From: a virus
Direction: 5' to 3' (one strand)
Virus record (IMG/VR): IMGVR_UViG_3300050821_006085
Location: 1 to 36,691 of that record
DNA length: 36,691 nucleotides
Shown in pieces: positions 1-36,691 of this stretch. A program made the position numbers and the translations under genes. Each line of letters starts with the position of its first letter. The first letter of the stretch is position 1. Under the pieces are notes generated by a model. The model was not told the origin of the DNA. It ran no database searches and saw nothing but the letters and a program-made list of their open reading frames with translations.

Positions 1-39
1 AACCTGCCTTCGCGAAGAAATCGCCAAGGATGGCTTTGC

Positions 40-45
40 TATAAT
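40..45 (+). promoter_or_regulatory. -10 box (TATAAT) of the host tRNA-Glu gene, now at attL
   Basis: A consensus TATAAT ends 14 nt before base 60, the first base of the tRNA 5' half. This places the start of transcription near 52 and leaves a short 5' leader. No good -35 is visible upstream. The position fits the native promoter of the tRNA-Glu target, which integration separates from the 3' half of its gene. Confidence 0.65.
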
Positions 46-56
46 CGAAGCTCTCC

Positions 57-98
57 GATGGCGCTATCGTCTAGGGGTTAGGACGGAAGATTCTCAAT
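57..98. repeat. attL core: left copy of the 42-bp attachment repeat
   Basis: Identical to 36597-36638. The repeat begins 3 bp upstream of the tRNA and covers the acceptor 5' strand, D-arm and anticodon stem-loop, ending inside the anticodon loop region. At this end the tRNA stops after the anticodon loop and continues into phage sequence, so only a tRNA 5' half remains. Confidence 0.95.
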
Positions 99-110
99 GT
101 GAGCGCCAAC
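60..110 (+). pseudogene. Stranded 5' half of tRNA-Glu with a phage-derived closing strand
   Basis: Bases 60-98 equal the 5' half of the intact tRNA at 36600. Phage bases 102-107 (AGCGCC) are the exact reverse complement of the acceptor 5' strand 60-65 (GGCGCT). The D-arm (69-71 with 82-84) is kept. A transcript from the promoter at 40-45 could therefore fold as an acceptor stem plus D-arm without a T-arm. Whether such an RNA exists is unknown. Confidence 0.5.
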
Positions 111-111
111 T

Positions 112-120
112 GTTGCAAAC
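112..120 (+). promoter_or_regulatory. Candidate integrase arm-type site, left arm
   Basis: The 9-mer GTTGCAAAC lies 13 bp after the core. It matches, with one difference, the GTTGCAAAT copies at 36550, 36561 and (reverse) 204. In circular attP these flank the core on both sides, as integrase arm sites do. Confidence 0.5.
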
Positions 121-144
121 ACGCCACTTGCGTGTGTTTTCAAC
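112..144 (+). terminator. Hairpin with T-tract just inside attL
   Basis: ACACGC (119-124) pairs with GCGTGT (130-135) around the loop CACTT. The outer arms GTTG (112-115) and CAAC (141-144) can also pair. A short T run (137-140) follows the inner stem. It could end transcripts from the orphaned tRNA promoter or, on the other strand, those of the leftmost - strand genes. Confidence 0.5.
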
Positions 145-203
145 ATCTTAACTTCCCGTGACGTGCTGCTGTTTTCTACTGTTTCTCGCCCTCTTGTTAC
201 AAA

Positions 204-212
204 ATTTGCAAC
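204..212 (-). promoter_or_regulatory. Candidate integrase arm-type site (inverted)
   Basis: ATTTGCAAC here is the perfect reverse complement of the GTTGCAAAT pair beside attR. It lies about 106 bp from the core, a normal distance for an arm site. Confidence 0.45.
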
Positions 213-217
213 GAACT

Positions 218-367
218 TCAGAGCAAGTGCTTGAAGAAAGCAATGAGGCGTTTCAGTTCTTTATTGGAGAGCTTCCCGACGCGCGCAGACACTTTGACGC
301 CGTTTTTGTCCTTTATAAAATGCAGATTCTTGACTCGTAGATACACGCCGCGAGGACCCTTTGCCAT
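218..367 (-). CDS. Small basic hypothetical protein (49 aa)
   Basis: The ATG at 367 is preceded by a strong purine-rich ribosome binding site (AGGAAAGGGGG, about 6 nt spacing). The predicted product begins MAKGPRGVYL and is rich in Lys and Arg, with no recognised domain. It lies 44 nt downstream of the stop of the 271-aa gene and could be co-transcribed with it. A longer start at 415 exists but lacks a comparable binding site and overlaps the upstream gene's end. The gene is short and may not be real; support comes only from the binding site and position. Confidence 0.45.
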   Translation of the reverse strand: MAKGPRGVYLRVKNLHFIKDKNGVKVSARVGKLSNKELKRLIAFFKHLL

Positions 368-411
368 TGAGTGCCCCCTTTCCTGGGGACACAATCGTAT
401 CACGGCAAGAT

Positions 412-1227
412 TCACTTTCCCGCCTTCGCGCTCTTCGCTTTCTGCTCTGTGTCAAAAAACACCTTGTCAGGCTGCACACTAAAACGCGTCTCAGGCTGAA
501 CGGCTTGGCTTTCATGAGACACGAAGCCCAGGTTGATGTCACCTCGCAGGAAAGCGCGCACGCGGGCTACTTTGCCGCTTGCATAGTGCCGCAAATGTTC
601 TCGAACGCTGTGGCGGCGGACGTGCCAACCGCGCGCATGAACTCGAAAGTTAATCCCGTCAGTAGTGAAGATTTTCTCGACACCATCAATCACAATGGTT
701 CGCATTTCGGCCAGAGCACGTCTAACTTCCTTTCCGTTCTTAACTTTTGCTGGTCGTCCGGGCTTGACGCTGATCGTAGCTGACGCTGGATTTGATTCGA
801 AATAACCAACGAGCCAAGCATAAAGGAAAGCTCTTTGTACCTTTTGTTCGATTTCAGACTCACTGAGCGCATCTTGTGGACGCGCTTTCCACTGATCTTT
901 GCCTCTAATAACAACGACTTTGAAAGAACCGTTTTGTAGAGGCTCGAATTCTGAGATAAGAACCTCTGTGGCATCAGAGGTAAGGATAATACCCAAATGT
1001 TTTTTGCTGTTGCCGTCTTCAGATAGGTACTCTCCCTCTGACCAGAGGCTACGGCGCGGGAAAGAATTTAAGGGAGTATCAGCTAAAAACTCTTCAAGTT
1101 TGTGGTTTTTCTCTAAATAATTGAGGAATGCTGTGACGCCAGATATTTCGTAAGCAGTCACACTGGTGAACAACGGCGGGAGGTTTCCGCTTCGTTTGAA
1201 CCACAGCCTAACGTCGTCGATGATCAT
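412..1227 (-). CDS. Hypothetical phage protein (271 aa)
   Basis: Unrecognised soluble protein with no signal peptide or membrane segment. Its C-terminal half carries a basic stretch (about residues 195-230) with spaced His and Arg residues (RGWHVRRHSVREHLRHY) followed by FLRGD. This looks like a nucleic-acid-binding or small structural module, but I cannot name the family. It is divergent from the 1334 gene across about 100 bp and is the left-most long gene on the - strand. The start codon is ATG; an SD-like GGAGGG lies too far upstream (about 20 nt) to be certain, so the true start may lie a little inside. Confidence 0.7.
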   Translation of the reverse strand: MIIDDVRLWFKRSGNLPPLFTSVTAYEISGVTAFLNYLEKNHKLEEFLADTPLNSFPRRSLWSEGEYLSEDGNSKKHLGIILTSDATEVLISEFEPLQNGSFKVVVIRGKDQWKARPQDALSESEIEQKVQRAFLYAWLVGYFESNPASATISVKPGRPAKVKNGKEVRRALAEMRTIVIDGVEKIFTTDGINFRVHARGWHVRRHSVREHLRHYASGKVARVRAFLRGDINLGFVSHESQAVQPETRFSVQPDKVFFDTEQKAKSAKAGK

Positions 1228-1318
1228 CGCGGCAGTTTTTCGTGATGCCCTCCAGCGATCACGATACGAGAGCAGCGCTGAGCGGCCAAGTTACCGTAGT
1301 GATGTTGGGGTCCTCCGG

Positions 1319-1324
1319 TACAAT
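1319..1324 (+). promoter_or_regulatory. -10 box (TACAAT) for the 1334 gene
   Basis: TACAAT ends 9 nt before the ATG at 1334, so transcription would begin at or within about 3 nt of the start codon, giving a near-leaderless mRNA. No clear -35 is seen (GTAGTG at 17-bp spacing). No ribosome binding site precedes the ATG, which agrees with leaderless initiation. Confidence 0.45.
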
Positions 1325-1333
1325 TGTGGCGTT

Positions 1334-2095
1334 ATGAGGATTTGGCGCATTCTCGGAATCTTGATCATTGCTCTTCAGACGCTTCCCAAACAAGGAGATA
1401 AGCCACAGCCAAAGCAACCTGAGTGGACTGAGAAGATCGTCTCGCCTGTCGTGTCGAACTGGCCTCTAATTGCAGTCGCTATATGGGGCATCTTGGTCGC
1501 GCGTAGAACTCTGATCGCTATAGAGCGGCAGGCCAAAGCAAATGAAGATCAATTGAAGGAAATACAGAAGTCTGCCGAGAAAACGGACGAGATGATTGAA
1601 ACCGGTAGACTCGCAGCGATTGCGACTCAGCGGCAAGCCGAGTACTTGGTGAGTTCAGAAAGGCCGCTCTTGATGATTCAGGCCACAGGCTACCCTATAG
1701 TGAGCATCAAGGCCGTAAACAAGGGCAAGACGACAGCGAGAATTGTCTTCTGGAACAATGTTCCAACCGTGCGAACTCCTGGTACTCAAGAAAATATGGG
1801 CAAGCCTGGGTACGGTGTTAATTATGAGGACAGCCGCGTGGAAATCATCAACATTCCGCCGATCCCGCCCGGCGGCGAGATGGATATAGGCTCCTTCAAC
1901 ACAGACGCTGTTAAGAAAGGCGCGCCAGATATCTGGGAAGAGGTCAGAACGCTCAAGCGCTTCCTGTATATCTACTCTGCTATCAAATACAAAGGATTTC
2001 TTAGCGACGACGTTTACGAAAGCCGCTGGTGCTTTATGGTGAGGAGCATCGGGCCACTCATGGCAGGAGACCCCGGATACAACCACTACACATAA
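1334..2095 (+). CDS. Membrane-anchored protein with coiled coil and C-terminal globular domain (253 aa)
   Basis: The start is set at 1334 because the protein then begins with a hydrophobic helix (MRIWRILGILIIAL) and a -10 box lies just upstream. Visible order: helix at residues 1-15; second hydrophobic segment VVSNWPLIAVAIWGILVA (about 38-55); charged coiled coil (about 58-110, many Ala/Gln/Glu/Lys); then a beta-rich domain beginning SERPLLMIQATGY and ending with an aromatic strand (FLYIYSAIKY, WCFMV). This architecture is shared with the protein at 4215-5027. Such TM, coiled-coil and beta-domain proteins are widespread in bacteria without known function. The position at the prophage end, on the strand opposite to the late genes, suggests expression in the lysogen. 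Inference: conversion or exclusion function at the inner membrane. Confidence 0.75.
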   Translation: MRIWRILGILIIALQTLPKQGDKPQPKQPEWTEKIVSPVVSNWPLIAVAIWGILVARRTLIAIERQAKANEDQLKEIQKSAEKTDEMIETGRLAAIATQRQAEYLVSSERPLLMIQATGYPIVSIKAVNKGKTTARIVFWNNVPTVRTPGTQENMGKPGYGVNYEDSRVEIINIPPIPPGGEMDIGSFNTDAVKKGAPDIWEEVRTLKRFLYIYSAIKYKGFLSDDVYESRWCFMVRSIGPLMAGDPGYNHYT

Positions 2096-2101
2096 ACTGG
2101 T

Positions 2102-2290
2102 TCATTTTGCGGACGGCCAGCGCTCGTCAATCGCCTTCAGCAGTTCCTCAGCCCAGCGCACTGCATCGTCAATCGCAGTCATCGTTGCAGGGACTCGCTT
2201 CCCTCCATCGAAGTTCGACAACTTTCTTGCAGACAGAATCGCTGCTGCGATGAGCAAGACTCGTTTGCGCCCTTCATCCACGCTGAGCAT
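2102..2290 (-). CDS. Small conserved-type hypothetical protein (62 aa)
   Basis: The product carries LLIAAAILSARKL near the N-terminus and AIDDAVRWAEELLKAIDERWP at the end, two amphipathic helices. I have the impression of similar small proteins in phage and soil bacterial genomes, without a known role. AAGG lies about 8 nt before the ATG. It converges with the 1334 gene, with stop codons 7 bp apart. Confidence 0.55.
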   Translation of the reverse strand: MLSVDEGRKRVLLIAAAILSARKLSNFDGGKRVPATMTAIDDAVRWAEELLKAIDERWPSAK

Positions 2291-2447
2291 GGTAGCACCT
2301 TCGCTCTTTGTTCGCCACTGCGTCGTCGAAGTGAGACGATTCTAATGACTTTCAGTCTCCGTTCAGGGATAATGGCTTCGTTTTCCGACGCTCTCTGGGA
2401 CCCCGTACTTTCGTGATGCTGAATTGCGCAGTGGAGGATTATCCTTA

Positions 2448-2903
2448 GTGTGGAAAGTGCTGAGTGATGACCACGTTGTCGGTCACTTTTTGAAAGGCTT
2501 CGGGTACTGGCTGTTATTCAGCATCGTGATCTCTTTGGCGCAATTGTGGCTTGTTCCTTGCATCTATTATCTTACTAAGAAGCCGTTGACCTGGGCGGAG
2601 CTAATCGGGAATGGAAGTCTTCTCTTCTTTGCAACGACCATCACGTCAAAGACCGCCGGTGAATATTTTAAGAAGAGCAAGGATCTTGGTTGGCTTCCGA
2701 CACTGGTGTGCATCGGTGTCACGTTTCTGATTGTCATGATGTCAGTTTCTGCTTATGCGCTCGTGACAGCATCTCGAATGGGTATTCTGACGTTGAATTC
2801 TCTGTCGCCGGAAAGAGTGGCGACGTTTTCAAACATACTTGCACTGTCGGGTGCGATTTTTAGCTTTGCGTTCACACTGTTGATTCGCGGCGACGGAAAG
2901 TGA
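2448..2903 (+). CDS. Four-TM integral membrane protein (151 aa)
   Basis: The GTG at 2448 is preferred because GGAGG (2434-2438) sits 9 nt before it; a TTG at 2424 would lie upstream of that site. Four hydrophobic segments are visible: YWLLFSIVISLAQLWLVPCIYYL, LIGNGSLLFFATTI, LPTLVCIGVTFLIVMMSVSAYALV and FSNILALSGAIFSFAFTLLI. No domain is recognised. It overlaps the next gene's possible GTG start by 4 nt (GTGA), the mark of a translationally coupled operon with 2918 and 3238. Inference: with its TM/coiled-coil neighbour it may form a membrane complex, for example for superinfection exclusion. Confidence 0.7.
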   Translation: MWKVLSDDHVVGHFLKGFGYWLLFSIVISLAQLWLVPCIYYLTKKPLTWAELIGNGSLLFFATTITSKTAGEYFKKSKDLGWLPTLVCIGVTFLIVMMSVSAYALVTASRMGILTLNSLSPERVATFSNILALSGAIFSFAFTLLIRGDGK

Positions 2904-2917
2904 TTTCGGAGACATCT

Positions 2918-3247
2918 ATGCTGCACTCCATTGTTCAGTGGTTAAGTGACAATTTCAGCAAGTTAGCTGCGGCGACTCTTGCTGCTTCTCTTGGCTCTCT
3001 TCTCTTCTCCGTCGTCCAAGTCATGAAAAGAGTGCAAAAGTCGAAGCAGAATGTGGTGCGCGAGAGAGCTGCTCTCGCAAAAGAACTTAAGCGTGTATTG
3101 ACCAATGAAAGAGACCAAAGCGGAGCAGACGGTTGGGACAAGCAGGACGTGACTGACGCACCGAGAAAGCACAAAGATGTCCTCGCTCCTGTTGGACAAT
3201 CTACAACGTCAAATCAAAGCCCGTTAGGGAGTGTCGGATGCAATTAG
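2918..3247 (+). CDS. Single-TM, coiled-coil hypothetical protein (109 aa)
   Basis: The ATG at 2918 has GGAG 6 nt upstream; an alternative GTG at 2900 would overlap the previous gene by 4 nt. The N-terminal segment (about residues 10-32, KLAAATLAASLGSLLFSVVQV) is hydrophobic. A highly charged helix with RERAALAKELKRVLTNERD follows, and the C-terminal 35 residues look disordered. No family is recognised. Its end overlaps the start of the next gene by 10 nt, so the three genes 2448-3930 form one overlapping unit. Confidence 0.6.
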   Translation: MLHSIVQWLSDNFSKLAAATLAASLGSLLFSVVQVMKRVQKSKQNVVRERAALAKELKRVLTNERDQSGADGWDKQDVTDAPRKHKDVLAPVGQSTTSNQSPLGSVGCN

Positions 3248-3930
3248 CCGCAGTGCTGCTTGCAAGAGTTGCATTTTTTGTTGAGAGTGTTGACCTGAAC
3301 CCTCGCGGTCAGGCGTTTTACCCTGCCGTGATAAGGGGACTGGTTGACCATTACCATTTTCAAAGTTTCCCTCAGAAGCTTGAGGACTATGACGAGCAGA
3401 AGGGCGTGACGCTGGCCGTCGGAATGTCCGGCGATAGGACGATTGATAAAGTAGTCATTTACAGTTGGGGAATAACGATTGATACAAGATCGTCAACTTC
3501 CGACGCGGAGCAGCTTCTGGACGAAGCTCTAACGTGGGGCGCCGCTAATCTTCGACTCACCTATGAGCACGCAATGATTAAACGGAAAGCATATTTGAGC
3601 CAAGTCACTTTCAACAGTGATGCTGCTCTGCTCCCGACGAACCCCTCCCTCAGCGCTATTGAGAAAGCAATGAGCGAGACGGTCTCGGAAAGTCTCAAGC
3701 TGTCATACAAATTCAAACCGATTGGAATTTTGCTCGGGGCGGACCCCGAAGAACAAGTAATTCCCGTTCAGCGGTTCAGCATAGAACGACGAGAGCGCAT
3801 AGCCTTTTCGGAGGGCAAATACTTCTCCTCTGCACCTGTTCCAACTGAGCTTCATCTCGGCTTGTTAGCTGAGTACGAAAAAGCTATGCGCAACTATACG
3901 CTTACACCTCAGCGGTCTTTGTCTCACTGA
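3238..3930 (+). CDS. Conserved hypothetical protein, prophage/accessory family (230 aa)
   Basis: A soluble protein with the pattern RVAFFVESVDLNPRG at residues 10-24, then YPAVIRGLVDHYHF, a central KVVIYSWGITIDTR strand pair (about 72-85), and EGKYFSSAPVPTELH near 193-207. I recognise this layout as a conserved uncharacterised family but know no function. There is no catalytic signature I can name. The ATG lies inside the end of the preceding gene (10-nt overlap), so translation is probably coupled. It closes the three-gene unit with two membrane proteins and could be its cytosolic sensor or effector, which is inference only. Confidence 0.75.
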   Translation: MQLAAVLLARVAFFVESVDLNPRGQAFYPAVIRGLVDHYHFQSFPQKLEDYDEQKGVTLAVGMSGDRTIDKVVIYSWGITIDTRSSTSDAEQLLDEALTWGAANLRLTYEHAMIKRKAYLSQVTFNSDAALLPTNPSLSAIEKAMSETVSESLKLSYKFKPIGILLGADPEEQVIPVQRFSIERRERIAFSEGKYFSSAPVPTELHLGLLAEYEKAMRNYTLTPQRSLSH

Positions 3931-3961
3931 GAAAATCTCCAAACCTTGAGGGAAACGAACA

Positions 3962-4183
3962 ATGGGAAGCGTGTCCAGCATCGTGAAGCAGATGAAGAAG
4001 GAACGCGACAAAGTAGAGAAGCAGTTGTCAGCCCTGAACGCCGCTCTTGCTGCCTTTGTTGGAACGTATCGCGGAGCCAAGCCAGCGCGCAAGCGTCGAA
4101 AGATGTCAGCAGCGGCGCGTAAAAGAATCGGTGCTGCGCAACGCGCGCGCTGGAAAAAGATTCGAGCGAAGAAAGCTGCTTAG
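3962..4183 (+). CDS. Small basic coiled-coil protein, possibly DNA-binding (73 aa)
   Basis: GAGGG lies about 10 nt before the ATG. Residues 1-35 form a predicted coiled coil (KQMKKERDKVEKQLSALNAAL). The rest is strongly basic, with KRRKMSAAARKRIGAAQRAR, a pattern seen in many small bacterial proteins and resembling modular DNA-binding tails. Inference: a nucleoid-associated or regulatory protein. It lies 31 bp after the 3238 gene and 31 bp before the 4215 gene on the same strand. Confidence 0.65.
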   Translation: MGSVSSIVKQMKKERDKVEKQLSALNAALAAFVGTYRGAKPARKRRKMSAAARKRIGAAQRARWKKIRAKKAA

Positions 4184-4214
4184 TGTTTTCGTTCGTTAAC
4201 ATACAGGTAACGCG

Positions 4215-5027
4215 ATGACTCCTACCAAGAGCAGCACGCAGGAGACTGAAAATAGCACCCAGCAGCCAACTGACACGCGCAAGGGTACCTGCAATCCGTA
4301 TCACGCAAAACCGCAATCGGGATGGCGGAGAATTGCAGACAACATTGATTGGTCGCAGGTTATTTTGGACCTTCTGTTGATCGTCATCGGAATAAGGCTT
4401 GCGTATATTTATTCCGGCCAGCTTGACCAGATGATTGAGTCTAATAGGATCAGCCGAGAATCTTTGGAATCTGTACAGAGGGCATTCGTTAACTTCACCG
4501 GTCCAATATTGGATAGACAAAACATCCTTAACCCGACTAGCAGCGGTCGAGTGGTCCTCATAAAAGGCATTTTGGAGAACGATGGAACGACACAAGCGGA
4601 AGACGTTGTGACAGTCCTCTCTAGCGGCATGCTCGGCGATGAGCCTACCGAAGATCAATTTTTTAGGGGCACATCAGCCCAGGCGAAAAGTCTCATAACC
4701 ATCGCTCCCAAAGGGCATCGCGATACGGGGATAGTACGGTGGAAAGAAGCTGACATTCTTGGAGACACGCTCAGCAATCCTAAGACGCCGCCACCAACGA
4801 GTAGATATTTGTTCGTGTGGGGGTGGGTTGCCTATCATGATGTGTTCAAGAACACCAAGATGCACATTGCCGAGTACTGCAAAGGACTCAGTCAAGTCTA
4901 CGTGCCCACTGACAAAAACGCTGGGCCGCAGCTTACATTTACAGATTGTCGCCATCATAATTGCAATGACGACCACTGCGAGGATTATCAGAGCATCGTC
5001 GCAGAAGCAAATAAGTCTATTAAGTAG
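4215..5027 (+). CDS. Membrane-anchored protein with Cys/His-rich C-terminus (270 aa)
   Basis: The N-terminal 40 residues are Ser/Thr/Gln-rich and hydrophilic. One TM segment follows (VILDLLLIVIGIRLAYIY, about 52-69), then a short linker, SVQRAFVNFTGP and a beta-rich domain. An aromatic run RYLFVWGWVAYHDVF (about 196-210) precedes a Cys/His cluster EYCKGL...DCRHHNCNDDHCED. The layout matches the 1334 protein: membrane anchor, linker, globular domain with a late aromatic strand. The aromatic strand followed by Cys is typical of a large uncharacterised family. AGGT precedes the ATG by 6 nt. The 3' end overlaps the convergent VRR-NUC gene by 8 bp. Confidence 0.75.
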   Translation: MTPTKSSTQETENSTQQPTDTRKGTCNPYHAKPQSGWRRIADNIDWSQVILDLLLIVIGIRLAYIYSGQLDQMIESNRISRESLESVQRAFVNFTGPILDRQNILNPTSSGRVVLIKGILENDGTTQAEDVVTVLSSGMLGDEPTEDQFFRGTSAQAKSLITIAPKGHRDTGIVRWKEADILGDTLSNPKTPPPTSRYLFVWGWVAYHDVFKNTKMHIAEYCKGLSQVYVPTDKNAGPQLTFTDCRHHNCNDDHCEDYQSIVAEANKSIK

Positions 5028-5337
5028 AACGTCTGCCCCGTTCGGCGTAAAGCCAAACTCCAGAAATCACAGCGAGCGCTCGCTCGACGCTGTTCACAAC
5101 ATGAACGACTGCCCCCGCGCTCTCATGCCACTCTTTCTCATCAGGCGTCAGCGCTTGCTTGCTCGGCGGCTTAGCGCCGTCCTTCACTTCCATCACGAAC
5201 CAGGCGCCTCTGTAACCGACTAACAAATCGGGGACGCCGCTTCCGACACTCGCGAGTGACTGAACCGAAGCTCCGACTTTTCTCAGAGCGTCAACAATCT
5301 CGGGCTGGTTCGCGTCGAGTCTCGGATAGCGTCTCAC
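5020..5337 (-). CDS. VRR-NUC family nuclease (105 aa)
   Basis: PD-(D/E)XK-type nuclease. Residues about 33-54 read GSGVPDLLVGYRGAWFVMEV, giving D37, E50 and K52 as the metal-binding and catalytic set. The N-terminal helix contains E13, and QALTPDEKEWH (about 61-71) is typical of phage VRR-NUC proteins. These cut branched DNA such as Holliday junctions or flaps. A GTG at 5337 is chosen because it falls just after the stop of the upstream gene (5342) and gives a family-length protein. The longer frame from 5460 would overlap that gene, and its extra N-terminus is not conserved-looking. No good SD is seen. Unusual location beside membrane proteins rather than replication genes. Confidence 0.8.
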   Translation of the reverse strand: MRRYPRLDANQPEIVDALRKVGASVQSLASVGSGVPDLLVGYRGAWFVMEVKDGAKPPSKQALTPDEKEWHESAGAVVHVVNSVERALAVISGVWLYAERGRRST

Positions 5338-5341
5338 AGAA

Positions 5342-5683
5342 TTATTTGGGAAACTTATTTGTGAGGTGCTGAAAGTAGATGGCGAGCGCAGAGCCTTCGA
5401 GCGTGAGCACTGCAATAGCTCCAGCAATCCAAGCCAGCGAAGCGCGCTTCCAGCCTTCAAGCGACCCTGTGCGCTTCTCGATCTTGCCGAAACGGACGTT
5501 CTGTTCCTCTTCCGTCTTCTCAGCCTTCTGCATCATGTACGGGAGAGCGCCCACTTGCCCGTCTCCGCCGAACAGGCGCCTTGAGTTCTCTGCAAGCAAC
5601 GTCTCGACACGCGTCATGCTCTCCGTTAAGTGAAGATTCGTCTGGTGTTGCGCTGCGATGAAGTCGTTGAGCTGGTCCGACAT
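5342..5683 (-). CDS. Coiled-coil protein with C-terminal TM segment, holin/spanin-like (113 aa)
   Basis: Residues 1-35 and 50-75 are charged heptad-rich helices (MTRVETLLAENSRRLF; AEKTEEEQNVRFGKIEKRTG). A single hydrophobic segment ASLAWIAGAIAVLTLEGSALAIYF (about 81-104) and a short basic tail follow. This is the XhlA-like layout found in lysis cassettes of many phages. The ATG overlaps the stop of the upstream membrane-protein gene (TAATG), so translation is coupled. A holin or accessory lysis role is likely but not proven. Confidence 0.6.
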   Translation of the reverse strand: MSDQLNDFIAAQHQTNLHLTESMTRVETLLAENSRRLFGGDGQVGALPYMMQKAEKTEEEQNVRFGKIEKRTGSLEGWKRASLAWIAGAIAVLTLEGSALAIYFQHLTNKFPK

Positions 5684-6105
5684 TAGTATTCAGACCGCCT
5701 CTCTCTGAGTTTGCGGACAACATCGAAGAGAAATAGGGGGGGCGCGAAAGCCCAGAGCCAGCCGCCCAGCATCAGCATGAAATCACCTATCGAGTAGATC
5801 GCGTCTTTCATATCGAAGATGTCTGCCAGGGCGTTCAGGCGCGTCTCATCTGTCATGTTGCAGTGCGTGTCGTCGAGCATCACTGCGCCGTCCAATTTCA
5901 GAACAGGTGCGGGCTGAAACAGATTGAGGACCGCAGGGGGCGCTTTGGGTGCTGTCATCTCTTCGAGCTTCACGTCGTTGACCATGACGGGGAAGGTGTC
6001 ATGGTTCGCGATGATCACTGCCTGATTAGAGGCTGCGCCCAAGAACGTGAGCAGCACCGGCACAGCGAGGATGTAGAGAGACGTTTTGCGAAGAAAGTTG
6101 AACAC
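5683..6105 (-). CDS. Two-TM membrane protein, lysis-region candidate (140 aa)
   Basis: Begins at GTG (6105) with GAGG 8 nt upstream. The N-terminal hydrophobic segment (SLYILAVPVLLTFLGAAS, about 9-26) may be a signal anchor. The extracytoplasmic middle contains VIIANHDTFPVMVND and a Cys. A second TM (SIGDFMLMLGGWLWAFAPPLFLF, about 105-128) precedes a basic tail. The pattern resembles DUF5317-like proteins. The repeated leader element at 6121-6138 lies immediately upstream. Together with the 5342 gene it is the best holin candidate. Confidence 0.6.
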   Translation of the reverse strand: MFNFLRKTSLYILAVPVLLTFLGAASNQAVIIANHDTFPVMVNDVKLEEMTAPKAPPAVLNLFQPAPVLKLDGAVMLDDTHCNMTDETRLNALADIFDMKDAIYSIGDFMLMLGGWLWAFAPPLFLFDVVRKLRERRSEY

Positions 6106-6120
6106 AGCGAATGCCTCAAC

Positions 6121-6138
6121 AAGCGGCTCAAAAATACA
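6121..6138 (-). repeat. Leader repeat class 2, copy 1
   Basis: On the - strand it reads TTTTTGAGCCGCTT. It shares TTTTGAGCCGCTT with the copies at 19062-19082 and 32720-32740, and TTTTGAGCC with 29892-29905. It lies 16 nt upstream of the GTG at 6105. Confidence 0.6.
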
Positions 6139-6200
6139 TACAGAAAATGAAGACGGCTAGGTGTTGAGGAGGCTGAACTTAACGGCACGCAAGAAAGCGC

Positions 6201-6229
6201 TTGACGTAGGTATACTAGTGTAATACACT
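6201..6229 (+). promoter_or_regulatory. Promoter of the ribbon-helix-helix gene
   Basis: TTGACG (6201-6206), a 17-bp spacer, then TACACT (6224-6229). Transcription would begin about 6236-6237, the first base of the ATG. There is no ribosome binding site, so the mRNA is probably leaderless. The -10 box lies inside the dyad operator. Confidence 0.65.
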
Positions 6230-6236
6230 CGTATAC
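6210..6236. promoter_or_regulatory. 27-bp dyad operator abutting the RHH start codon
   Basis: Reads GTATAC-T-AGTGTA-A-TACACT-C-GTATAC. The inner arms AGTGTA/TACACT are perfect inverted repeats around one base, and the outer GTATAC blocks are themselves palindromic. The only mismatches are the single bases between blocks. It covers the -10 box and ends at the base before the ATG, as expected for autorepression by a tandem-dimer RHH protein. Confidence 0.75.
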
Positions 6237-6371
6237 ATGAACACACCAGTTACAGCAGTGAGAATCCCCGAAGAGCTTCGAGAAAAGTTACAGAAGCTGG
6301 CGGAGAAAGAGAACAGATCACTCAGCAATTTGATCGTCACGCTGTTGGAGAAGGCCGTGAGAACGAAGTAG
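6237..6371 (+). CDS. Ribbon-helix-helix (Arc/MetJ-type) regulator, 44 aa
   Basis: A complete 44-residue protein: strand TAVRIPEEL (6-14), helix 1 REKLQKLAEKE, turn NRSLS, helix 2 NLIVTLLEKAV. This is the Arc/CopG fold, where paired strands of a dimer read the DNA major groove. The gene begins directly after a 27-bp dyad that contains its own -10 box, so autorepression is very likely. It is the only classical small DNA-binding regulator near a clear operator in the element, and no CI/Cro pair was recognised, so it may be the immunity or lysis-lysogeny switch. Alternatively it only controls the following secreted protein and the divergent membrane-protein operon. The two roles cannot be separated from sequence alone. 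Confidence 0.85.
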   Translation: MNTPVTAVRIPEELREKLQKLAEKENRSLSNLIVTLLEKAVRTK

Positions 6372-6382
6372 CACAAAACTAA

Positions 6383-6425
6383 GCGGCTCTGATCGGGACG
6401 CCAATCCCAACCAGAGCCTAGCCGC
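6383..6425 (+). promoter_or_regulatory. Long hairpin between the RHH gene and the HExxH gene
   Basis: GGCTCTG (6385-6391) pairs with CAGAGCC (6412-6418), with an inner GGGA/TCCC pair. Alternatively GCGGC (6383-6387) pairs with GCCGC (6421-6425). There is no T-tract, and AAAGGAG follows at once (6426-6432). It may protect the mRNA or control access to the next gene's ribosome binding site. Confidence 0.5.
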
Positions 6426-6440
6426 AAAGGAGCAACGTCG

Positions 6441-6836
6441 ATGAAGTCCAAAGGGCTATTTGTCATTTTACTGCTGCTGACATCTTTTCTGCCAGCACAA
6501 GCAGCGACCATCACCGCAGCGGGCGCGCCTGTATCAGATGCCCAGACTGTCCTGACAATCGTCAATCAACTCGATTTCCCCGCAGACTGGAAAATTTATG
6601 TGGCGGGTGAAAAGCAGTGGGCTGGTCTGATGGATCAGGTTGACCACACCAGCCAGCTTGCAGTTACAGATCGGCAGAAGCACATCACAGTTCTACGAGC
6701 CGCTGGCGTGAACGACCCCAACCTGACTGGTCACTACATCACCACGAAGCACGTTCTCGCTCACGAACTGGGGCACATCGTTTGCAACTGTGACGATGAG
6801 TGGAAAGCCGAGAACTATGCCCACAAGCACGAGTGA
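6441..6836 (+). CDS. Secreted small zincin-like protein with HELGH motif (131 aa)
   Basis: A signal peptide is clear (MKSKGLFVILLLLTSFLPAQAA, cleavage about residue 21). The C-terminal third contains KHVLAHELGHIVCNC with H108, E109 and H112, the HExxH zinc motif. E124 is a possible third ligand (gluzincin style), and two Cys sit at 115 and 117. The protein is much shorter than most metallopeptidases, like minimal zincin domains. RBS AAAGGAG lies 8 nt before the ATG. It is probably co-expressed with the RHH gene and ends before a strong terminator. Role unknown: host envelope or cell-surface protein cleavage in lysogens is possible. Confidence 0.8.
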   Translation: MKSKGLFVILLLLTSFLPAQAATITAAGAPVSDAQTVLTIVNQLDFPADWKIYVAGEKQWAGLMDQVDHTSQLAVTDRQKHITVLRAAGVNDPNLTGHYITTKHVLAHELGHIVCNCDDEWKAENYAHKHE

Positions 6837-6861
6837 TTAGACTTTCTCTCCTGCTTCACTC

Positions 6862-6895
6862 AGCCCTGCGGACTCCGCATCCCGCAGGGCTTTTT
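6862..6895 (+). terminator. Rho-independent terminator of the RHH/HExxH operon
   Basis: The 10-bp stem AGCCCTGCGG (6862-6871) pairs with CCGCAGGGCT (6882-6891), loop about 10 nt, followed by TTTTT. It ends just before the stop codon of the convergent late operon. Confidence 0.9.
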
Positions 6896-6898
6896 CAT

Positions 6899-8536
6899 TT
6901 AGTAAACCTGCCTGCCGCCGCCGCCCGTTCCACCACCCGAGCCGGGTGTCCCTGAGCCTGATGCGGGAGTTGTGACCTGCATTGCCCCGCTCGAAAGCGG
7001 CACGCGGCTCTGAAGCACTTGCGCTTGGTTAGCGAGAAAAGTGTTCTGCGTCCAAGCAATAGCAGGAGAACCCGCGGCAGAGTGCGTGTTATATGAAACA
7101 CCAAGAGTGCAGTCACTCACATAAGTCCCGGTGTTTGATCCTACAGAATCCGCCGCCGTGGTGCCGCTGGTCTCTTGCAGCTCCCAGAAGTACGTCGCGC
7201 CATTGGCCTTGACCGCAGCGGCGTAGTATGACTGCCCTAAATTCTTGCCGGTTGAGTAATCAGACGCTGCCTGAGCCGCCGTGAGGATTGTGCCGTGATA
7301 AATAGCAACGTTCGACAACCACACACCTTCTCCATAGATGTCTATCACGCTGTTCCAGTAGAGTCCGAGATGCCAATACATGCCTGATAGGGAGGCGAGT
7401 GGTTCTGTGCCGGTTGTGGTGCCAACCTGCACGCCGTCGATATACATGACGGCAACGAAGGTTGTGTTGTTCCACGTCACAACAATGTGATGCATCTGGC
7501 TGTCATTAAAGTTAGAGCTGGAGCCCACCTGCGTAAGAACAGAACCAGCACAATAGAATCCGGCCGCGGGAGCGCCTCCATCACAAATAAGATAGAAGCT
7601 GTTATCAGCAGGACTTCCTGTTGTTCTGGGGGACATCAAGCTGAGCATCGGCTGCTGCCCCGGTGAAGCAACGTTTGACACAAACCACATTTCTATCGAG
7701 AAATTGGCGGGCTGCGTCAGTGAGGTTGTGGTCTCGATGTAGCCAGCCGCGTCAGCCGTATCGCTGATGGTAGCCCCAATAAAGGACGGTGATGTTGTTA
7801 AGTCCGTGCTTGTGATGAAGCGCAGCTCTTGCAGAACCTCATCGTAAATCGGGAAGAAATTATAAGTGGTGCTCGCGGTCAGGCCGGTGATCTCCTGCGA
7901 GCCCGCTCCGATGATCGTTATCGACCCATCCATGCGGTAAACCGCTGTGTTCGCTCCCCAAGATATCGTGATGGTGGTCGTCGTCGAAGTATAGGTAAAC
8001 GCCGGGCACAGCGACGGCGGCATCGAGCCGCGCGCCAGCACACCAGAACTAGACGGATCCGCAATAGCACCACCAGTCGGATAGTACAGCGTGGACGTTC
8101 CGTTCCACCACGCTCCAGCTAGGTTTCCGCTTACACTCGTGCTCGAAGTTGAAAGGCTGGTAGAAGGAATCACTGCTAGAGAGCCAAGCGGCGGAGTCCA
8201 TAAGAGTTGCATCTGATAGCTAGCTCCGCCACCGTGCGCCCACTCAACCGTTAGCTCGTAGTACACGCCTGCGGTGAGCATGATCTGTCCACTTTCAGTA
8301 TAGGCAGGGCTACTGTGTGCAACATCTGAACCGGACAGGTCAGAGATGATGGCCTGCTTCCCGATGTACAGATTGCAGCCGTCTTCACAATTGACGCCGA
8401 TTGTGTGCAGTCCGGTGACTGTCGGAATCAAGAATCCAGTCCAGCGAGCATAGAAGTAAGTGCTGTTGACCGCAGCAGGCAGTGCAGCGCTCCCACTGAC
8501 GACGTTGCCGAGATTAAGAGTGGAGTTTGTGCTCAT
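6899..8536 (-). CDS. Tail fibre / receptor-binding protein with LamG-like domain (545 aa)
   Basis: Last gene of the late operon. Residues 20-115 resemble a PA14-like beta-sandwich (FYARWTGFLIP, GLHTIGVNCEDGCNLYIG, YELTVEWAHGGGA). A short fibronectin-like segment follows (about 170-235). Residues about 255-440 look like a LamG/concanavalin domain (FSIEMWFVS, HIVVTWNNTTFVAVMYIDG, WLSNVAIYHG). The C-terminus is Gly-rich (GSGTPGSGGGTGGGG). Both beta-sandwich types bind carbohydrates, so host surface sugar recognition is inferred. GGGG lies about 7 nt before the ATG, and 10 bp separate it from the tail-tip gene. Confidence 0.85.
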   Translation of the reverse strand: MSTNSTLNLGNVVSGSAALPAAVNSTYFYARWTGFLIPTVTGLHTIGVNCEDGCNLYIGKQAIISDLSGSDVAHSSPAYTESGQIMLTAGVYYELTVEWAHGGGASYQMQLLWTPPLGSLAVIPSTSLSTSSTSVSGNLAGAWWNGTSTLYYPTGGAIADPSSSGVLARGSMPPSLCPAFTYTSTTTTITISWGANTAVYRMDGSITIIGAGSQEITGLTASTTYNFFPIYDEVLQELRFITSTDLTTSPSFIGATISDTADAAGYIETTTSLTQPANFSIEMWFVSNVASPGQQPMLSLMSPRTTGSPADNSFYLICDGGAPAAGFYCAGSVLTQVGSSSNFNDSQMHHIVVTWNNTTFVAVMYIDGVQVGTTTGTEPLASLSGMYWHLGLYWNSVIDIYGEGVWLSNVAIYHGTILTAAQAASDYSTGKNLGQSYYAAAVKANGATYFWELQETSGTTAADSVGSNTGTYVSDCTLGVSYNTHSAAGSPAIAWTQNTFLANQAQVLQSRVPLSSGAMQVTTPASGSGTPGSGGGTGGGGRQVY

Positions 8537-8546
8537 GAAGTTTCCC

Positions 8547-11500
8547 CTATGCTACTGGTATCCAACCCAGCGGCCCCGCGCCAACTTGAACGCTACCGCC
8601 ATGCAGCGGACTTGCTACAGGACGAGCTGGTGTGTTTGGCCCAGCAACGATAACTAAGCCGCTCGATGCATCAATCGTGCCCGGATTTTGCCCCGGCACG
8701 ACGAATATGGTCGGGCTTAGAGACGAAAGAAGCTGGGCGTTGTTATTGAACTGGTTGAAGCTCTGGAACTTGAAGTAGAGAACCTGTCCAGCCCAAGTCG
8801 GGTCGTACTGGTACGGGAACACCGTGTCATCCAGACGCATGAACAGTGAGCCAGCAGCAAACGAGTTGATCGAAGTTCCCATCTGACCGCGCCGGATGTA
8901 ACCGCCGATCGACGGATCGCCCATCGAGTACTGGTCGTCTCCGGTGACTACGCAAACTGAATACGAGATGATTTCTTCAGTGGTGCCGTTTCCGATGAAG
9001 CACATCGTCACGTCGTTGTCAGCATCCGTGTCAGAACCCGCGTCCAGCGGGGAGCAATTCTCAGCAAGGTTCACGACGAGATAATTAACTGTGTCGGGAT
9101 CAGAACCAGCAGCGAAGCTGTCGGCCAGCACGCCGATGCGTGCTGCATTCTCGATAGTTCCGACCATCATGTAGTTCTCGTCGTCACGCGAAACCCAGAT
9201 GTTGCAGCCGCCCCACTGTGCAGTCGTGCCACAGGCGCCGATCATGATGGTGTTGCCCTGCTGCTTCGTGAGCCTGTTAGTCGCTTCAAACATCACGACT
9301 TCAGAGTTGCCCGGTTCTGCCCACTGATTGACGAGGACAGACGCGCTGCTGATCTGCTTATTGAAGAGCACAGGCTCTGCTGCGAGTGCTTGATAATCCT
9401 CAGCCGTCATCTTCAGCCCAGCGACTGGATCGTCTTCAACTTTCGTTATGCGAACAGGCAGGTTCGTGAAGCTAAGACTGAGGTTGTTCAGTCCGGCAGC
9501 CCACGCACTAGAGGTTGTGATCGTAACGATGTCCATCGGTTCCAAGTAGGAATAGATGAACGGCAGCACGAACTCATATGTATTGCGTATGCTCACTGAG
9601 CGCTTGACGCGCATGTTGGCGGCAAATGTCGCAGAGGTCAGAGTCCTGATGAAGTCAAAGGAAACTGGCTCTTCAACGCGCAGACCGAAACGGTTGATGG
9701 CTGCCTGATCAGACTCTTGGCAAACATCGTCTTCATACTGATTTGCTCGGTTAGAAAAGCCGATCTGCGTTTTAGTGATCACGTCTTGCCAAGGTGAGCG
9801 CGTCACCTTGACTGGATCTTCGCCTTCTTTCGTAACGAAGCACGTGTCATCAAGAGCGACGACGTAAGACTGTGGACCGACCCACGTGCAGCCGTTGTTC
9901 GCGACTGAAGTCGAGCCGTAGGGAACGAGCTTGAGCAGCCCCTCGGACATGTAAGCGGCACACATGCCGGCCTCAAGCCACTTGCCCATGACGCTGGCAG
10001 CAGACTCTTGCGAGTCGAGCTTCGGAGAGATGAAGAAATTGTTTGCTGCGAACCAGTTCCACGCAGTGCTGCCCACAGAACGAGTGCCGGGCGTTCCCAC
10101 TGCTCCGCCCCATGTTCCGCTGGCTCCGTTGTCGATGCACGAAACAGGAAAGGGAACTGTTCCGCTTCCCAAGCCCCAACGGGTGTCAGTGAGTACGCGA
10201 TAGATGCACTGAACAGGATTGCAGTCAGTGACGCCGCCACCAAACGCATCAGGCGTCAAAACCTCGAAAGTGTTGTCTTGAACCTGTGCTGACTCTCCAA
10301 GAAACATTGGACCGTAGCCGATGAAGGCGATTCCGGTGTACCCGAGAGCTTCCCCCGGATTCCCCGGCAGAGTGCCAGAAGCATGGTTCGAGCTGCCGCC
10401 GCCAAGATTCCATGCGCCACCGTCTACTAGCGGTGACCACACGGGCTGCCCCACAGCGCCGCCGATCAGTTCGAAATTGATGAGTTCAGGCGCAGACTGA
10501 CCAACTGCTGACTGGTTCGTGTAGGTCCAAGTCATCATTACTTCGTTGTTCAGGTCAGCGGCAGAGAACTGGTAGTACGTGTAGTAGGCGCCGCCACTGC
10601 TTATCGCGGCAAAAAAGCGATATGTTCCCGCGACAGTCGGCGTCCCAGAAACCTGCGTGAGTGTCTGACCGGCGAGCGGATTATTCTCACCGTAGTACTG
10701 GACGCTGATGTTCGCCGTTGGCGTGTACTGATTGCTCACCTGAATGCAGTACGGATGCGAAGTCCCGTTGATGATTGAAGAAGCTGGAACCACTGCGATG
10801 TCTTGCTGCTGCAAGAGCGAATAATTCAACTGATACCAAACGATGGCGGTCTTCCCAGCATCCGCAGCAGAGAAGTGATAAGTGTTTCCAACGTCTTCAG
10901 CAGTGGCTGCGTGCGACTGAGCTACGCCGTTTGGATTGTTGAGCGTGAGCGAAGTGGCAGTCGAAGCAACGCAGGTAAAGGTTCCATTGTTCGCAGAGTT
11001 CGGGAAGCCAACAACGATGAACTTGAATCCTACGAAACCGTTTGATGCACCGCTTGGAGAACTGAATGTGCCCGTGTAAACGGTATTTCCACCAGATGCG
11101 TTGGCAACAGCGGTCAGAGTAAATGTCCCGATGGACGCGCTACTGATGGAATACTGCCCAGTCGCGAGGTTCGCAGAGTTCTGCGCTGGAGTCAGACTGT
11201 AGTTGTACGGCTCTAACTGCATCGGGGCATTGTCAGTCCCGTTCAACACTGTTGACGCTGGTTGTCCGTAATCTGTATAGGTCTCGCTGTAGGTGTTTGC
11301 CAGCGCGACGCCGTTGTCAGCAATGAGCAATGCTGCATTCTGCGGTGAGTAGCTCTGCTGAACCGCAATCGTCTCGGCAGTGCCCTGCGTAGCGAGCCAT
11401 GATTGGTTTGACCACACACTGCCTACCGCAGTCACTTCCGCAGCAGATAGCGCCGCGAGGACCGTAGCATAGTACAGATAAGAGTCTGCGCCCTTGCCAC

Positions 11501-11672
11501 CGCCCTTGCCGCCCTGCACCTCTTGCTCTTGCATCGGCCCAATGAACAGCAGCGACTGATGTGTCTTCGCCTGACCAAGCACCACAGGGATTGGATATCC
11601 CTGTGTAGATTGCGTCATCGGGACATTGTTCACCGACTTCGGTTTTTTCTGGCCGCCACTGAAAATACTCAT
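8547..11672 (-). CDS. Tail tip / central fibre protein (1041 aa)
   Basis: The largest gene in the window, right after NlpC/P60, as in phages with a GTA-like tail tip. The N-terminus (VPMTQSTQGYPIPVVLGQAK) is typical of tip proteins. A glycine/lysine stretch lies at about 54-62. Residues about 165-400 hold Ser/Thr-rich beta repeats. The middle (about 480-750) contains CNPVQCIYRVLTDTRWGLG and PFIYSYLEPMDIVTITTSS, the phage tail-3 type signature. The C-terminus has further beta domains. It forms the distal tail and probably holds the fibre encoded next. The TIM-barrel seen in Rhodobacter GTA tip protein was not evident. Confidence 0.88.
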   Translation of the reverse strand: MSIFSGGQKKPKSVNNVPMTQSTQGYPIPVVLGQAKTHQSLLFIGPMQEQEVQGGKGGGKGADSYLYYATVLAALSAAEVTAVGSVWSNQSWLATQGTAETIAVQQSYSPQNAALLIADNGVALANTYSETYTDYGQPASTVLNGTDNAPMQLEPYNYSLTPAQNSANLATGQYSISSASIGTFTLTAVANASGGNTVYTGTFSSPSGASNGFVGFKFIVVGFPNSANNGTFTCVASTATSLTLNNPNGVAQSHAATAEDVGNTYHFSAADAGKTAIVWYQLNYSLLQQQDIAVVPASSIINGTSHPYCIQVSNQYTPTANISVQYYGENNPLAGQTLTQVSGTPTVAGTYRFFAAISSGGAYYTYYQFSAADLNNEVMMTWTYTNQSAVGQSAPELINFELIGGAVGQPVWSPLVDGGAWNLGGGSSNHASGTLPGNPGEALGYTGIAFIGYGPMFLGESAQVQDNTFEVLTPDAFGGGVTDCNPVQCIYRVLTDTRWGLGSGTVPFPVSCIDNGASGTWGGAVGTPGTRSVGSTAWNWFAANNFFISPKLDSQESAASVMGKWLEAGMCAAYMSEGLLKLVPYGSTSVANNGCTWVGPQSYVVALDDTCFVTKEGEDPVKVTRSPWQDVITKTQIGFSNRANQYEDDVCQESDQAAINRFGLRVEEPVSFDFIRTLTSATFAANMRVKRSVSIRNTYEFVLPFIYSYLEPMDIVTITTSSAWAAGLNNLSLSFTNLPVRITKVEDDPVAGLKMTAEDYQALAAEPVLFNKQISSASVLVNQWAEPGNSEVVMFEATNRLTKQQGNTIMIGACGTTAQWGGCNIWVSRDDENYMMVGTIENAARIGVLADSFAAGSDPDTVNYLVVNLAENCSPLDAGSDTDADNDVTMCFIGNGTTEEIISYSVCVVTGDDQYSMGDPSIGGYIRRGQMGTSINSFAAGSLFMRLDDTVFPYQYDPTWAGQVLYFKFQSFNQFNNNAQLLSSLSPTIFVVPGQNPGTIDASSGLVIVAGPNTPARPVASPLHGGSVQVGAGPLGWIPVA

Positions 11673-11675
11673 TGC

Positions 11676-12149
11676 TCAGTTCACTTTCTGAACGAACTCT
11701 TCTTTCAACGTGAAGAACTTTCTCTGTGTCTTCATCAAACGCGGGTGCTTGTCACCTGATGCGCCCCGTACTCCACCTCTAGCGAATGCGTGAACTACGA
11801 ATGTCGGCCAACTGACGACCAGAGCCGCGTGCGCGAACGCGTGCCCGAGTTTGTAAACAACCACGTCGCCTGGCAAAACTTCTGCTTCTGGAATCTCATC
11901 GAAGTACTTCCGGATCAGGTCGATGTATTCCGTTGACTCTTTGTGCTGCGCCACTGAGAGGCTGTAATACTTCGGCAACGCAATCTCTGGCGATAGAAAG
12001 CCTGTGTTGATGTAGACGCCAGCAAGAATCTGTCCACAATCTGTTCCGCCCTTTGGCCCCTTGACTCGTGACCATCCCCTGTAGGGCGTTCCGATCCAAG
12101 AGCGCGTTTCTCGGACGAGGTTTTTCCGTTGCTCAACTGTTAGAGGCAT
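11676..12149 (-). CDS. NlpC/P60-family tail peptidase (157 aa)
   Basis: The catalytic Cys lies in GGTDCGQ (C38) and the His in FAHAALVV (H107), with PGDVVVYK just before the His, as in NlpC/P60. The length matches GTA-type tail-tip peptidases that cleave peptidoglycan stem peptides during DNA entry. The ATG at 12149 follows the upstream stop (12160) by 8 nt; the longer frame from 12203 would overlap that gene. It sits between DUF2163 and the tail-tip gene, the normal order. This is an entry enzyme of the virion, not an obvious endolysin. Confidence 0.9.
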   Translation of the reverse strand: MPLTVEQRKNLVRETRSWIGTPYRGWSRVKGPKGGTDCGQILAGVYINTGFLSPEIALPKYYSLSVAQHKESTEYIDLIRKYFDEIPEAEVLPGDVVVYKLGHAFAHAALVVSWPTFVVHAFARGGVRGASGDKHPRLMKTQRKFFTLKEEFVQKVN

Positions 12150-12159
12150 AAGTCTCTTC

Positions 12160-13101
12160 TTAGAGGGCGCTCGATGATGGCGGGACAAAAGGAGTGCCGC
12201 CAAAATTGATGAGGTTATTTACCGCAGTCCCATTTGCTTGCACTCTTCCCGCGCACGATGTCATGGTTTTGTCGCAACCAGCGATGACACTGAATGTGTC
12301 TCCAGCACTCACCGGCAGCAGCCACGGGTTCATTAAGGTTAGGTTCCCTGATGCATGCAACTTGACTGTCTGGCTTAGTCCGACATTGTTGCCAGCAGTG
12401 CAAGTGACAACGCCTTCAGTGAAGTAGCCTGCTGCTTGCGAGAAAGCACTCACAGGCGTCAGCACGTACTGAGTGCTTCCACTTTTCGCTGTGAAAGCCA
12501 CGGTGTAGTTCGCAGCGCTAAGCGTGCAGTTCGAATCGCAGAAGCTCCACGGGCAGGCAGGTTGAAATGTCCTGTTAGGGACTTTCTGATTCGCCAGATA
12601 CAGCGGATCACCGCACTCGAATTCAACCTTGAGGCGGTTGAGGGTTTTCATCGAAGTGATAGTGCCTTGGAATTTCGTTTCTACCGAGCCAGCAAGCAAC
12701 GTTCCGTATTGCCCAGCAGCAAAGTAAGCTGTGTACACCGTGACGGACGCAGCATCGAAGAGCCCGTTCGCAGCCGCTGCTAAGATGCCTGTCGAAGCTA
12801 GACCTGGATAACTAGTTGTCGGCTGCGGCACACAGGTCAGGTCCATCGAGTTCGCCTTAAGATCAAAAGCCGCCTCACTCGTGATAACTCCGCGCGACCA
12901 ACGACCATACTTGGTCGCTTCAAACGTTTCAGTAGCGCCCGTCCAACCAAGCGTTCCACTCGGAATCGTTATTTTCCATTGGCCTTCCGTGGCGTAAAAG
13001 ACGGTTCCTGTTGGCAGAGTGATCTGAAAGAGATCAGCTTTCAGGCAATTTTTATTGGCTTGCAGCGCCGTTATCAGAGCAGTACTCATCAATCGTTTCA
13101 T
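12160..13101 (-). CDS. Tail tip assembly protein, DUF2163 (BR0599-type) (313 aa)
   Basis: The N-terminus KADLFQITLPTGTVFYATEG and the C-terminal signature GCDKTMTSCAGRVQANGT...NFGGTPFVP are the DUF2163 hallmark; the spaced Cys residues (CPWSFCDSNC, then GCDKTMTSC) probably bind metal. The family links tail tube and tip in GTA-like siphophages, next to DUF2460 and NlpC/P60. The ATG at 13101 has AGGTGG 8 nt upstream and overlaps the endonuclease stop as ATGA. Confidence 0.88.
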   Translation of the reverse strand: MKRLMSTALITALQANKNCLKADLFQITLPTGTVFYATEGQWKITIPSGTLGWTGATETFEATKYGRWSRGVITSEAAFDLKANSMDLTCVPQPTTSYPGLASTGILAAAANGLFDAASVTVYTAYFAAGQYGTLLAGSVETKFQGTITSMKTLNRLKVEFECGDPLYLANQKVPNRTFQPACPWSFCDSNCTLSAANYTVAFTAKSGSTQYVLTPVSAFSQAAGYFTEGVVTCTAGNNVGLSQTVKLHASGNLTLMNPWLLPVSAGDTFSVIAGCDKTMTSCAGRVQANGTAVNNLINFGGTPFVPPSSSAL

Positions 13102-13688
13102 GCGACTGCCACCTGTTCTTTCCGTCTTGCCCACACAGCGCGCATCGTGTTGCTTCTAAGAAGCCGAGTGGTAGCAAGCTGGTTGAATACTTTAAGTTCA
13201 GGGTGACTGATACCGCGTCCGTGTGTGTTGCCCCTCTGCGCTTCAGACCTCGCTAAGCTCTTGGATCCTCTTTTCGCAGCGTTCTGCTTTGCAATAGTTT
13301 CTTCTGACAACTTCCAGTGCTTGCCTAAAGCTGGTTTGCGGCCAATATTAGTGGCGCCAATGCGCAGCTTCGTCTCAACAGAGTGCTTGTGCCCCAAGAC
13401 TCCCTCACCGCCATCAGTCAAGTTGTAGCCGTTCGGCGCTTTTGTACTCAGCGCAGCAATCCAGAACTGCTCAAGTTCTAGGGCTTGTTCAGGACTGCTT
13501 CCGGCGTCTATCTGCTGAACGGTGAACTGCGCACGCCCGTGCTTTGCGATAGCGTGGCGCAGATATCGACACGTCGATGACGGCTTGCAGTGCTCTTCAA
13601 AGCGCTCCTCAATGCTCTTCCCAGAGGGGCAACAGCCGACATACTGCATCAGCGTCAGTAAGCACGTAATTAGATAAACCGGATACAT
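13098..13688 (-). CDS. GIY-YIG homing-type endonuclease inserted in the tail module (196 aa)
   Basis: GIY-YIG nuclease domain at residues 1-95: VYLIT (4-8), QYVG (15-18), catalytic R29 in SIEERFEEH, E71/E73 in LELEQFWI, and NGYNLTDGGEGV (86-97). The second half contains GHKHSVETKLRIGATNIGRK and repeated KxSEETxAKxxAA-like segments, resembling NUMOD-type DNA-binding modules. It lies between DUF2460 and DUF2163 genes, which are normally adjacent, so it is a free-standing homing endonuclease or hitchhiker. The ATGA overlap with the next gene and its own leader repeat (13696-13723) show that it is well adapted to the operon. Confidence 0.88.
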   Translation of the reverse strand: MYPVYLITCLLTLMQYVGCCPSGKSIEERFEEHCKPSSTCRYLRHAIAKHGRAQFTVQQIDAGSSPEQALELEQFWIAALSTKAPNGYNLTDGGEGVLGHKHSVETKLRIGATNIGRKPALGKHWKLSEETIAKQNAAKRGSKSLARSEAQRGNTHGRGISHPELKVFNQLATTRLLRSNTMRAVWARRKEQVAVA

Positions 13689-13695
13689 TTGTTAA

Positions 13696-13723
13696 CTCTC
13701 TTACTGTTCTCGCAAACTGTGAC
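13696..13723 (-). repeat. Leader repeat class 1, copy D (before the GIY-YIG gene)
   Basis: On the - strand: GTCACA, 10 nt, then a 12-nt block ending AGAGAG, 7 nt before the ATG at 13688. The same spacing occurs in copies A, B, C and E. Confidence 0.55.
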
Positions 13724-13725
13724 AC

Positions 13726-14388
13726 CTACACGAATTCCGAGGTGTACTTGATCGAAGCAATATCCCAGAGATCGGTTCCGCTGTTGATCGAATATGTCCG
13801 CGTGCTGTCCACAGTGTCTTCGTCAAACCTACAGAGAAAGTAAAACGAGCCAGTCCACTGCAACGTCGCGTTATTGGCAGGCGCGCTGCTGAATGTAACC
13901 ACGCCAGTGCTCGATACTGATGCCGGAACAACTACAGAGCCGTTGACCTTGACCGTGATGCTTCCGTTTAGATTCTGAATCACATCCCAAGCAACTCCGC
14001 CAATGCTGCGCGCAAGCTGGAACTGAGTAGAGGTGCCGTCTCCCGTGGTTCCCATCGGTGCAGCAGCACCAGTAGTGACGTTCAGCATTCCAGAGTTCCC
14101 ATACGCGACGCTGTTGTCGGCGGGATCGGTAAACAAGAACAGTTGGTTGCGCCCTTGACATGCCATCATGGTTCCCAAGAAAGCAGTGACAGTCGATGAG
14201 GCTTCAGCTTCGTTCCCTTGAATCGAGTCCATGTCAAACTCGAATTGCCAGCAAGGGTAGGGCATCAGCGAAACTGATGCGTTCCCTCTGCCTGCGGCAA
14301 CCTTCTGGAAAACGGTATTGAATGACGGGGACTTTTTAAGCCCTTTCGCCATAGAGAGAGGCAACGTCGGCATGATCGTATAGCTCAT
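13726..14388 (-). CDS. Distal tail protein, DUF2460 (220 aa)
   Basis: Near the N-terminus it carries SFNTVFQKVAAGRGNASVSL, then FLGTMMACQGRNQLFLFTDPAD (about 69-90) and, near the end, FYFLCRFDEDTVD. These are the DUF2460 features of GTA-like distal tail components. It begins directly after the tape-measure stop with no gap, so translation is coupled. The normal downstream neighbour, DUF2163, is separated from it here by the GIY-YIG gene. Confidence 0.88.
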   Translation of the reverse strand: MSYTIMPTLPLSMAKGLKKSPSFNTVFQKVAAGRGNASVSLMPYPCWQFEFDMDSIQGNEAEASSTVTAFLGTMMACQGRNQLFLFTDPADNSVAYGNSGMLNVTTGAAAPMGTTGDGTSTQFQLARSIGGVAWDVIQNLNGSITVKVNGSVVVPASVSSTGVVTFSSAPANNATLQWTGSFYFLCRFDEDTVDSTRTYSINSGTDLWDIASIKYTSEFV

Positions 14389-16329
14389 TTAGTGATTCGC
14401 CTTTCTCATGGCAGAGCGAACGTGCTTGTTGATGAGGGAAGAATGCTTGCTCAAGACGCGATCCATTCCTTCAGCGTCCATAGCTGATGCGTGAATGTGA
14501 ACGTGAGTGTCTCCACCTCTGTTCCCGCCCTTGCCCTCTGACGCATTCACCCTGTCGGTCAACGCCTTAGTGACGACCGTCTCACCACCGTGGCCGATGA
14601 TAGGAACAGCGCCCGCGCCGGGAATTGTTCCGCCCGTCTCAAATGCCATGACTTCAGCAAAGGCAAGTCCTGCCATTACCGTTGGGATGGGCTGCGGTGA
14701 TCCCGCATAAGCCTCGTACTGCTTGGCTGCGGAAGATTTCGCAGCAGGGAGTTTCATCTCTAGAGCGTTCTTGATGAAGTTCTCCAGCATCTGCTGGCCG
14801 ATCTGCTTCATGGCCGATGCCATGTTCTTCTGTTCAACGATGCTCTTGGCAGCAGCGTTAGCGATGGTATCTGCCATCCGCATTTCACCTTCTTCCACGG
14901 AGCGGCGCATCTGCTCTTCGCCGCTGTCAATGATCTTTTTCTGGTCGAGCTGGTTCTTCTGCTGCAAGACAACGATGTCTGAATTCAGTTTGGCGAGGTC
15001 CGCCCTGTAGGTTGCGCTGTACTTGTTCAGAGCCGCAATTCGCGCGTTGTAGCCATCCAAGTCAGCCTGATACATCGCTTGGGACGCAGCCAACTCAGCC
15101 TGTACGGTCGTAGCGTTGTCTCCACCGCCAGCAAACTTCATTTTCTGAGCGTGCTGTGCCTCTTCGATCTCGGCCTCAGCTTTCAGGTGAGACATTCTGA
15201 TCGTTTCTTCTAGTTCTGTGTTCTGGATTGACTTGGCCTGCTCCGCCAGATGCTTGGCGTTGTCGAGCACGCGCTTTGCGTTCTCAGCCAGAGCCTTTTC
15301 GGTTTCCTTTGCATCTTCTTCATCGAGCTTCTGGTGCTCAAGCTTCATGTCCTCGTAAGCTTTCTTCACCTCAGCCGCAAAGTGTCGCTCTGCTTTTTCT
15401 TTTTCTTGCTGCTGCCTCACGAACTCATCTGTGTCAGCGGCAGTATTCTTAGCGGAATCCTTCGTGGCGATAGCAGCGCTGTTCTTCGCCTCTTGGTTGT
15501 ACTTCTCTTGCTCCTGCGTCTGCTGGATGAGGATGCTTAGTTCTTGCGCCAGCGCTGCGCTTCTTTCTTTAGCGTAGCTGCTGGTTTCTCCCCTGAGTTT
15601 GTCCTGCTCCTGTATTGCAAACTTTATTCCCTCGGCGAGATGGCGCGTGATCGCTCCGTTGTCGCCTGTTTTAGCGGCTTCTTGGATCTTTGCTTCTAAC
15701 TCATCGAAGTGCTTGACGACTCCCTCTGCGCCCTGACCCATTCCGAGAAACGACTTGACCCAGCCGACTTGCATCGTGGCAAAAACAGCATCGGCGTCCT
15801 TGCCCAGCTTCTTGAATTGTTCGAACAAGCCATCGAAGCTAACGTCGTTGATGAGGTGCAAGCGTTTGATCAATGCAGCAACGTGGTTGCCGTTCAAGTC
15901 ATCCAACTTGGCGCCGCTCTCCAGCAACTTCTCGTCCAGCTTGTGCAAAGATGATTGCGAGTCATCACTCAAGGTGTTCCACGCCTTGGCAGTTGCCGCT
16001 TCTAGTTCCTTGTGCTTTTCGATGAGCTTGGCGACGATTTCAATAGCAACAGCGACGCCCGCGATGGGCAGCATCATCGCGAACGCTTGACCGACAGCGG
16101 GAATCTTCGCGATGAGACTGTTCAGATGGCGGGGCAGGCGCACGCCGACAGACTCTTCAACAAGCATCAAGCCGCCGCGGGACTCAGCGAAGCTGTGGTC
16201 GAGAGATTCTCCTGTCTCACCCGCTTTGCCTTTCAGCGCGTCAAGGTCTGCTTGGACCTTGCCCATGTCGGATTTGAACTCAGCAGTTTCAGCCCTGAGT
16301 TTGACGATCAGCGCTCCTACTTCAGACAT
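14389..16329 (-). CDS. Tail tape measure protein (646 aa)
   Basis: Long Ala/Lys/Glu/Gln-rich coiled coils cover residues about 5-35 and 120-500. A hydrophobic segment lies at about 75-97 (AFAMMLPIAGVAVAIEIVAKL). The C-terminus has VMAFETGGTIPGAGAVPIIGHGGETVV, the usual tape-measure tail motif, and a His-rich VHIHASAMDAEG. It sets tail length; with 646 residues a tail of roughly 90-100 nm would follow from the usual 0.15 nm per residue. It lies immediately after the chaperone genes, as usual. Confidence 0.92.
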   Translation of the reverse strand: MSEVGALIVKLRAETAEFKSDMGKVQADLDALKGKAGETGESLDHSFAESRGGLMLVEESVGVRLPRHLNSLIAKIPAVGQAFAMMLPIAGVAVAIEIVAKLIEKHKELEAATAKAWNTLSDDSQSSLHKLDEKLLESGAKLDDLNGNHVAALIKRLHLINDVSFDGLFEQFKKLGKDADAVFATMQVGWVKSFLGMGQGAEGVVKHFDELEAKIQEAAKTGDNGAITRHLAEGIKFAIQEQDKLRGETSSYAKERSAALAQELSILIQQTQEQEKYNQEAKNSAAIATKDSAKNTAADTDEFVRQQQEKEKAERHFAAEVKKAYEDMKLEHQKLDEEDAKETEKALAENAKRVLDNAKHLAEQAKSIQNTELEETIRMSHLKAEAEIEEAQHAQKMKFAGGGDNATTVQAELAASQAMYQADLDGYNARIAALNKYSATYRADLAKLNSDIVVLQQKNQLDQKKIIDSGEEQMRRSVEEGEMRMADTIANAAAKSIVEQKNMASAMKQIGQQMLENFIKNALEMKLPAAKSSAAKQYEAYAGSPQPIPTVMAGLAFAEVMAFETGGTIPGAGAVPIIGHGGETVVTKALTDRVNASEGKGGNRGGDTHVHIHASAMDAEGMDRVLSKHSSLINKHVRSAMRKANH

Positions 16330-16332
16330 TGC

Positions 16333-16737
16333 TTAACCTTTCTTCTGCTTCAAGTACGGCCAGCATGAATCAAAGATGCTTTCGGCGTCTGGATACCCTG
16401 CCGTTTCCAAATCCTTGATAGCTTTGCTGCGAATATCCAAAATCTTCTCGCGCGTAGTGGACGGCGGAACGTTCAGCACTTTCCGGCAGTGCCGCTTAGC
16501 TGCGTCCAAGCGCTCTTTCTTCTTGGCGGCCTCTTCGTCACGAATGAAGTCAAAGGGCTGGACGATCGGATCCTCTGCACTGCTTCGATTCACGTTGTAA
16601 ACCGCTGCTGCTGTCTGTGCATTCGCGAAACGGTCGTACTTGATGCCAACGTTTCTGCGTTTGCAGAGAGCCTGAAACATTGCAGGCGTGAGTTCTTCAA
16701 ACTCTTCCCAGTTGAGACTGAGGTCGTACCGCGCCAC
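16333..16737 (-). CDS. Tail assembly chaperone T part, reached by -1 frameshift (GT)
   Basis: The frame is open upstream of the nominal GTG at 16737, through IEEPPDNWLDLWAV, back to the slippery heptamer at 16800-16806. The product is therefore most likely a C-terminal extension of G rather than a free protein. RYDLSLNWEEFEELTPAMF and AAVYNVNRS match the usual second chaperone domain, which recruits tail tube subunits to the tape measure. No SD precedes the GTG, which supports the frameshift model. The fusion would be about 281 aa, counted from the G start at 17177. Confidence 0.85.
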   Translation of the reverse strand: MARYDLSLNWEEFEELTPAMFQALCKRRNVGIKYDRFANAQTAAAVYNVNRSSAEDPIVQPFDFIRDEEAAKKKERLDAAKRHCRKVLNVPPSTTREKILDIRSKAIKDLETAGYPDAESIFDSCWPYLKQKKG

Positions 16738-16772
16738 AGCCCACAGGTCTAGCCAATTGTCCGGCGGCTCTT

Positions 16773-17177
16773 CTATACGGTCGGAGACGCCGTCTGCGGG
16801 TTTGGGTCGGCAGTTGCACCCGCATCCTGTTGCTTCTTCAGCGCATCGACAACGCCGGGGAACATGAGACTGAATATCTCGTCTGAAAGCAGCCGCTGCG
16901 CTTCTGGATTGAGAACTTCCAAAACCTCATCGAGAGTGACTTCTGGATTGAACTTCTCCAGCAGCCCGTGGACGATCTTGGGGAAGTCGCGGCCAGAGGA
17001 AATCTTCGGCCAGTCGGCAACCTTCTTCAGGTCGAGACGCGTGGCGTCTTCGATCTTCGCGATGGCTTTGTAAGTCGCGCAGAGCTTCCACGTCTTTGCG
17101 GCACTGCCGTCTTCGCTGTCGAGAATGAGGGTGAAATGCGGGGTAACCCGCGTCTTAATTTCTGTTTGCTGTGCCAT
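16773..17177 (-). CDS. Tail assembly chaperone G (134 aa)
   Basis: Soluble helical protein lying between tail tube and tape measure: WKLCATYKAIAKIEDATRLDLKKV (about 30-53) and LDEVLEVLNPEAQRLL are typical of gpG-like chaperones. The ATG at 17177 has GGAGA 5 nt upstream; the longer frame from 17231 has no such site. Eight codons before its stop the gene carries C CCA AAC in register, a canonical -1 slippery heptamer, so part of the ribosomes should continue into the T frame. Confidence 0.88.
   Translation of the reverse strand: MAQQTEIKTRVTPHFTLILDSEDGSAAKTWKLCATYKAIAKIEDATRLDLKKVADWPKISSGRDFPKIVHGLLEKFNPEVTLDEVLEVLNPEAQRLLSDEIFSLMFPGVVDALKKQQDAGATADPNPQTASPTV
16800..16806 (-). promoter_or_regulatory. 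-1 programmed frameshift site (C CCA AAC)
   Basis: Read on the - strand, the heptamer is in the register X XXY YYZ relative to the G start at 17177. The T frame is exactly -1 and has no stop from the heptamer to its annotated start. The lambda G/GT system uses G GGA AAG at the same relative place. Confidence 0.85.
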
Positions 17178-17274
17178 GAACTCTCCTTCCAAAAGACGCA
17201 CTACGAGTGTCAGACTGCTCATAGGAGACACGGAGCGCGATGAGAATGAATCCGCCGATGTATCCGCTCAGCAG

Positions 17275-17305
17275 TAAAAGCGGTGGGGTGGCTTGTCACC
17301 ACCCC
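17275..17305 (-). terminator. Hairpin after the tail tube gene
   Basis: A 7-bp GC-rich stem, GGGGTGG (17285-17291) with CCACCCC (17299-17305), is followed on the - strand after a few bases by TTTT (17280-17277 region). It begins about 6 nt after the tail tube stop and could be a partial terminator that keeps tail tube mRNA more abundant than the chaperone mRNA. Confidence 0.6.
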
Positions 17306-17311
17306 GAGCCA

Positions 17312-17737
17312 TTACACCAGCGTCCAGGGACCAGTGAGTTTTATTTTCACGTCGAGAGTTGCCGGTTTGTCTAGCGGGAAAGCGCGAGTCATAGACTCAA
17401 CGATGCCCGCGAAAGCAGTGCTGTTAGACGAGCCGTACAGCGCCTTGAAGTTGATAGTCGCACCGGAAAGCCGGATGGCTTCCAAAGCAACCTGCGTAGA
17501 GTCCCCAGGCTGAAACAGGCATTTGACATCGCAAGTCCCCGGATCCTGCGTGCTGGAAATGAATGTGTCTACGCCGTTGGCGGTTCCCATCTGCGTAGTC
17601 TTCTCGGTAGCAACTTTGTCGCCAGAGAAGCTGATAGATTGCACGCCGTCGAGAACGGTGTAAGTTGAGGGAGAGCCGACGGTAGCGAATTCGAGCGAAT
17701 CCCCTATGCCGACGATTCCTTGTACTGGGTTGGACAT
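17312..17737 (-). CDS. Major tail tube protein (141 aa)
   Basis: A short beta-rich protein with SLEFATVGSPSTYTVLDGVQSISFSG, DVKCLFQPGDSTQVALEAIR and a C-terminal LDVKIKLTGP strand, the usual siphophage tail tube layout. It lies upstream of the chaperones and tape measure. AAGGAG lies 6 nt before the ATG. Many Ser and Thr residues could be glycosylated by the adjacent GT2 enzyme, which is speculation. Confidence 0.9.
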   Translation of the reverse strand: MSNPVQGIVGIGDSLEFATVGSPSTYTVLDGVQSISFSGDKVATEKTTQMGTANGVDTFISSTQDPGTCDVKCLFQPGDSTQVALEAIRLSGATINFKALYGSSNSTAFAGIVESMTRAFPLDKPATLDVKIKLTGPWTLV

Positions 17738-17746
17738 TGTAACTCC

Positions 17747-18541
17747 TTAGTTTCTGCCGCCACTGGCGGGTTGATTTGTACTGCACCTCTCCGCTGTAAT
17801 GGCGGCGAAGAAATCTTGTGGAAAGGCGCCGCGTGTAGCTGCCGGCCACTGCTTGTGCCTTCCGAGATAGTTCTGCTTAGCGCAAAGATTGCGACCGTGA
17901 ACGCGGCAAACAATCAGTTGCTCGCTCTCGCATGAATCGAGCTGCTTCGCATGCAGAGCAGCGTCAGTAAACGGTCGATCTTCGCTGTCCGTTTCTGGGA
18001 ATGAATGCTTTTCCCACCAATTGCGCGTATAAGCCAATGTCGCGCCCCAGGCGTACGGCTCATGCGGCCTGCCGGGGCTGTAGTGATAGCGGAACAGCCC
18101 GCCTGTGTCGTCATTGAAGTACAGTGCGGAATGAAACCCAGTCACCGCTTTCCCTGTCTCCAGCAAGCGCGATACGTGCCGCTCTACGCGATCTGCGTGA
18201 TGCCAGTCATCGTCATCAAAGTGAACGATGATGTCGCCCTCAGCGTGCCAGTTCCCAACGTTCCTAAGAGCGCCTATCGGTCTATGTGGTAACGACAGAT
18301 ACTTGACTCGACGCCCGTCTGCGAACTCAGCGCTGAATCCAGCGACTCCATCGGCTGCTTTGATGCTGTCAGCTTTTATGAGCTTGTCTACGCTGGAAAG
18401 AAGCGCATCATCTTCCGCATTGTCAACAATCACTAACTCCAAACGGCCTTTGTAGCTCTGAGCGCAGAAGCAGCGCAGCGCCGTATTTGCATACTTGCCG
18501 TTAGCGCTCGGCAGCAGCACAGTTACGCTCGGTAAACTCAC
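17747..18541 (-). CDS. GT2-family glycosyltransferase inside the tail operon (264 aa)
   Basis: GT-A fold: SVTVLLPSANG at the N-terminus, LELVIVDNAEDD (nucleotide binding), RPIGALRNVGNWHAEGDIIV and the DXD-type metal site HFDDDDWHH (D109-D112). The acceptor half contains PYAWGATLAYTRNWW and a late FPETDSEDRPF. It transfers a sugar from a nucleotide donor to an unknown acceptor. There is no TM or signal peptide, so it acts in the cytosol. It overlaps the gp10-like gene by 4 nt and lies 10 bp before the tail tube gene, an unusual place. Inference: it decorates virion proteins rather than host LPS. Confidence 0.88.
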   Translation of the reverse strand: MSLPSVTVLLPSANGKYANTALRCFCAQSYKGRLELVIVDNAEDDALLSSVDKLIKADSIKAADGVAGFSAEFADGRRVKYLSLPHRPIGALRNVGNWHAEGDIIVHFDDDDWHHADRVERHVSRLLETGKAVTGFHSALYFNDDTGGLFRYHYSPGRPHEPYAWGATLAYTRNWWEKHSFPETDSEDRPFTDAALHAKQLDSCESEQLIVCRVHGRNLCAKQNYLGRHKQWPAATRGAFPQDFFAAITAERCSTNQPASGGRN

Positions 18542-18936
18542 TGCTTCTTGTTCTCCAAATCTTGAAGAATTCCGACAGCTTCAGTTGCGAACACATCGAG
18601 CACCTTGTCTTTGCTCGACTCCCAAGCTCGCGACAGCCAGTGCTGAGGTCGGTTGGTCTTCGTTCCAAATTCCTGCAAGCTTCCCCACCATGCAGACTTC
18701 AGAGGCCCGATGCTGATTTCTAGCGCGGTTTCGCCGTCGCCAGAGGACCACTCCGTTTGCGATCCCATCGACTCTTCCAGCACGCCGACATCTACAGGGA
18801 CAGTTTCTTCCGCTGCATCTATCACGACTTGAGCTGCTGGCTTCGCGCAACGCAGCAGATAACGCTTCGCTGCTGCCGGAGATTCTTCAGTCAGCATGCG
18901 CGACAGGTCCGCAAGACCCTCAATTTCGACACTCAT
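18538..18936 (-). CDS. HK97 gp10-like head-tail/tail completion protein (132 aa)
   Basis: Begins MSVEIEGLADLSRMLTEESPAAAKRYLLR. The central DVGVLEESMGSQT and GSLQEFGTKTNRPQHWLSRAWE are the typical HK97-gp10 family pattern (G-x-L-x-x-S ... E-F-G-T). It links the neck and tail terminator. The ATG at 18936 fits the family N-terminus, although the frame is open to a GTG at 19056; the SD is weak. It normally neighbours head closure and DUF3168 genes, but here the 706-aa fibre-like gene separates them. Confidence 0.85.
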   Translation of the reverse strand: MSVEIEGLADLSRMLTEESPAAAKRYLLRCAKPAAQVVIDAAEETVPVDVGVLEESMGSQTEWSSGDGETALEISIGPLKSAWWGSLQEFGTKTNRPQHWLSRAWESSKDKVLDVFATEAVGILQDLENKKQ

Positions 18937-19061
18937 TGGGAACTCAGAAAGTGAACACAGGAAGGGGAGCGCGACGAAGCAATCAACACTCGGTCGATTG
19001 AAAAACACTGTAGATGTTCGTCTTCGTCTTGAGGCGCTAGTCTGCCCTGTAGTCACTTACA

Positions 19062-19082
19062 CTAAGCGGCTCAAAAGTACTT
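19062..19082 (-). repeat. Leader repeat class 2, copy 2 (21 bp, identical to copy 3)
   Basis: All 21 bases are identical to 32720-32740, 13.6 kb away. It lies in the 157-bp gap between the fibre-like gene (stop 19094) and the ATG at 18936. Confidence 0.75.
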
Positions 19083-19093
19083 TGATTGGTGCT

Positions 19094-21214
19094 TTACACC
19101 GAACTCATCGACAGCTTATTCCACGTCGCGGATCCCGCGGCGCCAGTTACAGAGCAGAAGTAAAGATTCCCGCCGTACTCGATGATCTGCCCTGCCGTGC
19201 CCGCCGTGCCCGCTGATGTCGGCGCAGCGCTCGACGCAGTAAACAGCAATTCAGTCATGGCAAGCGTGCCAGCTGTGCTGCCCGCTGCGCCTGTGCCGAC
19301 TCCAAGAACGCCAGCGGATACGCGAGAAATGCCGGTGTCTGCGCTAGCACCGTTCGGAGCCGTGGTGCTGCTCCATCCATAAACGCACGCGCTGCCACCT
19401 CTGAAGACCGTAGACTGTATTAGAAATTCTAGAGTAGAAGCAATCTCAAAAGTGATTTCACCAGACGTTACGTTGAGTTGTAATCCTGTCGAGCCGAGAA
19501 TAGATGTGGTATTCAACTGCGGTACTGATACAGCGGCCGTTCCGCTCGATCCTGTGTGTGAGAAAGTCAGCGTGCTCGTTGGATTCGGAGCTACAGACCC
19601 TATCACGTTCTGAATCGACCACACATCAGCAACACTGTCGAGTGTTCCCGCCGTGCCTGTGTTCACAGTGCCGGCGAGTTCCAGAATCGGAGAGTTCACG
19701 ACGGCAGAAGAAATCATCACAGGCGTGCCTGTGTTCGTGACAACACCAGCAGCATTCAGCACTGTGATCGTTGTCGTCGTTGAAGCTAGAATGGTAAAAG
19801 TTCCGTTGTTGCCTGTTGCGCTGCCGGTGTATCCAGAAATCGTGACACTTGCGTTCACCCAGCCGTTTGAACCAGCGCCAGCTTCAGTCGCAGCTAAAGT
19901 GTAGCGCCACTGATTGCTTCCGAGACTCACAGGCGCTGTGCTCGTGCTAAGCGCGCACGTCGTTGTAGCGCCAGTCACTGTCGGCGTCGTGTTCTGCCAC
20001 AGCTCATAGCCTGCTGTAGAAGGACTCGTTCCGGGGTTGTTACTGCTGAAGCTTGTCGTGCTGTTGCCAGCAAATGTCGATACACCGGAAACGTTGAGCG
20101 TGCCGACATCGAGCGTGCCGTTCGCGCTGCCGTTCGCTCCAGTTCCTATTCCGAGGATCCCCGGGCCCAAGCGCGACAAACTCGTGTCAATTCCGAGAGA
20201 TGCATTTTCCCACACGATCAAGTTCTCGTTCATGTTGATCGTGCCGCTCATCGTTCCGCCAGCGAGCGCTAAGAATTCAGAACCGAGCCCGTTGATGATC
20301 GAAGCGAGCAGTGCTTCTTCTGCCTCAGCGCGTGCTGTCTCGACTGCAACAGCAGCAGCAACGAAAGCGTCGGTCGCGAGCTTAGTTGAACTGTCGCCAG
20401 CAGTTTGTGTCGTCGCTGTCGTGCCGTTTGGCAGCGCGGGTGTGCCCGAAAGATTGGCAGCAGTGCCGGAAGTGTTTACAGAATTTGCGTAGGCTTCCGC
20501 ATTCGCCTGAGCCGTTGCGGCGGCACCGGCAGCGTCAGCGCCCACCATTGAGTAGGTAATTCCGCTCACTGTGCCAGTGAACGTCGGGTTTGCTTTCGGA
20601 GCAAGCAGCGCTTCAGCCGCTTCCGCACGCGAGGTCTCTGTGGCTACTGCTGATGTTGCGAAGCTCTCAGCAGCAGATAAGGCAGAACCCGCAGCGCCGT
20701 AAGCATCAAAAGTCCCATCGAGACTTGACTCCAGAGCTGTGACCAGCGCGGAGTAGTTCAAAGCGAATTCGACGTTACCTTCTGAGGGGTTGCTGACCGC
20801 AATATATGTTCCGTCGCCTTCAAAGTTGACGGTGCTGTCGGAAGTGAGCGTCGTCCCGCTCGCTTGGAAAGTCGTGCTCTGCGCTGTCGCTGCCCACGTG
20901 GGAATTCCATCAACGACAGTCAGCACTTCGCCGCTTGTACCGATCGGAAGACGCGCAGCCCCGAGCGAAGGATCCTCGTAGATCATGTCGCCAGAAGCCA
21001 GCATCGGGTTCTGGAAGCCCGCTGCGGCGCCGATCTCAACCATCGCGCTGCCATTCCACACGTAGAAATCGCCTGAGTCTTTGCAGAAGAATTCGATTCC
21101 TGGCTGCACGTCTGCGACAGGGACATCCAGAGCAGCAGCGATGCCTTCAGCCGTAGACGGAAGATCAGCAGCAACACCCGTGGCAACAACGATCAGTGCA
21201 TCAATGATAGGCAT
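19094..21214 (-). CDS. Fibre-like structural protein in the head-tail completion region (706 aa)
   Basis: Starts MPIIDALIVVATGVAADLPSTAEG. Residues about 40-70 hold FFCKDSGDFYVWNGSAMV. About 85-110 read ARLPIGTSGEVLTVVDGIPTWA, a motif common in phage fibres. APKANPTFTGTVSG (about 205-218) is another typical fibre repeat. Ala-rich helical segments (ETSRAEAAEALL, ETARAEAEEALL) occur twice, and long Ser/Thr/Gly/Asn beta repeats follow. No chaperone or catalytic domain is seen. It overlaps DUF3168 by 1 nt. The place, between tail terminator and gp10-like genes, suggests a neck, collar or head fibre, or an appendage gene inserted there. Confidence 0.75.
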   Translation of the reverse strand: MPIIDALIVVATGVAADLPSTAEGIAAALDVPVADVQPGIEFFCKDSGDFYVWNGSAMVEIGAAAGFQNPMLASGDMIYEDPSLGAARLPIGTSGEVLTVVDGIPTWAATAQSTTFQASGTTLTSDSTVNFEGDGTYIAVSNPSEGNVEFALNYSALVTALESSLDGTFDAYGAAGSALSAAESFATSAVATETSRAEAAEALLAPKANPTFTGTVSGITYSMVGADAAGAAATAQANAEAYANSVNTSGTAANLSGTPALPNGTTATTQTAGDSSTKLATDAFVAAAVAVETARAEAEEALLASIINGLGSEFLALAGGTMSGTINMNENLIVWENASLGIDTSLSRLGPGILGIGTGANGSANGTLDVGTLNVSGVSTFAGNSTTSFSSNNPGTSPSTAGYELWQNTTPTVTGATTTCALSTSTAPVSLGSNQWRYTLAATEAGAGSNGWVNASVTISGYTGSATGNNGTFTILASTTTTITVLNAAGVVTNTGTPVMISSAVVNSPILELAGTVNTGTAGTLDSVADVWSIQNVIGSVAPNPTSTLTFSHTGSSGTAAVSVPQLNTTSILGSTGLQLNVTSGEITFEIASTLEFLIQSTVFRGGSACVYGWSSTTAPNGASADTGISRVSAGVLGVGTGAAGSTAGTLAMTELLFTASSAAPTSAGTAGTAGQIIEYGGNLYFCSVTGAAGSATWNKLSMSSV

Positions 21215-21678
21215 TAAAACTTTCCGCCTTCGATAACAGTAGTGAGGTCAGGAGCAGGAGCAACAGAAACCGCAGTGTCGTAGTACCAAACCCTGAACTG
21301 AAGCAGAGCGCGATATACAAAACCTTTTCCGCTGCCTTCTTCATAAGGCATGTCCCAATCTTTTTCGGTCAGCACAGCAGCGACAGCCGTCGCGTTCACA
21401 TCGGGGAGATTACCTCTGTACGACTCCAACAGCTCCCGAACCGCCAGAGCAATGCTGCGACTCGTGTAAAAGTCAGTCGCATAGCAGTCAACTTGAAACA
21501 GTGCAGAGCGCGTCCCCGTTGCGCCGTTCATTGTGTAAACATCCGTTGTCGCTACGCGGCTGAGAACGATGTATGGCACGACTGCGCCTTTTGGCGCGAG
21601 AATCCAGTACACGCCATTGGCAAGCGCATCAATGTCGCCATCGGATTCGATAAGTTGATAGAGTCCTTGCTCGACCAT
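21214..21678 (-). CDS. Tail terminator / DUF3168-type protein (154 aa)
   Basis: VEQGLYQLIESDGDIDALAN at the start, PKGAVVPYIVLSRVATTDVYTMNG, then LFQVDCYATDFYTSRSIALAVRELL and a late ALLQFRVWYYDT strand. This is the DUF3168 layout of tail completion proteins that cap the tube at the neck. The ATG overlaps the upstream stop as TAATG, so it is coupled to head closure. Confidence 0.88.
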   Translation of the reverse strand: MVEQGLYQLIESDGDIDALANGVYWILAPKGAVVPYIVLSRVATTDVYTMNGATGTRSALFQVDCYATDFYTSRSIALAVRELLESYRGNLPDVNATAVAAVLTEKDWDMPYEEGSGKGFVYRALLQFRVWYYDTAVSVAPAPDLTTVIEGGKF

Positions 21679-22058
21679 TACATGCACCCTGCGATGTCTT
21701 GCGTGACGAACGTCCACAGATGGAGTTCGACCTGTTGCCCGTCAGGATCAGAAAAGCTCTCGATGTTGTGCAACTGGTTGCGAAACACAATCTGCATTCC
21801 TGTGTCCACCGTGTAGGTCTTCGGGTAGCGAATCACAATCTTGTACGAGCTGATACCAACACGATCCTGTGACTTGTCTGTTTCTTTTCCGCGCCACTCC
21901 ACCACATTCGCATGAATGTTCTGCGCCACAACTGTAGGCGCGTCAGGCGTTCCATCTGTTGCTTGACCTGCATTTGGATTCTGAATCGTCACGTAGCAGT
22001 TGAACGCAGACGAAGGCAGATACCGAACATTCGAAGATGCTTTCTTGGGTAGACTCAT
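21678..22058 (-). CDS. Head closure / head-tail joining protein (126 aa)
   Basis: RYLPSSAFNCYVTIQNPNAG near the start, IHANVVEWRGKETDK and VGISSYKIVIRYPKTYTVDTGMQIVF: the small beta-barrel pattern of SPP1 gp16-like (phage head-tail joining) proteins. It closes the capsid exit channel and docks the tail. Coupled by TAATG to the connector gene. Confidence 0.85.
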   Translation of the reverse strand: MSLPKKASSNVRYLPSSAFNCYVTIQNPNAGQATDGTPDAPTVVAQNIHANVVEWRGKETDKSQDRVGISSYKIVIRYPKTYTVDTGMQIVFRNQLHNIESFSDPDGQQVELHLWTFVTQDIAGCM

Positions 22059-23071
22059 TAGCGCGGCACCCTGTACGAACGGAATGCACTGAGCATCAAG
22101 CAAAGCGTGTGGAACACCTCACTCGTCGGCTCGACCGCTACAATGGTTCTGTTTTCCCAGAAATGGTTCGCTAAGAACATCACGGCCATCTGGAGTCGCG
22201 CGTTGACGCTCGCGGGCGCAGAGGTGTTGCCTGCCCAGTATTGAATCTGGATACAGTCTTGACGCCTATCTGTGAGAGGCCACCAATTTCCTACCACCAA
22301 GCCGATCTTGTCATCGAGAACGAAGTAGTTCGTCGAGTTCCACGTACACAAAACGCCCATCTGATCGTAGTACTGAACGACGACTGGGTTCGTGACGAGT
22401 TGTGCCGTTCCCGTGTCAGACGCATTCGTGTAGCTCTGCGGGACTACTTGTCCGTTGCTGCCAGTCGTGTAGAAGTTGTTCCACACGGCAGTGAACTGCG
22501 TGCCGGATGCTGTGGCGACAGTAAGCAGAGCGCCGTTCAGAAAAGGCACGGTGCTAGGTGTCGTTTGCGGATTCGCTGTGTTTCCCTCTGCTGTACCGGC
22601 GAGCACAACCACATCGCCTTCATCAAACTCGTTCTCGCAAGTCACCGTGACAACGTTACCAGCAACAGAAATAGCTGTGATGTTAGCTGGCGTGCCGGTC
22701 AGTGTCGGAACCTGCACAGGACGGCGCACCAGCTCGATAGAGTCTTTCGTCGGAAATCCCCACCACCACCACGGAGTGATCGCGAACGCGTAAGAGAGTT
22801 CATACTGCAAGAAGTTCCTTGGGTCCTGAGTGTTGGGGAAGAAGTCGAGCGTCAGCAGCACCTGCTCAAGTTCACAAGCAGTTTGCGCCATGATTTCAAC
22901 TTGCTCTGTGGCCGCTTCGATAAACACTTCGAGCAACGCGTAATCATCAGTCTGCGTGGCAGGCGAGCTGCCAGTGACATATTCCTGTGGAACATCGAAG
23001 CGGCCGAATGCAGCGAGGCGCTCGGGCGTGATGACTGGTTGCGTTCTCGGAGTTAGGATCTTCTGGTACAC
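22058..23071 (-). CDS. gp6-like head-tail connector with an inserted beta domain (337 aa)
   Basis: The first 120 residues (TPERLAAFGRFDVP, LLEVFIEAATEQVEIMAQTAC, LDFFPNTQDPRNFL) and the last 65 (RQDCIQIQYWAGNTS, VNARLQMAVMFLANHFWENR) look like HK97 gp6-type adaptors, usually about 110-200 aa. Between about 120 and 240 lies a Thr/Val-rich segment with PANITAISVAGNVVTVTCEN and VVVLAGTAEGN, an immunoglobulin-like beta domain. The protein is thus an adaptor with a surface decoration domain. The start codon is GTG and overlaps nothing; 3 bp separate it from the protease stop. Confidence 0.8.
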   Translation of the reverse strand: MYQKILTPRTQPVITPERLAAFGRFDVPQEYVTGSSPATQTDDYALLEVFIEAATEQVEIMAQTACELEQVLLTLDFFPNTQDPRNFLQYELSYAFAITPWWWWGFPTKDSIELVRRPVQVPTLTGTPANITAISVAGNVVTVTCENEFDEGDVVVLAGTAEGNTANPQTTPSTVPFLNGALLTVATASGTQFTAVWNNFYTTGSNGQVVPQSYTNASDTGTAQLVTNPVVVQYYDQMGVLCTWNSTNYFVLDDKIGLVVGNWWPLTDRRQDCIQIQYWAGNTSAPASVNARLQMAVMFLANHFWENRTIVAVEPTSEVFHTLCLMLSAFRSYRVPR

Positions 23072-23074
23072 GGG

Positions 23075-24022
23075 TTACTTCCTCTTTTCGATCTGAATCT
23101 GCTTCATGCGGATCGAGTAGTCCACTTCATTCTTCGCCTTACCGCGCTGAGACACGTCGATGCCGTGCTCTTTGCAAAGACGAAGCAGCTTCGCGTAAGC
23201 CTCTGGTTTGTGAGACTCAGGAATAACTTCATCCTGATCGAATCGCGCCAGAGCATCACGCAAGTGAGACTTGGTTTTCTCATCGGTCGAGAAGTGCCAC
23301 GGCAACGACCACGTGTCTGTCTTGTCGGGATCGCCAACGTAAATGAAGTCGCCAGCAGTCAAGTGCTCGCTGTCAACTTCCTTCGTCTTGGCTTGCGCTC
23401 TCAGCTCTTCAGGAATGTTCTTGAACTGAAACGCTGACAGGTCGAAAGCGTTGCTGACCTTCTTTCCGTCTGAGACTTCAGTAGCGAATCCAGTCTTCAC
23501 TGCCTCTTTTGCAGACATCCAAGTCTCAGCGTTCATCATGTCAACGACGGACTTCTTGCTGTTCTTGGTGCGCTCGACATAGATGTCAGCGATAGAGGCG
23601 CTGACCTGATCGAGCGTATCTGCGAACTCGCGCACGGCTTTAGCGTCGCCCATAGCCATGCCCTGAGCAGGGTGAATCATCATCATTGATCCTGTGCCCA
23701 TGCAGATAGTGTCGCCAGCCATTGCAACGAGACTGGCAGCGGAAGCGGCGAGACCGTCAACGTAGACGTTCACAGGCTTGCCGTGATTCTTGAGCACGTT
23801 GTAAATAGCAACGCCCTCGAAAGCATCTCCGCCCGGAGAGTTGATGCGCAGCGTCACGCTGTCGTGAGATCCAGCTTGAGCGATGGCATCAGACACAGCC
23901 GAAGCCGTGATGCCGTCACCGAAGAAGTCGGCGCCAATCACGTCGTAGACTTCGAGTGTCAGTACATTTGCTGTTTGCGCCGCATTGAAGAAGCGACGTG
24001 CGTCTTTAGAATTGACCTTCAC
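23075..24022 (-). CDS. ClpP-type capsid maturation protease (315 aa)
   Basis: Ser peptidase S14/S49-like prohead protease: INSPGGDAFEGVAIYNVL (60-77), catalytic S94 in GLAASAASLVAMAG, H117 in MMMIHPAQ, and WMSAKEAVKTGFATEV further on. The C-terminal 110 residues (DFIYVGDPDKTDTWSLP ... AYAKLLRLCKEHGID) form an extension seen in some phage proteases, perhaps a scaffold. It should cleave the capsid delta domain, although the capsid gene lies far upstream. Overlaps the portal gene by 4 nt. Confidence 0.92.
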   Translation of the reverse strand: MKVNSKDARRFFNAAQTANVLTLEVYDVIGADFFGDGITASAVSDAIAQAGSHDSVTLRINSPGGDAFEGVAIYNVLKNHGKPVNVYVDGLAASAASLVAMAGDTICMGTGSMMMIHPAQGMAMGDAKAVREFADTLDQVSASIADIYVERTKNSKKSVVDMMNAETWMSAKEAVKTGFATEVSDGKKVSNAFDLSAFQFKNIPEELRAQAKTKEVDSEHLTAGDFIYVGDPDKTDTWSLPWHFSTDEKTKSHLRDALARFDQDEVIPESHKPEAYAKLLRLCKEHGIDVSQRGKAKNEVDYSIRMKQIQIEKRK

Positions 24023-25671
24023 TGTTGTTCACCGAGCGCCAGCTTGACTAGCGCTGCGCGCCTTTCTTCTTTGGTAGAAAATGTAGTAGTGCAAACTTCC
24101 TGTGCGTCTTCGAGCGAGACACTCATTACCTCTGCAACGAATTTCGCTTCGAGCGCGCCGGACTTCTCAAACTTCCGCTCACAGCGCTCAGCGAGGCTAT
24201 TAGCGATAGCAGACAACCGAGCTTTTACTTTGCTGGCAGCAGTCTTCGCTTCATTCCCGTCAGCATCACTAGAGCCACCTTCAGCGTCAGGCTCCATTCC
24301 TGTTGCTGGTTTCGGAGGAGCAGCATCAGTTCCGGCTGACTCTGGCGGTTTCTGCCCAGGTATGAACCACTCTTGGTTCTCAATGTCGAAAATGCACGAG
24401 TTGGCTGCCGCGACTAGGACATCTCCGCCCTCAACGTAGTCGCGATCCTCAATGGCACGCGCTTCGTTTGGCGTCATCTGCATTGAGTTGATCAATGAAG
24501 CGTTCGTCTTAGCTCTCTCATCAGGAGAACCGCGCAGAATGATGTCAGCATTGTGCTTGGCGTATTTCTTCCCGCGATCCGCTTTCTGAATCAGGTCGCG
24601 CGTGATCGTCTGCTCGAATGCTGTCGTGTAAGGCAGCAAGCTCGTGTTGAAATACTCATCGAGAAACGCTGAACTTGAGGCGTATGTGCTGTTCTGCGCG
24701 CCAAGGCCCAACTTCACGACTAGCGGAGCGCCGCCGAATAAGCGCGCGACCGTTTCTTCGTTCCATTTGCGCGACTCAAGTAACTGAGACTCTTGCGCAT
24801 TGAAGGTCATCTTTTGCCACGTGCCCCCGTGAGGGATGATCGTGAACTTTCCGGCATTCTGAGAACCGCTGAAATCTTTCTTCAGACGATCAACGACGTT
24901 TTGCGCCTGTGCTTCGTCTGGCCCGCCGTCAACAGGGAACGAGATGAACCCGCCCATGCCCAAGCCGTTTGCAAATTGCCGACCGGCAGTTTCTTCAGCC
25001 GCAATCAATACGCTGATTGCTTCTTTGCCAAGCGCGATCAGTGACGCGCCTTCTACTCCAATGCCTTCGATGTTGTGTGACGTGACGTGCCAGAGATCGT
25101 CTTGATAAAACTTCTGGACGACTGAGTGACCGTCCATGTAGTGCCAGCAGAGAACGGGCACTACTTTGCCTGTTCGAACATCCCGCTGTGGGTTTGTGCC
25201 GCCGGTGTAATCCCACTTGATATCCATGTTCCAAGCATTCAGGGGGACAAGCTCGACGACATCGCCTTTTTGATCTGTGATCTTCTGGCAGTAGCAAGCG
25301 CCTTTCATGATCAACTGCGACGCGAGAAACCAGCGGAGTTGATAGCTCGTCTGCCAGCGGTTAGGGACATCTTTCAAAAGTGAATAGAGAGGATCATTGA
25401 TTGCTGGTGAGGTCCGTTGATGCCCACCCACAACAGTGGTCTCGCGCAGAACCAGCGGCATCTTAGCGATGTCGTTGGCGAGCACTTTCACAGAAGACAG
25501 GACCGCTGCGACGCGAATTGCGGTCGCTCTGGTGACAGGTTTACCGGCAGAGGCGGGAAATCCAAGGAGAGCTTGCACCAAATCAGCCGATGGAGCAGCG
25601 AGCGTGCTTGCGCCAGAGTTGCGAAACGCATGAGATGGCGGAGTGTTCAGATTAAGCGCAGTTAAAGGCAT
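24019..25671 (-). CDS. Portal protein, HK97 gp3-type (550 aa)
   Basis: FPASAGKPVTRATAIRVAAVLSSVKVLANDIAKMPLVL (split over residues 34-71) is the classic N-terminal portal signature. Further on come LYSLLKDVPNRWQTSYQLRWFLASQLIMKG, and NEARAIEDRDYVEGGDVLVAAAN near 410. The last 120 residues are Ala/Glu/Lys-rich and probably interior. It forms the dodecameric DNA channel. Overlaps the HTH gene by 10 nt. Confidence 0.93.
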   Translation of the reverse strand: MPLTALNLNTPPSHAFRNSGASTLAAPSADLVQALLGFPASAGKPVTRATAIRVAAVLSSVKVLANDIAKMPLVLRETTVVGGHQRTSPAINDPLYSLLKDVPNRWQTSYQLRWFLASQLIMKGACYCQKITDQKGDVVELVPLNAWNMDIKWDYTGGTNPQRDVRTGKVVPVLCWHYMDGHSVVQKFYQDDLWHVTSHNIEGIGVEGASLIALGKEAISVLIAAEETAGRQFANGLGMGGFISFPVDGGPDEAQAQNVVDRLKKDFSGSQNAGKFTIIPHGGTWQKMTFNAQESQLLESRKWNEETVARLFGGAPLVVKLGLGAQNSTYASSSAFLDEYFNTSLLPYTTAFEQTITRDLIQKADRGKKYAKHNADIILRGSPDERAKTNASLINSMQMTPNEARAIEDRDYVEGGDVLVAAANSCIFDIENQEWFIPGQKPPESAGTDAAPPKPATGMEPDAEGGSSDADGNEAKTAASKVKARLSAIANSLAERCERKFEKSGALEAKFVAEVMSVSLEDAQEVCTTTFSTKEERRAALVKLALGEQQ

Positions 25672-26153
25672 GCATCCTCAGTCAATGGACTCTCGGACTT
25701 TGTGGGCGGTAAGTAGCGCTCGATGGAGTGCTGCTCCCTAAATATCGGCTCAATAACCCCTTCGGACTCATCTAACAGAGTCGCGCTCTCATCCTGAAGA
25801 GCTTGCTGAAGCGGGTCATACCCATACAAAAGGCGTTGTCTTCCGAGCTTTTCGCCGCGAGACATTCCGCAGCCGAGCTGTTGCAGATATCTGTCCCAGA
25901 AGCAGTACAGAACCTCCGCTGATTGCACCGGACACGCTCTTCCGAAGCGGTCAAAACGTGTGCCCTTGGGCCACAGCGTTGCTTTGCGCTGCACTCCACG
26001 ATGTGTATTTGTCAAACCGACGCGACGCAGAATCCTGCCGACAGAGCCCTGCGTGATGCTGAAGACGCGGCCAATCTCCGTTTGAGTAGCCTCTGGGTGC
26101 TGCTGCGCGTAATGCTCGACTGCTTGATGCGACACTTTCCTTGCTCTTGCCAT
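25662..26153 (-). CDS. Helix-turn-helix protein between TerL and portal (163 aa)
   Basis: The N-terminal domain reads VEHYAQQHPEATQTEIGRVFSITQGSVGRILRRVGLT, a clear HTH of the sigma-region-4/resolvase type (residues 12-48). The remaining 110 residues hold conserved-looking CWD, LYGYDPLQQAL and acidic segments, with no family I can name. A DNA-binding packaging partner is possible, because small terminases also use N-terminal HTHs. Yet a P27-like TerS already lies at 29415. Its leader contains class 1 repeat copy A. Confidence 0.75.
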   Translation of the reverse strand: MARARKVSHQAVEHYAQQHPEATQTEIGRVFSITQGSVGRILRRVGLTNTHRGVQRKATLWPKGTRFDRFGRACPVQSAEVLYCFWDRYLQQLGCGMSRGEKLGRQRLLYGYDPLQQALQDESATLLDESEGVIEPIFREQHSIERYLPPTKSESPLTEDACL

Positions 26154-26161
26154 ATAGAACT

Positions 26162-26189
26162 CTCCTCATGATTACGAAAAAGATGTGAC
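26162..26189 (-). repeat. Leader repeat class 1, copy A
   Basis: GTCACA, 10 nt, then AATCATGAGGAG; the 12-nt block is identical to copy B at 32958. The ATG of the HTH gene follows after 8 nt. Confidence 0.65.
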
Positions 26190-26191
26190 AG

Positions 26192-27925
26192 CTACTGCGA
26201 TGTGACTACGAAGAAGGGCTTCTTCACCGTGACTTGGTTCTCAGGAGCAGTTGCGCGAGCGAGCGCCATGATGAGCGAAGCAGGTCCGTCGATCTTGTCG
26301 CGTTTGCGATCACGCGACGGCTTAACGAAGTTCGTTCCCGACTGCGTGTTCCATCGCAGATTCGCCATCTGCCAGCGCATCACGGGGTTACGCGTGTGAG
26401 CAAACTCAGAGCGCAAAACTTTCCGCATCAATTCCTGACACGGCGCATTCATGCGAAGATGCGACTGCGGAAAAGGAACGAACTTCTCCATCGGAAACTT
26501 CGCTTCGCCCAGCATGCGGATAAGTTCGGAACTCCACGCGTCGTCGTAAGCAATTTCTTTCAGGTTGAATTGCTTATTTATGTCGGCGATCTGCTCCGCG
26601 ATGTAGCGCACGTCAGTGAGATTGCCTGGGGTTGGTACGATGACGCCGTCATCGCGCCACACATCGTATGGAACGCGATCACGCTTTACGCGATCTGCAA
26701 TGTTGTCAGCAGGGCACCAGAAGAATTCAAGAACGTTCCACTTCTCGGCAGACGTTAGCGGTGGGAAGAGCAGCACCAGAGCAGACGTGTCGAGCTTCGG
26801 CGCTAAGTCAATGCCACCGAAACACAAACGACCGGCTAGCTGTTCGAGAGCTTCTTTGCGCAGACGCTTCGCGTCGGGATGCGTTGCTATGTCTTCTCTG
26901 CAACACGCATCCCACTTCTCGATTTCAATCGCGGGATCCGCTGACTCGGATGACCAGATGTTCAACGCAAAGCGCTTGAACTCGCCAAGACTTGTTGGTT
27001 TTCCTTGGGCTTCGTTGAACTCCTTCAGGATCTTCTCTTCATCGAAGAGGTAGTCCATCGAAGGATTGGATTTGACCCAGTTCTTCGGGTCTTTCCAATC
27101 GTCTTTCGAATCCATGCAAAAGATGAATGGCGCGAACTCGTCGTCAATGACGTGCTCGTCCAAAATCTTTGTCCCGTACTCGCGCTCTGACCAGCACAGC
27201 GAGGTTCCGTCCGCTGAAGCACCAGCGGTTGTTGTTTCGATCATCAGCGGCTGTTTGCGAGTACGACCACCGTAGCGAAGAATGCTGTAGAGACCGGAGC
27301 CGCTTTTCCAGCGGTGGAGTTCATCAAGTATCGAGCAGCTCACCATCGCGCCATCTTCAGAGCCTGCTTCGCGCGACATCTTGCTCGCGCGCCCCAAGTC
27401 ATCTGTGTAGAGAGCGAGAATGTGCGGATCATTTCCCGCTTGGTGAATTACGCTCTTGAGTTCTGGACTCCGAGCAACGAGAGCTGCTGCTTGTTTGAAA
27501 CAGGTGTCCGCTTGCTTCGCCGTGGTAGCAGCAATGAACACGCGAGCAGAGCGCTCATTGTCTGCGATGAGATGGTAGGGAACTAGAGCAGCAGCGAGCG
27601 CTGTCTTTCCGTTTTTCTTTGCGATCTCAAGGTACACGCGGCGAAAACGTCGCGTGTGATCTGCTGTTCTCTTCCAGCCGTAAGCGATGCCGAGCATCAC
27701 TCGCTGCCACCACATGCAAACCATCAAGTCTTCAGACTCAGGTGGAATGCAGAACATCTCGATAAAGTCGATGACGCGCTGGCCTTCTTCTGGATCAAAG
27801 TAGAAGCCGCGCTCATGCGCGTGCTCTAAGTCGCGCAAGTGGCGCGCGATTGCCTTTTGGATCCACGGACCGACGACGATCTTTCCAGAAGCAATGTCTT
27901 GGATGTCCTGCTCGAACTGAAGCAT
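26192..27925 (-). CDS. Terminase large subunit (577 aa)
   Basis: ATPase domain: EIAKKNGKTAL (Walker A, about 100-110), CSILDELHRW (Walker B with catalytic Glu, about 197-206) and TTTAGA (coupling motif, about 231-236). Nuclease domain: FGGIDLAPKLDTSAL (D373) and EIAYDDAWSSEL (D461). These fit a terminase-1 large subunit of the kind paired with P27-like TerS and HK97-type portals. It drives DNA packaging and cuts concatemers. The leader contains class 1 repeat copy C. Confidence 0.95.
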   Translation of the reverse strand: MLQFEQDIQDIASGKIVVGPWIQKAIARHLRDLEHAHERGFYFDPEEGQRVIDFIEMFCIPPESEDLMVCMWWQRVMLGIAYGWKRTADHTRRFRRVYLEIAKKNGKTALAAALVPYHLIADNERSARVFIAATTAKQADTCFKQAAALVARSPELKSVIHQAGNDPHILALYTDDLGRASKMSREAGSEDGAMVSCSILDELHRWKSGSGLYSILRYGGRTRKQPLMIETTTAGASADGTSLCWSEREYGTKILDEHVIDDEFAPFIFCMDSKDDWKDPKNWVKSNPSMDYLFDEEKILKEFNEAQGKPTSLGEFKRFALNIWSSESADPAIEIEKWDACCREDIATHPDAKRLRKEALEQLAGRLCFGGIDLAPKLDTSALVLLFPPLTSAEKWNVLEFFWCPADNIADRVKRDRVPYDVWRDDGVIVPTPGNLTDVRYIAEQIADINKQFNLKEIAYDDAWSSELIRMLGEAKFPMEKFVPFPQSHLRMNAPCQELMRKVLRSEFAHTRNPVMRWQMANLRWNTQSGTNFVKPSRDRKRDKIDGPASLIMALARATAPENQVTVKKPFFVVTSQ

Positions 27926-27934
27926 TTAACGTCT

Positions 27935-27962
27935 CTCCCTGCTATCTCTGGGAATCTGTGAC
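27935..27962 (-). repeat. Leader repeat class 1, copy C (before TerL)
   Basis: GTCACAGATTC begins the element, as in copy B, and a block ending CAGGGAG follows at the same spacing. It lies just downstream of the capsid terminator, so it could start a new transcript. Confidence 0.6.
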
Positions 27963-27985
27963 GGGGTCTTTTGCCCTACAAAAGC

Positions 27986-28018
27986 AAAAAGCCCCAAGCA
28001 GGTTTGCTTGAGGCTTTT
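27986..28018 (-). terminator. Rho-independent terminator between capsid and TerL genes
   Basis: Stem GCCTCAAGCA/TGCTTGGGGC (28014-28005 and 28000-27991 on the - strand) with a 4-nt loop and one wobble, followed by TTTTT (27990-27986). The opposite strand also ends in TTTT, so it may work both ways. It isolates the capsid gene from the TerL unit. Confidence 0.9.
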
Positions 28019-28044
28019 GTGACAACAGGCAGGAGAGTTACCTG

Positions 28045-29292
28045 TTAGCCATTTGTGTTCAACTGCATCACTGCTTCAGAAAGAACGACGCGCTGGTCAG
28101 TTCGGCGGTAACCGAGAATGACAGTCTGTCCATTCAGAGCAGCAACTTGGTCGAGGACCTTGATGCGGATATTACTGTCGCCACGGTCGCCGATCACTGC
28201 CCCAGCATTGAAGTCACCGAAAAGCCACGCACCTTCGGTAGAAGGAGACGAGACATAGACGGGCATCTCGGCCGAAAACTTGACAGGATAGCCGAGCAGG
28301 AACCAATCGCGCCCTTGCTGGACCATGTACGTCTGGAACTGAGAAGCGGCAACCTGCGCCTTGTACAGGCGGATAAATTCTTGGCGGTTGACGAGCCAAG
28401 AAGCATTTCCGTAGTACGCAGCATTCAGAGCGCCGGTCGTGTCCAGAATCGGATTGATGCCGAGCGTTGCAGCGCCACCAGAAATGCTGGCGCCAGTCGC
28501 GGTCGTGAAGTTGCCCAGATAGCCTTGCGCCTGACCAGTGCCAGAACCGTTGACGAAGAGATATTCCTCTTCAACGCGGATGATGCGGGCAAGTTCCTGA
28601 GTGATGAAGTCAGCGCAGGCTTTGCTGTCTTGCAGCAATTCCCAGGACGCATAAATCGAGTCGCCGACGTTGTAAGCCGACAGTTTCGTGGTTGCGAACT
28701 GGGGAACGTTGGTCGCGAATGCGTTCGTGCCGGAGTTGTTCGACTCCGCCTTGACCGCAGCAGTTGCCTTAGCAGACTGATAGGGCAAATTCAGGTCCAT
28801 CTCGGTCGTGATGACTTTGCTCAAACTGCGAGCAGAGCACTCAACGATTGCCAGATTCGGAATGCTGGGATCAGTCTGGATAGGAACCAGAGCCGAACCG
28901 TCAGCAGTTGTGCCGCCTTCACCCAATGCAGCATTGACGAAGCGGTCGAAACCAGCTTTGCCGCCCTTCAGAGAAGCCCAGAGTCCATCTGCATACTCAG
29001 GCTGAATGGAAGTAGCGTGCCGGTAACCACCAAGCGCGAAGAACTTCTTTGCAGCCGCATCCGCAGAAATCACGGCGGACTGACGCGGGGTGCCAACTTC
29101 ATTGCGCCCCTTGCTGATGGCCGAAAACCGAGCGATGTTTGTGTTGATTTGATCGAGTTCAGCAGTCAGATTAGTAAACTGCGCTTCCTCGGTGGCAGTC
29201 AACGCCACTTTGGACTCGGTCGCTTTCTTGAGCATGAGTTCCTGTTGATCCAGAATCTCGCTCTTGCGTTTGTTCAGTACGGTGCTGTCCAT
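28045..29292 (-). CDS. Major capsid protein, HK97 fold (415 aa)
   Basis: The N-terminal 65 residues form a charged coiled coil (ILDQQELMLKKATESKVALTATEEAQF), the delta/scaffold domain removed by the protease. Then comes the HK97-type core: VPIQTDPSIPNLAIVECSARSLSKVITTEMDLNLP, ASWELLQDSKACADFITQELARIIRVEEEYLFVNGSGTGQAQGYLG and a late YVSSPSTEGAWLFGDFNAGAVIGDR. AAGGA lies about 11 nt before the ATG. Its place upstream of TerL, rather than after the protease, is unusual. Its own terminator follows. Confidence 0.93.
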   Translation of the reverse strand: MDSTVLNKRKSEILDQQELMLKKATESKVALTATEEAQFTNLTAELDQINTNIARFSAISKGRNEVGTPRQSAVISADAAAKKFFALGGYRHATSIQPEYADGLWASLKGGKAGFDRFVNAALGEGGTTADGSALVPIQTDPSIPNLAIVECSARSLSKVITTEMDLNLPYQSAKATAAVKAESNNSGTNAFATNVPQFATTKLSAYNVGDSIYASWELLQDSKACADFITQELARIIRVEEEYLFVNGSGTGQAQGYLGNFTTATGASISGGAATLGINPILDTTGALNAAYYGNASWLVNRQEFIRLYKAQVAASQFQTYMVQQGRDWFLLGYPVKFSAEMPVYVSSPSTEGAWLFGDFNAGAVIGDRGDSNIRIKVLDQVAALNGQTVILGYRRTDQRVVLSEAVMQLNTNG

Positions 29293-29414
29293 GATGTGTG
29301 AGTTCCTTATGTGCCCCTGTTTTCGGATCGACGGACACGAATTCAGTCAGGCAGCCCCTTCATCGGAAACGGCCTCATATATCGGTCCAGTAATCTTTTC
29401 GAGTAAGCGCTGGC

Positions 29415-29867
29415 CTAATTGACGGTTTCGGGCGGAGTGATCGACTCGGCTGTGGGCTGCGGAACTGGAACAGAAGGTGCAGAACGCTTGAGAAACTTAT
29501 CGAGCTTCGACTCTTTCGGCTTTTCTACCGCAACCTTGCTGCGATCTGCCGGATTCATGGCGAAGCGACTAGTGAGCGCAATAAGCGATGAGACTTCTGA
29601 GCGATTTATCGTGTCGTCCCGCATCTTGCAAACCAGACGAACTAATAGCTCAAAAGCTGTGCGATCAGATTCGAAGCAAACCCCCGGCAGCATTTGCTTG
29701 CGCAGCTCGCGCCAGATTCGTTTCTGGTCCACGCTCAAATATGAGGGCGGATTCCCGAGCGGTTTCTTGCCGTCAGTCTCCGGCTCATTTTCACGAGCGC
29801 GTTCTGGATGGCGCATGAATGACCCTTGCGCGTCGAGAATAGCAGTGGGCTTTCTAATCTGGGGCAT
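29415..29867 (-). CDS. Terminase small subunit, P27-like (150 aa)
   Basis: ENEPETDGKKPLGNPPSYLSVDQKRIWRELRKQML (about 27-60) and SDRTAFELLVRLVCKMRDD (about 67-85) match the P27 small terminase pattern (proline-containing linker, then W-x-x-L helix and D-R-x-A helix). It recognises phage DNA for packaging. The C-terminus is Pro/Ser-rich. AGGAG lies about 11 nt before the ATG, and class 2 leader repeat copy 4 lies above it. Confidence 0.82.
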   Translation of the reverse strand: MPQIRKPTAILDAQGSFMRHPERARENEPETDGKKPLGNPPSYLSVDQKRIWRELRKQMLPGVCFESDRTAFELLVRLVCKMRDDTINRSEVSSLIALTSRFAMNPADRSKVAVEKPKESKLDKFLKRSAPSVPVPQPTAESITPPETVN

Positions 29868-29891
29868 GACGCCTGGCTCTCCTACTGTAAT

Positions 29892-29905
29892 GGCTCAAAA
29901 ATCAC
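29892..29905 (-). repeat. Leader repeat class 2, copy 4 (partial)
   Basis: Reads TTTTTGAGCC on the - strand, the core shared by all copies, about 24 nt before the TerS start. Confidence 0.45.
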
Positions 29906-30140
29906 GTCAGGACCTAGGACGGAAACGGCTCTTGAAGTGGAGTTATGTGCAAAAACCGGGCGCGTCGGTCTTCGCAGGTGATCAATGAGGAGATTAGGAG
30001 CGGCACGAGGCGTCGATTTTACGGTCTGGGGTGGCTGCGCGGGGTCACACAGCTTCAGGATAGTTTCCACGCAGCCAAGAGCTTCCTATTGAGAGGGCTC
30101 GTGCTTCTGCTGCTGCATCTAAGTGCTTGACGCTGACAGT

Positions 30141-30815
30141 CTAGTCGGTCATTGCGATATACAGCGGTGTTGCGAGCAATACGTTCTTTTGAGGACTCGC
30201 AGGAGTGGGTCGGTAATCCTTGCAAAAGGCGAGCTGTCTTGCCAAAAACTCTAGTCGTTGTGAACGTAGACTTTGTACTGCTAGGTCGTACACGGCATCG
30301 TACATCCGTCGAGCTACAAGCGGAGTCTCGTTCAGCCTTGCTGATGCTCTAAGCCACTTAGTGATCGCATGCAGTGTGGATCTGCTAAAGCTATCTGGCA
30401 GCCCCTCAGAGCCAAGCAGATGTTTTGATGAACCTGCAAGCCCAAACATTGTGCGAGCCGTCTGTCCGCTGAAGTACACTCCAGAGCCGTCACCCGCCTC
30501 AGCTTCAGTCTCCATGTCAACAGCTTCTAGCGCCAGGGTGTCGTAGATATATGACTGCGGCGCATCGACGGAGCCGACAGGGCCGTTATCTCGAATGAAC
30601 GACACTACTGCTTCAAGTCTTGTAATCCGATTATCCTCTGTCTCGCTTTCTGATTGTCGCTCGGCTTTTAGAACCTTCAGATCCAATCCGAAGGTAACGG
30701 CCGTCTTCTTTTTTACGTCGTGTGGAATTTGTGGGAGCAGCATGTCCACTTTGGCATCCGAGATGTAGAGGTAGTATTTCAAGGCATTTCTTCCCGGTCT
30801 TGAGTATTGTGCCAC
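30141..30815 (-). CDS. DUF7019-like protein (up to 224 aa)
   Basis: KYYLYISDAKVDMLLPQIP at residues 13-31 is the family's hallmark as I know it. VVSFIRDNGPVGSVDAP and GVYFSGQTARTMFGLAGSSKHLLG follow, also typical. No function is established. The frame is open from a GTG at 30815. A TTG at 30782, which yields MKYYLYISDAK and has GGAAG upstream, fits the family start better, and a CACAAT -10-like box would then lie above it. It is a single gene between TerS and the iteron region, apparently a moron with its own promoter. Confidence 0.72.
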   Translation of the reverse strand: MAQYSRPGRNALKYYLYISDAKVDMLLPQIPHDVKKKTAVTFGLDLKVLKAERQSESETEDNRITRLEAVVSFIRDNGPVGSVDAPQSYIYDTLALEAVDMETEAEAGDGSGVYFSGQTARTMFGLAGSSKHLLGSEGLPDSFSRSTLHAITKWLRASARLNETPLVARRMYDAVYDLAVQSLRSQRLEFLARQLAFCKDYRPTPASPQKNVLLATPLYIAMTD

Positions 30816-30952
30816 AGCTTTGCGCTTGCCGTGACAATTTCCGCGCTTTGGTCGTTCATAAAGCGAACGGGCGGATAGTTGGACGCTATCTGACTGTCTG
30901 TCTGCTCTTCATCTTATCTGAATCTAATCTACATCTACTCTTATTGGTACCG

Positions 30953-31006
30953 CATTTGATGGATCATTTGATGCCGCATTTGCTTGAGCATTTGCGACCG
31001 CATTTG
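30953..31006. repeat. Iteron array: five CATTTG copies at exact 12-bp spacing
   Basis: Copies begin at 30953, 30965, 30977, 30989 and 31001. A pyrimidine-rich, ATCT-repeat tract (about 30907-30940) lies directly to the left. The array is in the 300-bp divergent gap between the DUF7019-like gene and the 31116 gene. Iterons next to an easily melted tract suggest an origin or a cooperative operator. This gap has no gene otherwise. Confidence 0.7.
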
Positions 31007-31115
31007 CAGTCATCAGTCCTAGCAGAATCAACTAGATGGAAATAAAGGCTCGCTCTTCTCCGCGTTGAGCTACAATCGGCACCGAAGACGGGATGTTGTC
31101 GAGGAGGGATCGGTT

Positions 31116-31397
31116 ATGGGTTCTAACGCGACGCTGAAGATGATGTTCAACGATGATGATGATCGTGGAGGCAAACGCAGGCGCCGGCAATATTCGATAG
31201 AACCAGCCGATATGATAGCCATTGGTATTCTCATACTTGCCATTGCAGCGGCTCTTATCGCTGTTATCGTTGCGCTCGGCTTCGTCTTTGGGAAAGTCAA
31301 CGGCGCAGATGCTGCCAAGATAATTGGTTTGTGTGTCGGTGGATCAACCATCTCAGGGATTGTGGCTGCTCTGGTGGGACGCAAGCGCAAAGGGTAG
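31116..31397 (+). CDS. Small membrane protein with two TM segments (93 aa)
   Basis: The ATG at 31116 has GAGGAGGG about 7 nt upstream; the longer frame from 31065 would place the SD inside. The N-terminus is acidic then strongly basic (NDDDDRGGKRRRRQY). TM 1 is MIAIGILILAIAAALIAVIVALGFVF (about 33-58), and a weaker second segment is IIGLCVGGSTISGIVAALVG (about 68-87). No family is recognised. It is the only + strand gene in the right half apart from the integrase; its stop faces that of the HTH gene 2 bp away. Confidence 0.65.
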   Translation: MGSNATLKMMFNDDDDRGGKRRRRQYSIEPADMIAIGILILAIAAALIAVIVALGFVFGKVNGADAAKIIGLCVGGSTISGIVAALVGRKRKG

Positions 31398-31399
31398 GC

Positions 31400-31879
31400 T
31401 TAATGCGGTCTTCGCAGCGAATGATGGCGCTTTCCAGTGTCAAAGCCAAGCCTCGATGCTGTTGCTCGAATCCGGCGTGTGATCTGGCGCACTTGTGGCG
31501 ACGTTAAGCCTAGCTCCTTAGCGATCTGCTTTGCCTCGATTCCCAGGCGCCAGTTCTTATACACGATAGCTGCTTGCAGTTCCATGTATCCGCCAGCGCT
31601 ACGAATCGCTGCTACGGAGGTTTGAGTGCTCTCGATTGCGCGCTTAGTGGCTGCTGCTTTCAACGACTTGTAATCACAGTCGGCGGGACACGCGGTTCCG
31701 GGGTGAACGTATTTCCAAGCGTGCGTTAGAAGGACTTGAGCCAGCTTACGATTGTCAGCGGCAAAAGGCGGAATGAAAGGCGTATGAAAATATGACTCTC
31801 CCTGGCGACGCGTTAAGTGCAGGTCGTCGTAGTAAAGCGCATCAGGAAGCTTTCTGTCTTCTCGACGATTATGTGGCAT
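31400..31879 (-). CDS. Helix-turn-helix regulator, candidate late-gene activator (159 aa)
   Basis: The C-terminal region WRLGIEAKQIAKELGLTSPQVRQITRRIRATASRLGF (about 112-150) is an HTH of the sigma-region-4/LuxR type. The N-terminal part contains CPADCDYKSLKAAATKRAIE, with two Cys. Residues around FIPPFAADNRKLAQVLLTHAWKY are unassigned. It lies at the end of the early operon on the same strand as the late genes, the usual place for a late regulator. The ATG at 31879 is chosen over a GTG at 31900 because of the GGGG about 5 nt upstream. Confidence 0.7.
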   Translation of the reverse strand: MPHNRREDRKLPDALYYDDLHLTRRQGESYFHTPFIPPFAADNRKLAQVLLTHAWKYVHPGTACPADCDYKSLKAAATKRAIESTQTSVAAIRSAGGYMELQAAIVYKNWRLGIEAKQIAKELGLTSPQVRQITRRIRATASRLGFDTGKRHHSLRRPH

Positions 31880-31977
31880 TGTTTCCCCAAACCCACCCAC
31901 AAAAGCAGCGCAGCATTTCCGCTAAGGAACGCTTGCGAAGTTCGCGGCAGCAAACAGGACAGTTTCGCATCCACATT

Positions 31978-32367
31978 TCAGTGACCTCGTGCAGCGCCTT
32001 CACGAGCAGCAGTTGACACGTCATGGTGAGGTTTGCAGAGACCGCGGGAGCGATCAGGATTGTAAAACTCGTCCACGCCGAACTGAGCAACGATGTCGCG
32101 CGCTGAAAGCGGAAAGTGATCGCAGGTATTTGCAGCGTGAGGACAGCCTTCGGGCCATCGACAGAGGATGTCGCGTTTGAAGACAGTTCTCCGCGTGTTT
32201 TGCCAGCGCTTGTTTCTGTAAAGTGCTCGGATAGGATCTGCGGCACGATAGCGCTCGAAGAAATGGTTGCGGAGTTTGCCAGCATCTTGATGAGTCGCGC
32301 AGTATTTCGTTCCGGCGATGACGCGGCTACTGCATTCGAGACAAAGCGGTAACGGAGAGGAAGGCAT
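31978..32367 (-). CDS. HNH endonuclease with zinc ribbons (129 aa)
   Basis: The N-terminal CLEC...C (C9, C12, C23) is a first metal-binding site. The HNH core follows: LCRWPEGC (C69, C75), CDHF (D83-H84), N103, and CKPHHD (C111, H114-H115). RNKRWQNTRRTVFKRD before the core is typical of phage HNH proteins. These nick DNA; next to terminase they help packaging, but here the gene sits in the early region, far from TerL. It may be a homing enzyme or a packaging nickase that moved. Confidence 0.85.
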   Translation of the reverse strand: MPSSPLPLCLECSSRVIAGTKYCATHQDAGKLRNHFFERYRAADPIRALYRNKRWQNTRRTVFKRDILCRWPEGCPHAANTCDHFPLSARDIVAQFGVDEFYNPDRSRGLCKPHHDVSTAAREGAARGH

Positions 32368-32476
32368 ATTTGGAGTTGGCGCTGCTCAGCCTTGCGGGTC
32401 GCATTAAGCTTCAGCAAGGGAGAGGTGCTATCCGGTGGAGGACACTTGCACTCTTACGAGCAGCGCCAGCAGATTG

Positions 32477-32704
32477 TTAGACGACCTTTGCGACTTCAGC
32501 TTCGGCAGCCTTGATGGCAGCTTCGCCATCTTTCACGATCTTGGCTTCGAGCGCTTCGACGCGCTTCTCAAGATCCGACTTCGCTTTCGTCGTCAATTTT
32601 ACGTAGGCGGCCTTGATCTTGCGACCAACAGCTGGCATAAAGGCGCCAACGACAAGCGCTGAGCCGACATAAACCACTTCTTGTGCAGCAAATTCGAACA
32701 TCAT
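32477..32704 (-). CDS. Small TM/coiled-coil protein (75 aa)
   Basis: The N-terminus is hydrophobic (EVVYVGSALVVGAFMPAV, about 9-26). A Lys/Ala/Glu coiled coil follows (KAKSDLEKRVEALEAKIVKDGEAAIKAAEAEVAK). No known family. GAGGAG lies 8 nt before the first of two consecutive ATG codons. Class 2 leader repeat copy 3 is directly upstream. Confidence 0.7.
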   Translation of the reverse strand: MMFEFAAQEVVYVGSALVVGAFMPAVGRKIKAAYVKLTTKAKSDLEKRVEALEAKIVKDGEAAIKAAEAEVAKVV

Positions 32705-32719
32705 GATGGATCTCCTCTG

Positions 32720-32740
32720 CTAAGCGGCTCAAAAGTACTT
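32720..32740 (-). repeat. Leader repeat class 2, copy 3 (21 bp, identical to copy 2)
   Basis: Spans the last codons (Lys-Tyr-Phe-stop) of the 32729 gene and the leader of the 32704 gene. All 21 bases match 19062-19082. Confidence 0.75.
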
Positions 32741-32950
32741 AGTCAGTTCAGAGGCTAGGTCTGACACGCTCTGCGCTGCTTTCCTTGCGCTAGCCCTGCT
32801 CCCAGCGCATGTGGCAGCGCTTTTGAGACAAGAGTCGATCAGTTCGACAGACTTCCGCAAGTAAATCTCGCGAACTACCGGACGATCTGTGCTGGCGGCG
32901 CGCTCGATGTTGATTTTCAATTCGACCAGTGTTGCTTGGACGTTGTTCAT
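32729..32950 (-). CDS. Small helical hypothetical protein (73 aa)
   Basis: MNNVQATLVELKINIERAAS, then VREIYLRKSVELIDSCLKSAATCAGSRASARKAAQSVSDLASELTKYF; wholly helical, no known family. The ATG at 32950 has GAGGAG 7 nt upstream within class 1 repeat copy B. The frame open to 33001 would overlap the next gene. Confidence 0.65.
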   Translation of the reverse strand: MNNVQATLVELKINIERAASTDRPVVREIYLRKSVELIDSCLKSAATCAGSRASARKAAQSVSDLASELTKYF

Positions 32951-32957
32951 TTTATGA

Positions 32958-32985
32958 CTCCTCATGATTGCTGAGAATCTGTGAC
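32958..32985 (-). repeat. Leader repeat class 1, copy B
   Basis: GTCACAGATTC, then the block AATCATGAGGAG at the standard spacing; this block is identical to copy A. It fills the whole gap between the winged-helix gene (stop 32989) and the next start. Confidence 0.65.
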
Positions 32986-32988
32986 GCG

Positions 32989-33279
32989 TTACTCCCACCA
33001 CTGCTTTACGAGCCTGTATTGATGCAAGCCTTGAGCAATGTATTCCCGCTGGATTGTGTAGCCGCCGTGGCGCTCGCGTCGTAGATCACGAAGCCGAGCA
33101 GAGACCGAAGCTTCCGGCGCTCCTGTTGCTTCACTGATTTCAGCAAGTGTGTGCCACTTGCCGTCGAGCACGAAAGTTTTCACCGCAGCGAGTTGCGCAC
33201 CGAGACGCGCGCCGTCACGTTCCGGCACGAATGTCGCACCTCGGAAATCAAGCATTACCTCGTTTGTTTGTGTTGTCAT
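32989..33279 (-). CDS. Winged-helix DNA-binding protein (96 aa)
   Basis: LAAVKTFVLDGKWHTLAEISEATGAPEASVSARLRDLRRERHGGYTIQREYIAQGLHQYRL is a compact winged helix: helix, HTH (TLAEISEATGAPEASVSARLRDL), then a wing with the GGYTIQRE beta pair. Similar domains lie beside phage replication genes. GGAG is 9 nt before the ATG at 33279; an ATG at 33294 is also possible. It follows the DUF1376 gene by 32 bp. Confidence 0.75.
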   Translation of the reverse strand: MTTQTNEVMLDFRGATFVPERDGARLGAQLAAVKTFVLDGKWHTLAEISEATGAPEASVSARLRDLRRERHGGYTIQREYIAQGLHQYRLVKQWWE

Positions 33280-33311
33280 GTTCTTAGTCTCCATTTTCAA
33301 TTCAGTTTCCG

Positions 33312-34256
33312 TTATCGGTATTCGTTCAGTTTTGCTGCACACGTTTCGAGCCAGATGCGCCAGCGATGAAATTTCAATCCGCTGATCGGTGGACTCTGCA
33401 TGCTTTCCCACTCGCTGACAGCTTCGCAAAACTCATCGACTCCTATCTCATCTAGTTGAGCCAGAAGTTGTTCGTATTCCTTGTCCTCTGGGAGCGCATA
33501 CCTCATAGAGTCAGGAATCTCGTTGTCTTCGTTCATCCTGAATTCTTCCCATCGAGCTTTATCGGCCTTCAGCTTGGCGTTGCGTTCGTCTGCCCTTGCC
33601 AGCCTTTCTGCTTGCTCTGGCGTCAGAGGTGTTGCTTTGCTCTTGGTTGAAGAAGATTCTGATGACGAACAAACAGGCGACTGACTGACTGACTGTTCGT
33701 TTTGTAAACGTCCGTCAGTCAGTAGTTCGTTTTCAGTTAAGTTCTTCGTAGAGTCAAAGTCAGAGTCAAAGTCAAGTACATAGTCAGTCAGAGTGCTAGG
33801 CCGGGCTGTAGTCCGACTAGGCTGGGCTGTAGCAAGGCCAGGCTCCGACGAAGCTGGGCCTGACTGGGCTTGGTTATTGCTCGCTTTTTTCTTTCCGCCC
33901 TTGCGGCCCTTCTCTACGTTTTTCGCATGCGCGTCGAGCATTAGCTGCCAGTCGGCCAAGACGCGCTTGTGCTGCCAGTACTTTCCATCTGCTGTCAAAG
34001 TGAACTTGCGCATCACGACATCTTTGTGCGCCAGCCACTGCTCAGGCGATTCAGCATCAGCAAGCATCCAGAGCTGCTCATCGTCATTCGGCAGGTAAGG
34101 ACGGCAAGAGTTGAAGCAGGATTCGATGATAAGCGCTCTATAGAAATGGCGATGCAAAGAGCGCATCACTCTGCTGACATAGGGATCTGCGGAGAAATCC
34201 TTTTGCCACCAGTACAGGTACTTGGGTTCGTAAACCTTATCGTTTTGTGTAGCCAT
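33312..34256 (-). CDS. DUF1376-type replication protein with internal repeats (314 aa)
   Basis: The N-terminal 110 residues fit DUF1376: KYLYWWQKDFSADPYVSRVMRSLHRHFYRALIIESCF, LPNDDEQLWMLADAESPEQWLAHKDVVMRKFTLTADGKYWQHKRV. Such proteins resemble phage replisome organisers that bind an origin and load the host helicase. The low-complexity linker (about 120-205: QAQSGPASSEPG, DFDSDFDS, SVSQSPVCSSSESSS) coincides with clustered DNA repeats, as the lambda O gene holds its origin. The C-terminal part (about 210-314) is helical and acidic, probably the partner-binding domain. GGGAG lies about 10 nt before the ATG. Confidence 0.8.
   Translation of the reverse strand: MATQNDKVYEPKYLYWWQKDFSADPYVSRVMRSLHRHFYRALIIESCFNSCRPYLPNDDEQLWMLADAESPEQWLAHKDVVMRKFTLTADGKYWQHKRVLADWQLMLDAHAKNVEKGRKGGKKKASNNQAQSGPASSEPGLATAQPSRTTARPSTLTDYVLDFDSDFDSTKNLTENELLTDGRLQNEQSVSQSPVCSSSESSSTKSKATPLTPEQAERLARADERNAKLKADKARWEEFRMNEDNEIPDSMRYALPEDKEYEQLLAQLDEIGVDEFCEAVSEWESMQSPPISGLKFHRWRIWLETCAAKLNEYR
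33681..33866. repeat. Repeat cluster inside the replication gene (origin candidate)
   Basis: Contains CTGACTGAC-type repeats (33681-33695), their inverted copies (33714-33722 and 33783-33791), GTTCGTTTT twice 30 bp apart (33695 and 33725), and a perfect tandem GAGTCAAAGTCA at 33751-33762 and 33763-33774. A GC-rich stretch with repeated GGGCTGTAG (33803 and 33824) follows. Confidence 0.6.
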
Positions 34257-34416
34257 GACGTGTGTTCTCCCTGTTGTCTAATTTCTCTGTTTTCTCGTAG
34301 CGCAAGATGACCGGCTCGCCAGCGCGGAATTCTATTTCGATATTTCCGTACAAACTCTGGCCAATCGCATCATCTACCGCCGTTTCTAATTTCTTGAGCA
34401 GTTCTGCTTTCATCAT
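34237..34416 (-). CDS. Tiny hypothetical protein overlapping the replication gene (59 aa)
   Basis: Begins at ATG 34416 (or the next codon, 34413), overlaps the upstream stop (ATGATGA) and its end overlaps the DUF1376 start by 20 nt. The product (MMKAELLKKLETAVDDAIGQ ... YGNIEIEFRAGEPVILRYEK) has a helix then beta pairs and codon use like its neighbours. The sequence GEPVILRYEK is reminiscent of small phage proteins kept upstream of replication genes. It is below 60 codons, so it is easily missed. Confidence 0.7.
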   Translation of the reverse strand: MMKAELLKKLETAVDDAIGQSLYGNIEIEFRAGEPVILRYEKTEKLDNRENTRHGYTKR

Positions 34417-34631
34417 CGCGCCACCTCTTTCGCGAGAGTTTCCGGTTCCAAAAACTGGCGAGCGATCTCGCTGTGGAGCTTATTGATTTGTCTGTACCGC
34501 TCTTTCAGTTCGGCATCGGCGAGAAACTCGTCGTGTCCGAGAATGTCGATGAGCGCATTCTGCAGCTCAGTCAGAAGCAGGGTTACTTGTTCAAAACCGA
34601 GCGTGATGTTGTGTGCTGATTCCGTTGCCAT
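34413..34631 (-). CDS. Small helical hypothetical protein (72 aa)
   Basis: MATESAHNITLGFEQVTLLLTELQNALIDILGHDEFLADAELKERYRQINKLHSEIARQFL: amphipathic helices. No family recognised. AGGAGA lies 6 nt before the ATG, and the stop overlaps the next start. Confidence 0.7.
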   Translation of the reverse strand: MATESAHNITLGFEQVTLLLTELQNALIDILGHDEFLADAELKERYRQINKLHSEIARQFLEPETLAKEVAR

Positions 34632-34642
34632 ATCTTCTCTCC

Positions 34643-34807
34643 TTACCGCCTCAGTTTCTGCGGCACGTTTTGCGCACGAAAATGCGCGTGAATTCGTTGT
34701 AAAAAGGTCACGATGCTGCTGCGACAGCAATCGAGTAAATCATTTGTCAAGGACGACTGTTCATATTGCGAACGAGTCCGCAACAGAGCCTGTAAAGGTG
34801 TGCTCAA
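34643..34807 (-). CDS. Possible small early protein with TTG start (54 aa)
   Basis: The frame from the TTG at 34807 reads MSTPLQALLRTRSQYEQSSL and stops inside the next gene's leader. The TTG lies 4 nt after the purine block of class 1 repeat copy E, which marks starts elsewhere in the element. The product is basic, helical and unrecognised. An ATG at 34879 in the same frame has no binding site. If the leader repeat is a true start mark, this is a real gene. Confidence 0.4.
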   Translation of the reverse strand: MSTPLQALLRTRSQYEQSSLTNDLLDCCRSSIVTFLQRIHAHFRAQNVPQKLRR

Positions 34808-34811
34808 CCGC

Positions 34812-34839
34812 CTCCCTGTATTAACTAAATGCCTGTGAC
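34812..34839 (-). repeat. Leader repeat class 1, copy E
   Basis: GTCACA, 10 nt, then a 12-nt block ending CAGGGAG, in the same spacing as A-D. Confidence 0.5.
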
Positions 34840-35013
34840 GCCCCTGCTTGCTATTCGCCTGCTGCGCGCCAGTCTTCAAACAACTGAAAAGTAAAGAGTT
34901 GAAGCAGAACGGCAGTCATATTTGCGGAAGCCGAGCAACGTGTCACTTTTCCGAGCGACAAAAAATTCGCAATTATTTTCCGAATCGACAGTAGCGACTG
35001 CTCACAACAGCTA

Positions 35014-35226
35014 TTAAGTGCTGAGTGCTTTCTGCGACGTGATGAAGGCGTCGAGATCATGACGATCAAAGACGACGCGCTTGCCGATCCTCAAAAACGG
35101 AACGGAACGTGACCATTGAAGAGCGCGAACTGCGGGAACTGTGCAAGCGAGATATGCAGCAGCCTGGGGAACAGTGAGACATCGAGGCAAAGCTGTAGCT
35201 GAAGGACTAAGGGGTGAATTCTTCAC
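35014..35226 (-). CDS. xis: Excisionase / HTH-17-type DNA-binding protein (70 aa)
   Basis: CLTVPQAAAYLACTVPAVRALQWSRSVPFLRIGKRVVFDRHDLDAFITSQ is a MerR-like winged-helix excisionase domain (T-x-x-x-A-A-x-x-L, P-x-x-R-I-G-x-x-x-x-F, D-L-D-x-F). It bends attachment DNA to reverse integration and may regulate early genes. Begins at GTG with AGGAG about 9 nt upstream. Divergent from the integrase across 240 bp in which I see no gene, only the integrase promoter. Confidence 0.85.
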   Translation of the reverse strand: MKNSPLSPSATALPRCLTVPQAAAYLACTVPAVRALQWSRSVPFLRIGKRVVFDRHDLDAFITSQKALST

Positions 35227-35452
35227 GAGACACGACTCCTGGATTTGTGGAGCCTGTCTTGGCTTAGCGGGCGTAGACTGCGAGCGCAGTCACAAGGCGT
35301 CTACTCCACCTTCCCGAGTGCAGAACGTTGCTCCCTGACAGACTTCCAAAGCGCGCTGTCGCGCGCGAGAGCAGCGAACAACGTCATCCTAGCATATGCC
35401 CCGTTTCCGGTGCAATGACAAAAGTGATGTTTCATCCTCCTCTGTTCTCGGT

Positions 35453-35458
35453 TATGCT
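35453..35458 (+). promoter_or_regulatory. -10 box of the integrase gene
   Basis: TATGCT ends 8 nt before the ATG; TTTCAT at 17-bp spacing is a weak -35. GGGAG (35459-35463) is only 3 nt from the ATG, so initiation may be leaderless. Confidence 0.4.
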
Positions 35459-35466
35459 GGGAGTGC

Positions 35467-36594
35467 ATGGAAACTGAAGCGAAGAAAAAGCAAAGGACGC
35501 GCGGGAAGGGAAGCATCGGGCGCGTCAAAGGGTCGCCATATTTTTATATCTGGTATCGCAGCAAAGGGAAGACCATCCGCGAGAGCACCCGCTCAGAATC
35601 GAAGATGGTCGCTGCTGCGCTGCTTGCGCGACGCGTGACAGAGGCAGCCGACGGTCTGCCGCCAGCTCAAGAGCAGAAGAAGTTTACCTACGAAGATGCG
35701 CGCGCGACGCTGATTGCACACTATGAACGAGAGAAGTGCTCCTCGCTGTTGACCCGCGCTGACGGCACCAAAGACATCTGCGGCCTCAAGAAGCTCGATG
35801 CTTATTTCGGTGGTCGGCATTTAGCTGACATCACGTCTGACGATGTTGAGGGCTTCATCAAGCAGCGTCAGGACGAAGGAGCAGGGCCTGCCATTATCAA
35901 TAGGAGCAACGCGCTCCTCCGGCGAATGCTCAAGCTCATGTGGCGCAAAAAGAAGCTGCGAGCTGCCATTTGGGTTCCGATGCTGAAAGAGCCTGAGCCG
36001 CGTGAAGGATTTTTAGCGGCGAAAAAGTTTGCAGAACTCGAAAGCGCGATGCAAGAAGACCTGCGCCCTGTTCTGTATTACCTCTACATCACTGGTTGCC
36101 GGTCGGGCGCTGCGGAGCAAATCGAGTGGTCGCAGGTGATCTTCGACGGCGACAAAGTTGAGATTCTTCTACGGGCGGCGCAGATGAAAAATAAAGAGCC
36201 GCTGCTGTTAGCTCTCGACGAGAAGCTTGCGGCACCCTTGCGACAGACGCCCAAAGAGAAGCGTGTCGGGCGGCTGTTCAACACGACAAATCTGACGAAG
36301 GCTTTTCGGAAAGCTTGCGTTGCGGTAGGATTAGGGCAGTGGCGCGACCCGAAGAACCACGATAAGGGGTACGACGGGCTTACGCTGCACGATTTGCGAC
36401 GCAGCGGAGTGCGCAACTTGCGGCGTGCGAAGGTTCAGGAAGACATGGCGATGAAAATCTCAGGGCACAAAACAGCGAACGTGTTCAAAAGGTACAACAT
36501 CATCGACAGTGACGATCTTCACGAAGCCATGCAGAAAACGTCCGCGTATGTTGCAAATTCGTTGCAAATCGGCTCAGACACTTCCCGTAAGTGA
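35467..36594 (+). CDS. int: Tyrosine recombinase (phage integrase), 375 aa
   Basis: N-terminal basic arm-binding region (KGSIGRVKGSPYFYIWYRSKGK, about 15-35). SAM-like core-binding domain at about 75-170. Catalytic domain with R212 (ITGCRSG), K241 or K243 (MKNKE), H308-x-x-R311 (LHDLRR), H334 (SGHKT) and Y343 (VFKRYNI). All six active-site positions are present, so it should be active. The stop (TGA) lies 2 bp before the attR core and 5 bp before the tRNA gene, so readthrough enters the tRNA. Confidence 0.96.
   Translation: METEAKKKQRTRGKGSIGRVKGSPYFYIWYRSKGKTIRESTRSESKMVAAALLARRVTEAADGLPPAQEQKKFTYEDARATLIAHYEREKCSSLLTRADGTKDICGLKKLDAYFGGRHLADITSDDVEGFIKQRQDEGAGPAIINRSNALLRRMLKLMWRKKKLRAAIWVPMLKEPEPREGFLAAKKFAELESAMQEDLRPVLYYLYITGCRSGAAEQIEWSQVIFDGDKVEILLRAAQMKNKEPLLLALDEKLAAPLRQTPKEKRVGRLFNTTNLTKAFRKACVAVGLGQWRDPKNHDKGYDGLTLHDLRRSGVRNLRRAKVQEDMAMKISGHKTANVFKRYNIIDSDDLHEAMQKTSAYVANSLQIGSDTSRK
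36550..36569 (+). repeat. Candidate integrase arm-type site pair, right arm
   Basis: GTTGCAAAT twice with an 11-bp period (36550-36558 and 36561-36569), inside the last codons of the integrase. Copies of the same 9-mer lie on the other side of the core at 112 and (inverted) 204. Confidence 0.6.
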
Positions 36595-36596
36595 TT

Positions 36597-36638
36597 GATG
36601 GCGCTATCGTCTAGGGGTTAGGACGGAAGATTCTCAAT
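36597..36638. repeat. attR core: right copy of the 42-bp attachment repeat
   Basis: Identical to 57-98. Here the tRNA continues with its authentic 3' half, so the functional gene lies at this end. Confidence 0.95.
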
Positions 36639-36674
36639 CTTCAAACCCGGGTTCGATTCCCGGTAGCGCTACCA
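36600..36674 (+). tRNA. tRNA-Glu (anticodon CTC)
   Basis: 75 nt including the encoded CCA. Acceptor GGCGCTA/TAGCGCT with one G-U at the end, D-arm GTC/GAC, anticodon stem GAAGA/TCTTC with loop TTCTCAA (CTC anticodon, reads GAG), T-arm CCGGG TTCGATT CCCGG, discriminator A. Its 5' half came with the phage; the 3' half is host. The natural promoter remained at attL. Confidence 0.95.
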
Positions 36675-36691
36675 AGTCTCTTGTGCTATCA

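Follow-up and report, generated by a model that had tools for sequence, protein, structure and literature searches.

The prophage and its attachment sites

The window, meaning the whole 36,691-nt stretch of record IMGVR_UViG_3300050821_006085 (G000), encodes a tyrosine integrase along with portal, terminase and capsid proteins, and is a prophage integrated in an acidobacterial tRNA-Glu gene, with attL at its left edge. Positions 1–98 are host DNA, comprising the tRNA-Glu promoter and the 5′ half of the tRNA. The only exact repeat common to both window ends is a 42-bp att core, whose identity stops at position 98, one base past the anticodon loop, both here and in the nearest full relative, IMGVR_UViG_3300036790_000309 (G002; its integrase is 87% identical, and it shares the tRNA-Glu, the 42-bp core and the layout). 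The features of the window are as follows.

41–46, plus strand: TATAAT, −10 element of the host tRNA-Glu promoter (a word conserved in intact loci), severed from its tRNA by integration
57–98, plus strand: attL copy of the att core (GAT and tRNA-Glu nucleotides 1–39), an exact 42-bp repeat of 36597–36638
60–98, plus strand: 5′ half of tRNA-Glu(CTC), through the anticodon loop, identical to 36600–36638
99–139, plus strand: variable attP-arm spacer, poorly conserved between the window, G002 and G654, with conserved flanking motifs
102–108, plus strand: AGCGCCA, exact complement of 59–65, read directly (p = 0.014) and absent in the sister G002
111–145, plus strand: inverted repeat (−13.2 kcal/mol), the hairpin of the initial annotation
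140–150, plus strand: TCAACATCTTA, with the IHF-like motif TCAANNNNTTA conserved in attP arms (7/10 attLs)
197–215, plus strand: TTACAAAATTTGCAACGAA, candidate arm-type site for the integrase, also conserved in G002 and G654
35467–36594, plus strand: tyrosine integrase gene, int (PF00589, E = 5.8e-8), reading towards attR and the whole tRNA
36551–36569, plus strand: TTGCAAATTCGTTGCAAAT, int-side candidate arm-type repeats, shared with G002 and G001
36587–36598, minus strand: TCAATCACTTAC, inverted partner of the 140–150 motif, directly before the tRNA, the same in G499
36597–36638, plus strand: attR copy of the att core, an exact repeat of 57–98
36600–36674, plus strand: whole tRNA-Glu(CTC), reconstituted, without its native promoter (ARAGORN; RF00005, 63.6 bits)

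The initial annotation had placed a stranded half tRNA at attL, and this is borne out by the position of 60–98 within the 42-bp repeat and by the whole tRNA at 36600–36674, the sole tRNA that ARAGORN found in the window. Because the repeat consists of GAT and the first 39 nucleotides of the tRNA, with int facing the whole tRNA, it is the 5′ half of the tRNA that the phage carries. The exact crossover point probably lies at the anticodon loop. The element has the arrangement of a 5′-tDNA-fragment island, with a whole tRNA at one end, a 5′ fragment upstream at the other in the same orientation, and a tyrosine integrase gene inside; the att copies are ∼36.5 kb apart, inside the 2–200 kb length range of the Islander class.

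The stranded promoter and the rebuilt tRNA

By inspection, most of the 99 Acidobacteriota loci compared (for example L019, L081 and L087) have the word TTTG(C/T)TATAAT at the equivalent place 5′ of an intact tRNA-Glu, which supports the earlier claim that a host tRNA promoter precedes the half tRNA. The 99 loci, all matching a 30-nt tRNA pattern, included no half copies; each held an intact tRNA. The stranded promoter would still be active in the lysogen, transcribing the half tRNA. It points towards the leftmost gene (412–1227, minus strand), to which read-through would be antisense. At the other end, no sigma70-like site was found before the rebuilt tRNA-Glu in 36300–36691; in the lysogen this tRNA may depend on read-through from int, and we infer that it is expressed from there.

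The acceptor complement in the window and its relatives

The phage bases AGCGCC (102–107) are the exact complement of the acceptor strand GGCGCT (60–65), with the G1–U72 end pair of the tRNA replaced by G–C, just as had been described, and T59–A108 extends the stem to 7 bp. The tRNA-like fold with a kept D-arm that was built on this stem was not confirmed by structure prediction. In the RNAfold minimum free energy (MFE) structure of 60–150, 60–65 pairs with 102–107 and the D-stem is not formed, and once eight leader bases and a longer phage tail are included the acceptor closure itself is lost. The stem is also not part of the inverted repeat of the integrase core, as 60–65 and 102–107 are not symmetric about the anticodon loop.

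We compared the junction with 25-mers drawn at random from the phage itself. For the window, the empirical p was 0.014 for an exact complement of 7 bp or more between the leader and acceptor and the next 25 nt, and 0.021 for one of 6 bp or more with the acceptor only. The ensemble pairing energy of acceptor and leader with the phage bases gave p = 0.16, the MFE of the window junction gave p = 0.39, and over ten elements the thermodynamic pairing test was flat (Fisher p = 0.48). The excess of the complement over chance is weak, because it is a feature chosen by eye from 36 kb.

In G002, the sequence after ...TTCTCAAT reads TTGCCATCCACTCATTG, and AGCGCC is absent; GCCATCC is present instead, which pairs exactly with GGATGGC (four bases of leader and acceptor nucleotides 1–3) in a shifted 7-bp stem. 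Further attLs were collected by taking Acidobacteriota integrase relatives with a tRNA just 3′ of int and then locating the displaced half. This gave nine more distant 5′-fragment attLs, in tRNA-Met (G005, G197), tRNA-Leu (G014, G038), tRNA-Gln (G209), tRNA-Thr (G115), tRNA-Asn (G347), tRNA-Val (G089, with the tRNA ∼1 kb from int) and tRNA-Glu (G499). Only G209 among the nine has a 7-bp complement (GGGAGGT/ACCTCCC), the other eight having 3–5 bp. The 6-bp complementarity, whose absence from related phages was the refuting observation named in the initial annotation, is lacking in G002 and in eight of these nine attLs; the shifted stem of G002 and that of G209 soften this result and keep a weaker version of the claim alive.

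Exact 7-bp leader or acceptor complements are found in 3/11 attLs (the window, G002 and G209; p ∼ 0.014 each), a count that is nominally high and above expectation if the elements were independent and the test had been fixed beforehand. The stem definition was left free, permitting the leader and any place in the 25 nt, the window was chosen for having such a stem, and G002 is a close relative. This family comparison is based on 10–11 elements, the attLs of several relatives being lost at contig ends. As related prophages do not keep it, the 6–7 bp complement is most likely coincidental, falling in a variable spacer.

Other searches for homologous junctions added little. G001 (integrase 92% identical) has no attL on its contig, an exact search of viral contigs for GTCT...AATGTGAGCGCC and a single-sequence integrase search of genome contigs returned nothing, and the integrases in phage records were only ∼25–26% identical, with no attL similarity. 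The left-end gene as bait recovered only G002. Searches with the arm motif matched only G654 among 397 genomes; from viral contigs the sole gain was another record of the G654 prophage. Four tRNA-Glu loci considered as attRs of the integrase clade (L028, L064, L093 and L106) were not supported as such by an adjoining integrase. Two further arrangements were observed: in G005 the element between the tRNA-Met halves is only ∼7 kb (L133 13005 to G005:C9 ∼147332) and is possibly a satellite or small island, while at L251 (G221:C118) integrase sequence borders a tRNA-Gln on either side, as a complete integrase on the 3′ side and a broken relative on the 5′ side.

The hairpin following the half tRNA

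The hairpin that had been reported at 112–144 does exist as the inverted repeat 111–145, but only 8/14 of its pairs are kept in each of the homologous arms of G002 and G654, so the pairing is not conserved, and its likeness to a terminator is marginal. A terminator scan found no intrinsic terminator at 1–500; a marginal stem of 5 bp, CACGC/GCGTG with TGTTTTCA after it, passes a looser scan. At the corresponding position G002 folds another hairpin with comparable energy; G654, where no tRNA promoter precedes the arm, does not. The looser scan also picked out a strong candidate intrinsic terminator, GGGACCGCCTCTTTCGGGGCGGTTTTT, in G038 (L256), ∼71 nt downstream of its half tRNA-Leu. In Rfam only the whole tRNA matches, with positions 1–300 giving one sub-threshold hit (E = 0.31). 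With the stem absent in most relatives and the hairpin pairs not conserved, the closing stem and hairpin are not supported as a selected RNA feature, and the hairpin is best explained as mostly a by-product of the DNA sequence of the arm.

Conserved DNA motifs of the attP arms

The DNA on the 3′ side of the hairpin is a conserved motif, whereas the hairpin pairs are not kept. Positions ∼126–155 are strongly conserved in the homologous arms as CACTTG..TGTGT..TCAACA.CTTAACTT. The motif TCAANNNNTTA, which resembles the IHF consensus core, is present in 7/10 attLs, at +30, +36 or +42 on the phage side, against 0.0024 expected per element, an excess that is still large even though the ten attLs are related to one another and the binomial significance is therefore overstated. 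It is absent from the eleventh attL, G038. In the window it occurs inverted on both sides of the att core (140–150 and 36587–36598), and in G002 one base within the 36587–36598 motif is changed. TTGCAAA/TTTGCAA words occur at both 197–215 and 36551–36569. Integrase and a host bending protein are predicted to bind the arms.

The integrase of G654 is 62% identical, and there the homologous arm is located across the core from its position in the window, next to int and attached to the 3′ half of the tRNA. In the G654 prophage (L245, L254) this position of the arm turns the 5′-fragment into a 3′-fragment layout. An arm found on the other side of the core behaves as a DNA recombination arm, and 99–139 is accordingly marked as spacer; the flanking DNA motifs are conserved while the stem and hairpin are not, which gives the same assignment.

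The 5′-fragment layout in the integrase clade

The 25 integrases scoring best against the clade profile include the window and G002, and several of them were used to build the profile. In 18/25 int is followed immediately by a whole tRNA on its own strand; one (L164) has the 3′-fragment layout and six have no adjacent whole tRNA, including G654, which has the 3′-fragment layout described above. Lower-scoring integrases show 18 loci in the 3′-fragment and four in the 5′-fragment layout. Loci of the clade in the 5′-fragment layout include L108, L150, L151, L153, L154, L156, L157, L199 and L239, and the tRNA targets include Glu, Gln, Thr, Met, Leu, Asn and Val. This Acidobacteriota tyrosine-integrase clade thus works mostly in the 5′-fragment mode, separating a tRNA from its own promoter.

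Interpretation of the junction

We consider it likely that the locus is the attL junction of a 5′-fragment-mode prophage, where the stem is a coincidence in the attP spacer and the hairpin mostly reflects the DNA sequence of the arm. The phage attP carries the 5′ half of tRNA-Glu, and crossover in the anticodon loop would rebuild the tRNA beside int at attR, leaving the host promoter and the old half stranded at attL. The half tRNA would then be followed by the second attP arm, with the variable spacer (99–139), the IHF-like motif (140–150) and the candidate integrase sites (197–215). Transcripts from the stranded promoter would enter the spacer, and their spacer–acceptor pairing would be mostly accidental.

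Counting against coincidence are the 3/11 exact complements, differing in sequence between the window, G002 and G209, and the similar hairpin energy in the window and G002, with none in the promoterless arm of G654. These observations fit a spacer shaped by selection so that the orphan transcript folds, with its acceptor closed and its synthesis attenuated by the next hairpin, as do the strong intrinsic terminator after the half tRNA in G038 and ICEKp1, where stem-loops attenuate read-through from a host tRNA promoter, so that there is precedent even for selected structure (PMC13023037). Such insulation is nonetheless unlikely, given that the stem is missing in most relatives, thermodynamic pairing is no better than in random phage DNA, the hairpin pairs are not conserved and a clear terminator was not found in the window. 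A general form of it, in which the attP spacers of phages that strand a 5′ half shield the orphan transcript by acceptor or leader pairing evolved anew in each lineage, is quite improbable; if true, the shield would consist of shifted stems that arose separately in the window, G002 and G209.

The phage AGCGCC is one base off the AGCGCT of the tRNA, and CCTCCC of G209 matches the 3′ acceptor strand of its tRNA-Gln, as would be expected if the complement were the decayed remains of the 3′ acceptor strand of the tRNA, inherited from an attP that formerly contained more of that tRNA. We think this very unlikely, as the T-arm between the halves is absent and GCCATCC of G002 does not itself come from a tRNA, pairing instead with the leader. 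In phage lambda, the tI/sib hairpin beyond attP ends or destabilises the int mRNA. The hairpin of the window could act likewise in the excised phage, downstream of int across attP: int reads towards attP, and the hairpin on its far side fits a sib/tI position, though with pairing that is not conserved and is only marginally terminator-like this too has very little probability. The plausible promoter and the closing stem on the half tRNA might point to a functional small RNA, or to one that acts as a decoy for tRNA enzymes, but this is extremely improbable, the predicted fold missing the D-stem, the T-arm and CCA being absent, and the sequence having no Rfam match and no conservation in relatives.

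Comparison with known systems

The attL is real, and its layout is already known as a minority mode from Islander, where 3760 of the 3919 islands have a 3′ fragment and the other 159 a 5′ fragment (PMC4383910). As in the Islander 5′-tDNA islands, a tyrosine integrase lies between a whole tRNA and a displaced 5′ fragment in the same orientation, and identity ends at the anticodon loop, as it does for their anticodon-loop subsite (PMC4383910). Nothing basic differs; the arm of the window happens to hold a 7-bp acceptor complement.

For the pTN3-like archaeal integrases, rebuilt tRNAs are expressed from the integrase promoter, a situation that a review of archaeal recombinases describes as seldom met in bacteria (PMC8371274). 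The window resembles these in that the tRNA is rebuilt behind mobile-element DNA and has lost its own promoter, but its host is bacterial, int is whole beside attR, and tRNA expression from int is our proposal. ICEKp1 has a host tRNA-asn promoter that drives int and reads through stem-loops that attenuate it (PMC13023037). In both systems a host tRNA promoter reads into an integrated element and meets stem-loops, whereas the promoter of the window would run antisense into the leftmost gene rather than drive int, and attenuation here is a proposal. In the tRNA-dependent lysogeny of mycobacteriophages, integration also breaks a host tRNA gene, but the host tRNA is not restored, its place being taken by one that the phage supplies (PMC10865867); the window shares a 42-bp core with its target, rebuilds the tRNA and carries no other, and falls outside that class.

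Delivery of a 5′ half would leave a live promoter facing the prophage and a rebuilt tRNA behind the integrase gene. This layout is rare among mapped islands (159/3919; PMC4383910) yet common in the Acidobacteriota integrase clade, which makes the clade a natural system for testing how lysogens maintain expression of these tRNAs and what becomes of the orphan end.
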